A stretch of DNA of 47,645 bases from Bacteroidota bacterium (GTDB lineage Bacteria > Bacteroidota > Bacteroidia > Bacteroidales > UBA7960), in assembly GCA_007693555.1 (NCBI GenBank), contig REDJ01000089.1, positions 1 through 47,645 of the forward strand, read 5' to 3'. The position numbers and the translations under genes are program-made. The notes under the pieces were generated by a model. It was not told the origin of the DNA and did no database searches. It was given only the letters and a program-made list of their open reading frames with translations. How positions within the stretch are numbered: position 1 is the stretch's first letter; each line of letters begins with the position of its first letter. Shown here piece by piece: positions 1 to 47,645 of this stretch.

Positions 1-165
1 CTGCTGGCTTCGCTCAATTTGGATGAGCAGGATTTTATCATTGAATTTGTAAAAAGCAGCGGCAGTCTCAAAGAAATGGCGCGCCACCTGGGGCTCAGCT
101 ATCCCAGCGTGCGCAACCGCCTGGATGAACTGATCAGCAAAATAGAAACCATTCAAAACTCTTAG
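1..165 (+). CDS. DUF2089-like protein, C-terminal part
   Basis: An open frame runs in from the window edge and encodes 54 residues up to the TAG at 163-165. The visible part is a short helical segment that reads like a helix-turn-helix: an acidic helix, then SLKEMARHLGLSYPSVRNRLD, which suits a DNA-recognition helix. It resembles the C-terminal end of DUF2089-family proteins, small proteins often found beside genes for membrane proteins of unknown role. The stop lies 2 bases before the ATG of the next gene, so the two are almost certainly co-transcribed. The start and any N-terminal zinc-ribbon lie outside the window. Confidence 0.6.
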   Translation: MLASLNLDEQDFIIEFVKSSGSLKEMARHLGLSYPSVRNRLDELISKIETIQNS

Positions 166-167
166 TC

Positions 168-788
168 ATGAAAAAGCTACTTGAGGATAATAAAAGTTTG
201 TGGAATCCCTTTGTTTACATTGCCGGCGAAAAAGCCCTTTTGCTGGGTCTGGGGATCATTACACTGAGTGCCTTTATCGGTTACCTGAATAACTCTTGGC
301 TCGATGGCATTCTTGACCTGCATTACGGTCCGGCTGCACCCTTTTACTGGCATCTGGGCATGGGATTGATCAACTGGTTATCCGTTTTGGTTATTCTGGC
401 TCCACTGGCTTATGTACTTACCGATACCCGCATACGTTTTGTGGATCTGGCCGGAACCATGGCGCTGGCAAGATTTCCCATGTTTATCGCTGTATTGACA
501 GGATTTTTTAAGGCACCTGTAAGGGTTTCGCAGGATGTTTTGTATAAATATCTTGCAATAGGAGAACCGGTAAACGTAACCATTTTCGATTATATTCTCA
601 CACTGGTGCTTGTTACGGTGATGATACTGATGATCGTCTGGCAGGTGGCATTGTTGTTCAATGCCTATAAGCTTTGCGCCAATCTGAAGGGCAGCAGGGC
701 AGGAATTTCCTTTACTGCAGGATTCATTGCAGCCTATATCCTTTCCAAAGTACTCATTACATGGCTTTCGAAAATCATAGTATTTTAA
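168..788 (+). CDS. Yip1-like multi-pass membrane protein
   Basis: This 206-residue protein is mostly hydrophobic, with about five membrane segments (roughly residues 24-42, 66-87, 98-113, 142-165 and 180-202). The pattern of a short N-terminal cytosolic segment followed by closely packed helices fits the Yip1/YIP1-like superfamily of bacterial membrane proteins, whose function is unknown. No catalytic motif is visible. It follows the DUF2089-like gene with a 2-base gap, and that pairing suggests a regulator/membrane-protein unit. The family assignment rests on overall pattern only. Confidence 0.6.
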   Translation: MKKLLEDNKSLWNPFVYIAGEKALLLGLGIITLSAFIGYLNNSWLDGILDLHYGPAAPFYWHLGMGLINWLSVLVILAPLAYVLTDTRIRFVDLAGTMALARFPMFIAVLTGFFKAPVRVSQDVLYKYLAIGEPVNVTIFDYILTLVLVTVMILMIVWQVALLFNAYKLCANLKGSRAGISFTAGFIAAYILSKVLITWLSKIIVF

Positions 789-822
789 ATCCTTATTATT
801 AACCTTTTTAAACGCAAGAACC

Positions 823-2181
823 ATGAAAACAACAAGAAAAACCGCACCGTTAATTTCACTGAAAAAACTTTTCTTCATTCTTTTACCGTTATGGATCATC
901 CCTTTTCTTCTCCAGGCCCAGGATCCTATACAATATGAAACCACAGCAAGAAGACTTCTCGACCATCTTGTAACCAAGGATGTGGATGCCATGATTGGGA
1001 TGTTCAGCGAGCAATTTCTGGAGCAGGTTCCCCGGGAGCAGATAAGTGAAATTGCCCAAGGACTTGAGAGTCAACTGGGAGAATTCAAACATGTAAGTCG
1101 TGTGGTGCATGAACCCGGCGATGATTACCACACCGTAATACTTGTCACCCGCTTCGGTGAGATGGACCTGGGCATGCGAATAATAATGGATATTGCAGGT
1201 AAAGTAACCGGTTTTTTCATTACCATGGCACCACCTGAGAGTTACACTCCACCACCGGCCTATGCCGATAGTACAGCTTTTACAGAAATTCCAACGGAAG
1301 TGGATTGCGGTGACATACGCCTGCCTGCCATGCTCACTCTCCCTGACACGGAAGAAAAAGTACCCATAGTAGTGCTGGTGCACGGTTCCGGAGCACATGA
1401 TATGGATGAGAGCATCGGCCCCAACAAGATTTTCCGTGATATTGCCTGGGGTCTTGCAACCCGAGGTATTGCTGTGCTTCGCTACGAAAAACGAAACTTC
1501 CGCAATGCATCTACCCTTGATTTAGAGAATATTACCGTATGGGATGAAGCCGGTCAGGATGCCGTGCATGCCATAAACATGGTCATGCAACTGCCCGGTA
1601 TCGACAGAGAACAGGTTTATCTGCTGGGACACAGCCTGGGTGGCATGATCGCTCCGCGCATTGCCAAAGCGGTGCCAGAACTGAGGGGAATTGTATCCCT
1701 GGCAGGGTCACCACGTCAACTTTGGGAACTCATCCCCGGCCAGATAGAACATCTTATTTCATTGCGCGATGAAGTGGATGAAGCATCTTTGAAACAACTG
1801 GAGCAAGTAACTGAAACGGCAAAAATTCTGGAAAGTAAACGCAATGACCCCAATGCCGTTATCGGCGAAGAATTACTTGGTATGCCTCCATCATACCTGC
1901 AGGATATGCTGCAAAATGATGTGGCAGTCATTGCTCCGGTTTTACAGCAAAGAATACTCGTACTGCACGGTGGACGCGACTACCAGGTTACCATGTATGA
2001 TTACAACGCCTGGAAAGAGGTGTTGAAAGACCATCATGATACAACCTTTTTCATCTATCCTGAATTGAACCACCTTTTCTTTTCCGGAGATGGCAAATCA
2101 ACCCCTGATGAATACTTTACTGAAAACAACGTGGATAAAAAGGTAATTGAGGATATTGCCAAATGGATTCATGCAAAGTAA
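823..2181 (+). CDS. Exported alpha/beta hydrolase with N-terminal DUF3887 domain
   Basis: The protein has 452 residues. A signal sequence covers about residues 15-32, ending near QAQ. Residues 36-135 form a DUF3887-like domain, which is NTF2-like and often precedes hydrolases. Residues 155-450 form an alpha/beta hydrolase of the serine-aminopeptidase/dienelactone-hydrolase type: an HGSG oxyanion segment at 187-190, the nucleophile elbow GHSLGG with Ser271, an acid residue in the HGGRDY segment near 386, and a catalytic His in ELNH near 418. It probably acts on small esters or peptides in the periplasm; the substrate cannot be read from sequence. The gene sits 34 bases after the Yip1-like gene and 124 bases before another secreted serine hydrolase. 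Confidence 0.85.
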   Translation: MKTTRKTAPLISLKKLFFILLPLWIIPFLLQAQDPIQYETTARRLLDHLVTKDVDAMIGMFSEQFLEQVPREQISEIAQGLESQLGEFKHVSRVVHEPGDDYHTVILVTRFGEMDLGMRIIMDIAGKVTGFFITMAPPESYTPPPAYADSTAFTEIPTEVDCGDIRLPAMLTLPDTEEKVPIVVLVHGSGAHDMDESIGPNKIFRDIAWGLATRGIAVLRYEKRNFRNASTLDLENITVWDEAGQDAVHAINMVMQLPGIDREQVYLLGHSLGGMIAPRIAKAVPELRGIVSLAGSPRQLWELIPGQIEHLISLRDEVDEASLKQLEQVTETAKILESKRNDPNAVIGEELLGMPPSYLQDMLQNDVAVIAPVLQQRILVLHGGRDYQVTMYDYNAWKEVLKDHHDTTFFIYPELNHLFFSGDGKSTPDEYFTENNVDKKVIEDIAKWIHAK

Positions 2182-2305
2182 GCAAACAAAAAATTACATT
2201 TAATTGAATTATTTTTGTCAGGTAATTTCACCTGAGTGTATAATCAAGAAACAGAGGTTGTTTGATAATTTTGATTTCTCTTAAACCCAATAAAAATAAA
2301 GAACC

Positions 2306-4009
2306 ATGGATAAAAGTATTAAAAATCTTATCGTTTGCCTGCTCGTAATCTTTTTGATTACTCCTGGTATAAAAAACAACCTGCAAGCTCAGCCACCTGC
2401 TGCAGAAAAGGTGGAATCGGTTGAAAAACTTATAAAGGATTTCAACAAAAAAGATACCCCCGGAGGTGCCGTATTGGTAATGCGTGACGGAAAAGTCATT
2501 TACTCCAGGGCTTTCGGAATGGCCAATCTTACCCATAACATCCCATTTGAAATTCATACCCTAAACAATATCGGTTCGACCTCAAAGCAATTTACAGCTT
2601 TTGCCATTGCACTGCTTGAGCAAAGGGGGCTTTTATCCGTTAATGATGATGTGAGAAAACATATTCCCGAATTGCCTGATCTGGGAGATACCGTACGCCT
2701 GAAACATTTGATTTCTCATACAAGCGGATACAGGGAGTATTTCAACACATTGTTGATGGCGGGCAGGCAATTCACTGACCTGATACGTGATGAAGAGATA
2801 TTTTTGATACTGGAAAACCAGCCATCCCTGCAAAATAAACCCGGTGAGAGTTATAACTACAACAATACCGGTTATTTTTTACTTGCCAGGGTAGTGGAAA
2901 AAGTTACGGGAGAAGATTTCCCAATATGGATGAAGGAAAATGTATTTCTGCCACTGGGTATGGAAAACACTGTAGTACGAAAAAATCCGGGTCAGGTAAT
3001 TCCCGGGAATGCCCAGGGTTATTTTAAAAGAGAAGATGATGTATTTTATGAAACATTGGATTTATGGGCATCTATGGGAGCAGGTGGGATGTATTCAACA
3101 GTAACCGATTTGGCAAAATGGACAGGCAACTTCTTTAAACCGGCACCCGGGAAATCAGATTTGATGCAAAAGATGCAAACTCCTTTTTTGCTAAACAACG
3201 GCGACACCATGTCTTATGCCTGGGGATTGCTGGTTGGGGAGCTTAACGGATTAAAAATGGTTGAACACGGTGGTGCAGATATTGCCCACAGATCCATGCT
3301 GATGATGTTTCCCGAAGTGAAAGGAGCTGTGATTACGCAAAGCAATAACGCGCAGTTCCCGCCTAGCATAGCTTATAAAATCGCTGAAATATTCTTTGCC
3401 GATGTTATGGATATTGAAAAAGATGAAAAACCAAAACCCGATGAGGAAAAAGAGTTTGAATTTGATCTGGAAAAATTTGATGAGTTTGCAGGTCGATATG
3501 AACTGGAAGCCTCACCAGGTTTCATTCTGGAGTTTCGCAGAGACGGCGAAAAACTGTTAACACAGGCTACCGGGCAACCTGAAATTGAAATTTTCGCAAG
3601 TTCTGATACCACCTTTTACCTTAAAGTTGTTGAAGCAAGTGTAACTTTTCATCGCAATGAGGAGGGTGTAGTTGATCACATCACCCTGCACCAGATGGGC
3701 GATCACAGGGCAAACAGAATTTTTGAACCGGCATGGAAACCCTCTGAAGAGGATATCAGGCAATTTGTTGGAAGGTATTTCAGCTTTGAACTGGAAGCTT
3801 TTTACAGTATTCAATTAAACGATGAAGGTGAACTTGAACTTCATCATCGCCGACATAATCCCTTGGTTCTTAAGGCAGAAGCAGAAGATGAGTTTTCGGC
3901 CGGTTTCCCTCTTCCCAACATAAAGTTTATCCGCGACCAGGAAGGTGAAATTACAGGGTTTAAAGCATCAAGTGGTCGGGCAACAGGCATTTTGTTTGAG
4001 AAACAGTAA
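2306..4009 (+). CDS. Serine hydrolase, class C beta-lactamase/PBP4* family
   Basis: The protein has 567 residues with a signal peptide (about 1-29, ending QAQ). The beta-lactamase-fold domain (about 35-375) has the SxxK motif STSK with Ser91 and Lys94, a tyrosine motif of the YxN type in the segment YNYNNTGY, and an HGG triad in EHGGAD. After an acidic linker rich in Glu, Asp and Lys comes a C-terminal beta-rich region (about 390-567) like the DUF3471 or lipocalin-like tails of this family. Such proteins are peptidases or esterases more often than true beta-lactamases. It is the last plus-strand gene before a hairpin and a convergent gene. Confidence 0.88.
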   Translation: MDKSIKNLIVCLLVIFLITPGIKNNLQAQPPAAEKVESVEKLIKDFNKKDTPGGAVLVMRDGKVIYSRAFGMANLTHNIPFEIHTLNNIGSTSKQFTAFAIALLEQRGLLSVNDDVRKHIPELPDLGDTVRLKHLISHTSGYREYFNTLLMAGRQFTDLIRDEEIFLILENQPSLQNKPGESYNYNNTGYFLLARVVEKVTGEDFPIWMKENVFLPLGMENTVVRKNPGQVIPGNAQGYFKREDDVFYETLDLWASMGAGGMYSTVTDLAKWTGNFFKPAPGKSDLMQKMQTPFLLNNGDTMSYAWGLLVGELNGLKMVEHGGADIAHRSMLMMFPEVKGAVITQSNNAQFPPSIAYKIAEIFFADVMDIEKDEKPKPDEEKEFEFDLEKFDEFAGRYELEASPGFILEFRRDGEKLLTQATGQPEIEIFASSDTTFYLKVVEASVTFHRNEEGVVDHITLHQMGDHRANRIFEPAWKPSEEDIRQFVGRYFSFELEAFYSIQLNDEGELELHHRRHNPLVLKAEAEDEFSAGFPLPNIKFIRDQEGEITGFKASSGRATGILFEKQ

Positions 4010-4041
4010 GCCTTTTAGAAGGTATTCATTACATTCAAAAA

Positions 4042-4074
4042 AGTCCGGGCACGACTTTGAGTCGCACCCGGACT
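4042..4074. terminator. Bidirectional hairpin between convergent genes
   Basis: A 14-base arm beginning AGTCCGGG and ending GAC is mirrored by GTC...CCCGGACT across a 5-base loop, with two internal mismatches. It lies 33 bases after the serine hydrolase stop and 24 bases beyond the stop of the minus-strand receiver gene. A-rich sequence precedes it, giving a U-rich tract on the minus-strand transcript. I infer a shared terminator. Confidence 0.7.
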
Positions 4075-4097
4075 GAGTATCAAATGTTATAAAAACT

Positions 4098-4595
4098 TTA
4101 TCGTAAAATCTGCAGAAGGCCAAGAAAGAGAACAAACACGATTAGAACAAAAATTACTCCCATTATCACTTTACGGCTGCGTTTGAGCAACCGGTTCTCT
4201 TTTTTGATATGATTTTCAAATTTTATGCGACGCAGGATATTCCTGATGCGCTCCATAGCCCCTTCCGATTTTACCACATAATCATAAGCACCTGCTTTGA
4301 TAGTATTGGTAGCAACTTCCAGCTGATCAACCGATGTAAGAAACACAATCTGAACTTCTTCATTTTGCTTCCTTATGGCCTTAAGAACCTCCATGCCATC
4401 TTTTTTTCCTTCTCCCAGGCGATAGTCCAGTAAAATTACTTCTGGATTCATCCACATATGCTCTAGGCACTCCTCACCGCTTGAGAATATTTTTACATTC
4501 ATAAAGTTTTTATTCTCAAGGGAATGACTGATCACTTTTGCATAAGACTGATCATCCTCTACAACAAAAATCAATGTATAGTCAGGTTTAGTCAT
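4098..4595 (-). CDS. Membrane-anchored single-receiver response regulator
   Basis: The 165-residue protein has a CheY-like receiver domain at about 6-125 with the acidic pair Asp14/Asp15, the phospho-acceptor Asp57 (in LLDYRLG), Thr87 and Lys109 all in place, so phosphorylation should be possible. No DNA-binding or enzymatic output domain follows. Instead there is a basic helix (about 122-142, many Lys/Arg) and one strongly hydrophobic helix at 143-163 ending the protein. I read this as a receiver held on the inner face of the cytoplasmic membrane. No histidine kinase lies nearby. It is transcribed alone, diverging from the sulfur cluster across a 463-base gap. Confidence 0.85.
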   Translation of the reverse strand: MTKPDYTLIFVVEDDQSYAKVISHSLENKNFMNVKIFSSGEECLEHMWMNPEVILLDYRLGEGKKDGMEVLKAIRKQNEEVQIVFLTSVDQLEVATNTIKAGAYDYVVKSEGAMERIRNILRRIKFENHIKKENRLLKRSRKVIMGVIFVLIVFVLFLGLLQILR

Positions 4596-5058
4596 ATAAT
4601 ATCAATTTTACCGACTCCCAATTATAACTACGAATTTAATATATTTTTTGATTCATATGTGTTTTTATTTGAAAAAATATAATGATTATCCACACAAAGA
4701 AACCCCCTATAGGAAAGGTTGGATATTTCATAAGGATCATTCCTTAAAATGCATTTAAAAATCAGGAACTCTGCTACAGTTAGAAAAAGAAAAAATCTTA
4801 ACTTGCAAGCCGGAAAACAAATCAAAAGCAGCCTTTTATTTTTTATCTGTGAAATTTATAGTCAGACTAAATAAAAATAACACTCTTACAGGCCTCACTA
4901 TCTGCATGTTACGTTTTGTTTTGGTTATAATATAAATTATTTCATACGTTTTATCAGACCAATACATATTTATATATTTGCTTTATTAGATGTATTAAAT
5001 AAGAGTGCGCTTTTATATTTTACAACAATCTGTATTTCAGTAATATAAAAATTTCAAT
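4596..5058. other. AT-rich divergent intergenic region
   Basis: This 463-base gap separates the minus-strand receiver gene from the plus-strand octaheme cytochrome gene and must hold both promoters. It is very AT-rich. TATATTTG at 4973-4980 matches the Bacteroidota -7 consensus TAnnTTTG on the plus strand, but no convincing -33 box at normal spacing was seen. No tRNA-like or riboswitch-like structure was recognised. A 65-codon minus-strand open frame (4628-4825) has no recognisable features and is taken as chance. Confidence 0.5.
4973..4980 (+). promoter_or_regulatory. Candidate -7 box (TATATTTG) for the sulfur cluster
   Basis: Exact match to TAnnTTTG, 78 bases upstream of the octaheme cytochrome ATG. 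No good TTTG -33 partner is apparent, so this is a candidate only. Confidence 0.35.
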
Positions 5059-6636
5059 ATGAAGAATACCGTCACATTTATTCTTTCTGTGGTTGTACCC
5101 CTGGTAATTATCACTTTGATACTGCGCGATGCCTCAAGGGAAAACAAGCTCCTGGCTGAGTTGAAAGAAGAATACAGCCAGCCACATATCCCCAGTGTGG
5201 ACCACAGCAAACATGAGGTTTTGCAGCGGGATTTTGATAACCCCCATGAGATCACGGCAACATGCATCTCTTGTCATACCGAACGGGGACAAGAACTTTT
5301 AAACAGTTTCCATTTTACCTGGGAAAGGGAAGATTTCATTGAAGGAAGAGGCGTTACCTACCTGGGAAAGCGAAACCTGCTGAACAACTTCTGCACCGGT
5401 ATTTTCTCCAATGAAGCTACCTGCAACCGCTGCCATGCAGGCTATGGATATTCTGATAAAAACTTTGATTTTACCAATCAATATAACGTGGATTGCCTGG
5501 TATGCCATGACAATACCGGCAGTTACGAAAAACTGAGAGGGGGAGCGGGATATCCGGTTCCCGGACAGGACTTTCGTACCATCGTGCAGAATGTGGGCCG
5601 GCCCACAAAGGCCAACTGCGGCTATTGTCATTTTCATGGCGGCGGTGGTAATAATGTAAAACACGGAGACCTTGAGGAAGCCCTTCTTACTGCATCACGC
5701 CAGGTGGATGTGCATATGGGAGTTGACGGGGCCAATCTTGAGTGCGTTGATTGCCACGTTACCCAAAACCATGTAATGAAAGGCAGATACTACGGGGTAT
5801 CTTCGGCCAATACCCGTCGGGCAACCTGCGAGCAATGTCATACTGCAGCTCCACACCTGGATAATATGCTCAACACCCATGTTGAAAAAATTGCCTGCCA
5901 AACCTGCCACATCCCTGAATATGCCAAAGTAAACGCCACCAAAATGTTCTGGGACTGGTCAACCGCCGGCGAACTGGAAGACGGGCGTGCTTTTGAGCTT
6001 TATGATGAACAAGGCAACCCAATTTATCAATCCATCAAAGGAGATGCGGCCTGGCAAACCAATGTAATACCCGAGTACTTCTGGTTTAACGGTACAGCCG
6101 ACCATTTCCTGCTATCAGACAAGGTGGATACCACCGAGGCCTTTTTGCGCATCAATACTTTGTTTGGTGATGCCAACGACCCTGAATCACGAATCTACCC
6201 GGTGAAAGTGCACAGGGGCCGGCAACCTTATGATCCGGTCTACCTCACCATCCTGCAGGCAAAACTCTGGGACAGGGAAGCAGGAAGGGGAGCTCTTTGG
6301 ATCGATCTTGACTGGGAAAGAGCACTGGTAGAAGGGATGAAATATCTTGACAGACCCTACAGCGGACAATGGGACTTTGTGGATACCGAAATGTACCTGC
6401 CCGTAAACCATATGGTATCACCGGCAAGCGAAGCTTTGCAATGCCAGGACTGTCACACAAGAACAAACGGACGTATGCAGTTTGTTGAGGGTGCATACAT
6501 ACCGGGAAAAACCACCAATGCCGCAGTTGATAGCCTGGGTGTACTCCTGATAATTATGTCATTTCTGGGTGTTATCACTCATGCTGTTATCAGATATATT
6601 TCTCACAGAAAAAACAAGGTAGTCACTTCTTCATAA
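5059..6636 (+). CDS. Octaheme c-type cytochrome, OTR (tetrathionate reductase) family
   Basis: The 525-residue protein has eight CXXCH haem-binding motifs, starting at residues 69, 122, 146, 187, 229, 257, 280 and 462. The long gap before the last haem and the CGYCHFHGGGG segment match the octaheme tetrathionate reductase family typified by Shewanella OTR. Family members reduce tetrathionate, and in vitro also nitrite and hydroxylamine. An N-terminal hydrophobic helix (6-23) and a C-terminal helix (494-514, followed by a basic tail) anchor it with the haem domain in the periplasm. A cytochrome b gene follows after 9 bases as the likely quinol-oxidising partner. It leads the seven-gene cluster. 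The physiological substrate cannot be decided from sequence; the rhodanese and YeeE neighbours favour a sulfur compound. Confidence 0.88.
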   Translation: MKNTVTFILSVVVPLVIITLILRDASRENKLLAELKEEYSQPHIPSVDHSKHEVLQRDFDNPHEITATCISCHTERGQELLNSFHFTWEREDFIEGRGVTYLGKRNLLNNFCTGIFSNEATCNRCHAGYGYSDKNFDFTNQYNVDCLVCHDNTGSYEKLRGGAGYPVPGQDFRTIVQNVGRPTKANCGYCHFHGGGGNNVKHGDLEEALLTASRQVDVHMGVDGANLECVDCHVTQNHVMKGRYYGVSSANTRRATCEQCHTAAPHLDNMLNTHVEKIACQTCHIPEYAKVNATKMFWDWSTAGELEDGRAFELYDEQGNPIYQSIKGDAAWQTNVIPEYFWFNGTADHFLLSDKVDTTEAFLRINTLFGDANDPESRIYPVKVHRGRQPYDPVYLTILQAKLWDREAGRGALWIDLDWERALVEGMKYLDRPYSGQWDFVDTEMYLPVNHMVSPASEALQCQDCHTRTNGRMQFVEGAYIPGKTTNAAVDSLGVLLIIMSFLGVITHAVIRYISHRKNKVVTSS

Positions 6637-6645
6637 ATCTGTATC

Positions 6646-7371
6646 ATGGCTAAAAAAGAAAAAGTCTATATCTATAAATTGTATGAAAGATTCTGGCACT
6701 GGACACAGGCCTTTCTCATATTCTTCCTGGCTCTTACCGGGTTTGAGGTGCATGGTTCATTCACCTTTTTTGGCTTTGAAAATGCGGTTGACCTTCATAA
6801 TAAAGCTGCTTGGGCCTTTATCATACTCACCATATTTACCATTTTCTGGCATTTTACCACCGGTGAGTGGAAGCAATACCTGCCTACGACAGAAAACCTC
6901 AAAGCACAGGCTCAATACTATATTTTCGGAATCTTCCGAAATGCCCCCCACCCTACCCGGAAAACCATACTCAGCAAGTTGAATCCGCTGCAAAGGCTGG
7001 TTTATCTTTCTTTGAAGATACTGGTCTTCCCGGTTATGATAGCCTCTGGACTGGCTTATATGTTTTACCGCTATCCCAGCCAGGGTGAAATTTTGGAACT
7101 GGGCATCGGCAGCCTTGAAACCATAGCTTTGCTGCATACTATTGGAGCCTATATTCTGATTGCTTTTGTCATTGTACATTTGTATCTGATTACTACGGGG
7201 CACACCCTCACCTCCAACCTTAAAGCCATGATAACAGGCTGGGAAGAACTGGAAACAGAAGAAGGGGAAACACCTGTATCACAAACCATAAAAGATCCTG
7301 TCGGTGAGAAAATAAGGGAAAACACCCCCCAAATCACACCGGACAGGTACGAAAATAAAGAAGAGATTTAA
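6646..7371 (+). CDS. Membrane cytochrome b (b561/hydrogenase-b type)
   Basis: The 241-residue protein has four hydrophobic helices (about 20-33, 54-72, 118-140 and 160-184) with histidines placed as haem ligands in or near them: His18, His51, His69, His164, His178 and His186. This matches the di-haem cytochrome b subunit of Ni,Fe-hydrogenases and formate dehydrogenases and related cytochrome b561 proteins, which pass electrons between the quinone pool and a periplasmic redox partner. Here that partner is probably the octaheme cytochrome encoded 9 bases upstream. The C-terminal tail (about 200-241) is polar and acidic, probably cytoplasmic. Confidence 0.82.
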   Translation: MAKKEKVYIYKLYERFWHWTQAFLIFFLALTGFEVHGSFTFFGFENAVDLHNKAAWAFIILTIFTIFWHFTTGEWKQYLPTTENLKAQAQYYIFGIFRNAPHPTRKTILSKLNPLQRLVYLSLKILVFPVMIASGLAYMFYRYPSQGEILELGIGSLETIALLHTIGAYILIAFVIVHLYLITTGHTLTSNLKAMITGWEELETEEGETPVSQTIKDPVGEKIRENTPQITPDRYENKEEI

Positions 7372-7389
7372 AATCAAAACCAACGTATT

Positions 7390-8652
7390 ATGAAAAAAAC
7401 AGTATTATTTACGGCTTTGTTTTTATTCTGTTTTGGTGCAAAAGCACAGTTAACCTTAAATGCCGATATCAGCCCACGTGCAGAATTGCGCAGGGGTTAC
7501 AGGACCATGCCCCGGCCAATTGATAATGCTGCGGCACACGTAAACCAGAGAACCAGGCTGGGCCTGGGTTATGATGTTGAAAATTTTCGGCTGCATATCT
7601 CTTTCCAGGATGTAAGGGTATGGGGGCAGGATCCTTTGCTTACAAATATTCCCTCTCTTGCCCTTCATGAAGCCTGGGCAGAGATGATGTTTAACAATAA
7701 CCTTTCCCTTAAATTTGGCCGGCAGGAATTAAGATATGACAACCAGCGTTTTCTTTCCATCAACGACTGGCAGGTTTTTGGCCGCAAGCATGATCTGGCT
7801 TTGCTGAAGTATAAATCTGACATTGGCGAATTTCATTTTGGCACTGCATTCAACCAGGATTGGGCCGCTTATGGGCGTAACTTCGGAACAGAATACAGTC
7901 TTAACCGGCAAGCCAACATAAACGCTTACAAATACATGAGCTACCTGTGGTATCATACACCTCTGGCTGAAACTGCAAAACTATCTTTGCTGGCTCTTTT
8001 TGATGGTTTTGAAAACCCTTTCGACAGTGAAGAACTCAACACAAGAGCTACCTGGTCGGCTTTCCTTGATATGGACCTTGATGCCATTGACCTTGTATTT
8101 AACCCTGCATTCCAGCATGGAAGAACCCGAACCGGGCAAGGTATCAGAGCTTACTATTTCCGGCTGGAAGGGAGCATGGGGGTTGCCGAAAATGTAAGAT
8201 CAACTCTGGGGATGGAATTATTCTCCGGTAATGATGGTACAGACCCTGACGATACTTCCCGTGCTTTTGATTTACCCTATGGTGCCGGACATGCCAATAA
8301 CGGCTTTATGGATTACTTCACCAACTATCCGGCTCATACCCGGGGAGCGGGGTTAATTAATCCATACCTGAAAAACCGCATTAGATTAAATCCACGCACA
8401 GTTTTCGGCGGTGACCTGCATTTGTTTTTCATCCAGAACAACTACGTGCACCAGGGAGAAACCATTAGCAAATACCTGGGCACGGAGATAGACTTTACAC
8501 TCAATTACCGCTTCAATGATTTTACCAATATAATCGGAGGATTCTCAACCATGTTTGGCTCTGAATCCATGGAAATAATCAAAAGCGGCGACAAGGATGA
8601 ATTTGCCTATTTTGCTTATATCATGCTCAGGATCAGGCCAAAACTTTTTTAA
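7390..8652 (+). CDS. Alginate-export-family outer-membrane porin
   Basis: The 420-residue protein starts with a clear signal peptide (about 1-19, ending KAQ) and continues with alternating aromatic and polar residues typical of amphipathic beta-strands. Recognisable segments include KFGRQELRYDNQRF and the C-terminal strand ending in RPKLF, consistent with the alginate_exp/AlgE-like barrel family, which in many anaerobic clusters provides an outer-membrane channel for solutes unrelated to alginate. In the cluster it follows the cytochrome b by 18 bases, and I infer that it admits the electron acceptor, perhaps an anionic sulfur oxyanion. The substrate is not visible in the sequence. Confidence 0.75.
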   Translation: MKKTVLFTALFLFCFGAKAQLTLNADISPRAELRRGYRTMPRPIDNAAAHVNQRTRLGLGYDVENFRLHISFQDVRVWGQDPLLTNIPSLALHEAWAEMMFNNNLSLKFGRQELRYDNQRFLSINDWQVFGRKHDLALLKYKSDIGEFHFGTAFNQDWAAYGRNFGTEYSLNRQANINAYKYMSYLWYHTPLAETAKLSLLALFDGFENPFDSEELNTRATWSAFLDMDLDAIDLVFNPAFQHGRTRTGQGIRAYYFRLEGSMGVAENVRSTLGMELFSGNDGTDPDDTSRAFDLPYGAGHANNGFMDYFTNYPAHTRGAGLINPYLKNRIRLNPRTVFGGDLHLFFIQNNYVHQGETISKYLGTEIDFTLNYRFNDFTNIIGGFSTMFGSESMEIIKSGDKDEFAYFAYIMLRIRPKLF

Positions 8653-8694
8653 TCAACAAGCTAAACTTTTTCGTAATCTAAAAACACTAAACAT

Positions 8695-9780
8695 ATGACA
8701 CATATAAGCTCTTTTATCAAACCCTTTATACTTCTGCTTGCAGCAGCAGTCTTTATTGCATGTTCCGGGCGTGAAACCCAAACAGAACATACTGCTGAAA
8801 TAAATGAAGCAGAAATTCTGCTGCATTACCTTGAAGAGAACGGGGATATAGTTAATCACCCTGATATTCCTTATTTCATCAATGCACAGGAGATTCATGA
8901 GAATCTAAACGGTTCCAATTATCATGTTATAGATGTAAGATCGCCCAGGGAATTCAGGCGCGGTCATATTGCACATGCTGTAAATGTGCAACCGGAAAAT
9001 ATTCTTGATTATTTTGAAAACCGTATTGAGCCCAACAGCTTTGAAAAGATAACTATCGTATGCAACAATGCGCATCTTTCAGGCTATGTAACAGCAATCC
9101 TGCGCATGCTGGGCTACGACAACATCTATAATATGCGCTTCGGAATGAGCTCCTGGCACGATGATATTGCACGCAGGTTTTGGTATGCAAATATATCCGA
9201 CGATTTGCTGGGAAAGCTGGAAACCACACCACATCCCAAAAATGAGCCCGGACAACTTCCTGTCGTCAGCACCGGAAAAACTGCGGGCTATGAAATATTA
9301 AGGGCCCGTGCACAAAAAGCACTGGAAATTCAATGGGAAGACATCAGTATTGACTACCTCGATATCCTCGAAGGTGTGGAAGATTATTACGTGATCAATT
9401 ACTGGCCCCAGGTTTTGTATGATGCGGGACACCTGCCCGGGGCAATTCAGTACAATCCCAAAAAAGCTTTTCACAGCGATGAAGATATTTTAACGCTACC
9501 CGTGGACAGACCGCTCGTGGTGTATTGTTTTACAGGGCAGAATGCGGCATACGCCAATGCTTATCTTGCATTGCTGGGATATGAATTCCGCAGTCTGGAT
9601 TATGGCGCAAACAGTTTCATCCACCAGACCATGTTCACCACGCAGCCTCCAGGAAGATCTTTTTCCGAAAGGCATGTGATGAATTATCCCCTGGTAAGAG
9701 ACGGTCTCATGCAGGCTCCCTCTCCCCAGGCAAAACCTGCTGAAAAAGAAGAAGTGATTACAGCGCAGGGAGGATGCTAA
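8695..9780 (+). CDS. Lipoprotein with two rhodanese domains and a C-terminal Gly-Gly-Cys tail
   Basis: The 361-residue protein has a lipoprotein signal (hydrophobic 8-22, acceptor Cys23). Rhodanese domain 1 covers about 60-165, with active-site loop IVCNNAHLSG (Cys123). Domain 2 covers about 215-315, with loop VVYCFTGQNA (Cys278). Both keep the catalytic cysteine that forms a persulfide during sulfur transfer from thiosulfate or similar donors. A proline-rich linker (about 336-350) leads to the ending EEV-ITAQGGC, with Cys361 as the last residue. The same GGC ending recurs on the two other rhodanese proteins of the cluster. As a lipoprotein it should work outside the cytoplasm, near the octaheme cytochrome and porin. 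The exact substrate is unknown. Confidence 0.85.
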   Translation: MTHISSFIKPFILLLAAAVFIACSGRETQTEHTAEINEAEILLHYLEENGDIVNHPDIPYFINAQEIHENLNGSNYHVIDVRSPREFRRGHIAHAVNVQPENILDYFENRIEPNSFEKITIVCNNAHLSGYVTAILRMLGYDNIYNMRFGMSSWHDDIARRFWYANISDDLLGKLETTPHPKNEPGQLPVVSTGKTAGYEILRARAQKALEIQWEDISIDYLDILEGVEDYYVINYWPQVLYDAGHLPGAIQYNPKKAFHSDEDILTLPVDRPLVVYCFTGQNAAYANAYLALLGYEFRSLDYGANSFIHQTMFTTQPPGRSFSERHVMNYPLVRDGLMQAPSPQAKPAEKEEVITAQGGC

Positions 9781-9782
9781 TT

Positions 9783-9832
9783 GGTGTTGGAGCATAGCGA
9801 CAATCCCGAGAGCGAATAGCGATTCGGGAATG
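9783..9832 (+). repeat. Left arm of a 50-base inverted repeat flanking the yeeE gene
   Basis: The reverse complement of 9783-9832 matches 10688-10737 at 46 of 50 positions by direct comparison. The arms face each other around the first YeeE/YedE gene, about 855 bases apart. The core includes CGAATCGCT and GGGATTGTCGCT. Confidence 0.9.
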
Positions 9833-9854
9833 GGTGATGGGTAAAATTAGGTTA

Positions 9855-9894
9855 TGCCGGCCAATTCCCCCTTTGAAAAGGGGGCCAGGGGGAT
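9855..9894 (+). repeat. Palindromic intergenic repeat, copy 1
   Basis: The unit starts TGCCGGCCAATTCCCCCTTT and continues through AAAAGGGGGCC to AGGGGGAT. CCCCCTTT pairs with AAAGGGGG around a tiny loop. Related units occur at 9951-10012, 40463-40718 (reverse orientation) and 47513-47610. Confidence 0.85.
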
Positions 9895-9950
9895 TGATTG
9901 GAAAGTTAATGAGTGGAAGAGTGAAAAAGTTTATTGAATCTTTGAATTTT

Positions 9951-10012
9951 TGCCGGCCAATTCCCCCTTTGAAACCCGAAGGGTTCGACGAAGTCAACGG
10001 GGCCAGGGGGAT
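9951..10012 (+). repeat. Palindromic intergenic repeat, copy 2, with a nested insertion
   Basis: This starts with the same TGCCGGCCAATTCCCCCTTT as copy 1 and ends with the same GGGGCCAGGGGGAT, but about 22 extra bases sit at the hairpin tip, including ACCCGAAGGGT, itself a small palindrome. Confidence 0.8.
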
Positions 10013-10150
10013 GTAAGTAAGTTGAAGAGTTTTTAGATTGATATATCTTTAAAAAAATATAAAACAGAAAAATATATTTTCTCAGGAAATTCCAATACTA
10101 TAAGGGCATCAGAGAAAATGTTTTAAAAATATTAAAACAACAACAGAAAC

Positions 10151-10675
10151 ATGGAAAATCAAAATTCACCCAAACCCTTCATGAACCCTTACCTTGCAGG
10201 TTTTCTGCTGGGATTGGTACTTCTGGCTTCATTTGTCATTGTGGGCCGTGGCCTTGGAGCAAGCGGTGCAGCACGAGATGCTATGGTGGCTACAGTAATC
10301 AATGTTGCACCGGAATATGCTGAAAAATCAATCTATTACGAACCTTACGTGGCAGCCGGCGAGAGCCCCATTCGCTCATGGCTGGTATTCCTTGCTTTGG
10401 GAGTTATCATAGGTGGTTTTATCAGCGGGGCATCGTCAAACCGTTTAGGATTTAAAATGGAAAGAGGACCACGCATCAGTGGACCCACAAGGGCTTTTCT
10501 TGCCGTTGCAGGTGGGCTGCTTTTTGGACTGGGGGCACAGTTTGGCCGGGGATGCACCAGCGGTGCAGCGCTTAGCGGTATGGCCGTGCTTTCTACCGGC
10601 GGCATCCTTACCATGATGACCATCTTTGGTACCGGATATCTCATAGCTTATTTCTTCAGAAAATTGTGGATATAA
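10151..10675 (+). CDS. YeeE/YedE-family half-transporter (first half)
   Basis: The 174-residue membrane protein has about four hydrophobic segments (15-33, 77-95, 115-132 and 150-168) and the family signature GRGCTSG with Cys135. YeeE/YedE proteins include TsuA, a thiosulfate importer that uses conserved cysteines and glycine-rich loops; full-length members have two such repeats. Here one half is encoded alone and the other half is fused to a rhodanese domain in the next gene, so the two probably assemble into one transporter. Direction and substrate (thiosulfate or another sulfur species) are inferred. The gene is bracketed by an inverted repeat pair. Confidence 0.87.
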   Translation: MENQNSPKPFMNPYLAGFLLGLVLLASFVIVGRGLGASGAARDAMVATVINVAPEYAEKSIYYEPYVAAGESPIRSWLVFLALGVIIGGFISGASSNRLGFKMERGPRISGPTRAFLAVAGGLLFGLGAQFGRGCTSGAALSGMAVLSTGGILTMMTIFGTGYLIAYFFRKLWI

Positions 10676-10687
10676 CAACCCGTTAAA

Positions 10688-10737
10688 CATTCCCGAATCG
10701 CTAATCGCTCTTGGGATTGTCGCTTTGCTCCAATACC
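10688..10737 (-). repeat. Right arm of the 50-base inverted repeat flanking the yeeE gene
   Basis: Matches the reverse complement of 9783-9832 with four mismatches. It starts 12 bases after the first YeeE stop and occupies most of the 125-base gap to the second YeeE gene. Confidence 0.9.
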
Positions 10738-10800
10738 CGTTAACCGTCACTAAAGATTTGATTAAAAATTATTTCAACAGAAAACACTAAAATAAAAAAT

Positions 10801-12030
10801 ATGGCACCATTTATTCCCGAAGGCATAGTAAACCCCGATCTCAACCTGTTCTACGCGCTTGTGTTGGGCATCGGATTTGGCTATGTGCTTGAACAGGCAG
10901 GATTCTCTTCTTCGCGCAAACTGGCAGGTGTATTTTATGGCTATGACTTTGTTGTGCTGCGTGTATTTTTTACGGCAGGCATTACTGCCATGGTAGGACT
11001 GCTATTCCTGAGCTTCATGGGCTGGATAGACATGAGCCTGGTATACGTTAATCCTCTTTATGTATGGTCGGCGATACTCGGCGGAGCCATTATGGGCTTT
11101 GGCTTTATCATCGGAGGATATTGCCCCGGTACAAGCATTGTTGCTGCCACAGTGGGCAAGATTGACGCCATGCTGTTTTTGCTGGGTTCAGTAATTGGTA
11201 TCTTTATTTTTGCGCATTTCTACAATAGCTGGGAACCCCTGTTCATGGGATATTTTGAAGGAAATCCTTTTATCTATGAAACACTGGGCATGTCAAGGGC
11301 ATGGTTTGCCTTTATTCTGGTAATGGTGGCAGTTACCGCTTTTGCCATTACACAAAAAATTGAAGATAATGTAAATAAAACACCACCTCATGTTATTGAG
11401 CAACGTCCGTCTTATGTATTTCCGGGCATGCTTCTTATTGTTTCCATTTTTGCCTTTCTGTTTTTACCCGAGCAAAGAAAAAGCAACGCCAGGGAACTGC
11501 CTCCCGACCGTCTGCATGCCATGTTAGTGGAAAACAATCATTTTGTGGATGCAGAAGAAACGATCTACAAAATTATGCATGAAGACAGGAATTTCATTCT
11601 TATTGATGTAAGAGATCCTGAAGAGTATGAAAAATTTGCACTTCCGGGTGCCATAAATATTACCAAAGACGAAATCCTCGGCAGAAGGTACAGGGATTTT
11701 TTCCGCAATGCCCCTGTAAACTCCAAAAGGGTATTCTACGGCTTTGGCGAAAGCGCCGCTGAGCTGGCATGGACAATTGCCACACGTGCCGGATATGATA
11801 ATGTATTTGTTATGAAAGGTGGGCTGAACGGCTTGTTTGACGAACTATTCAACGGCAATGACAAGCCGGATGACCCCCTGGATCTGGATGAAGAGTTCAG
11901 AGTAAGATTTCTGACAAAGGCCAGACAACTCTTCCTCGAAGGGGATGCTCTGCCAAAAGAACCACCTGCACCGGTGCCCATCAGAACCATCATTGAACTT
12001 GAAACCCCCGGCGGAAGAGGAGGATGTTAG
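10801..12030 (+). CDS. YeeE/YedE half-transporter fused to a cysteine-less rhodanese domain, GGC tail
   Basis: The protein has 409 residues. Residues 15-185 form the second YeeE/YedE half, with the glycine-rich motif GGYCPGTS (Cys108) and about five membrane helices. A further helix at about 207-223 leads to a rhodanese domain at 235-350. That domain keeps LIDVRDPEEYEKFALPGA but its active-site loop reads VFYGFGESA, so the catalytic Cys is Gly314. A proline-rich linker (PKEPPAPVP, 385-393) leads to the end ETPGGRGGC, with Cys409 last. Apart from Cys108, Cys409 is the only cysteine. The fusion puts the sulfur-handling domain at the transporter's mouth, and I infer that the terminal cysteine replaces the missing active site. 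It is probably membrane-bound; which face the rhodanese occupies is not certain. Confidence 0.87.
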   Translation: MAPFIPEGIVNPDLNLFYALVLGIGFGYVLEQAGFSSSRKLAGVFYGYDFVVLRVFFTAGITAMVGLLFLSFMGWIDMSLVYVNPLYVWSAILGGAIMGFGFIIGGYCPGTSIVAATVGKIDAMLFLLGSVIGIFIFAHFYNSWEPLFMGYFEGNPFIYETLGMSRAWFAFILVMVAVTAFAITQKIEDNVNKTPPHVIEQRPSYVFPGMLLIVSIFAFLFLPEQRKSNARELPPDRLHAMLVENNHFVDAEETIYKIMHEDRNFILIDVRDPEEYEKFALPGAINITKDEILGRRYRDFFRNAPVNSKRVFYGFGESAAELAWTIATRAGYDNVFVMKGGLNGLFDELFNGNDKPDDPLDLDEEFRVRFLTKARQLFLEGDALPKEPPAPVPIRTIIELETPGGRGGC

Positions 12031-12096
12031 CATTAGCGGATTTATAACCAAAAAGTACCTGTAAACAGAGAAGTTTTTAACGAAAAAACAAGTAAT

Positions 12097-12717
12097 ATGC
12101 AAATCAATAATAACCTCAATAACATCAGTATTCTGTTCTTCAGCTTTGTAGCCATTGTTGTGGTGATAAATCTTTTTACCACCAACAATTATGGCAGAGC
12201 CAACCAGCAGGTTGTAAAACTCCTGGAGGGTGAAGACCATATCTTTGATTACTTTCAGCTTCACAGGATTATCACAGAACAAACCGGGGATTATATTCTT
12301 ATTGACCTGAGGACAGAAGATGAATTTGAAAAAGAACATTTACCCGGAGCCATTAACCTGCCTTTTGGAGATTTATTGGATAGCCGTAACCTGAGAATGC
12401 TACGCAGGCTTAATGAACAAACCCCCGTTTTATATGCTGAAACAGAAGCGCGCGCTCAATCCGCCCGTATGCTTCTGCTTTCAAAAGGCCTTGAACCACG
12501 GGTTAAGGTAATGGGAGGCAATTATGCCACAGCTGTTAAATTTGCCCTCGACTCTTTCAATCCTGCCTTTGCTTCCTATAAGGATGAAAAAGCCCGCTTC
12601 GATTACCGTCGTTTCATGCAAACCGGTGCAGCACAAGCCACCCCCGGAAGAGAACAACTTCCCGGCATCATTCCTGCAGTTGAGGAGGTGACGGTATCTG
12701 TTCAGGGTGGGTGTTAA
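12097..12717 (+). CDS. Membrane-anchored, catalytically dead rhodanese with a single, C-terminal cysteine
   Basis: The 206-residue protein has one N-terminal membrane helix (about 10-28) and a rhodanese domain at 45-155 (LIDLRTEDEFEKEHLPGAIN). The active-site loop is VLYAETEARA, with Ala114 where the catalytic Cys belongs. The tail runs PGIIPAVEEV-TVSVQGGC, and Cys206, the last residue, is the only cysteine in the protein. The tail resembles that of the two-domain lipoprotein (PA, EEV and QGGC in the same order). As last gene of the cluster, 66 bases after the YeeE-rhodanese fusion, it may be a sulfur acceptor or carrier rather than an enzyme. The function is inferred. Confidence 0.82.
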   Translation: MQINNNLNNISILFFSFVAIVVVINLFTTNNYGRANQQVVKLLEGEDHIFDYFQLHRIITEQTGDYILIDLRTEDEFEKEHLPGAINLPFGDLLDSRNLRMLRRLNEQTPVLYAETEARAQSARMLLLSKGLEPRVKVMGGNYATAVKFALDSFNPAFASYKDEKARFDYRRFMQTGAAQATPGREQLPGIIPAVEEVTVSVQGGC

Positions 12718-12870
12718 GGAATTGCACCGGCTTCATTGTTTATTCAATTCTATCATATGGAGATTGCCGAAAATCCTGCTTTGACGGTTTTTTGTGAATA
12801 AAGATGAGAATTCAGGGTTGAATTTTGCCATTTTTTTTGTTATTTTTAACCATAACTCAAACTTTCCGCA

Positions 12871-15042
12871 ATGGATTTCCGCAATAACCCTCAATTACAG
12901 TTGGCAAAAAACTTTGCAGAACAGACCAACCAGAATATTTTTCTCACCGGTAGAGCCGGTACCGGGAAAACCACTTTTCTGCATCATATCCGCAATACTT
13001 CGTTCAAACGCTCAATTGTAGTAGCTCCAACAGGTGTGGCGGCCATAAATGCCGGCGGGGTTACCATTCACTCCTTTTTTCAGTTGCCATTTGGACCCAT
13101 ATTGCCCGGAGATGCATCAGATTACATGCAAAGGGATGATAAACGCTATCTTAAAATCAGTAAAGAAAAAACCAATATCATCCGCAGCCTTGATTTGCTG
13201 ATTATTGATGAAGTGAGCATGGTAAGAGCCGACCTGCTGGATGGTATTGACCAGGTTTTGCGCAGATACCGCAACCGGTACAAACCCTTCGGAGGTTTGC
13301 AACTTCTGCTCATTGGTGATCTGCAGCAGCTTGCACCCATCGTAAAGGATGATGACAGGGAACTGCTGGGAAAGTATTATGATAACTTCTACTTCTTTGG
13401 AAGTAAGGCTTTGCAGCAAACCTCCTGCATTAACATTGAGCTGCAGCGCATTTACCGTCAAAGCGACCAGGAATTTATCAGCCTGCTCAATAAAGTGCGT
13501 GATAATGAACCTGATTCAAATACCCTTGCAAAACTCAACAAAAGATATATTGCCGATTTTATGCCCCATGACAAGGAGGGTTATATTACATTAACCACGC
13601 ATAACCAGCAGGCAAACCAAATCAACCACACCCGGCTTAACAGCCTGAAAAGCACAACCAGGTATTTCAAAGCACACATTGACGGTGATTATCCTGAAAT
13701 GGGCTATCCCACAGCCGAAAACCTCAGCCTGAAAGTTGGAGCCCAGGTAATGTTTGTTAAAAATGACCCCAGCCCTGAAAAACTATTTTACAACGGCAAA
13801 ATCGGCACCATCGACAGCATGGATGAGGATATCATTTATGTGGCTTGCCCGGGGGAAGATGAATTGATAACCGTTACTCCGCTTACATGGGAAAACCGCC
13901 GTTACAAGCTGAATCCTGAAACAAAGGAAATCAGCGAGGAGGTCATCGGTACTTTTACACAGTTTCCGCTGAAACTGGCCTGGGCCATTACCATCCACAA
14001 AAGCCAGGGGCTTACCTTTGAAAAAGCCATTGTAGATGCAAGGGCTGCCTTTGCACACGGCCAGGTATATGTGGCTCTGAGCCGCTGCACTTCTCTGGAG
14101 GGCCTTGTGCTGAGCTCAAGATTAACAGACCAGGCAATAAAAAGTGATTACAGCCTGAAGGGTTTTACCCGCAGTATTTCCCAAAATACTCCCAATGAGA
14201 ATATATTGTCAAAGGCACGATTGCAATTTCAGCTGGAACTTCTGGAAGAGCTTTTTGACTTTCAACCCCTGCAAAGAAGACTTGGTTATCTGAAAAAGCA
14301 AATAAATGAAAACCTCCACACCCTTGATGCGTCCCTTCCCGAAATTTTAAAACCCGTTGCTGAGACACTGGAAAAAGAACTGGGAAATGTGGGTGCAAAA
14401 TTTACCTCGGAAATTAACCGGCATGTGAATCAATATGCCGAAATTGAAAGAAATCTTGCCCTGCAGGACCGCATTCGAAAAGGATGTGCTTACTTCACCC
14501 CACGCTTAGATTCAGGTGTGTTCAATGTACTTAACACTGTTTCCATCGACAGCGACAATAGACAGGTAAAAAAGTCGGTAAATGAAGTACTGGAAAAACT
14601 GATTCATGAAGTTGATATCAAGCTGGCATCTCTTGAAGCATGCAAGGAAGGTTTCAGTACCGCCGGCTACCTTGAAGCCCGCGCATTGGCTTCTATAGAA
14701 AAAAGCCGCAAGCCACAGAAAAAATCTGACAAGTTTCCCGCCACATCAGAAAATTCCATGCATCCTCTGCTGCTGGAACAGATACGCAACTGGCGCAACA
14801 AAGCATCTGCAGAGCTAAAAATACCCATTTTTATGATTCTTCCACGTAAGTCCATGATTTCTATTTCCAACGAGTTGCCGGCTTCCACCAAGGCATTAGG
14901 TGCCATATACGGTATGGGAAAGAAAAAAGTGGAGCAGTATGGTGCCGATATCATCTCCATCGTACTGGAATATTGCGCCAACCATGACCTGGAGCCCCAG
15001 TATGATGCCCCGGCCGGTACATCAAAACGCAGGAAGAAATAG
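12871..15042 (+). CDS. PIF1/RecD-like helicase with C-terminal HRDC-like domain
   Basis: The 723-residue protein begins with a superfamily 1 helicase core: Walker A GRAGTGKTT (27-35), motif Ia APTGVAAINAGG, Walker B LLIIDEVSM (Asp113, Glu114), GDLQQLAP, and the late motif ITIHKSQGLTFEKA followed by YVALSRC. This set is typical of PIF1-family 5'-3' helicases, which unwind forked DNA and G-quadruplexes. About 450-620 is a charged helical region, and about 630-705 resembles an HRDC nucleic-acid-binding domain (HPLLLEQIRNWR... through GMGKKKVEQYG). It ends in a basic tail. It stands alone, 153 bases after the sulfur cluster, and is convergent with the next gene. Confidence 0.9.
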   Translation: MDFRNNPQLQLAKNFAEQTNQNIFLTGRAGTGKTTFLHHIRNTSFKRSIVVAPTGVAAINAGGVTIHSFFQLPFGPILPGDASDYMQRDDKRYLKISKEKTNIIRSLDLLIIDEVSMVRADLLDGIDQVLRRYRNRYKPFGGLQLLLIGDLQQLAPIVKDDDRELLGKYYDNFYFFGSKALQQTSCINIELQRIYRQSDQEFISLLNKVRDNEPDSNTLAKLNKRYIADFMPHDKEGYITLTTHNQQANQINHTRLNSLKSTTRYFKAHIDGDYPEMGYPTAENLSLKVGAQVMFVKNDPSPEKLFYNGKIGTIDSMDEDIIYVACPGEDELITVTPLTWENRRYKLNPETKEISEEVIGTFTQFPLKLAWAITIHKSQGLTFEKAIVDARAAFAHGQVYVALSRCTSLEGLVLSSRLTDQAIKSDYSLKGFTRSISQNTPNENILSKARLQFQLELLEELFDFQPLQRRLGYLKKQINENLHTLDASLPEILKPVAETLEKELGNVGAKFTSEINRHVNQYAEIERNLALQDRIRKGCAYFTPRLDSGVFNVLNTVSIDSDNRQVKKSVNEVLEKLIHEVDIKLASLEACKEGFSTAGYLEARALASIEKSRKPQKKSDKFPATSENSMHPLLLEQIRNWRNKASAELKIPIFMILPRKSMISISNELPASTKALGAIYGMGKKKVEQYGADIISIVLEYCANHDLEPQYDAPAGTSKRRKK

Positions 15043-15058
15043 CCCCTCCGTAAGTGTT

Positions 15059-16225
15059 TCAGCTTTGCATCTCCGAAAACAATTCAAGTACATTGATAAG
15101 CTGATCAATTTCTTTGAAGTTATTGAAGAAATTACATGAAATACGGATATTACCTGCCCGGACAGAAGTGATAATATTGTGTTTACGCAAAAACTCATTT
15201 GCCTTAGTATTATCAGCATTTTTCAGATTGATGAGAATAATGGCCGAACGGTTTTCAGGCCTTTCCACAGGTGAAATGATTTCTAAGGGAAGCTCTTTTA
15301 AACGGTCAACCAGGTAATCATTCAAAGAAATGATTCTTTCTCTGATTCTATCTCTTCCGATTTCCAGGATAAATTCAATAGAAACATCCAAACCTATTAA
15401 TGCCTGAAAATTCATGGTACCAAAGTTGTATTGTTCCGCGCTCTCGTATTGTTTGTAGGTCACATTTTTCTGGGTGGGAATAAAATCATCTTCGGGTGGG
15501 TGAATTGACAACCACCCGGCCATGGGCAACGGATAAGACTTGCGAAAATCTTCTGAAGTGTAGAATAATGTTCCTGCCACCGCACACAATCCCCATTTGT
15601 GAAATGATACTGTCATAGCATCAATATGCATTTTTTGCACATCCACCTCGTAAACCGGGAATGCCTGGGTGGCATTTACAATAAAAAGCAAACCCCTATC
15701 CTTAAGAGCTTTGCCCAGCTTTTCCATTTCCAGCATAAACCCTGTTGAATACTGCACATAACTGCAAACCACTCCAAGGGTATTGCTGTCCACCTCATTG
15801 AGGATGCTTTCTATACTGTAGGAATGATTGTCAGGTTTTATAAATTTCATAGGTATGCCCTGAAATTCAAAAGGGACATTGGATGCCGGAAACTCATCAT
15901 AGAGAGATACCAGGTTGAATACCTGCGGGCCATGTTTTTTTAAGGCAGCAGCCACAAAACTGAATGCTATGGAAGTATTTTGCGCAAAACACACGTTATC
16001 GGTTTGGGTATTGATCAGTTTTGCCAGTTTTCCCTTTAGCAGATTGGTTCGTTCCAGATCATCCAGGAAATACATATCCCCGAATTGATTGATTTTGCGG
16101 TAAGCTTCGGTAACACCTTTCAATACCCTGTTGGGTATGGGGCTCATGCCGGCACTGTGAAAATATGCCAGCTTCTGTGAAACCGGAAATTCCTCCCTTA
16201 TCTCATCCCAGAACTTTTCATCCAT
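15059..16225 (-). CDS. Aminotransferase class V-fold PLP enzyme
   Basis: The 388-residue fold-type I PLP protein is related to cysteine desulfurases and isopenicillin-N-epimerase-like enzymes. The PLP lysine is Lys210 in SFHKWGLCAVAG. The segment ahead of it reads FIVNATQAFP, where most family members have VDGAQ or similar; Asn184 thus takes the place of the aspartate that normally contacts the pyridine nitrogen, while Gln187 is kept. There is no cysteine-rich desulfurase loop near the C-terminus. The reaction is unknown. It converges with the helicase gene (16 bases between stops) and lies 49 bases downstream of CvpA on the same strand. Confidence 0.82.
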   Translation of the reverse strand: MDEKFWDEIREEFPVSQKLAYFHSAGMSPIPNRVLKGVTEAYRKINQFGDMYFLDDLERTNLLKGKLAKLINTQTDNVCFAQNTSIAFSFVAAALKKHGPQVFNLVSLYDEFPASNVPFEFQGIPMKFIKPDNHSYSIESILNEVDSNTLGVVCSYVQYSTGFMLEMEKLGKALKDRGLLFIVNATQAFPVYEVDVQKMHIDAMTVSFHKWGLCAVAGTLFYTSEDFRKSYPLPMAGWLSIHPPEDDFIPTQKNVTYKQYESAEQYNFGTMNFQALIGLDVSIEFILEIGRDRIRERIISLNDYLVDRLKELPLEIISPVERPENRSAIILINLKNADNTKANEFLRKHNIITSVRAGNIRISCNFFNNFKEIDQLINVLELFSEMQS

Positions 16226-16274
16226 GATACTGCTTTTTTAAAATCTGATAGCCTCAATTGCTTTTTTAACACCG

Positions 16275-16817
16275 TTACCGATTGTCCTGATCTTCTTCAC
16301 CAAATGATTTAATACGATCAATGGTCTCCCTGACCACAATAAAATCCTTAGCCGGAATCACAGCCGGTGCAAATGCCCCTATTTTATCATAAAGCAGGCT
16401 GTTGTGCCTTGTTTTTTCTGACATCAGAAGTTCATTGCGATTGAAGTAATTGAAAAAAATAAGAAAAACACTCAACACAAATGCAATTTTCAAAACCCCG
16501 GCTGCCACACCTGCCAGCCGGTTAAAAATATTGAGACCTGTGGCCTTAAAGATTTTTTCAATAAATCTTCCCATCATGTTAACCAGGAAAACCACTATAA
16601 CAAAAATGATCACAAAAACGATGATCTTTACTGTCATCACATTCCAGTCGAAAAGACTTTCAACAATTTGCCCGACGATATGGGCAAAAAGGGCAGCCAG
16701 AAAAACCCCTGCTACCAGCCCTGCCAGTGCGGCTGCCTCGCGGGCAAGTCCCCTGGAAAATCCCCGTATACCGCCTAAGGCAAGCGGTATGGCCAGTATA
16801 ATATCTACATGGTTCAT
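16275..16817 (-). CDS. CvpA family membrane protein
   Basis: The 180-residue protein has four hydrophobic helices (about 5-22, 25-48, 63-85 and 104-124), beginning MNHVDIILAIPLALGGIRGFSRGL, the typical CvpA opening with the G-x-x-RG-x-x-RG turn. CvpA proteins are linked to colicin V production in Escherichia coli and to envelope homeostasis elsewhere; the mechanism is unclear. It lies 12 bases downstream of the EVE-domain gene on the same strand and is probably in one transcript with it. Confidence 0.85.
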   Translation of the reverse strand: MNHVDIILAIPLALGGIRGFSRGLAREAAALAGLVAGVFLAALFAHIVGQIVESLFDWNVMTVKIIVFVIIFVIVVFLVNMMGRFIEKIFKATGLNIFNRLAGVAAGVLKIAFVLSVFLIFFNYFNRNELLMSEKTRHNSLLYDKIGAFAPAVIPAKDFIVVRETIDRIKSFGEEDQDNR

Positions 16818-16829
16818 TTTATAAAAATT

Positions 16830-17240
16830 TTATTCCCCTTCGCCAAGTTGTAAAATAATATCAAATTCCTCCTTCTTGAGAGGCATTACCGAAAGTCTCG
16901 ATTGTTTAACAAGAGCAATGTTTTCAAGGCGCTCATCTTTTTTGATTTGCGCCAGGTTGACCGGTTTTTTCAATGCATCAACCGGAACCAGGTCCACAAC
17001 CACCCAGCGATCATCATCAGCAGTGGGATCAGGATAATGTTCTTTTACCACTTTGGCATAACCCATCACCTCTTTGGAAGAAACACTATGATAAAAAAGT
17101 ACAAGATCTCCTCTTTTCATTTCTTTCAGGTTGTTGCGCGCCTGGTAGTTGCGTACTCCTTCCCACATGGTTTTTCCTTCTTTAACAAATCTTTCCCATG
17201 AAAATGCATCCGGTTCAGACTTTACAAGCCAGTGATTCAT
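16830..17240 (-). CDS. EVE domain protein
   Basis: The 136-residue protein is a complete EVE domain (PUA-like fold), with the opening HWLVKSEPDAFSWE and WEGVRNYQARNNL typical of the family, followed by GDLVLFYHS. EVE domains bind modified bases in DNA or RNA through an aromatic pocket. As a stand-alone protein it is common in bacteria, and its ligand here is unknown. It lies 14 bases downstream of holA and just upstream of cvpA on the same strand. Confidence 0.92.
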   Translation of the reverse strand: MNHWLVKSEPDAFSWERFVKEGKTMWEGVRNYQARNNLKEMKRGDLVLFYHSVSSKEVMGYAKVVKEHYPDPTADDDRWVVVDLVPVDALKKPVNLAQIKKDERLENIALVKQSRLSVMPLKKEEFDIILQLGEGE

Positions 17241-17254
17241 AAACGTTGTCTTTC

Positions 17255-18262
17255 TTAATTTAATATTTTGTAAATCAATTCTTTAAGTAAGGCGCCCTCA
17301 TCAGCTGACTGATTATCAACACCTTTATATTTTAAATCATATTCTCTCAACAAAGAAAAAATCTCCACCAGTTTGCCAGGAGCGAAGGACCTTGCAGCTT
17401 TCTGAACCCCCGTTACCATCCAGGGTGATATCCCCAGTTCGGAGGCTGCATTTCGCTGGCTCTTATCTTTCAAATGGTGAAAAAGAAACAGTCTTGTAAA
17501 AAAACTGTGCAGCACTGCAAGGGTAACCACATAGGGATTGGATTTTTGATTATCGCCAAAGTATTTTACAATCTGGAATGATTTGAAAGCGTCCCGGGAA
17601 GCAAGTGCTTCCTGCAGTTCAAAAACATTGAAATCCTTGCTGATGCCTATATTTTGTTCAATCAGCAATGGTGTGATCTCCTGTCCTTTGGGAAGTGAAA
17701 TAAACACCTTCTGTATTTCATTGACCACTTTCCCCAGATCATTTCCCAGGTGATCGGCCAGCATCTGGGTGGCTTTGTTTCCTATTTTATATCCATGACG
17801 AGACACGTATTTCTGAATCCAATCGGGCATCTTATTGTCATAGACCTTTTTGGAATCCATCACCACACCGTTTTTACCAACTGCTTTTACAAAACGTGAA
17901 TTTTTACGAATCGTTTTGTATTTGTAGCAAATGACCAGAAGCGTGGAATTCAAAGGACTTTCAGCATAAGGTTCGAGCTTTTCAATTTCCTTTATATTCT
18001 GAGCTTCCTTTACAATTACTACCTGGTGGTTGGCCATCATGGGGAAGCGTTTTGCAGTGCTTATAATGGTAGGAACATCAGTTTCACGGCCATATAAAAC
18101 CGTCTGGTTGAATTCCTTTTCGTTAACATCCAGCACATTCTCTTCAATATATTTGGAAATCACATCGATATAGAAAGGCTCCTCTCCCATCAATAAATAC
18201 ACGGGATAGTAAACTTTGTTACGCAGGTCTTTAAATATTTCCTCCCAGTTTTGTTCCTTCAT
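17255..18262 (-). CDS. holA: DNA polymerase III subunit delta
   Basis: The 335-residue protein matches HolA in length and layout: an N-terminal AAA+-like domain opening with VYLLMGEEPFYIDVI, a middle region with the sequence KKVYDNKMPDWIQKYV, and a C-terminal collar domain (about 215-335) containing FKSFQIVKYFGDNQKSNPYVV. Delta is the wrench of the clamp loader, opening the beta clamp for loading on DNA. It lies 35 bases after the AMP nucleosidase gene on the same strand and 14 bases before the EVE gene. Confidence 0.9.
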   Translation of the reverse strand: MKEQNWEEIFKDLRNKVYYPVYLLMGEEPFYIDVISKYIEENVLDVNEKEFNQTVLYGRETDVPTIISTAKRFPMMANHQVVIVKEAQNIKEIEKLEPYAESPLNSTLLVICYKYKTIRKNSRFVKAVGKNGVVMDSKKVYDNKMPDWIQKYVSRHGYKIGNKATQMLADHLGNDLGKVVNEIQKVFISLPKGQEITPLLIEQNIGISKDFNVFELQEALASRDAFKSFQIVKYFGDNQKSNPYVVTLAVLHSFFTRLFLFHHLKDKSQRNAASELGISPWMVTGVQKAARSFAPGKLVEIFSLLREYDLKYKGVDNQSADEGALLKELIYKILN

Positions 18263-18297
18263 AGGATATTACAGGCTTAAAAGCAAGAATCAGGTTA

Positions 18298-19083
18298 TTA
18301 ATGTTCTTCAAAATCAAATTTCAGATGCTTCACTGTAAGACCGTTGTTTATTAATTCGTTGAGTGAGTCAATTCCAATTTCAAGGTGCTGACTTACGTAG
18401 TTTTTAGTTACTATTTTATCCTTTTCTTCAGTTTTGACCCCTGTGGAGATCATGGGCTGGTCTGAGACCAGCAGCAATGCACCTGTAGGTATCTTATTAT
18501 AAAAACCTACAGAAAATATAGTAGCTGTTTCCATATCAATACCCATACAACGTATTTTAATCAAATATTTTTTGAACTCATCATCGTGCTCCCATACCCT
18601 TCGGTTGGTCGTGTAAATAGTGCCTGTCCAATAGTCCAGATTGTGATTACGGATGTTGGTAGAAACTGCTTTCTGCAGGTTAAATGCAGGTAAAGCCGGT
18701 ACTTCGGGTGGAAAATAGTCATTGGATGTTCCATCACCCCGAATGGCTGCAATGGGCAAGATGAGATCACCCAACTGGTTAATTTTTTTCAATCCGCCGC
18801 ATTTCCCCAGGAACAAAACTGCTTTGGGTTCTATAGCGCTTAAAAGATCCATTATTGTGGCTGCATTAGCACTACCCATTCCAAAATTGATTATAGTAAT
18901 ATCCTCATGTGTGCTGCTGGGCATAACACGGTCAAGACCATTGATTTTGGCATTGAACTTTTTGGCAAAAAGATTCACATAATGATTGAAGTTGGTCAGA
19001 AGAATATATTTTCCAAATTCCTCAATTTGCATACCTGTATAGCGCGGTAGCCAGTTTTCTACAATTTCCTCTCTTGTCTTCAT
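18298..19083 (-). CDS. amn: AMP nucleosidase (short form)
   Basis: The 261-residue member of the nucleoside phosphorylase superfamily has the segment NFGMGSANAATIMDLL, the conserved GKCGGLKK turn and GIDMETATIFSVGF, in which Met-Glu contacts the ribose. It splits AMP into adenine and ribose 5-phosphate. It is much shorter than E. coli Amn (about 480 residues) because the N-terminal domain is absent, which is normal for Bacteroidota. A TAACTTTG box lies 87 bases upstream of the ATG on this strand. It is probably the first gene of the holA-EVE-cvpA run. Confidence 0.88.
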   Translation of the reverse strand: MKTREEIVENWLPRYTGMQIEEFGKYILLTNFNHYVNLFAKKFNAKINGLDRVMPSSTHEDITIINFGMGSANAATIMDLLSAIEPKAVLFLGKCGGLKKINQLGDLILPIAAIRGDGTSNDYFPPEVPALPAFNLQKAVSTNIRNHNLDYWTGTIYTTNRRVWEHDDEFKKYLIKIRCMGIDMETATIFSVGFYNKIPTGALLLVSDQPMISTGVKTEEKDKIVTKNYVSQHLEIGIDSLNELINNGLTVKHLKFDFEEH

Positions 19084-19169
19084 ATTGGCCGGTTTTATTT
19101 GATTGAACAGTTTTAATTGCTAAAATACGGTTAATTCAGCTATGTTTGGGTGAGAATTAAAAAATTGGG

Positions 19170-19177
19170 CAAAGTTA
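19170..19177 (-). promoter_or_regulatory. -7 promoter box (TAACTTTG) for the amn-holA run
   Basis: Plus strand reads CAAAGTTA, an exact TAnnTTTG match on the minus strand, 87 bases upstream of the AMP nucleosidase ATG. No clear TTTG -33 element at the usual 19-21-base spacing. Confidence 0.5.
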
Positions 19178-19438
19178 GTGCTTTTTGCCATGTTAAATTA
19201 ATGTTGTCAATCGTTGGCAGAGTTAACGCATTAAAATCTGATTCGATATGCCAATTTAAACCTTATTACTTAGTAATCTAAGGTAAATAAAATGATGTAT
19301 TTAGGGAAAAAGACTGCTATTCACTTATGCAACTTACAATTACAAAAATTATATCTATGTTAACCGATAGACCTGTAAAATACTATAAAAGAGATATTAG
19401 GGCTAACGCCCCTTTGAGAAGGGAATGATTGCTTTTGT

Positions 19439-19605
19439 TACGAAGATTTTGGGGCTACGCCCCAACAAACCAAACAAGCAAATTTAATTACGCCATAGCT
19501 AAATAACCTAATGCATTGTACCCCATAACAAAGCTAATCTATTAATATTCATTAATAAAATAATTTGCTCTAACCCAAAGGGGCGTTAGCCCCACAATCT
19601 TCGTA
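19439..19605. repeat. 167-base segment bounded by imperfect inverted repeats
   Basis: The 25 bases at 19439-19463 (TACGAAGATT...GGGGCTACGCCCC) match the reverse complement of 19580-19605 except for one substitution and one inserted base. The interior is AT-rich and non-coding. The layout resembles a REPIN or small MITE. A further related GGGCTAACGCCCC lies at 19400-19412. Confidence 0.7.
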
Positions 19606-19952
19606 GAATAATGTATTTAATCAGGCCAATTAAGGGGCCTAGCCCTGTAATAAAACATGAACTGATTATCGGTTATGATTAATAATTTCCTGAAGTTTGT
19701 ATTATTAAAGAGGTTCCTTGCTCCATTTGTTGCGCTATTAATGAAAATCTATAAGTTGTGTCCGTAAAAAATAACAAGAGGCTTTGCATTGCCGAAAATA
19801 ACAGATTTTTCTAAAGGTCAGCAGTTGAGATGGGAAATGTAAGCCCAGTGAAACCAATCTTAATTTTCACAAACAACAAATTTCTTATTTTATCGAACAA
19901 CAATAATTTATGCTCTTAATTTGTACTTTCGTAGCGTCAAAAACCTGAAAGA

Positions 19953-20405
19953 ATGATACAACTGAATCTTCCTTCCTATTCTTTTAAAACTTCCCGGAAA
20001 GGAGAAAAAACATGGATTTTTGACTCATTCCGAAAATCCTGGTTTGTGCTTACACCCGAAGAATGGGTGCGGCAAAATTTTCTTACGTGGCTTTGCCATG
20101 CGCACGGGTATCCCAAAGGGCTCATAGCCGTGGAGGCCACACTCAAATACAATACCCTGAAAATGCGTGCCGATGCCGTAGTTTACAGCCCAAACGGCAA
20201 ACCTCTGATGATTGTTGAATGCAAAGCCCCCGGCGTAAGCATATCCCAGCAAACTCTCGAGCAGGCTGCCAGATACAATTTCAGCTTCCAAACCCGCTAT
20301 CTTACTCTCACCAATGGGCTGATGCATTATTGCTGCCGCATTGACCTTGAAAGCAAAAAACTGGTTTTTCTTGATGATTTCCCAGGATATAAAGAAATCT
20401 GTTAA
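19953..20405 (+). CDS. HsdR N-terminal-like nuclease-fold protein
   Basis: The 150-residue protein matches the stand-alone 'type I restriction enzyme R protein N-terminal' (HSDR_N_2) family. Motifs of the PD-(D/E)xK fold are visible: Asp74 in MRADAVVY and Glu89-x-Lys91 in LMIVECKAP, preceded by TPEEWVRQNF. No helicase part or methylase/specificity gene is nearby, so this is not a restriction system by itself. In Bacteroidota these proteins are frequently found near holA, as here, though AMP nucleosidase and a repeat-rich spacer lie between. The role is unknown; DNA repair or replication-linked nuclease activity is possible. Confidence 0.82.
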   Translation: MIQLNLPSYSFKTSRKGEKTWIFDSFRKSWFVLTPEEWVRQNFLTWLCHAHGYPKGLIAVEATLKYNTLKMRADAVVYSPNGKPLMIVECKAPGVSISQQTLEQAARYNFSFQTRYLTLTNGLMHYCCRIDLESKKLVFLDDFPGYKEIC

Positions 20406-20501
20406 TTCCGTATTTCTCTGGAAATCCTGACCTGTGCTTTTTGTATTTTTACATTCCGAAAGAAATTTCTCAATCCATATTCACTGAAACCTGTGTACCG
20501 G

Positions 20502-23366
20502 ATGCAATGCACTAAAAAATATTTTTATCTCGTTTTAATTCTATTTTGCCTTACGTCTTTTTTCCCATTTGAAGCGATAAGTAACGATTTTGACCCTCCT
20601 GTTTTTTCCATGCCCGAAAATATTTCCGACGAGGAATACATCCCGGGTAAAATCATTTTTAAGCTAAGGGAGGAAGCCCGCCCGCAAAAAAAAGCTGAAG
20701 AAATTACAATGCCGGGCATGCAAAGAAACCTTGTAAAAATTGGTGCAACAGAAACCCAAAGAATATTTCCTGAGCATACTCCTCCGGTTAAAGCTTTACA
20801 TGTATCAGGTCAGCCCTACATTGACCTGAGCCTTATCTATAAAACGGAGGTTCCCGGAGATATATCACTGGAAGAAGCTATAAACAGTTTGTATGCAAGC
20901 GGAATGGTGGAATATGCACAGCCCTGGTATATTCCCAAACCTCTTTTTGAGCCTGACGATCCTTTTACCGGTTCTCAGTATTACCTGAACAACATTCAGG
21001 CCTTTGAAGCCTGGGCCATTGAACAGGGTGACACCAATATTGTAATTGCCATCGTAGATACGGGAATTGACCTGTTTCACCCCGACCTCATCCATGATAT
21101 TGCCTACAATTATGACGATCCCATCAACGGTGAAGACAGTGACAATGACGGCTACATTGATAATTTTTACGGATGGGACCTGGGCGAAAACGATAACTAT
21201 CCTCAGTATAATGCAAATCCTCATGGGATTCACGTTGCAGGAATTGCCGGTGCTTCTACCAATAACGGTACCGGCATGGCAGGAGTAGGCTTCAACAGCC
21301 GCATACTTCCGGTTAAGGTGAGTGATGCTGACGGGAAACTGGTAAAGGCATACGAAGGTATAGTATATGCTGCCGATCAAGGGGCACAGGTAATTAATTG
21401 CAGCTGGGGAGGTGTAATCTCACCCGGACAGTTCGGCCAGGATATTATCAATTATGCTGTTATTAACAAAGATGCAGTTGTTATTGCTGCAGCAGGAAAC
21501 TCAAATAACCAGGTGCGTCTTTATCCTGCTTCATATAACAATGCTGTCAGTGTTGCTGCCACAAACATCAATGATTTGAAATGGGAAGGTTCAAGTTTTG
21601 GCAATCTGGTTGATCTTTCCGCACCAGGTGCTGCAATCTTCTCAACATGGACCAATGGCTCTTACCTTTCGGGTAACGGCACATCCATGGCAGCGCCCAT
21701 GGTATCGGGTGCTGCAGCTTTACTCAGGGCACATTATCCTGAGTATTCTGCAATGCAGATTGCAGCCCAGTTAAAAGTAACTACCGATATCATAGATACT
21801 ATACAAGGGAATGAAGATTATGCAGGACTAATGGGAACAGGGCGTTTAAACATTTTCCGGGCCCTCACAGAGAACCACCATCCTTATATTTTGCTTACAG
21901 AGTTTGAACACCCGGTATCGCACTACCAGCTTTACAACCCAGGAGAAGCTTTTAGCCTGGGTGCACGTTTTAAGAATCTGCTGGCATCTGCGCAAAATAT
22001 TACAGCTGTGATTTCGACAAATTCACAATATATAGATGTCATATCAGGAGAATCCCTGCTTGGTTCGCTGGAACACATGAGTATTGCAGATAATTTTGAA
22101 AATCCGTTCATGCTGCAGATTAGCCCTGATATACCCCCAAGCCACGAAATAAATTTCACTATCAGCTTTTTTACAGAAACAGATGCATTTGCCGGAAGAC
22201 AAAATTTCACCCTCACTTTTAACCTGGATTATTTGCACATGCAGGTAAACCAGATTCAAACTACAGTAAACAGTAAAGGCAATATTGGTTATAACTACCC
22301 CAACTATAGTCAGGGACTTGGGTTTCTATACAGCAACACAAATCAAAACAGGTCTTTGATTAGAAGTGCCGGTTTCCTGGCGGGTGTCTCAACAGCAAAA
22401 GTTGTGGACAATATTTACGGTGCTGTTGAAAACTCTTTCAGCAATCTGCTTACTCCCCGCAAAAATGCGAGAAAAAAGGACGAGCCTCTGATGGGAGACC
22501 TGCATATTACCGGAAGCTTCACTGACAGCCTGGCCGGTACCGCGAAAATCGGAATTAAGGTAAACTACGATGTTTATGCCTTTGAAGAAGCACCGGCAGA
22601 TAAATTCCTTATATTGGAATATCAGATCATCAATCAGTCAGGTGAAAATCTCCCCGGGTTTTATGCAGCATTTTTTGCCGACTGGTCTTTACAGGATATC
22701 CGCAATCACCGGGCAGCATTTGATGCAGAAAATAAAATGGGTTATGCCTTTTCAGCCAACGGAGGAAATTATAAGGGTATTCAGTTGCTTAGCCATGACA
22801 ATGTCAGACATTACGCTTTCGATAACCAGGGGTTTGGTGGAAGTATAAATATCAGTGACGGTTTTACTTCCTTTGAAAAATATACTGCACTAAAATCTAC
22901 ACGCAACACTGCCGGTGTATTTGACAAAGACAATGACATCAGTACGCTACTGGGTGCAGGTCCCTTTCTCTTTCAAAAGGATGACACTCTGCATATTGCA
23001 TTTGCCTTGCTTGCCGGCGACCATATCAACGACTTGCAGGCCAGTGCACAACTGGCTGCAATGATATATAACGGAGATGAAGAGCTCTCCTCCCGTGAGC
23101 CCCATAACAAATTCCTTGTTTTAGCGCTGTATCCCAACCCAATAACACATACGCTGAATCTTGAATTTTTCATGGAAAAACCCGGAAAGATAGAAATCAG
23201 AATTTACGACATCAATGCCCGAATGATTTCTTCGCATAGAAAAAACATTGCCCAACCCGGAAAACAATTATTCAGAAAAGATGCAGAAAAACTGCTGCCA
23301 GGCAGCTATATAATACAGGTAATAACACCGGAAAAAGTCCAAAGCATTAAGTTTAGCAAACAATAG
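20502..23366 (+). CDS. Secreted S8 subtilase with T9SS type A sorting domain
   Basis: I place the start at the ATG at 20502 (an upstream GTG at 20493 is possible), giving 954 residues. A signal peptide (about 1-27) and a propeptide-like region (to about 150) precede the catalytic domain with Asp186 (AIVDTGID), His241 (HGIHVAG, where HGTHVAG is usual), the oxyanion Asn333 (AAAGN) and Ser395 (GNGTSMAAP). A long beta-rich middle region follows. The last 80 residues (LYPNPITHTLNLEF to the terminal SIKFSKQ) form a type IX secretion sorting domain, so the enzyme should be exported across the outer membrane and attached to the surface or released. It is transcribed alone. Confidence 0.93.
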   Translation: MQCTKKYFYLVLILFCLTSFFPFEAISNDFDPPVFSMPENISDEEYIPGKIIFKLREEARPQKKAEEITMPGMQRNLVKIGATETQRIFPEHTPPVKALHVSGQPYIDLSLIYKTEVPGDISLEEAINSLYASGMVEYAQPWYIPKPLFEPDDPFTGSQYYLNNIQAFEAWAIEQGDTNIVIAIVDTGIDLFHPDLIHDIAYNYDDPINGEDSDNDGYIDNFYGWDLGENDNYPQYNANPHGIHVAGIAGASTNNGTGMAGVGFNSRILPVKVSDADGKLVKAYEGIVYAADQGAQVINCSWGGVISPGQFGQDIINYAVINKDAVVIAAAGNSNNQVRLYPASYNNAVSVAATNINDLKWEGSSFGNLVDLSAPGAAIFSTWTNGSYLSGNGTSMAAPMVSGAAALLRAHYPEYSAMQIAAQLKVTTDIIDTIQGNEDYAGLMGTGRLNIFRALTENHHPYILLTEFEHPVSHYQLYNPGEAFSLGARFKNLLASAQNITAVISTNSQYIDVISGESLLGSLEHMSIADNFENPFMLQISPDIPPSHEINFTISFFTETDAFAGRQNFTLTFNLDYLHMQVNQIQTTVNSKGNIGYNYPNYSQGLGFLYSNTNQNRSLIRSAGFLAGVSTAKVVDNIYGAVENSFSNLLTPRKNARKKDEPLMGDLHITGSFTDSLAGTAKIGIKVNYDVYAFEEAPADKFLILEYQIINQSGENLPGFYAAFFADWSLQDIRNHRAAFDAENKMGYAFSANGGNYKGIQLLSHDNVRHYAFDNQGFGGSINISDGFTSFEKYTALKSTRNTAGVFDKDNDISTLLGAGPFLFQKDDTLHIAFALLAGDHINDLQASAQLAAMIYNGDEELSSREPHNKFLVLALYPNPITHTLNLEFFMEKPGKIEIRIYDINARMISSHRKNIAQPGKQLFRKDAEKLLPGSYIIQVITPEKVQSIKFSKQ

Positions 23367-23588
23367 GAAACTATGTTTTTGCGCTCAACCGGTTACTCTC
23401 TTTTGCATTCTTTCTGAAAAAAAGCGTTACAACAAACCAATCTGAACATAAAAAAAGGTTGCAAAACCCTTGAGATAATACCGGCAAAAATTTCTTTTGC
23501 AACTAAGTAGTATCACTTAACTTAAATATCAAAGAATGACTAATTTAGTTGCTCAAAATTAAACCTGAATTTTTAAAGCACAGAAACT

Positions 23589-25202
23589 ATGAAAACCCCA
23601 TTTCATAAAAGAAGATGGAAAGCTCCGGTAATTATTGTTCTTGCACTTCTTATGATCAATTCCTGCGATCATTCTTATCTTGATGCAATTGACAATATGG
23701 AAGATTACACATACGAAGGTATTTTTGCTGTACCATTGGTCAGCTCAAGCCTTTCTATCAATGACCTGATTGATACCGATGAGTTGGGAGGAATTGAAAC
23801 TGATGAAGAAAACCTTATTTGGCTGGTTTACAAGGGTAGGGTTTTTTCTGCGCCGGCAACAGAAATTTTCAGTCTTTCCGAGCAGCAATACAATTTTACG
23901 GTTGAAATTCCTAACCCTGGCTCGAAAAACACATTTGAAGTTGAGGAGGATTTCCCCTGGAATCCGGTTGGTGATGAAACACTTAGCAGAATAAAATTCC
24001 TTTCGGGTAATTATCATATAGAACTGGAAGCAGATCAGTTGATTGCCGACGGGTACACCATAGATGTACAATTTGAAATCCTGAATTCCCAGGCAGCGGA
24101 TTCAAATCCCCTGAGCGGACAGTTTTCAGCAATTCAGCCGGCAGATATAAACCTTGAAGATGCAATTATTGAATTCAAGAATGACACCAATTCCTTCAGC
24201 GTGTTATTTACCATAGAAATTGGCGGAACCGGAAACCCGGACAATGCACCTTATGAAATCAGCATAAGCCAGTCGATGCAACAACCGGCCTATGATTTTA
24301 TTTATGGATATTTCGGACAGATAACCTTCCCTGTGGGAAATACGGAAATTGAACTGGGGTTATACAAGAATGCCAACCTGGCAGAAGTATTTTTTGAAGC
24401 TCCCAATATTGAAGTAATTTCCAAAAATTCTTTTGGCGCTCCAATGGCTCTGGTATTTCACGAATTCTTTGCATCCAACAATGATGATGAATCCATAGAT
24501 ATCAATTATCAGTATCAGGAAGACCATTGGTATGTAAATTCACCTGATGCACCCGGTGATACGGCATTTACTGTTGAATTGCTTGACAGAAGCAATACCA
24601 ATATTGATGAGGTTATGAATATCAGACCTGTAAGTGTTTACTATGATGTATCGGGCCAACTGAATCCTGAGGGAGACAGTTCTGTCGAAAATTTCATCAA
24701 ACATTACAGCCACATGAGCATAGATGTTGAGGTAAACCTTCCGCTTTTTGGCAGGGTTGACAACTTCGAATTGCAGGATACACTGGAGCTTTCATCAATC
24801 AGGGACCTCCCCGAAGAAATTGAATGGATGGAGATAAAACTTACCATGGAAAACGGGTTTCCCTTTGAGGCAAATGTTGAGCTTTATTTTGTTGATGAAA
24901 ACAACCAGATATTTGGAGCCCTGTTTGGTGAACCCGACCCAAAAAACATAATTGAAGCCGCTCCCACTGATCCCGTAACCATGATTGTTACCGAAAACGT
25001 AAAAAAAGACCCTATTTTTATATCACTTTCTCAAGACAAGATTGACGACATAAGAAATGCTGAAGGTTTCATCCTTGAGGTAAATTTCAATACATATAAT
25101 CATGAATTGGAGCAATCAGTAAAAATTCTTGACAACTACCGTATTGGTATTGAAATGGGTGTGAGAGTAAAAGTAAAAGCAACACTGTCTGATGACGACT
25201 GA
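23589..25202 (+). CDS. Uncharacterised beta-rich lipoprotein
   Basis: The 537-residue protein starts with a basic N-terminus, a hydrophobic stretch at 13-25 and a lipobox LLMINSC with acceptor Cys26. The mature part is acidic, rich in alternating hydrophobic positions and in Asn/Asp, as in surface beta-sandwich proteins; no catalytic motif or named domain was recognised. It comes 222 bases after the subtilase and about 94 bases before a DUF5723 outer-membrane protein, and the pairing suggests an outer-membrane protein with a lipoprotein partner. The function is unknown. Confidence 0.75.
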   Translation: MKTPFHKRRWKAPVIIVLALLMINSCDHSYLDAIDNMEDYTYEGIFAVPLVSSSLSINDLIDTDELGGIETDEENLIWLVYKGRVFSAPATEIFSLSEQQYNFTVEIPNPGSKNTFEVEEDFPWNPVGDETLSRIKFLSGNYHIELEADQLIADGYTIDVQFEILNSQAADSNPLSGQFSAIQPADINLEDAIIEFKNDTNSFSVLFTIEIGGTGNPDNAPYEISISQSMQQPAYDFIYGYFGQITFPVGNTEIELGLYKNANLAEVFFEAPNIEVISKNSFGAPMALVFHEFFASNNDDESIDINYQYQEDHWYVNSPDAPGDTAFTVELLDRSNTNIDEVMNIRPVSVYYDVSGQLNPEGDSSVENFIKHYSHMSIDVEVNLPLFGRVDNFELQDTLELSSIRDLPEEIEWMEIKLTMENGFPFEANVELYFVDENNQIFGALFGEPDPKNIIEAAPTDPVTMIVTENVKKDPIFISLSQDKIDDIRNAEGFILEVNFNTYNHELEQSVKILDNYRIGIEMGVRVKVKATLSDDD

Positions 25203-25296
25203 AAACAGCACATACCGTTTCAACCGGAAGCCGTCATGCATTGAATAATTTTAAAAAGATTACAGTTTAAAAGGGAAATTTAATACAAAATTGATC

Positions 25297-26739
25297 ATGA
25301 TGTCCAAAATAAAAATCAGGCTAACAGGCATAATCATTACCGGGTTTTTACTGATTACCTTTCAGCAGCCGGTCAATGCTCAGCTTTACAATACTCTTTA
25401 CTGGATGAAGGGTATCCCTCAGTATACTTACAGCAATCCGGCATTGCAACCTGACGCAGGCATATTTATCGGATTTCCGGCAGTTTCTTCACTATATCTG
25501 AATATTTCTCATTCGGGATTTGCCCCCGAAGACCTGATCAAAAAGAGGGAAACCGGGAACTCTTTTTTCATTGATGAGCAATCGATGTTGGAAAAGCTGG
25601 ATCGACGGAATTTTCTTACTTTGGATTATCAACATGAATTACTCGCATTTGGTTTTCGTACCGGAAAAGATTATTTTTCTTTCAATATCAGTGAAAAAAT
25701 TGGTGCCCGTATGGGATATTCGCGTGATCTTATGAGGCTTCTGGCTGACGGAAATGACTACTTTCTCCAACAAAGTATTGCAAGCGGTAGCGATGTGCCT
25801 GCTGAACTAAGCGGATTGTCACTGGATGCCATTCATTACAGGGAATTCGGGTTAGGATACTCAAGGCAGTGGACAGACCGGTTTTCTGCCGGATTAAGAT
25901 TCAAAGCCCTGCAGGGCATGAGTAATGTTTATTTTGAAAGAACAGACCTTAATCTGATCACCCAAACTAACAATTATGAGCTTTTGCTACAATCCGATAT
26001 TCTTATCAACACTTCTTTGCCTTTTGAACTTCAACCCATTGATTCACTGGTAAACGGCATTGACTATGACCCCGACGAAGACGACCTGATAGACTATGCT
26101 ACCAACAGACAAAACATAGGCTATGCATTGGATGTGGGAGCTTCGTTCAAACTTTCCGACAAATTTACCATAGCATTGAGTGCCATAGACCTTGGGTTTA
26201 TAAACTGGAAATCAGGCGTGGAAAACTTCAGGGCAACCGGCGAATTTGAGTTTGAAGGAATAGATTTCAATGATTTTTTCGATAACGAAAATGACAACTC
26301 CTTTGAGCAGATTGTAGATTCCATAAAGGATATTCTCAACTTTGAAGAAACAAATAACGGCTACAGAACTTTAATGCCGGCTAAATTTTTCGCTTCCATA
26401 GCCTTTACCCCCACGAGGGCACATACTTTTGCATTGCTGGCAAGAGGAGAATATTATGCAGGAGACATCTATCCTTCATTTACGGCATCTTACAATTTCC
26501 ATCCGGTACCGCGATTCGGTACCACCTTTTCATATTCTGTCATTCACTGGAACTACACCAATGTAGGTTTCGGATTTCAATGGAACCTGGGCTTTCTGCA
26601 GTTGTATGCCGTGGTGGATAATTTCTTCGGGGCATTACAGCCTCATACGGTTCAGACTGCCAATGTGCATATAGGAGTAAATCTTCTGGGTAAATACCAG
26701 TCACGCAAAGATCCGTCTGCACCAAGTTTCCGCTGGTAG
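25297..26739 (+). CDS. DUF5723 outer-membrane beta-barrel protein
   Basis: From the ATG at 25297 (TTG at 25291 is an upstream alternative) the protein has 480 residues with a signal peptide ending near VNA-Q. The mature sequence opens LYNTLYWMKGIPQYTYSNPA, characteristic of DUF5723 proteins, and continues with aromatic-rich beta-strands (for example RFGTTFSYSVIHWNYTNVGFGF). The architecture resembles FadL-like or PorP/PorV-like barrels of Bacteroidota. The function is unknown. It follows the lipoprotein gene, probably in the same transcript. Confidence 0.82.
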   Translation: MMSKIKIRLTGIIITGFLLITFQQPVNAQLYNTLYWMKGIPQYTYSNPALQPDAGIFIGFPAVSSLYLNISHSGFAPEDLIKKRETGNSFFIDEQSMLEKLDRRNFLTLDYQHELLAFGFRTGKDYFSFNISEKIGARMGYSRDLMRLLADGNDYFLQQSIASGSDVPAELSGLSLDAIHYREFGLGYSRQWTDRFSAGLRFKALQGMSNVYFERTDLNLITQTNNYELLLQSDILINTSLPFELQPIDSLVNGIDYDPDEDDLIDYATNRQNIGYALDVGASFKLSDKFTIALSAIDLGFINWKSGVENFRATGEFEFEGIDFNDFFDNENDNSFEQIVDSIKDILNFEETNNGYRTLMPAKFFASIAFTPTRAHTFALLARGEYYAGDIYPSFTASYNFHPVPRFGTTFSYSVIHWNYTNVGFGFQWNLGFLQLYAVVDNFFGALQPHTVQTANVHIGVNLLGKYQSRKDPSAPSFRW

Positions 26740-26848
26740 AAAGCTGTTTTTCCCAAACCCAATTCCCGGTCAGTTTTTTTCTGCATTTCCTTAACTGAAA
26801 TAAACATTTATTAAGGTAATGAAATGCTTTTTTTGAAAATTATTTCCT

Positions 26849-26856
26849 TATTTTTG
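26849..26856 (+). promoter_or_regulatory. -7 promoter box (TATTTTTG) for ccsA
   Basis: Exact TAnnTTTG match, 34 bases upstream of the cytochrome c biogenesis ATG. A TTTG at 26832-26835 is too close to be the -33 box. Confidence 0.45.
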
Positions 26857-26890
26857 CCGGACAATTAACCAGTAAAGTAAATTTCTATCA

Positions 26891-29284
26891 ATGGATATAC
26901 AATACGTGGGCGAACATCTTTTGCCCGGCAATATAGGGCGATTTTCTATCATAATGGGATTTGTGGCCGCATTTCTTTCTTCATTTTTTTATCTTCAGGC
27001 AGGCAGGGATAATCCCAGCGACTCCTACATGTGGCGAAAATGGGGTAGATATAGTTTTTTTACACACTCTGCATTTATCATTCTTGCCAGCACCATGCTC
27101 ATGTATATTTTGCTAAACCGGTTTTATGAATACAAATATGTATGGGTACATACGGAGAATAATCTCGACCTCGGGTATATGATAGCATCCTTCTGGGCCG
27201 GCCAGGAGGGTAGCTTCCTTTTCTGGACACTCTGCCAGGTAGCGGTCGGTTTGTTGCTGATACGCTTTGCAGGAAAATGGGAAAACACAGTAATGGCAGT
27301 AGTAGCCCTTTCTCAGGTATTCATGTCTTCCATGATGCTGGGAATCAGCCTGGGTAATCTGGAAATAGGCATGAGTCCGTTTTTACTTTTGCGTGAAGTG
27401 CCTGAGAATGCCGCCAGTGAATTCTTCCGAAACCCCAATTACCTGGCTCTTATTGTTGACGGTAACGGACTGAATCCATTGCTTCGCAATTTCTGGATGC
27501 TTTCACATCCGCCGGTATTGTTTATCGGCTTTGCCATGGCTCTTGTGCCCTTTGCTTATGGCATTGCAGGGTTGCGAAATAAGAAATACGTGGAATGGAT
27601 TACTCCTGCATTGCCATGGACGCACCTGGCCATCTTCTTTTTAGGTGCAGGTATTTTGCTGGGAGGAGTATGGGCCTATGAATCCCTCACTTTCGGAGGT
27701 TTCTGGGCATGGGACCCCATTGAAAATGCTTCCCTGGTGCCATGGCTCATTTTGGTCGCAGGAATGCATCTTATGCTGGTGGCCCGAAGAAAAAAAGAAA
27801 ATATATTTCCTGCATATTTATTTACTTTTCTGGCATTTATCTTTGTGATTTACAGCACTTATCTGACAAGAAGCGGGGTGCTGGCTGAAACTTCCGTACA
27901 CTCATTCGGGAATGATGGTATGGGTTTTCAGATACTTACCTATATCTTTACGTTTCTTTTACTTTTTGCCATAACGCTTGGCAGGCACTTTCGCAAATTG
28001 CCGTCAAAAGACAATGAACAACCCATCTCAAGGGAATTCTGGCTATTTATCGCTGCAATGGTTCTTGTGCTGTCTGCCTTTCAGATCATATTTACCACAT
28101 CCATACCGGTCATCAACCGTTTGTTTGGCAGCCAGCTTTCGCCTCCGGTGGATGTTGTGGCGCATTACAATACCTGGCAGTTGCCATTTGCTGTTCTGGT
28201 AGCATTGCTTATGGGATTTGCACATTTCCTTAAATGGGGAAAAAACAAACCTGCGGCATTTTTAAAAAGTACTTTATTATCTCTGGGTCTCAGCTTTGTA
28301 TTTACCATCATTATCGTTTGGATAACAGCCGACTGGCAAATTGCACATGTGGTTTTCCTGTTTGCAGGACTATTCGCCCTTTTCTCATCTCTGGATATGC
28401 TGTTTCGTTTCCGTAATGTACTGGCCAATACGCCCACGATTATCAGTCACCTGGGCATCGCTCTGTTTCTGATTGCCATATTGATGACATTTTCGCAAAA
28501 GGAAACCATTTCTAAAAACACGTCGGGTTATTTCCTGGGTGAAGCATTCTCTGAAAATGAAAACCTTCTTCTTATAAAAGATGAAATATTGCCCATGGGA
28601 AGCTACTACGTTACATACAGGGGACATTACAGGGAAGGTGAAGATATTTTTTATGAAATTGACTTTCTGAGAAAAAATCAGGATGGTGATTATTACAAGG
28701 TTTTCCAATCCACACCCTCCATCAAGCTTAATGAAACGATGGGTAATGTATATAATCCCTTCGCTAAGGTTTATCCAGGCAAAGATATATTTACCTACAT
28801 TACCTTCGCCGATGTTGATCGTCATTCTCATGGTCATATGCATGAGCCTGACCTGTTGGGGACTTATGAAATGACGCTTCACGACACCCTCCACATTGAC
28901 AATACACATATGGTTCTAAGTGCCATTGAAGCCAATACCGATGGGCATAATGTTACTGAAGAAAGCATTATTGTGGAAGCCAGCATAGATATTCTTACTC
29001 ATTTTGGCGAGACTTATACTGCAAAACCTCAGTTCATTCTCAGGGGTCATTCACTTCACTACCATGATGATGTAGTGCGCGATCTGGACTACCGATTCCG
29101 TTTCAAAGAGGTTTCAGAAAAACCCTATACCATTGTTATTGAATTGTATCGCGAGCATCCTGATTTCATAATCATCAAAACAATAATTTTCCCCTACATT
29201 AACCTGCTTTGGTTCAGTTGCATTGTAATGCTCACAGGTTTCTGGATGGCCTATCGCAGAAGATGGAAAAGAAGAAATAAATAA
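26891..29284 (+). CDS. Cytochrome c biogenesis protein, CcsA/CcmF family
   Basis: The 797-residue protein has many membrane helices across its first 530 residues. It carries the haem-handling tryptophan-rich motif in the form FGGFWAWDPIENASLVPW (about 267-284) and conserved histidines in nearby loops (LSHPPVLFIGFAM; ETSVHSFG). This is the CcmF/CcsA haem lyase family that attaches haem to apocytochromes c on the periplasmic side. The C-terminal soluble region (about 540-770) is periplasmic, with a final helix (about 768-787). It would be needed to mature the octaheme cytochrome encoded about 20 kb upstream. No ccmE or ccmABCD genes adjoin it. Confidence 0.88.
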   Translation: MDIQYVGEHLLPGNIGRFSIIMGFVAAFLSSFFYLQAGRDNPSDSYMWRKWGRYSFFTHSAFIILASTMLMYILLNRFYEYKYVWVHTENNLDLGYMIASFWAGQEGSFLFWTLCQVAVGLLLIRFAGKWENTVMAVVALSQVFMSSMMLGISLGNLEIGMSPFLLLREVPENAASEFFRNPNYLALIVDGNGLNPLLRNFWMLSHPPVLFIGFAMALVPFAYGIAGLRNKKYVEWITPALPWTHLAIFFLGAGILLGGVWAYESLTFGGFWAWDPIENASLVPWLILVAGMHLMLVARRKKENIFPAYLFTFLAFIFVIYSTYLTRSGVLAETSVHSFGNDGMGFQILTYIFTFLLLFAITLGRHFRKLPSKDNEQPISREFWLFIAAMVLVLSAFQIIFTTSIPVINRLFGSQLSPPVDVVAHYNTWQLPFAVLVALLMGFAHFLKWGKNKPAAFLKSTLLSLGLSFVFTIIIVWITADWQIAHVVFLFAGLFALFSSLDMLFRFRNVLANTPTIISHLGIALFLIAILMTFSQKETISKNTSGYFLGEAFSENENLLLIKDEILPMGSYYVTYRGHYREGEDIFYEIDFLRKNQDGDYYKVFQSTPSIKLNETMGNVYNPFAKVYPGKDIFTYITFADVDRHSHGHMHEPDLLGTYEMTLHDTLHIDNTHMVLSAIEANTDGHNVTEESIIVEASIDILTHFGETYTAKPQFILRGHSLHYHDDVVRDLDYRFRFKEVSEKPYTIVIELYREHPDFIIIKTIIFPYINLLWFSCIVMLTGFWMAYRRRWKRRNK

Positions 29285-29302
29285 ATCATTTGCAGGAACC
29301 TG

Positions 29303-29310
29303 TATCTTTG
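29303..29310 (+). promoter_or_regulatory. -7 promoter box (TATCTTTG)
   Basis: Exact TAnnTTTG match, 32 bases upstream of the DUF2520 gene and 18 bases after the ccsA stop. It suggests a promoter for the DUF2520-kdsC-ubiA run. No clear -33 box. Confidence 0.5.
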
Positions 29311-29342
29311 TACCCTGACAAAGGTTTTTTTAAAAAAACAGG

Positions 29343-30125
29343 ATGATGATTAAAACCATCGTTTTTATTGGGGCCGGGAATGTGGCGACCCAACTGGGCT
29401 TAGCATTTAAGGAAGCAGGATTTGAGATATTACAGGTTTACAGCCGTACAGGAAAATCAGCCACACTTCTTTCAAATAAACTCAACTGCTTTGCAACCAC
29501 CGACATAAAAAAGATTGTCACCCACGCCGATTTGTATATTTTTTCTGTGAAAGACTCAGCACTTTCAAAAATTCTCAGGGATTTTGAGGTTGATAACGCG
29601 TTTGCAGTTCATACATCAGGTAGTATCGGTTTGGAAGTTTTCCGGGGGCTGAAACTGAGATATGGAGTTTTTTACCCCTTGCAGACTCTCTCCAAAAGTG
29701 TGCGGGCCGATTTTGAAAAAATACCGGTTTGTGTGGAAGCACAGGATGTAAAGCATCTGAACCTACTCATGAGAATGGGGAAAAAGATTACCCGCAATGT
29801 CACACACGTAAATTCGCAGCAACGAGCTGTTATGCATGTTGCTGCTGTTTTTGCCTGTAACTTTACAAATCATTTATATGCCATAGCAGACGATCTGATG
29901 GAAAAAGAAAACCTTTCTTTTGACCTGCTGTTTCCCCTGATTGAAGAAACCCTCAGAAAAGTAAAAAATCACAAACCTTATGAGGTACAGACAGGACCGG
30001 CGGTGCGAAACGATAAAGAGATCATGCAAAAACATTTACAACAGCTTGCATCCTTGCCCGCTTACCAAAAAATTTATAATTTTATTTCCAAAAGTATTAT
30101 AGAAACAAAAAAAAGAAATTCTTAA
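29343..30125 (+). CDS. DUF2520 / Rossmann-fold dehydrogenase-like protein
   Basis: The 260-residue protein has an N-terminal Rossmann motif FIGAGNVATQLG, a central segment HTSGSIGLEVFRGL and YGVFYPLQTLSK, and a C-terminal helical DUF2520 domain containing VNSQQRAVMHVAAVFACNF. The layout is that of 6-phosphogluconate-dehydrogenase-like reductases such as ProC, but the substrate is unknown. The stop is 13 bases before kdsC, the usual neighbour in Bacteroidota. Confidence 0.87.
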   Translation: MMIKTIVFIGAGNVATQLGLAFKEAGFEILQVYSRTGKSATLLSNKLNCFATTDIKKIVTHADLYIFSVKDSALSKILRDFEVDNAFAVHTSGSIGLEVFRGLKLRYGVFYPLQTLSKSVRADFEKIPVCVEAQDVKHLNLLMRMGKKITRNVTHVNSQQRAVMHVAAVFACNFTNHLYAIADDLMEKENLSFDLLFPLIEETLRKVKNHKPYEVQTGPAVRNDKEIMQKHLQQLASLPAYQKIYNFISKSIIETKKRNS

Positions 30126-30138
30126 AACCAACCCTTTC

Positions 30139-30660
30139 ATGTCGAATTACAAAGCCCTTCTTTCTCAAATCGATACTTTTATTTTTGATGTAGACGGAGT
30201 AATGACCGATGGTATTGTTTTGCTTACGCCCGATGGTCAAATGCATCGTTCAATGAATGTAAAAGACGGATACGCCCTGCAACTGGCAGTAAAAAAAGGC
30301 TATCGTATCATCATCATAACCGGGGGAAATTCAGAGGCAGTAAGGCAACGCTTTGAGGGATTGGGAATCAGGGAAGTTTATCTTGCCATCGGCAACAAGC
30401 TTGAGTTATTTCATGAAATTGTAAAAAGGGACAATCTGAAAATGGAAAACATCCTGTACATGGGAGACGATATTCCTGACTATGAGATCATGAGTGAAGT
30501 GGGTGTGGCAGCATGCCCTGCCAATGCAGCAGAAGAGATCAAACATATCAGTAAATATATCTCTCCCCTGGATGGCGGAAAAGGCTGTGCAAGGGATGTA
30601 CTTGAACAGGTAATGAAGGTGCAGGATAAATGGTTTGATGAAGATGGTTTTCACTGGTAA
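30139..30660 (+). CDS. kdsC: KDO 8-phosphate phosphatase, HAD family
   Basis: The 173-residue HAD phosphatase lacks a cap domain. It has motif I FIFDVDGVMTDG (Asp17, Asp19), motif II in IIIITGGNS, a lysine in IGNKLELF and motif III YMGDDIPDYEIM. This compact form is characteristic of KdsC, which dephosphorylates 3-deoxy-D-manno-octulosonate 8-phosphate in lipopolysaccharide synthesis, usually as a tetramer. A related sialate or other sugar-phosphate phosphatase cannot be excluded. It lies between the DUF2520 gene and the UbiA gene. Confidence 0.85.
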   Translation: MSNYKALLSQIDTFIFDVDGVMTDGIVLLTPDGQMHRSMNVKDGYALQLAVKKGYRIIIITGGNSEAVRQRFEGLGIREVYLAIGNKLELFHEIVKRDNLKMENILYMGDDIPDYEIMSEVGVAACPANAAEEIKHISKYISPLDGGKGCARDVLEQVMKVQDKWFDEDGFHW

Positions 30661-30702
30661 TTCGTTATTTTAACTAAAACAAACTCCCAAACTCATCATG
30701 AT

Positions 30703-31656
30703 ATGATGTCTTACCTCAGATTGTTTCGCTGGCCTAACCTGATAATAGTTGCCGCTATACAGATACTTTTCAGGTATGCGATCATACAACCCCTTTTGAA
30801 ACATCAGGGAGTTGATTTTGCATTAACGCATTTTGATTTTGCATTGCTGGTGCTTGCTACTATGCTTATTACGGCTGCAGGTTACGCTATCAATGACTAC
30901 TTTGACCTGAGAACCGACCGTATCAACAAACCCGGTAAAATCATCCTGGGAAGAAAAATCTCAAGGAGAAAAGCCATTTTATTCCATTCTGTTTTTAATA
31001 TTCTTGGTGTATTGCTGGGAGTATGGCTGTCCTATCGCTCAGGCTACTGGCCCATGGCTTTTGTTTTTGTTATTGTACCTACCCTGCTCTGGCTTTATTC
31101 GGTAAGGTACAAAAAGAAATTTTTGATGGGAAACATCATCGTAGCAGTACTGGCAGCCTTTGTGGTGGGCATAATATGGGCTCTTGAAAGTGCCGCACTT
31201 GCAGCTAAGGGTATTGATGTCGAAGAGTTTTCCGTAATCTCTTCCTTTTCACATATTTATGCACTTTTTGCTTTTTTAAGCACATTTACCCGCGAAATCA
31301 TAAAAGATATTGAAGACATTAAAGGCGATGCCAAAACCGGTTGCAAAACCATGCCGGTTGTCTCAGGTATCCACAGCACCAAAAAACTAATTATTTTCCT
31401 CACTGTCATAATGATACTCTTTGTGGCCTGGATGCAAATTTACCTGCTTCGCCGGGATTTTGACCTGATATTTGCTTATCTGCTGATTGCCGTTCAAATC
31501 CCTTTTATACTCATGATAAACAAAACCCTTGTTGCAAAGGAAAAAGCCGATTATCATCATTTAAGCCTCTTTGCCAAGATCATCATGATGACTGGTATTT
31601 TTTCCATGTTTCTTTTTTACTTTTACCTGCAAAGCGGATTCCCTCTTGAAATTTAA
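30703..31656 (+). CDS. UbiA-family prenyltransferase
   Basis: The 317-residue protein has eight to nine membrane helices. The two aspartate-rich motifs that bind prenyl diphosphate through magnesium are present: NDYFDLRTDRINKPGK (about 66-81) and DIEDIKGDAKTGCKTMPV (about 203-220). The second motif is characteristic of the geranylgeranylglycerol-phosphate geranylgeranyltransferase-like branch common in Bacteroidota, rather than UbiA or MenA proper. The product is not certain. It follows kdsC by 42 bases. Confidence 0.85.
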   Translation: MMSYLRLFRWPNLIIVAAIQILFRYAIIQPLLKHQGVDFALTHFDFALLVLATMLITAAGYAINDYFDLRTDRINKPGKIILGRKISRRKAILFHSVFNILGVLLGVWLSYRSGYWPMAFVFVIVPTLLWLYSVRYKKKFLMGNIIVAVLAAFVVGIIWALESAALAAKGIDVEEFSVISSFSHIYALFAFLSTFTREIIKDIEDIKGDAKTGCKTMPVVSGIHSTKKLIIFLTVIMILFVAWMQIYLLRRDFDLIFAYLLIAVQIPFILMINKTLVAKEKADYHHLSLFAKIIMMTGIFSMFLFYFYLQSGFPLEI

Positions 31657-31682
31657 TTTTACCGGGTAAAAGACAAAGTCTT

Positions 31683-31690
31683 TATCTTTG
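31683..31690 (+). promoter_or_regulatory. -7 promoter box (TATCTTTG) for maf
   Basis: Exact TAnnTTTG match, 29 bases upstream of the maf ATG. A TTTT at 31657-31660 lies 22 bases upstream and could serve as a weak -33 element. Confidence 0.5.
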
Positions 31691-31719
31691 CGCCGGTAAC
31701 GAAGAAAATCCGGAAATTT

Positions 31720-32319
31720 ATGAAATTTTTCGAAAAACTGAAAAGCCTCGATCTGGTTTTGGCTTCCCAATCGCCCCGTCGTAAAGCACTTCTGGAAGAA
31801 GTCGGCTTTCCGTTCAGAATATGGGTAATTCCCTCTGATGAAAGCTTTCCCCAGGACTTACCAACCAATGATATAGCACTTTATTTGTGCCGGCAAAAAG
31901 CAAAGCCTTTCAAGGGCCTGATGGACCAGAATACCATAGTGATTACTGCAGATACCATTGTGGTAAAGGGCAACCGGATCCTCAACAAAGCCGACAACCC
32001 TGCAGAAGCCCGCTCCATGCTAAGCATCCTTTCCGGAACCACACACCAGGTAATAACTGGTGTTTGCCTTACCTCCCAAAACCACCGGTTTTCCTTTACA
32101 GAAACAACCACAGTAAAATTTACAAAACTTGAACCGGAAGAAATCAACCATTACATTAAAACCTGCCAGCCCTTTGACAAAGCCGGTGCCTATGGCATAC
32201 AGGAATGGATTGGTGCAGTTGCAGTAGAGAGCATACAGGGCTCTTATCACAATGTGGTTGGTTTGCCGGTGGCTACCCTTTACCGGGAACTTAAATCCTT
32301 TGTTGAAAACCATTTTTAA
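31720..32319 (+). CDS. maf: Maf family nucleotide pyrophosphatase
   Basis: The 199-residue protein carries the Maf signatures: LASQSPRRKALLEEVG (about 11-26), ITADTIVVKGNRILNKA (about 74-90), GTTHQVITGVCL and the late KAGAYGIQEWIGAV. Maf proteins hydrolyse non-canonical or surplus nucleoside triphosphates such as dTTP, UTP or modified pyrimidines. It is probably transcribed from its own promoter (TATCTTTG box upstream). Confidence 0.92.
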   Translation: MKFFEKLKSLDLVLASQSPRRKALLEEVGFPFRIWVIPSDESFPQDLPTNDIALYLCRQKAKPFKGLMDQNTIVITADTIVVKGNRILNKADNPAEARSMLSILSGTTHQVITGVCLTSQNHRFSFTETTTVKFTKLEPEEINHYIKTCQPFDKAGAYGIQEWIGAVAVESIQGSYHNVVGLPVATLYRELKSFVENHF

Positions 32320-32343
32320 TCCCATTATACCACTTTTTTCCCT

Positions 32344-32351
32344 TACATTTG
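32344..32351 (+). promoter_or_regulatory. -7 promoter box (TACATTTG) that fixes the glycosyltransferase start
   Basis: Exact TAnnTTTG match. Transcription would begin near 32358, after the TTG at 32349 that opens the longest reading frame, so the ATG at 32376 is the likely start. Confidence 0.5.
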
Positions 32352-32375
32352 CCTGCAATCTCTTATGTTGACCAT

Positions 32376-33515
32376 ATGAATATTGTAGTAAACACACAAT
32401 TGTTGATTCCAGGCAGACTCGACGGAATAGGCTGGTTTACATTTGAAGTTTTACAGCGAATGACGGCTTCGCATCCGGAACATAATTTTTTCCTGGTATT
32501 TGACCGTGAACCCTCAAAAGAATTGCAATTTCCTGAAAACACAAAATTTGTCGTTTTACCTCCCAAATCACGACATCCCTTCCTGTGGTTTCTGAGATTT
32601 GAAATTTTACTTCCATTCCTGCTTAAAAAGCTGAAAGCCGATATTTTTCTTTCTCCTGATGGATGGATGACTTCATTTACCTCGGTACCTTGCATTGATG
32701 TGATACATGACCTCAATTTTGTGCACTTCCCAAAGGATATACCTTTCTGGACCCGCAATTATTACAATATTCTTTTTCCGCGCTATGCAAGAAAGGCCCG
32801 CAGAATTGCCACAGTCAGTAACTTCTCCAAACAGGACATTGAGAAAACGTTTAAAGTTTCGGCAGAAAAAGTTGACGTTATGCACAATGGCTGCAATTTA
32901 CAGTATAAGCCGGTTTCGGAGGAGATGAAAATAAAAACACGTGAAGAATTTACCGGTGGCAACCCTTATTTTATTTATGTAGGTGCACTCATTCCCCGTA
33001 AAAATATCGCAAGGATGTTCCAGGCATTTGATATTTTTAAAAGAAAGGACACACATAATACCAAATTTATCATCGTAGGGGAGAAAAAATGGTGGACCCG
33101 GCAAATCAATGATGTTTACGAAGGCATGGAATATAAAAATGATCTGATATTCCTGGGAAGAAGAAATGTTGAAGAGTTAAACAGGCTTTATGCTGCCTCG
33201 CAGACACTGGTTTTTACTGCCATATTTGAAGGGTTTGGGATACCCATTCTCGAAGCTTTTCATTCGGAAACCGCTGTTATAACATCCAATGTAAGCTCCA
33301 TGCCCGAGGTGGCCGGAGATGCCGCACTTCTTACAGACCCGTATGATATAAAATCCATTGCCGGTGCCATGGAAAAAATCAGCAAGGATGAAGCCTTGAG
33401 AAATTCACTTATAGAAAAAGGAAAACGAAGAAGGGAGCTCTTTTCATGGGACAAAACTGCCCGATTGCTATGGGAAACCATTGACAAAACCATGCAGCAA
33501 ATACAGAAAGAATGA
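32376..33515 (+). CDS. Glycosyltransferase family 4 (GT-B)
   Basis: From the ATG at 32376 the protein has 379 residues. It has the two Rossmann-like halves of a GT-B enzyme. The N-terminal part contains LLIPGRLDGIGWF near the start and an acceptor loop; the C-terminal part has YVGALIPRKNI, the lysine/arginine-containing sugar-nucleotide segment and the EGFGIPILEAF motif (E-x7-E type). Such enzymes add sugars to polysaccharide or lipopolysaccharide intermediates. No capsule or O-antigen cluster is nearby, so the acceptor is unknown. It converges with the methyltransferase gene (30 bases). Confidence 0.87.
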   Translation: MNIVVNTQLLIPGRLDGIGWFTFEVLQRMTASHPEHNFFLVFDREPSKELQFPENTKFVVLPPKSRHPFLWFLRFEILLPFLLKKLKADIFLSPDGWMTSFTSVPCIDVIHDLNFVHFPKDIPFWTRNYYNILFPRYARKARRIATVSNFSKQDIEKTFKVSAEKVDVMHNGCNLQYKPVSEEMKIKTREEFTGGNPYFIYVGALIPRKNIARMFQAFDIFKRKDTHNTKFIIVGEKKWWTRQINDVYEGMEYKNDLIFLGRRNVEELNRLYAASQTLVFTAIFEGFGIPILEAFHSETAVITSNVSSMPEVAGDAALLTDPYDIKSIAGAMEKISKDEALRNSLIEKGKRRRELFSWDKTARLLWETIDKTMQQIQKE

Positions 33516-33545
33516 ACAGCAAATAAACAATTGCCTTTTCTAATC

Positions 33546-34289
33546 TTATTTGTTGTTGCTAAGTTCTACGACACAAAACCAGGCGTTTTTTTTGATGAAA
33601 GGAAAGATTTTAAAAATCAACCTGTCCGTAGCTGCAAGAAAACGCAGGACGGGCCGAAAAAGGAAGGTTTTCCTCAGAGGCACTGCAGCCAGTGTGGTCA
33701 GATGAAAAAAATTCACAGAAACATCATCAAAATATTTTTCAGCCAACCTGATATCTTTCATCATAAGGGGATGCTCATCCTCGGTCCTCATTTCCGGGGT
33801 TGATTTGCGGTAATAATTGATAAAATAGTTATGGCCCAGAGGCTCATAAAAAATGGCTTTACCTCCGGGTTTCAGTACTCTCTTTATTTCACGGAAGCAA
33901 ATGTCAAGATCAAGGTGGTGAATGATGGAATTACCAAAAACAAGATCGAAGGAATTATCTTCAAACTCAAGCTCTTCGGCATTCATTTCACGAAACTCAG
34001 CATTGGTAATATTAAGTTCTGCGGCAGCTTCTGTGGCAGTCTTGATAGCAAAATCTGAAATGTCTATGGCAATGAGTTTACGGGCATGCAGGGCAAGAAA
34101 GAATGCATTATGACCTGGACCACAACCATACTCCAGTACATCTTTTCCACTGGCGTATTTTTCAAGCACCTTGTAAAGCTTTTCCAGAGAAACGGCATGT
34201 ATGGTATAATACTTATCAGCTGCCTTTCTTAGCCCCTCACTGAATGCTTTGTTATGGTATTCTTTTTCTCTGGTGAGTCGGTCAGTCAT
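33546..34289 (-). CDS. Class I SAM-dependent methyltransferase
   Basis: I use the ATG at 34289 (247 residues), because an upstream in-frame ATG at 34316 overlaps the -7 promoter box at 34314-34321 and would lie before the transcription start. Motif I is VLEYGCGPGHNAFFLA. The acidic residue at the end of strand 2 is the Asp in LIAIDIS, and FDLVFGNSIIHHL gives motif IV. Late motifs run KRVLKPGGKAIFYEP. This is the Methyltransf_11/UbiE-like fold. The substrate is unknown. Confidence 0.85.
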   Translation of the reverse strand: MTDRLTREKEYHNKAFSEGLRKAADKYYTIHAVSLEKLYKVLEKYASGKDVLEYGCGPGHNAFFLALHARKLIAIDISDFAIKTATEAAAELNITNAEFREMNAEELEFEDNSFDLVFGNSIIHHLDLDICFREIKRVLKPGGKAIFYEPLGHNYFINYYRKSTPEMRTEDEHPLMMKDIRLAEKYFDDVSVNFFHLTTLAAVPLRKTFLFRPVLRFLAATDRLIFKIFPFIKKNAWFCVVELSNNK

Positions 34290-34313
34290 TACATTCTTTA
34301 AAAAGTAAGCTTG

Positions 34314-34321
34314 CAAAGATA
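34314..34321 (-). promoter_or_regulatory. -7 promoter box (TATCTTTG) for the methyltransferase gene
   Basis: Plus strand reads CAAAGATA. It sits 24 bases upstream of the ATG at 34289 and overlaps the in-frame ATG at 34316, so it decides the start. Confidence 0.5.
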
Positions 34322-34379
34322 AGGAAATATGAACACAGATTGCGCTAATAATTCCTTATCTTAGGGCTTCTTTCAAAAT

Positions 34380-35069
34380 TTATCTCCTGCTTCCCAGGAA
34401 AATCATAATGTAATACATGAGTGTTGCAAGTGATGCAAGAGCAGCAACCACATAGGTAAGTGCAGCCCATTTGAGGGCATCTTTGGCATTGCTGTGCTCT
34501 TCACCTACTGTAAGGCCGGTATCCCTGAGCCAGACAAGTGCCCGGCGCGTAGCATCAAATTCCACAGGAAGTGTGACAAAGCTGAAAAGCGTAGTCATTG
34601 CAAACATGATGATACCTGCCAGCAAAATTCCCGGGAAAGCTTCCACAGTAAAAATACCGATGAGCAATACCCACTGCATGTAGCGTGAACTGATACTGAT
34701 AACCGGCACCAGGGCAGAGCGCATCTTCAAAAAGGCGTAGGCGCGTGCATGCTGCACGGCATGTCCGCACTCGTGGGCTGCCACAGCGGCAGCTGAAATG
34801 CTGCGCCCGTTATATACTTCAGGGCTCAGGTTTACAGTTTTATCCATGGGATTGTAATGGTCGGTGAGTTTTCCGGGTGTGGAAATAACTCGTACACCAC
34901 TTACACCGCTGTCGCGAAGCATCTTTTCCGCTACCTCACGACCCGATAAGCCGGAGCGAAGTCCTATACGGGAATACTTGGCAAACTTGGATTTAAGCCG
35001 GCTGCCAACCATCCAGCTAAGAAGCATGAATACTCCGAAAATGATCAATATTTCCATATTTATAGCCAT
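34380..35069 (-). CDS. Zinc metallopeptidase, YugP-like
   Basis: The 229-residue membrane protein has an N-terminal helix (about 5-22), the zinc-binding motif HECGH (His99, Glu100, His103) in AAHECGHAVQHA, then two closely spaced hydrophobic helices (about 120-165) and a C-terminal helix (about 200-224). The order and the SGREVAEKMLRDSGV segment are those of the neutral zinc metallopeptidase family of YugP. The family is membrane-bound and its substrates are mostly unknown. It is transcribed alone. Confidence 0.9.
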   Translation of the reverse strand: MAINMEILIIFGVFMLLSWMVGSRLKSKFAKYSRIGLRSGLSGREVAEKMLRDSGVSGVRVISTPGKLTDHYNPMDKTVNLSPEVYNGRSISAAAVAAHECGHAVQHARAYAFLKMRSALVPVISISSRYMQWVLLIGIFTVEAFPGILLAGIIMFAMTTLFSFVTLPVEFDATRRALVWLRDTGLTVGEEHSNAKDALKWAALTYVVAALASLATLMYYIMIFLGSRR

Positions 35070-35372
35070 ATCTGTAAAGATTATTTAAAAAAATCATTGC
35101 AAAATTAGTCAAAAAGCAAGCCAGAGGAGAATTTTATGACATTATGTCGCGCGTTAAAAATAGTTAAGCAGTTTTTTCACATATTTCTCTGAGATTGCAA
35201 ACAAGTATCAAAAGGGTTTGTTTAATTTTATTGTTTGGTAAAATCATTCGGATAAGTATAAAATATTATTTACTCATATTACCTGCATTATCCTGAAGAC
35301 AATTGAAGTTGCCGGAACTATTGCCTGGGGTCAGGTTTTATTTAACTTAATATCAAATCAAAACAATTTCTC
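35070..35372. other. 303-base divergent promoter region
   Basis: This AT-rich gap separates the zinc peptidase (-) and DUF502 (+) genes. Apart from the minus-strand -7 box at 35100-35107 I see no clear plus-strand TAnnTTTG box, repeat or RNA structure. Confidence 0.5.
35100..35107 (-). promoter_or_regulatory. -7 promoter box (TAATTTTG) for the zinc peptidase gene
   Basis: Plus strand reads CAAAATTA, an exact TAnnTTTG match on the minus strand, 31 bases upstream of the ATG at 35069. Confidence 0.45.
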
Positions 35373-35951
35373 ATGAAGCAATCAGAGTATATTTACAAGA
35401 AAACCCTAAGAAAGATCATCCAATCCTTCTTTCAGGGGCTATTGCTCATTGCCCCGATTTCCATAACCATCTTTGTGATTTTCAAACTTTTTGAATTTAT
35501 TGACGGATTGATACCGGTAAGGATTCCGGGGCTGGGGTTATTAATCATATTAGGCTCAATAACTATCATCGGTATGCTGGGTTCCTTAATTATCCGTGCG
35601 CCACTGACCATTTTGTTTAACCGCATTATGGATCAGGTTCCGTTAATCAAAATGTTGTACACAGCCATATCCGATTTGCTATCTGCATTTGTTGGTCAAA
35701 AGAAAAAATTCACCGAACCGGTTATGGTGATTTTGAGCAGAGACAGCAATATCCGCAAGCTCGGATTTATTACCGAACGCGATATGAAAAACATTGGTAT
35801 CGGCCCGGAGTTTGTGGCGGTTTACCTGCCCCACTCCTATAACTTTTCGGGAAATATGTTTGTGGTACCCTCCGAAAATGTAATACCTGTTGTGGCCAAT
35901 TCTGCCGACTTTATGAAATTTATTGTTTCAGGTGGGGTAACACGGGTTTAG
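35373..35951 (+). CDS. DUF502 family membrane protein
   Basis: The 192-residue protein has two membrane helices (about 20-42 and 54-75) followed by the conserved soluble DUF502 region, with NRIMDQVPLIKMLYTAISDLLSAF near the membrane and VAVYLPHSYNFSGNMFVVPSENV further on. DUF502 proteins are widespread envelope proteins of unknown function. It stands 89 bases upstream of surE, which has its own promoter-like boxes. Confidence 0.9.
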   Translation: MKQSEYIYKKTLRKIIQSFFQGLLLIAPISITIFVIFKLFEFIDGLIPVRIPGLGLLIILGSITIIGMLGSLIIRAPLTILFNRIMDQVPLIKMLYTAISDLLSAFVGQKKKFTEPVMVILSRDSNIRKLGFITERDMKNIGIGPEFVAVYLPHSYNFSGNMFVVPSENVIPVVANSADFMKFIVSGGVTRV

Positions 35952-35994
35952 ATTGAGAAAATAAAAGCTTTTCAAAGTTTTCACAGGTAAAGTC

Positions 35995-36024
35995 TTGTCA
36001 TAAAACGAAATCTTAATAGCTTTG
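35995..36024 (+). promoter_or_regulatory. Promoter for surE (TTG with spacer, then TAGCTTTG)
   Basis: A TTG at 35995-35997 (context TCTTG), a 19-base spacer and TAGCTTTG at 36017-36024 fit the Bacteroidota -33/-7 pattern. This is the best-spaced promoter in the window, 16 bases before the surE ATG, so the leader is very short. Confidence 0.55.
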
Positions 36025-36040
36025 CCAAAAAAAAAATTAT

Positions 36041-36811
36041 ATGCAAAAACCTGTAATACTGGTTACCAATGATGATGGCATTATGGCCCCGGGCATACGC
36101 AACCTTGTTGCTTTTATGCTGGAAATAGGAGAAGTGGTTGTAGTTGCCCCCGATAAAGGGCAAAGCGGAATGGGACACGCCGTAACGATTACCCAGCCCC
36201 TGAGGCTGGAAAAGATTACCGTGGATGGTGATCACCATGAATTCAGCTGCAGCGGCACACCGGTTGACTGTGTGAAACTGGCAGTAAACAAAGTGCTGCA
36301 TCGCAAACCCGATATCATCGTTTCAGGGATTAATCATGGAAGTAATGCTTCCATCAATGTAATTTACAGCGGCACCATGTCGGCAGCCATAGAAGGCGCC
36401 ATGGAGGGTATCCCCAGCGTTGGTTTCTCACTGCTCGATTATAGTCTGAATGCCGATTTTCTTTCAGCCCGCAAATATATTCAGAAAATTGTACGTAACG
36501 TATTGAAATATGGTCTTCCCAAGGGGAATTGTCTAAATGTTAATATCCCTGCTGTGAAGGAAAAGGATATCAGGGGCATAAGGGTTTGCAGGCAGGCAAA
36601 TGCCAACTGGGTGGAAGAATTTGACCACCGCAAGGATCCCCGAGGTAAAGACTATTACTGGCTTACCGGAAAATTTCAACTGCACGAAGATGTGGACGAA
36701 ACCGACGAATGGGCACTGGCTAACAATTACATTTCTCTGGTACCTGTGCAATATGATTTCACAGCTCACAACCTTATTACAAAACTAAAAGACTGGGATT
36801 TTCATGCTTAA
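36041..36811 (+). CDS. surE: 5'/3'-nucleotidase SurE
   Basis: The 256-residue protein opens with the family signature ILVTNDDGIMAPG (metal ligands Asp11 and Asp12), followed by VVVAPDKGQSGMGHAVT, SGTPVDCVKLA and SGINHGSNAS, which complete the metal and phosphate site. SurE removes phosphate from nucleoside 5'- and 3'-monophosphates and is linked to stationary-phase survival. The stop overlaps the start of the next gene by 8 bases, indicating translational coupling. Confidence 0.95.
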   Translation: MQKPVILVTNDDGIMAPGIRNLVAFMLEIGEVVVVAPDKGQSGMGHAVTITQPLRLEKITVDGDHHEFSCSGTPVDCVKLAVNKVLHRKPDIIVSGINHGSNASINVIYSGTMSAAIEGAMEGIPSVGFSLLDYSLNADFLSARKYIQKIVRNVLKYGLPKGNCLNVNIPAVKEKDIRGIRVCRQANANWVEEFDHRKDPRGKDYYWLTGKFQLHEDVDETDEWALANNYISLVPVQYDFTAHNLITKLKDWDFHA

Positions 36812-37094
36812 AAAGGACAACTGGGCATTGGGCATCATAATGGGTTTGCTGGTTCCGCTGGCGATATACGGCCTGGTGCTGGCAGCCATGAAACAATGGG
36901 GTACGGTTAATGAAGAAATGGGGATTTATATTATAAAACAATCCACCATGCAACTCATAGGCATATTCAGTAATATGTTTGTTTTCCGGTATTACATGAT
37001 AAACCTGAAATACGACAAAACCGGAAGAGGAATCCTGCTGGCTACTTTTATTTATGCAGGTGTCTTCTTTTACCAGCACCTGAATTTTGCCTGA
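36804..37094 (+). CDS. Small membrane protein overlapping surE
   Basis: The 96-residue protein has three hydrophobic segments (about 8-28, 41-63 and 73-92) and a short basic N-terminus. No named domain was recognised. Its ATG lies inside surE, overlapping its last 8 bases, and the frame is continuous to its stop 29 bases before the convergent lysA stop. Coupling to surE suggests a shared setting. The function is unknown. Confidence 0.72.
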   Translation: MLKKDNWALGIIMGLLVPLAIYGLVLAAMKQWGTVNEEMGIYIIKQSTMQLIGIFSNMFVFRYYMINLKYDKTGRGILLATFIYAGVFFYQHLNFA

Positions 37095-37123
37095 CCGGTA
37101 ACCAAAGTCCGGATATTTTCCTC

Positions 37124-38335
37124 CTAATTTGACATACTGACCCTGATAGGTTTAGCGAATCCGTTACGCTGCTCTTTATGGCAAACAGTTGAAATCTCTC
37201 CCTTGCTTAAAAAATGGCTTTTTGCACGTGTGCGCATATTATACCGGAGCATCATGGACTCGGCATATGCCCCGCATGAACGGATAGCCAGCAAATCTCC
37301 CCTGCGGGTTTCAGGCAGGTTGACATTCTTTCCAAAAACATCGCTTGACTCGCATACAGGGCCTACCACATCATACTGACTTTCCTCGCCATTCAGGTTG
37401 GTGAGATTTTCAATTTTGTGCAAGGCCTGATACAGGGAAGGCCTCATAAGCTCTGTCATGCCTGCATCAGTAACCACAAAGTCCTTCTGTACTCCTTTTT
37501 TGGTATAAAGAACCCGGGTTATCAGGCTCCCACATTGTGCCACCAGACTGCGCCCAAGCTCAAAATGCACATCTACATGTTGCGGTATTTTCAAATGGCG
37601 GGCAAATACATTGAAAAAAGATTCGAAATCGGGATAAGCATTATTGACCGGGTCTGCATAATTTACTCCCAGCCCTCCACCCAGATTGAGTATGCGAGCT
37701 CCTGTGGCAGAAATTTCAAATTCCTCCCAAATCTCATTTACCCTTTCACAAAGCTTTTCAAAAGGCATCATATCGGTAATTTGCGAGCCGATATGAAAAT
37801 GCAAACCCATGAAATCCAGCCGGTCAGATTGCAAACAAAAATCCAATGCCTCCCGAAGCTGTGAACGTTGAATTCCAAACTTGTTTTCCTCAAGCCCGGT
37901 GGTTATATACTTGTGAGTATTGGCATACACATCAGGATTCACACGAAGGGCAACCCTCGCAATAGTGCCCTGTTGCCCGGCCAGTTCATCTATTACCTGC
38001 AGCTCTTCCAGAGATTCGACGTTAAAACAAAATATATCATTTGCAAGTGCTTGCAATATCTCTTCGTCACCTTTTCCCACCCCGGCATACACAATTTTTT
38101 CAGTGGGAAACCCACGATGCAGGGCCTCTGATACCTCATTTCCACTGACACAATCGGCGCCCATGCCATATTCGCTGATGATACGGGTAATGATGGGATT
38201 GTGATTGGCTTTTATGGCATAATGTATCTGATAGCCATGCGCAGATGCCGCATTCACTGCCATTGTCAGAGTGTTGTGCAGTATGTCAAGATCATACAGA
38301 TAATATGGTGTTTTTATGCCTGAAGTTGTATACAT
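37124..38335 (-). CDS. lysA: Diaminopimelate decarboxylase
   Basis: The 403-residue fold-type III PLP enzyme has the PLP lysine at Lys42 in IHYAIKANHNP, HIGSQIT in the barrel, the glycine-rich NLGGGLGVNY for phosphate binding, and GPVCESSDVFG with the catalytic cysteine from the C-terminal domain, all as in LysA. It decarboxylates meso-diaminopimelate to L-lysine. Its start overlaps the end of the aspartate kinase gene by 22 bases, so lysC-lysA form an operon for lysine synthesis. Confidence 0.92.
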   Translation of the reverse strand: MYTTSGIKTPYYLYDLDILHNTLTMAVNAASAHGYQIHYAIKANHNPIITRIISEYGMGADCVSGNEVSEALHRGFPTEKIVYAGVGKGDEEILQALANDIFCFNVESLEELQVIDELAGQQGTIARVALRVNPDVYANTHKYITTGLEENKFGIQRSQLREALDFCLQSDRLDFMGLHFHIGSQITDMMPFEKLCERVNEIWEEFEISATGARILNLGGGLGVNYADPVNNAYPDFESFFNVFARHLKIPQHVDVHFELGRSLVAQCGSLITRVLYTKKGVQKDFVVTDAGMTELMRPSLYQALHKIENLTNLNGEESQYDVVGPVCESSDVFGKNVNLPETRRGDLLAIRSCGAYAESMMLRYNMRTRAKSHFLSKGEISTVCHKEQRNGFAKPIRVSMSN

Positions 38336-39654
38336 GGGTCTGGTGTTGTTATTTTGGAATGGTTTAAAAGATTCTGTAATGACATAAGGGCCGGAACTTT
38401 TTGCTCGTAGGGTAACACAAGTGTAACATTATTGGCACTGGCACCCAAAGAAACCATACGAATATGGAAAGGTTTAACAGCATGTAAAATTTCCGCAAGA
38501 AATGGATTGATATTGCCCACAATGCAGACAATGGCCTGCCTGCTTTCCACACTTACCCTGCCAAGCTTTCTGAGTTCGTCACATACCTCTTCAAGTCTCG
38601 AAGTGTCTTCAATGGTAAGAGATACAGAAACTTCAGAAGTGGTTACCACATCCACAGGAATCCGGAAGCGGTCAAAAATTGCAAACAGGTTTTTCAGAAA
38701 ACCGTATGCATTGAACATGCGTCCTGAAGCAACACGGATGATGGTAATATTGTCTTTGGCGGCCACAGCACGGATTCCATCAGGAACGATATGAGAATTG
38801 ATGAGGGTGCCCTGTGCTTCGGGTTGAAAGGTATTCTTCAGAAGAATGGGAATATTGCTTTCCCTTGCGGGCCACACACATGAAGGATGCAGTATTTTGG
38901 CTCCAAAATAAGCCAGCTCGGCAGCTTCTGCATAGGAAAGCTCAGGTATTGGCAAGGTATCCTGAATAAAGCGCGGGTCATTGTTGTGCAATCCGTCTAT
39001 ATCCGTCCAGATTTCAATGGAACCGGCATGCAATGCAGCACCAAGCAATGTTGCGGTATAATCACTACCTCCGCGTTTCAGATTCGTAATTCTACCTCCT
39101 GAATCACGGCAAATAAATCCTTGGGTAATGTAAATACCAGGCTCACGAAAAGCGCCCATTGCATGCATCCTTTTGGTAATATCCTTTACAACCGGTTCTT
39201 CCTGTGCATTCAATTGTATGATTCCGGTAATATTGACAAATCCTGAAGATATGCCGGTATAGTTGAGATATTCATGAAACAACCGGGAGGTTGCTATTTC
39301 TCCAAGTGCAAGTACCTCTCCTGAACGGGCACCTTTGTATTTTTTCTGCAGATATTTATGAACAGGCTGAAATAATTTCCGCAAAACCATCAGGATTTCA
39401 ATGAAGTGACTCTCATCCGGAAATAACTCCCTGCATTGAACCTCAAAACGATTTTGAATCAATTGCAGCACATCGGCTGCCCTTGCATTTTCACCAATCT
39501 GCCAGTGATAATTTACCTCTTCCAGCTTATTGGTCACTCCTGCCATGGCAGAGCAGACCACCACACAATTTTCCTGTCTGCCCGCAATTTCAGCAGCATG
39601 CCTTATCCTTGCTGCATCCCCAAGCGATGTACCGCCGAATTTTAAAATTTTCAT
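38314..39654 (-). CDS. lysC: Aspartate kinase
   Basis: The 446-residue protein opens MKILKFGGTSLGD, the kinase phosphate-binding signature. It has LKRGGSDYTATLLGAALHA and EIWTDIDGLHNNDPR in the substrate and ATP region, and two C-terminal ACT domains (about 300-440; IIRVASGRMFNAYG and SVESRQAIVCIVG). It phosphorylates aspartate, the first step toward lysine, threonine and methionine, and is probably feedback-inhibited through the ACT domains. It is co-transcribed with lysA (22-base overlap) and diverges from an ACT-domain protein gene. Confidence 0.92.
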   Translation of the reverse strand: MKILKFGGTSLGDAARIRHAAEIAGRQENCVVVCSAMAGVTNKLEEVNYHWQIGENARAADVLQLIQNRFEVQCRELFPDESHFIEILMVLRKLFQPVHKYLQKKYKGARSGEVLALGEIATSRLFHEYLNYTGISSGFVNITGIIQLNAQEEPVVKDITKRMHAMGAFREPGIYITQGFICRDSGGRITNLKRGGSDYTATLLGAALHAGSIEIWTDIDGLHNNDPRFIQDTLPIPELSYAEAAELAYFGAKILHPSCVWPARESNIPILLKNTFQPEAQGTLINSHIVPDGIRAVAAKDNITIIRVASGRMFNAYGFLKNLFAIFDRFRIPVDVVTTSEVSVSLTIEDTSRLEEVCDELRKLGRVSVESRQAIVCIVGNINPFLAEILHAVKPFHIRMVSLGASANNVTLVLPYEQKVPALMSLQNLLNHSKITTPDPCIQLQA

Positions 39655-39773
39655 TTTTTAATTGTATAGTACTGGATTTTAAAGATTAGAATAAAGAAAT
39701 TCAAAAAAAACATTTGCAAAGTAAAAGCATGCAAATGAATTTGTGAAATTTTTAAATACAATAAACTTTTTTA

Positions 39774-39781
39774 TAACTTTG
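39774..39781 (+). promoter_or_regulatory. -7 promoter box (TAACTTTG) for the ACT-domain gene
   Basis: Exact TAnnTTTG match, 24 bases upstream of the ATG at 39806. The nearest TTTG (39740-39743) is 30 bases away, too far for a standard -33 box. Confidence 0.45.
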
Positions 39782-39805
39782 CGTTAAATATTTAACAATG
39801 TTTTT

Positions 39806-40462
39806 ATGACGATAGCACAAGCAGTAGATGAACTGATTTCCGGGTCGCCATTTTTGGAAGAAGCCTTGTCGGAAGAGCTCATAAATGTATCTTCCCTGGC
39901 CCGCAAGCTTAAGCCGGAAATTGAAAAGCGCCTGCACAAAAAGGTACAACCCGGTGCGGTAGTTATGGCCATCAATCGCAGACCGGCGGGGCCTTCTTTT
40001 CGAATTACAAAGGAAATACGCGAGTTTATGCGTAAACTGGGAGATGTTATTGTTCGCTCCGACCTGCAGGACTACACTTTTGAGAATTCTACCGGACTGA
40101 CGGCCTGTAACCGGCAACTCATGGATGAAATCGGAGGGGAAAAGGACATTTTCTGCACCATTTCACAGGGGGTTTTTGAAACCACGTTGGTTGTGAGCAG
40201 CGCATTGGATGCAAGGATCAAACAAATCTACAAAAAAGAGAAGCTTCTGGCCCGTATGAGCAAATTAAGCTCCATCACCATTCGCCTTCCCGAAAGCAAT
40301 ACCGAAGTTTCGGGTATTTATTATTTCCTGCTTAAAAATCTGGCCTGGTCAGGAATTAATGTTTGCGAAGTAATTTCCACCAGCAATGAAGTAACCTTTG
40401 TGGTTGAGGAAAAGGATGTTCACAATGCCTTTTCAAAGCTGATGGGGATAAAGAATTTGTAG
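39806..40462 (+). CDS. ACT-domain protein divergent from lysC-lysA
   Basis: The 218-residue protein has an N-terminal region (about 1-70) that looks helical, with two helices joined by a turn that could bind DNA, and a middle alpha/beta region. The C-terminal part (about 155-215: IRLPESNTEVSGIYYFLL, LAWSGINVCEV, NEVTFVVEEKDVHNAF) closely follows the ACT domains of aspartate kinases. ACT domains bind amino acids, and the divergent position next to lysC-lysA suggests a lysine- or threonine-sensing regulator. No kinase motif is present. The function is inferred. Confidence 0.72.
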   Translation: MTIAQAVDELISGSPFLEEALSEELINVSSLARKLKPEIEKRLHKKVQPGAVVMAINRRPAGPSFRITKEIREFMRKLGDVIVRSDLQDYTFENSTGLTACNRQLMDEIGGEKDIFCTISQGVFETTLVVSSALDARIKQIYKKEKLLARMSKLSSITIRLPESNTEVSGIYYFLLKNLAWSGINVCEVISTSNEVTFVVEEKDVHNAFSKLMGIKNL

Positions 40463-40718
40463 AAGCTTGATTTCAACCAAAATCAATCCCCCAAACCCCC
40501 TTTTCAAAGGGGGATTAAGCCGGTATAAGCTTGATTTCAACCAAAATCAATCCCCCAAACCCCCTTTTCAAAGGGGGATTAAGCCGGTATAAGCTTGATT
40601 TCAACCAAAATCAATCCCCCAAACCCCCTTTTCAAAGGGGGATTAAGCCGGTATAAGCTTGATTTCAACCAAAATCAATCCCCCAAACCCCCTTTTCAAA
40701 GGGGGATTAAGCCGGCAG
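40463..40718. repeat. Four identical 64-base tandem repeats with hairpins
   Basis: Units start at 40463, 40527, 40591 and 40655. Each begins AAGCTTGATTTCAACC and contains the palindrome CCCCCTTTTCAAAGGGGG followed by ATTAAGCCGG. The first three are identical; the fourth differs only at the last few bases. The block fills the gap between two convergent genes, so it may stop transcription from both sides. The core is the reverse complement of the palindromic repeats at 9855-10012. Confidence 0.92.
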
Positions 40719-40744
40719 AAGCTTAATCAACTCTTCAACTTATA

Positions 40745-40771
40745 AACCTTTCAACCTTTCAACCTTTCAAC
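40745..40771 (+). repeat. Short tandem repeat AACCTTTC x3
   Basis: Three perfect 8-base units plus AAC immediately before the peptidase stop. A similar series on the other strand (TTGAAAGG, TTGAAGGG, TTGAGGGG) lies at 47400-47436. Confidence 0.8.
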
Positions 40772-40772
40772 A

Positions 40773-42941
40773 TCACTCACTTCCCACAACATCCATCTCC
40801 TCAATCAGATAATCCATTTCTGCGTATTTGGCAATTACCCAAAGGATATATTGCGAGTTAACGGAGATATTTCTGCATTGGTCAGGGTCAAACATGATGT
40901 CGCTCATGGTGCTTTCCCAGCTTCGGTCAAAGTTCAGGCCGATAAGATTACCCTGTCCATCAATTACAGGACTGCCGGAATTACCTCCGGTTGTATGATT
41001 GCTGGCAATGAAATTCACCACCAGTTCATCATTGTTGTTAAAATCACCATAACTGCGATTGCTGAGCAGGTTATCCAGTCTGTCAGAAATGCGGTAATCT
41101 TCGATTTCCCTCTGGGCGGCTTTTTCCAGGATACCTTCAGCAGTGGAAAAGGGTAAAAATTGCACTGCATCTCGGGGGAATGATCCCTCTACCCTTCCAT
41201 AGGTAATACGTAAAGTGCCGTTGGCATCGGGGAAAAAGTTGTAGTCGGGTTTCATGGCACGCAACCCGGCAGTATAAAGTCGGTAGAGGCTATCCAGCGT
41301 ACTTTCCAGCCTTTGCTGGGGAATCTGTAACTCATTCATGACAAAGGTATTAACATTATTGATAAACTGAAAAGCCGGGTCTCTTTCAATCCTGCGGTAG
41401 TGCCGCGGACGATAATCGTCAAGCAATTCCATAACCTGCTCTCTTGACACAAACATGGTACGCCTGAAAACACGTTCTGCAAAATTATTCATATCATTTC
41501 TATGGCGGTTTTGCAGTTCCAGTATTGCATCGGGCATCATTTCATCAGAATAATGAATATATTTTCTTAACATTTCAGCAAGTATCTCCCTGTCAATTTC
41601 AGGATGGTAATCACGGAAAAAACCTTCACTGTATGATTTAAGACGTTCTATTTCCTCCTGTATGGTTTCCATATCCGGCTGTTCTTCCTTACTGAAAGCC
41701 ACAAGGCGCGAAAACTGCTCTGCCAGCCGTGTTACTTCAATGCTGCGTATGGTTTCCATGTAGAGCCTGAAGGCAAAACGATAGGGATGATAGTTGCTGT
41801 AAGTATCGCGGAAAGCATCAATCAGCCCCTCATATGAAGCAGCAAGCAGTGGCTCTGATGCTACCCACTGCTCAAACTCCGTTTCCTGCTGTATTTTTAC
41901 ATTCACCGCATCCAGGCTTTCCAGCCCCCTGTTTTCACCTTTCCACCTCTTCCATGCATTAGATACCCGTGCATGCTTGCTCGAATACTTTATGCGCACA
42001 GCATCACTTTCCGACATGTGTCGTTCATAGATATCCAGAATGCGTGTGCGCACTTCTATGCCCATGGGATTTTCATTCTCCATGATAAACCTTACTGCAT
42101 CCGACGTGAGATAGCGGTTGGTGCGCCCGGGATAACCATATACCATTGTAAAATCATGCTCCTGTAATCCTCTGTTGGAAACGGGGAAATAATGCGCAGG
42201 ACGGTATGGCACATTTTCCTCATGGAAATCAGCAGGATTATTATCACCATCGGCATAAACCCTGAAAAGTGCAAAGTCACCGGAATGGCGCGGCCACATC
42301 CAGTTATCCACATCTCCACCAAATTTTCCCACCGAGGAAGGAGGTGCACCTACCAGGCGCAAATCACGGTAAACATTATATACAAAAAGAAAATATTCAT
42401 TTCCAAAATAAAAGGGATTCACCATGGCTTCATACCGCCCATCTTCAGTTGCCTCATCTGCTATTTCCCGCGATATATTGCGTACCACCCTGTTTCTCTG
42501 GCTTTCACTCATGCCAGGGTCAAGTGCTTCCAGCACACGGGCCGTAACATTTTCCATTCGTACAAGCAATGTGATAGTAAGACCCGGGTTGGGCAATTCT
42601 TCATCTCTGGCTGCTGCCCAGAAACCTTGTGTGAGATAATCGTTTTCCACGGTGCTGTGCGATTGAATAACGCCATACCCGCAGTGATGATTAGTGAGCA
42701 GAAGGCCTTCGCCCGAAATAAATGCCCCGGTGCAGCCCCGCCCAAACCTGACAATGGCATCCTTCAGGCTTGCAAGGTCTTCAGAATACAGGTCTTCTGC
42801 AGTGAGTTGCAAACCCATTTGCTGCATCTCCTCTATATTTTTATGAATGAGCGAGGGAAGCCACATCCCCTCCACTGCAATAACCCTGAACTGAAAAAGG
42901 ATGGAAAGGATAAACAGGATTACAATTCTCTTTTTTAACAT
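40773..42941 (-). CDS. S46 dipeptidyl-peptidase, DPP11 type
   Basis: The 722-residue protein has a signal sequence (about 1-22). The catalytic triad of family S46 is visible: His85 in TNHHCGYG, Asp222 in RHSGDFALFRVY and Ser655 in TGGNSGSPVI. Arg673 (GLNFDRSWE) lies 18 residues after the serine; in Porphyromonas gingivalis DPP11 the residue at this position is Arg673 and gives Asp/Glu preference at P1, whereas DPP7 has Gly. I therefore infer a DPP11-like enzyme cleaving dipeptides with acidic P1 in the periplasm. It lies downstream of ridA. Confidence 0.9.
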   Translation of the reverse strand: MLKKRIVILFILSILFQFRVIAVEGMWLPSLIHKNIEEMQQMGLQLTAEDLYSEDLASLKDAIVRFGRGCTGAFISGEGLLLTNHHCGYGVIQSHSTVENDYLTQGFWAAARDEELPNPGLTITLLVRMENVTARVLEALDPGMSESQRNRVVRNISREIADEATEDGRYEAMVNPFYFGNEYFLFVYNVYRDLRLVGAPPSSVGKFGGDVDNWMWPRHSGDFALFRVYADGDNNPADFHEENVPYRPAHYFPVSNRGLQEHDFTMVYGYPGRTNRYLTSDAVRFIMENENPMGIEVRTRILDIYERHMSESDAVRIKYSSKHARVSNAWKRWKGENRGLESLDAVNVKIQQETEFEQWVASEPLLAASYEGLIDAFRDTYSNYHPYRFAFRLYMETIRSIEVTRLAEQFSRLVAFSKEEQPDMETIQEEIERLKSYSEGFFRDYHPEIDREILAEMLRKYIHYSDEMMPDAILELQNRHRNDMNNFAERVFRRTMFVSREQVMELLDDYRPRHYRRIERDPAFQFINNVNTFVMNELQIPQQRLESTLDSLYRLYTAGLRAMKPDYNFFPDANGTLRITYGRVEGSFPRDAVQFLPFSTAEGILEKAAQREIEDYRISDRLDNLLSNRSYGDFNNNDELVVNFIASNHTTGGNSGSPVIDGQGNLIGLNFDRSWESTMSDIMFDPDQCRNISVNSQYILWVIAKYAEMDYLIEEMDVVGSE

Positions 42942-42962
42942 ATCTTACTTTTTTTGATGGAT

Positions 42963-42995
42963 AAAAAAACCGGTTTACTTTTCACGGCAAACCGG
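42963..42995 (-). terminator. Rho-independent terminator of ridA
   Basis: On the minus strand CCGGTTT and AAACCGG form a perfect 7-base stem around a 12-base loop, followed at once by seven T. It lies 22 bases after the ridA stop and just upstream of the S46 peptidase gene, so the peptidase is probably transcribed separately. Confidence 0.8.
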
Positions 42996-43016
42996 CAATT
43001 TACTTTCATACACACA

Positions 43017-43397
43017 TCAGGCAACGGCAATGCAACTGATCTCCACATCCACACCCATGGGCAGGCCGGCTACCTGCACGGTTTCACGTGCCGGAGGGTC
43101 AGCGGTAAAAAAACGGCCATACACCTCATTGATGAGTGGAAAATCTTTCATATCGGAAATGAAAATACTGCACTTAACCACATTGGAAAAATTCAATCCG
43201 GCTTCTGTAAGCACAGCTTTCAGGTTTTCCATGACCATACGGGTCTGCTCTTTTACATCACCTTTCACCAATTCACCGGTTGCAGGGTTCAACGGAATCT
43301 GCCCGGAAATATAAAGTGTATTTCCCGCCATCACAGCCTGGTTATAAGGCCCGATAGGCTTGGGAGCTTTGTCTGTACTTATTATTTTCTTCATCAT
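43017..43397 (-). CDS. ridA: RidA family enamine/imine deaminase
   Basis: The 126-residue protein matches RidA in length, opening KIISTDKAPKPIGPYNQAVMAGN, with NLKAVLTEAGLNFSNVVKCSIF and the late ARETVQVAGLPMGVDVEISCIAVA containing the conserved arginine of the active site. RidA hydrolyses 2-aminoacrylate and other reactive enamines made by PLP enzymes. It has a terminator immediately downstream. Two ATGs in a row (43397 and 43394) are both possible starts. Confidence 0.95.
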   Translation of the reverse strand: MMKKIISTDKAPKPIGPYNQAVMAGNTLYISGQIPLNPATGELVKGDVKEQTRMVMENLKAVLTEAGLNFSNVVKCSIFISDMKDFPLINEVYGRFFTADPPARETVQVAGLPMGVDVEISCIAVA

Positions 43398-43620
43398 AAA
43401 AATGGTTTATTTGAAATATCAATACGTTTTTGTTTCCCTTGCAGGCAAAAATAGAAATAAAATATTATTGTCCGGTATAAAAAATAAAGAATTGAACATG
43501 TAAGGATAGATTGGCTTCGCCGGGCTTACCGTTCCCCAATTGGAATGGAAATGACAGGTAGTTGCGTTGTCAATAAAGATGTTTTTGATAATAAAATGAG
43601 GGCCGCCTTGAACCCATCAT

Positions 43621-46119
43621 CTATTCCTGAAAATACACACGTCTTACCCTTGCCGGTATGCTGGTGAATATTTCATAGGGTATAGTGCCCAGCAAATCTG
43701 CCAGTTGCGATACGGGCAGTTCTTTTCCGAAAACGATAACCTCATCGCCGGGGGCAGCTTTCAATCCGGTGAGGTCGATGGTGCACATATCCATGGAGAC
43801 ATTTCCCAATATGGGAGCCTTTTGTCCGTTTACCAGCAGGTATCCCTTTCTGTTGCCCAGCCGGCGGTTCAGCCCATCTGCATAGCCCACGGGTACAATA
43901 CCAACCAGGGTATCCCTGTCCAGTTGCCCGGCCCTGTTATAGCCAACGGTGTGTCCTGCCGGCACTTTCTTGATCTGTGAAATCACCGATTTAAAAGTAT
44001 TCACATTTCTCAATTGAGCCTCCACATCTTTATTGGCATCCACTCCATACAAACCGATCCCCAGCCTTACCATATCCATTTGTGCTTCGGGAAAACGGCT
44101 GATGGCGGCAGAATTGGCAATATGCCGAAGGAAATTATATCCCAATTCCTTTTCAATTCGGTGACTCATGCTAAAGAACATTAAAATCTGTTCTCTCGTA
44201 AAATCATCATATTGAGGCATATCGGCAGCCGCCAGGTGTGAAAATACTGAAGCTACCCTTAGCCATTCATTGTTTTTCAGTACCTGTAGCAATTCTTCCA
44301 GGTCTTCTTCCATAAAACCCATGCGGTGCATGCCCGTGTCCAGTTTTATATGGATGGGAAATCTTCCCTTCCGGGTAATGCTTTCGTGCCTGGATGCCTC
44401 CTGCATGAGCCTTCTGAGCAAAAGAACAGAGTATATCTCCGGCTCCAGCCGGTAGCGAAAGAGAATATCAAGGTTATGAAGCTCAGGATTCAGCACCATA
44501 ATGGGCAGGGTGATACCTGCATTGCGCAGCTCCTTCCCTTCGTCGGCAAAGGCTACAGCCAGGTAATCCACCTGGTGGTATTGCAGCACACCGGCTATTT
44601 CATAGCTGCCGCTTCCATAGGAAAAAGCTTTTACCATGGCGGTGGTTTTTACTCCGGATCGCAGCATGCTTTTGTAAACATTCAGGTTATGTACCAGTGC
44701 ATCCAGGTCAATTTCCATTACCGTCTGATGATCCTGAAACTGCAATTTCCGGCTAATGTGCTCAAACTCAAAGTCGCGCGCCCCTTTAAGTAGTATGCCC
44801 TGATCGCGAAACTGCAGCGGATCAAAGGAAGCAAGAAACTCTTGCGTAGATGCAAAGAAACGGGCATCCATATGTGAAAAACTCTTTCTGTGTGCCGAAA
44901 TATCCGGACCTATGCCTATGAGTTTGCGAACGTCTTTTGCCTTTACCAGGTCTGCCACTTCTTCGTACAATTGCCGCGGTGAAATGCCTGCCTGCAAAAT
45001 GTCGGACAGGATAAGAACTTTTTCCTTTTGCTTTACCTGGCTGTTGAGAAAGTCCAGTGCCACCCCCAGTGACATGATATCCGAATTGTACACATCATCA
45101 ATGAGCATACACTGATTGATACCCTGGCGCATCTGAAGGCGCATGGCCACAGGTTGTATCTTCTGCAGCTTTGAGGCAAGCTGCCCATCGGCAAGATCGC
45201 GGCAGTGAAGGAAGGCAATGCAATGCATCAGGTTTTCCACAGATGCATCATCGGTAAAAGGAATGGAATATTGCCACAGCTTGTTATTTCTTTGCAGCTC
45301 GATTCTTGTACCATGGGTGTTCTTATCCAGATTGACCAACTGTATATTGCAATCAGGAGCCGAACCCCACCGGAAAAGTTTAAGTTGAGGGTAGCCTTTA
45401 GCCCAGTTCTGTATAGTTATATCAAGCATTTCGTTGTCGGCACGATATATCAGCAGCGTGCTTTCCCTGAACAATTGCAGTTTCTCCCTGATTTTTGTTT
45501 CCTTGTCAGGAAATCCTTCATCATGAGCAGGACCAATATTGGTGAATATTCCCCATTCCGGTCTGATGATACGCTGCAGTTTTTCCATTTCACCCATCCG
45601 GGAAATACCGGCTTCAAAAATGGCCGTTTCATGCCCTTCATTCATCTGCCATACGGAAAGGGGAACACCTGTTTGCGAATTGAAGCTCCTGGGATTTTTT
45701 ACAACAAAATACTTTTCTGCCAGCAGTTGCGACAACCATTCCTTTACAATGGTTTTTCCGTTGCTTCCCGTGATACCGATTACCGGAAATTCAAACTGTT
45801 TGCGATGATGCGCTGCAAGTAGCTGTAAAGCCTCCAGTGTATCCTCTACCAGTATAAAAGCTGCCTGGGCAAGCCAGCTTTTGTTGTCGGGCAGGCGACT
45901 TACCACAAAGCCTTGCACACCATTTTCCAGCAGTTCGCCAATGTAACGGTGTCCATCGTTTTTGGCGGTTTTCAAAGCAAAAAACAATGCGGCACGCGGA
46001 AACACCAGCCTGCGGCTGTCGGTAAGCAGGAAACGAATGTGATGATCTTCAGCGGTAAACCCATGCAAAACGCCACCGGTTGCCCGGGCTACTTGCTGTA
46101 ATGTGAGGGAGTTGGCCAT
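43621..46119 (-). CDS. Bifunctional MurF (UDP-MurNAc-tripeptide:D-Ala-D-Ala ligase) / alanine racemase
   Basis: The 832-residue protein is a fusion. Residues 1 to about 450 are a Mur ligase with the ATP loop GITGSNGKTIVKEW, FEAGISRMGEMEKL and a C-terminal domain; residues about 460-832 are alanine racemase with PLP Lys497 in MVKAFSYG, GTMHRMGF in the barrel, HTVGYNRAG with the catalytic tyrosine, and DMCTIDLTG near the end. The fusion, common in Bacteroidota, joins making D-alanine with adding D-Ala-D-Ala to the cell-wall precursor. It lies 21 bases after pdxA on the same strand. Confidence 0.94.
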   Translation of the reverse strand: MANSLTLQQVARATGGVLHGFTAEDHHIRFLLTDSRRLVFPRAALFFALKTAKNDGHRYIGELLENGVQGFVVSRLPDNKSWLAQAAFILVEDTLEALQLLAAHHRKQFEFPVIGITGSNGKTIVKEWLSQLLAEKYFVVKNPRSFNSQTGVPLSVWQMNEGHETAIFEAGISRMGEMEKLQRIIRPEWGIFTNIGPAHDEGFPDKETKIREKLQLFRESTLLIYRADNEMLDITIQNWAKGYPQLKLFRWGSAPDCNIQLVNLDKNTHGTRIELQRNNKLWQYSIPFTDDASVENLMHCIAFLHCRDLADGQLASKLQKIQPVAMRLQMRQGINQCMLIDDVYNSDIMSLGVALDFLNSQVKQKEKVLILSDILQAGISPRQLYEEVADLVKAKDVRKLIGIGPDISAHRKSFSHMDARFFASTQEFLASFDPLQFRDQGILLKGARDFEFEHISRKLQFQDHQTVMEIDLDALVHNLNVYKSMLRSGVKTTAMVKAFSYGSGSYEIAGVLQYHQVDYLAVAFADEGKELRNAGITLPIMVLNPELHNLDILFRYRLEPEIYSVLLLRRLMQEASRHESITRKGRFPIHIKLDTGMHRMGFMEEDLEELLQVLKNNEWLRVASVFSHLAAADMPQYDDFTREQILMFFSMSHRIEKELGYNFLRHIANSAAISRFPEAQMDMVRLGIGLYGVDANKDVEAQLRNVNTFKSVISQIKKVPAGHTVGYNRAGQLDRDTLVGIVPVGYADGLNRRLGNRKGYLLVNGQKAPILGNVSMDMCTIDLTGLKAAPGDEVIVFGKELPVSQLADLLGTIPYEIFTSIPARVRRVYFQE

Positions 46120-46140
46120 ACCAAAAGCTCTGCTTTCGCT

Positions 46141-47355
46141 CTATAAAATTATCTGATCCGAATCGTCTTCAAGCGATTTGAGTTCGTCTTTGTCCTTATC
46201 GGAATCTTCTTCCAGGGCAGATATCTTTAATGGGTTTTGATTGATTTCATCAAACAACCGACGGTTACGCACCACATCCATGGCAAGGTAAATGGCCTCA
46301 CGGAAAGATTCAGGGGAGGCCTGGTTCTTACCTGCCAGTTCATAAGCAGTACCATGTGCCGGGGAAGTGCGAACTACGGGCAGTCCGGCGGTAAAGTTGA
46401 CACCTGCCTGAAAAGCCATGGACTTAAAAGGTATCAAACCCTGATCATGATACATGGCCAGTATGCCATCAAAATTGCTGAAAGTTGATGAACCGAAAAA
46501 GCCGTCGGCAGGATAGGGCCCGAAAGCCAGCATGCCCTGTTCGCAGGCCTTCTGAATAGCCGGAATGATGATGGTTTCTTCTTCAACACCCAATACACCT
46601 TTGTCGCCCGCATGCGGATTAAGACCAAGGACAGCAATCCTGGGTTTGCGGATACCAAAGTCACGCACCAGTGTGTTGTTCATAATCCGGATTTTCTGCA
46701 ACAGAAGTTCCTCAGAAATGAGTGAGGGAACGTCGCGCAGGGGAACATGGCCGGTTATCATACCAATGCGCATACTCTGACTTACCATGAGCATGAGGTA
46801 ATCGCGCGATTGAAATTTCCCTGCCAGGTATTCTGTATGTCCCGGAAAATTAAAGTCTTTACTTTGTATGTTTTGTTTGTTGATGGGTCCGGTTACCATT
46901 GCATCTATGCGGCCCTCTGCCAGATCAAGCGTAGCGGCCTCCAGTGCAAGATAGGCAGCCTTGCCTGCCACATCCGTACTCTGGCCCAAATCAACCTTTA
47001 CCTCCTGGGTGATTACATTTACCAGGTTCAGCTTTTTATCCTCCGCCTGCCCGGCACTACGTATCACATGAAAGGCAGTTTCACCCATATTCAAAGCTTT
47101 GCGATGATAGGATGCCACCTTTGAACTACCATATAGTACCGGGGTGAAATATTCAAACACCCTGTCATCCTGCAGACTTTTTAATATCACTTCATAACTT
47201 ATGCTGTTTACATCACCATGCGTAATGCCTATACGAAAGGGTTTTATATCTTCCTGTGGAATAACTTCCTGATCATCAGATTCCTGATCGGATTCATATT
47301 CATAGTCATTCCCACCTTTATAATTCTGTTCAAATCCAAACTGATCATTTTCCAT
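46141..47355 (-). CDS. pdxA: 4-hydroxythreonine-4-phosphate dehydrogenase with acidic extensions
   Basis: The 404-residue PdxA has ITHGDVNSISYEV, VTGPINKQNI, the metal ligands in FPGHTEYLAG, NPHAGDKG and YHDQGLIPFK. It oxidises 4-phosphohydroxy-threonine in pyridoxal phosphate synthesis. About 37 residues before the core (rich in Asp, Glu, Tyr) and about 27 after it (EEDSDKDKDELKSLEDD) are unusually acidic and absent from the standard 330-residue enzyme. It heads an operon with murF-alr (21-base gap). Confidence 0.92.
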   Translation of the reverse strand: MENDQFGFEQNYKGGNDYEYESDQESDDQEVIPQEDIKPFRIGITHGDVNSISYEVILKSLQDDRVFEYFTPVLYGSSKVASYHRKALNMGETAFHVIRSAGQAEDKKLNLVNVITQEVKVDLGQSTDVAGKAAYLALEAATLDLAEGRIDAMVTGPINKQNIQSKDFNFPGHTEYLAGKFQSRDYLMLMVSQSMRIGMITGHVPLRDVPSLISEELLLQKIRIMNNTLVRDFGIRKPRIAVLGLNPHAGDKGVLGVEEETIIIPAIQKACEQGMLAFGPYPADGFFGSSTFSNFDGILAMYHDQGLIPFKSMAFQAGVNFTAGLPVVRTSPAHGTAYELAGKNQASPESFREAIYLAMDVVRNRRLFDEINQNPLKISALEEDSDKDKDELKSLEDDSDQIIL

Positions 47356-47383
47356 TGCTACGAAAAGATTTATTTTATCGAGG

Positions 47384-47391
47384 CAAAGTTA
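47384..47391 (-). promoter_or_regulatory. -7 promoter box (TAACTTTG) for pdxA-murF-alr
   Basis: Plus strand reads CAAAGTTA, an exact TAnnTTTG match on the minus strand, 28 bases upstream of the pdxA ATG. Confidence 0.5.
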
Positions 47392-47399
47392 CAATAATA

Positions 47400-47645
47400 T
47401 TGAAAGGTTGAAGGGTTGAGGGGTTGAAAAGTTGATGGGTGATTTTTCACCGCGGAGGCGCGGAGGCCCAAAGTCCGCAGAGTTTCCATTAATGATTTTT
47501 GATTTTTTACATCCCCAAATCGCCCTTTAAAAAAGGGTAATCCCCCTAACCCCCTTTAAAAAAGGGTAATCCCCCTAACCCCCTTTAAAAAAGGGGGATT
47601 TGGCCGGCATTTGCTTCAGACTTCGGTCTCCGGTCTCCGTTCTCC
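47400..47645. other. Repeat-rich end of the window
   Basis: After the pdxA promoter box come a degenerate series of TTGAAGGG-like units (47400-47436), a GCGGAGG-containing segment (47449-47466), the C/G-rich tandem palindromes listed below (47513-47610) and GGTCTCC-type repeats at the very end (47625-47645). No coding sequence is supported. Confidence 0.6.
47513..47610. repeat. Tandem 29-base palindromic repeats
   Basis: GGG motifs at 47535, 47564 and 47593 mark a 29-base period. Units carry AATCCCCCTAACCCCCTTTA followed by AAAAAAGGG; the last one ends GGGGGATTTGGCCGGCA. The core is related to the repeats at 9855-10012 and 40463-40718. Confidence 0.85.

Follow-up and report, generated by a model that had tools for sequence, protein, structure and literature searches.

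The window, as the whole stretch of 47,645 nucleotides from a Bacteroidota contig analysed here is called, encodes three rhodanese proteins in one operon that all end in Gly-Gly-Cys (GGC), and the question is what this ending does. The best explanation, which is considered likely, is that the three proteins form a family of rhodanese-fold sulfur carriers, probably periplasmic, whose working thiol is the C-terminal cysteine on a flexible arm, similar to the swinging arm of SoxY but with an unrelated fold. The observations were conservation of the tail, loss of the catalytic cysteine, linkage of the genes and likeness of co-encoded tails. The features of the locus were as follows.

5059..6636, + strand: octaheme c-type cytochrome of the tetrathionate reductase (OTR) family, 525 amino acids (TIGR04315, 560.6 bits, cut-off 375)
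6646..7371, + strand: cytochrome b561-type membrane protein (PF01292, E 1.3e-28)
7390..8652, + strand: outer-membrane porin-like protein (PF13372, E 7.2e-9)
8695..9780, + strand: protein 1, two-domain rhodanese lipoprotein (two PF00581 stretches, catalytic columns, cysteine census)
9769..9777, + strand: terminal GGC codons of protein 1
10151..10675, + strand: YeeE C-half (PmpA-like) with a single Cys135 in GRGCTSG (PF04143; cysteine invariant in 7/7 aligned rows)
10801..12030, + strand: protein 2, YeeE N-half (PmpB-like; Cys108 in GGYCPGT) fused to a rhodanese (PF04143 and PF00581; terminal GGC409)
11740..11742, + strand: Gly314 codon of protein 2, at the rhodanese catalytic-cysteine position
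12019..12027, + strand: terminal GGC codons of protein 2
12097..12717, + strand: protein 3, single rhodanese domain after an N-terminal hydrophobic helix (PF00581; Ala114 at the catalytic position)
12436..12438, + strand: Ala114 codon of protein 3, at the rhodanese catalytic-cysteine position
12706..12714, + strand: terminal GGC codons of protein 3

The open reading frames (ORFs) at 8695-9780 (361 amino acids), 10801-12030 (409 amino acids) and 12097-12717 (206 amino acids) ended in ITAQGGC, PGGRGGC and SVQGGC, respectively. The codons were GGA GGA TGC in protein 1, GGA GGA TGT in protein 2 and GGT GGG TGT in protein 3. In the whole 4.2 Mb assembly, these were the sole GGC-ending ORFs of at least 100 amino acids. 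GGNGGNTGYTRR was found at 49 sites of the assembly. Three of them were the window genes, 11 had TGG and no stop, and 35 were checked; the ORFs ending there comprised just 70, 44 and 30 amino acids. A chance or DNA-level origin of GGC was ruled out by this site check, by the variety of codons and by the absence of the ending from 680 other ORFs of related loci.

Related loci were surveyed with the YeeE half, not the rhodanese, as query. The best 80 of 478 relatives were kept, representing 79 distinct loci, and a GGC-tailed rhodanese was present in 75 of them. Three of the other four loci were cut at a contig end. The fourth, L098, was alone in having a complete fused rhodanese but lacking any GGC protein; it has a lysine-rich stretch with VGCYS in another frame and may thus represent a frameshift or a loss. 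Among complete ORFs of the 79 loci, GGC plus zero to two residues ended 128 of 147 rhodanese hits versus 0 of 680 other ORFs of at least 100 amino acids, leaving 19 rhodanese ORFs without GGC. The 128 endings were GGC (111), GGCS (15), GGCA (1) and GGCGI (1), and 28 of the 32 codon combinations possible for GGC occurred among them, which indicates selection on the protein. ORF calling was mechanical, longest first without overlap, and can hide or invent genes; the carrier of L162 was hidden. L074 and L075, one sequence present twice, encoded a fusion and a two-domain protein without GGC and only a third protein with it, and no respiratory partner was seen in these two loci. The sequence-only reading had reported three GGC endings in one cluster and differing codons, both confirmed by the translations and codons above, and had deduced protein-level selection, with which the codon combinations agree. 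It had also named unrelated C-termini in orthologous clusters as evidence against itself, and the survey of the best 80 of 478 relatives did not bear this out, a GGC tail being present in 75 of 79 loci.

From a phylum sample, the best 30 loci were fetched. Within L010-L038, all 16 complete rhodaneses that had YeeE in the fetched stretch ended in GC plus zero to three residues, as did 3 of the 15 that had none; these three, in L014 and L020, look like members of the same family. The tail was EGC in 10 of 19 GC-ending ORFs of at least 150 amino acids (L010-L032). A rhodanese adjoining YeeE in another phylum (L168) had no tail cysteine. In a further search, loci of 15 of 79 matching genomes were inspected for tails and left out of the counts. 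Most of these matches look like generic rhodaneses; L162, with the carrier hidden by ORF calling, belonged to this set, and L173 and L174 yielded no complete carrier.

All three window proteins contained a Pfam rhodanese domain (PF00581), and the structure model of protein 3 was matched best by rhodaneses. The catalytic cysteine was kept in both domains of protein 1 and was absent from proteins 2 and 3 (Gly314 and Ala114), so that only protein 1 passed the catalytic-loop test for an active rhodanese. The sequence-only reading had not mentioned this absence in two of the three proteins. In loci from the best 80 of 478 relatives, the window included, 110 of the 112 GGC rhodaneses that were single-domain or fused lacked the catalytic cysteine, and at least one was kept in all 19 two-domain GGC rhodaneses. 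Of the two exceptions, L061 is cut off where its locus ends and could be the remainder of a two-domain protein. The EGC members L017 and L031 retained a cysteine in the active-site loop. Protein 1 had Cys23, which we take to be the lipobox cysteine by its motif, Cys123 and Cys278 at the catalytic positions and the tail Cys361; the terminal Cys206 was the sole cysteine of protein 3. In the four window proteins comprising the three rhodaneses and the YeeE C-half, each cysteine could be assigned to the lipobox, a catalytic position, the YeeE channel or a tail. The split YeeE covered PF04143 profile positions 177-309 in its C-half and 10-161 in its N-half, and Cys108 was invariant in 38 rows, all of them GGC-ending.

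The carrier arm comprised 44-60 amino acids, with 20% lysine over the 25 residues preceding the end. Alignments A2 (35 stand-alone rows) and A3 (38 rows) held only GGC-ending rows, and the invariance of GGC is therefore partly by choice; in A2, G-G-C were the only invariant columns. The counts of tails, of catalytic cysteines and of loci with a GGC-tailed rhodanese given above do not depend on that choice. Two AlphaFold models showed blocks of pLDDT 53-62 and 43-49 for the last 26-28 residues. Such low confidence is as expected for disorder, and the modelled arm of protein 3 is probably disordered; its flexibility is predicted. The flexible sulfur-carrier arm of the sequence-only reading is thus well supported at sequence level by this low-confidence arm, the constant cysteine and the presence of the tail in 75 of 79 loci (best 80 of 478).

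Co-encoded carriers were alike in their tails. Over the last 12 residues, tail likeness was 0.288 versus 0.153 when permuted (102 pairs, 44 deduplicated loci), and none of 2000 permutations reached 0.288. The bodies were not alike (0.221 versus 0.247, loci including duplicates), a combination that would follow from arms reaching common partner sites. Pairs of a lipoprotein with a fusion showed little tail likeness. Residues common to co-encoded tails had the same codon in 169 of 279 cases and a different codon in 110, which ruled out recent copying of one tail as the general cause, as claimed earlier. The near-identical tails in L073, L076 and L114 had one to two codon differences in 12 and may reflect gene conversion, and tail likeness could partly have this origin.

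The alternative that survived best was a redox tether, in which the terminal cysteine would form a disulfide with another arm, YeeE or a cytochrome and hold or switch the complex, with no sulfur carried. The single cysteine at each arm tip and the likeness of arms within one locus would suit it, as would the at least two arms in 49 of 90 loci (44 once deduplicated), but 41 of the 90 had a single arm, some being cut at a contig end. Since YeeE, the rhodanese fold and the linkage to sulfur reductases all indicate sulfur handling, a redox tether is considered unlikely.

The neighbourhood contained respiratory modules. Among the 79 loci (best 80 of 478), an octaheme tetrathionate-reductase-family cytochrome module was present in 44, a Phs/Psr-like module in 28 and a cytochrome b561-type protein in 43; in the window, the latter is likely the quinol link of the octaheme cytochrome. 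Full-length TIGR04315 matches above the curated cut-off were obtained for the window and three other loci scanned. Cultured bacteria with carrier loci include Maribacter polysiphoniae DSM 23514 and Carboxylicivirga linearis (L093 and L056). The carriers are probably periplasmic, their topology being in part predicted. In the stand-alone carriers, K+R before the anchor was more than after it in 14 of 35, equal in 9 and less in 12, which is indecisive for topology. In the fusion, the part that follows the last helix had a K+R of 2.26, balanced by a D+E of 2.16.

For the sulfur-carrier reading, we infer the persulfide chemistry, the cargo, the direction of flow and the partners as follows. Thiosulfate, tetrathionate, polysulfide or like sulfur anions would enter via the porin. 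The two-domain lipoprotein, with its two catalytic-position cysteines, would load sulfane sulfur, and/or the octaheme cytochrome would couple sulfur species to the tail thiol. Carrier sulfur, as Cys-S-SH or Cys-S-S-SO3, would be swung among the lipoprotein, the split YeeE channel and the respiratory enzyme, with one arm covalently tethered to the YeeE N-half. The respiratory enzyme would be the octaheme cytochrome with cytochrome b, and a Phs/Psr-like complex in other genomes. The GGC carriers probably hand sulfur between transporter and respiratory enzyme. More tentatively, the loci could represent a carrier-bound sulfur respiration with an evolutionary origin independent of Sox, a possibility we judge less likely than not. 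Octaheme OTR-family cytochromes and Phs/Psr-like molybdoenzymes would then use persulfide or thiosulfonate on interchangeable dead-rhodanese GGC arms, one joined to YeeE, and the sulfur would pass from arm to arm and never be released.

The arm might instead bind another soft cargo, such as selenium, tellurium or a metal. Selenium-type YedE matches were weak and far below cut-offs, and an ExtI-like porin and an ExtM-like cytochrome near some Psr-type loci were both sub-cut-off, with one protein each scanned. Passages of PMC5877670 link ExtI to selenite and tellurite reduction in Geobacter, whereas TsuA-type YeeE is described as a thiosulfate transporter in parts of PMC11582611. The recurring enzyme partners belonged to the tetrathionate reductase family or were PhsA-like, and a cargo other than sulfur appears improbable.

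The sequence-only reading had also offered trimming of the tail to expose its diglycine. As in carriers of the QbsE/ThiS type, the diglycine would then undergo activation and thiocarboxylation. QbsE is trimmed to a diglycine, and the GG-C ending resembles it. The window proteins do have GG, but the functional diglycine is absent from the EGC relatives, 10 of the 19 GC-ending ones in L010-L032 (best 30 phylum-sample loci), and QbsE-like trimming is therefore not possible for them. Other tails ended in GGCS (15 of 128) or GGCGI (1 of 128) in loci from the best 80 of 478, and the cysteine was constant although it would be discarded. Twelve gene families recurred in at least 6 of the 79 loci (best 80 of 478), and neither an E1-like activating enzyme nor a protease was among them by family scan or reading of sequences. 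Adenylation requires ATP, which is not present in the periplasm. Because many relatives end in Glu-Gly-Cys, trimming is disfavoured and regarded as very improbable. A membrane-sorting or lipid-attachment signal made of the polybasic tail and terminal cysteine is equally hard to credit, for although a lysine-rich tail precedes the cysteine in many loci, mostly of the Psr type, the window-type tails are not lysine-rich, these proteins already have a lipobox or hydrophobic anchor, and lipidation of a C-terminal cysteine by a bacterial enzyme is not known to us.

If the sulfur-carrier reading is true, swinging-arm carriage of sulfur would have been solved a second time on an unrelated structure, by a pseudoenzyme in which the reactive residue has shifted from pocket to tail. 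The physiological substrate of octaheme tetrathionate reductases could then be protein-bound as well. With its presumed donor arm fused to the channel, the locus offers a direct test of how YeeE-type channels are presented with sulfur. No description of such GGC-tailed rhodanese carriers was found among the open-licence PMC papers listed.

Among known systems, PDB entry 1qxn, named sulfide dehydrogenase, was a weak match (E 1.1e-4) and is presumably Sud, the polysulfide-sulfur transferase of Wolinella that serves polysulfide reductase. Sud is likewise a rhodanese-fold, single-cysteine sulfur carrier, but its cysteine sits in the active-site loop, whereas protein 3 has lost the loop cysteine and has its single cysteine at the C-terminus. 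The octaheme cytochrome is assigned to the tetrathionate reductases by its TIGR04315 score, its activity being predicted from sequence, and the literature passages at hand held no report of such an enzyme acting on a carrier-bound substrate. PmpAB/YeeE proteins (TsuA, SoxT) also comprise separate halves with one conserved cysteine each, according to parts of PMC11582611; in the present loci, a GGC-tailed rhodanese is often joined to the N-half, and a TusA acceptor was not found in this genome, so that import through YeeE would be hard to complete.

DsrC/TusE and QbsE, the comparators of the sequence-only reading, have functional residues at a flexible C-terminus but folds other than the window's rhodaneses. 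The three proteins had no Pfam match to the DsrC fold at E 0.1, and the beta-grasp fold of QbsE/ThiS/MoaD was absent, only rhodanese being found by Pfam and model. SoxY is the more apt comparison, as the cysteine of its C-terminal GGCGG carries sulfur in the periplasm (passages of PMC6067878). According to parts of PMC11237559, octaheme otr has a soxY variant as its neighbour in lucinid symbionts, and some soxY variants adjoin YeeE/D. Passages of PMC11582611 call sulfur passage from the SoxY cysteine to YeeE cysteines conceivable and direct Cys-to-Cys transfer questionable on distance. Membership in SoxY was ruled out, as the Pfam scan (E 0.1) gave only Rhodanese and/or Sulf_transp and no PF13501. 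Searching the genome for SoxY yielded no match, but the controls gave no signal either, which leaves this negative without weight; no SoxZ-like family was among the twelve recurring ones, and GG followed GGC in none of the 128 tails (both best 80 of 478). With SoxY, the window proteins would share a C-terminal Gly-Gly-Cys on a mobile, periplasmic, sulfur-carrying arm; SoxY is a PF13501 protein with a SoxZ partner and a GGCGG end, whereas the window has a rhodanese scaffold, the family mostly ends in plain GGC, and YeeE forms part of one of the carriers.

The first reading of this cluster, made from sequence only, reported that its three rhodaneses end in Gly-Gly-Cys (GGC) with differing codons, and this was confirmed in the ORFs of the window. 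The genes concerned are the following.

5059-6636, + strand, octaheme cytochrome of the tetrathionate reductase family (TIGR04315, 560.6 bits, cut-off 375)
6646-7371, + strand, cytochrome b561-type protein
7390-8652, + strand, porin-like protein
8695-9780, + strand, two-domain rhodanese (protein 1), GGC end
10151-10675, + strand, YeeE C-half
10801-12030, + strand, YeeE N-half fused to a rhodanese (protein 2), GGC end
12097-12717, + strand, single rhodanese with N-terminal anchor (protein 3), GGC end

The YeeE C-half gene is bracketed by a 65-nt inverted repeat, 85% complementary (9778-9842 and 10678-10742), and a 27-nt direct repeat lies close to it (9852-9878 and 9948-9974); the repeats may represent a small element, mobile or repetitive.

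The assembly (4.2 Mb, 96.7% complete) contains 49 sites GGNGGNTGYTRR. Eleven read TGG instead of the stop, three are the window genes and the 35 others were examined. Because these end only ORFs of 70, 44 and 30 aa, no ORF of at least 100 aa outside the three window genes ends in GGC in the whole 4.2 Mb. The observation is much stronger than could be known from the window.

The query used to collect relatives was a YeeE C-half alignment, which carries no rhodanese information; it was run against genome_contigs, with one genome per species (84,980 species). Of at least 478 confirmed relatives, the 80 best were retained, representing 79 distinct loci. Record titles of these 79 were mainly Bacteroidales and other Bacteroidetes/Ignavibacteria, with one locus each titled Myxococcales, Holophagaceae, Armatimonadetes and LCP-89. 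GGC followed by 0-2 residues ended 128 of their 147 complete rhodanese-profile ORFs (GGC 111, GGCS 15, GGCA 1, GGCGI 1) vs none of the 680 other complete ORFs of at least 100 aa, only two of which had a plain Cys end. The enrichment proposed as a check of the first reading was thus present in this best-scoring set. The 19 rhodaneses without the tail comprised 15 two-domain and four one-domain proteins. At least one GGC-tailed rhodanese was found in 75 of the 79 loci; L064, L082 and L115 were cut by contig ends, and L098 had no tail. The YeeE-rhodanese fusion of L098 (7519-8700) lacks GGC, and another frame holds a K-rich stretch ending VGCYS, making a frameshift possible.

A second sample comprised 395 genomes drawn from the phylum. 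Protein 3 was matched in 118, mostly, to judge from the weak scores, by generic rhodaneses, and the best 30 loci were fetched. In L010-L038, complete rhodaneses ended in GC plus 0-3 residues in 16/16 cases with YeeE in the fetched stretch and in 3/15 without it; L014 contributes two of these three and L020 the third, and they appear to belong to the same family. Among the matches listed for the window's family, 29 covered the fusion over nearly its full length, counting the window's own. Of these, 26 reach the last profile position, one falls four positions short, and the remaining two end at 361 of 398. All complete carriers read in the 15 best fusion loci, some shared with the 79-locus set, end in GGC. 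In the phylum of locus L102, the tails read were GGC, GGCSA, GGCSS, GGGC, EGC and RGC, excluding the L162 carrier, which was hidden by ORF calling; one rhodanese beside YeeE in L168 had no tail Cys.

The fusion has Gly314 and protein 3 has Ala114 at the catalytic-loop position, a point overlooked in the sequence-only reading. Every Cys of the four window proteins has an assigned place: lipobox Cys23, catalytic-position Cys123 and Cys278 and tail Cys361 in protein 1, channel Cys135 in the YeeE C-half, channel Cys108 and tail Cys409 in the fusion, and tail Cys206 as the sole Cys of protein 3. Among single-domain or fused GGC rhodaneses of the window and the 79 loci (best 80 of at least 478), 110/112 had Ser, Ala, Gly, Tyr or Asp at the catalytic position. 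The exceptions with Cys were L057 and L061, the latter starting at the locus edge and perhaps a truncated two-domain protein. A catalytic Cys was kept in one or both domains of all 19 two-domain GGC proteins of the same set. Counter-examples come from the EGC branch, where L017 and L031 retain a loop Cys. We infer that the reactive Cys was relocated from the pocket to the tail, and the two-domain protein would plausibly load the tails. A solved rhodanese-like protein matching the carriers, Alr3790 (PDB 3k9r / 3ilm / 2kl3), has Tyr-Gly at the expected catalytic Cys position and is possibly another Cys-less rhodanese.

The structure model of protein 3 (35-row alignment) had a mean pLDDT of 84.1, with confident anchor helix and rhodanese domain and values of 53-62 for residues 181-206. 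That of the fusion (38 rows) averaged 75.2, with the last 28 residues almost all below 50. The low pLDDT suggests a disordered arm. Measured from the domain end, the arm has 44-60 aa, and its last stretch contains 20% Lys and 11% Pro with aromatics nearly absent. G-G-C were the only invariant columns of the 35-row alignment, whose rows were chosen for GGC ends. When the six long model helices of the fusion are taken to span the membrane, its loop K+R values (in order, 0.00, 2.00, 0.05, 0.00, 0.71 and 1.79) fit a periplasmic location of both N-terminus and rhodanese; the stretch following the sixth helix was neutral in itself (2.26 K+R, 2.16 D+E). Charge around the stand-alone anchors favours neither side of the membrane. 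Protein 1 carries what we take to be a lipobox and, judged by this motif, would lie outside the cytoplasm.

Co-encoded arms resembled each other. With duplicate loci included, the 12 residues before GGC showed 30% identity within a locus vs 15% with partners permuted, and the rhodanese bodies 22% vs 25%. After deduplication, the tail values were 0.288 vs 0.153 (sd 0.014; 102 pairs, 44 loci), reached in 0/2000 permutations. The likeness held for lipoprotein-single, fusion-single and single-single pairs and was weak for lipoprotein-fusion pairs (reached in 207/2000 permutations for 12 residues and 17/2000 for six). Paralogous 12-residue tails across loci with closely related YeeE shared 16-24% vs 28% within loci, in the set with duplicates and with lineage partly controlled. 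The arms presumably share docking surfaces on their partners. Gene conversion may contribute to the likeness; different codons encode 110/279 of the shared residues.

Among the 79 loci (best 80 of at least 478), neighbouring families were the octaheme cytochrome cluster (44), cytochrome b (43), FeS subunit (27), NrfD (27) and molybdopterin enzyme (24), with every remaining family in at most 10. The octaheme module was present in 44 and the Phs/Psr-like module in 28, including three with both (in L084, the second is the FeS part only); ten had neither. Eight of these ten start inside the rhodanese/YeeE genes or only shortly ahead of them, with upstream genes outside the stretch. The other two, L074 and L075, are the same sequence. 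Their fusion and two-domain rhodanese lack GGC and the third carrier alone keeps it; upstream of L075, no respiratory partner was found, and a TetR regulator, MMPL-type transporter, LolA-like protein and DUF1302 protein occur instead. Tail loss here accompanies partner loss, in one lineage only. In L048 and L071, an NrfD-type module with a GGCS carrier stands back to back with an octaheme-type module with three carriers. The L088 molybdoenzyme was nearest to thiosulfate reductase PhsA, under the cut-off (459.6 vs 694), and it starts with a Tat-like motif.

Close to the Psr-type module and in the opposite orientation, L105 (1170-3083, - strand) and nine other loci encode a cytochrome resembling Geobacter ExtM; the likeness is under the model's cut-off and was scanned on the L105 protein only. 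In L065, L073, L088, L096, L105 and L114, the Psr-type module is followed by two more rhodaneses with two domains and no GGC, by a porin resembling ExtI (the L088 protein alone was scanned) and by what reads from its sequence as a probable Crp-type regulator.

Overall, the GGC proteins are likely swinging-arm sulfur carriers on a rhodanese scaffold. The alternative in the sequence-only reading, trimming to expose a diglycine, is disfavoured, since a diglycine is missing from EGC relatives and it is the Cys that stays constant. Active rhodaneses were rejected for proteins 2 and 3 on the replaced catalytic-loop Cys, SoxY membership on the absence of PF13501 and GGCGG, and beta-grasp and DsrC carriers were likewise rejected. 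TusA was not found in the window's genome by a search positive in 11/14 controls, and this draft therefore seems to lack the acceptor usually present in the cytoplasm. Carrier substrate, direction of flow and YeeE role are what we infer; the quinol-linked partners would suggest reduction.

None of the seven scanned GGC proteins reached the cut-off of any NCBIfam model, and no published description of GGC-tailed rhodanese carriers was found in the open-licence PMC literature. The established swinging-arm parallel is the Cys of GGCGG in SoxY (PMC6067878). Li and co-workers regard sulfur passing from SoxY along YeeE cysteines as conceivable and direct transfer as questionable on distance (PMC11582611); in the present cluster, one arm is fused to the channel. 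Desulfurivibrio has co-localised periplasmic sulfurtransferases, porin and YeeE/YedE, assigned to sulfur trafficking (PMC12142623). In lucinid symbionts, a soxY variant gene adjoins otr, which places a second fold of GGC carrier next to the same cytochrome family (PMC11237559).
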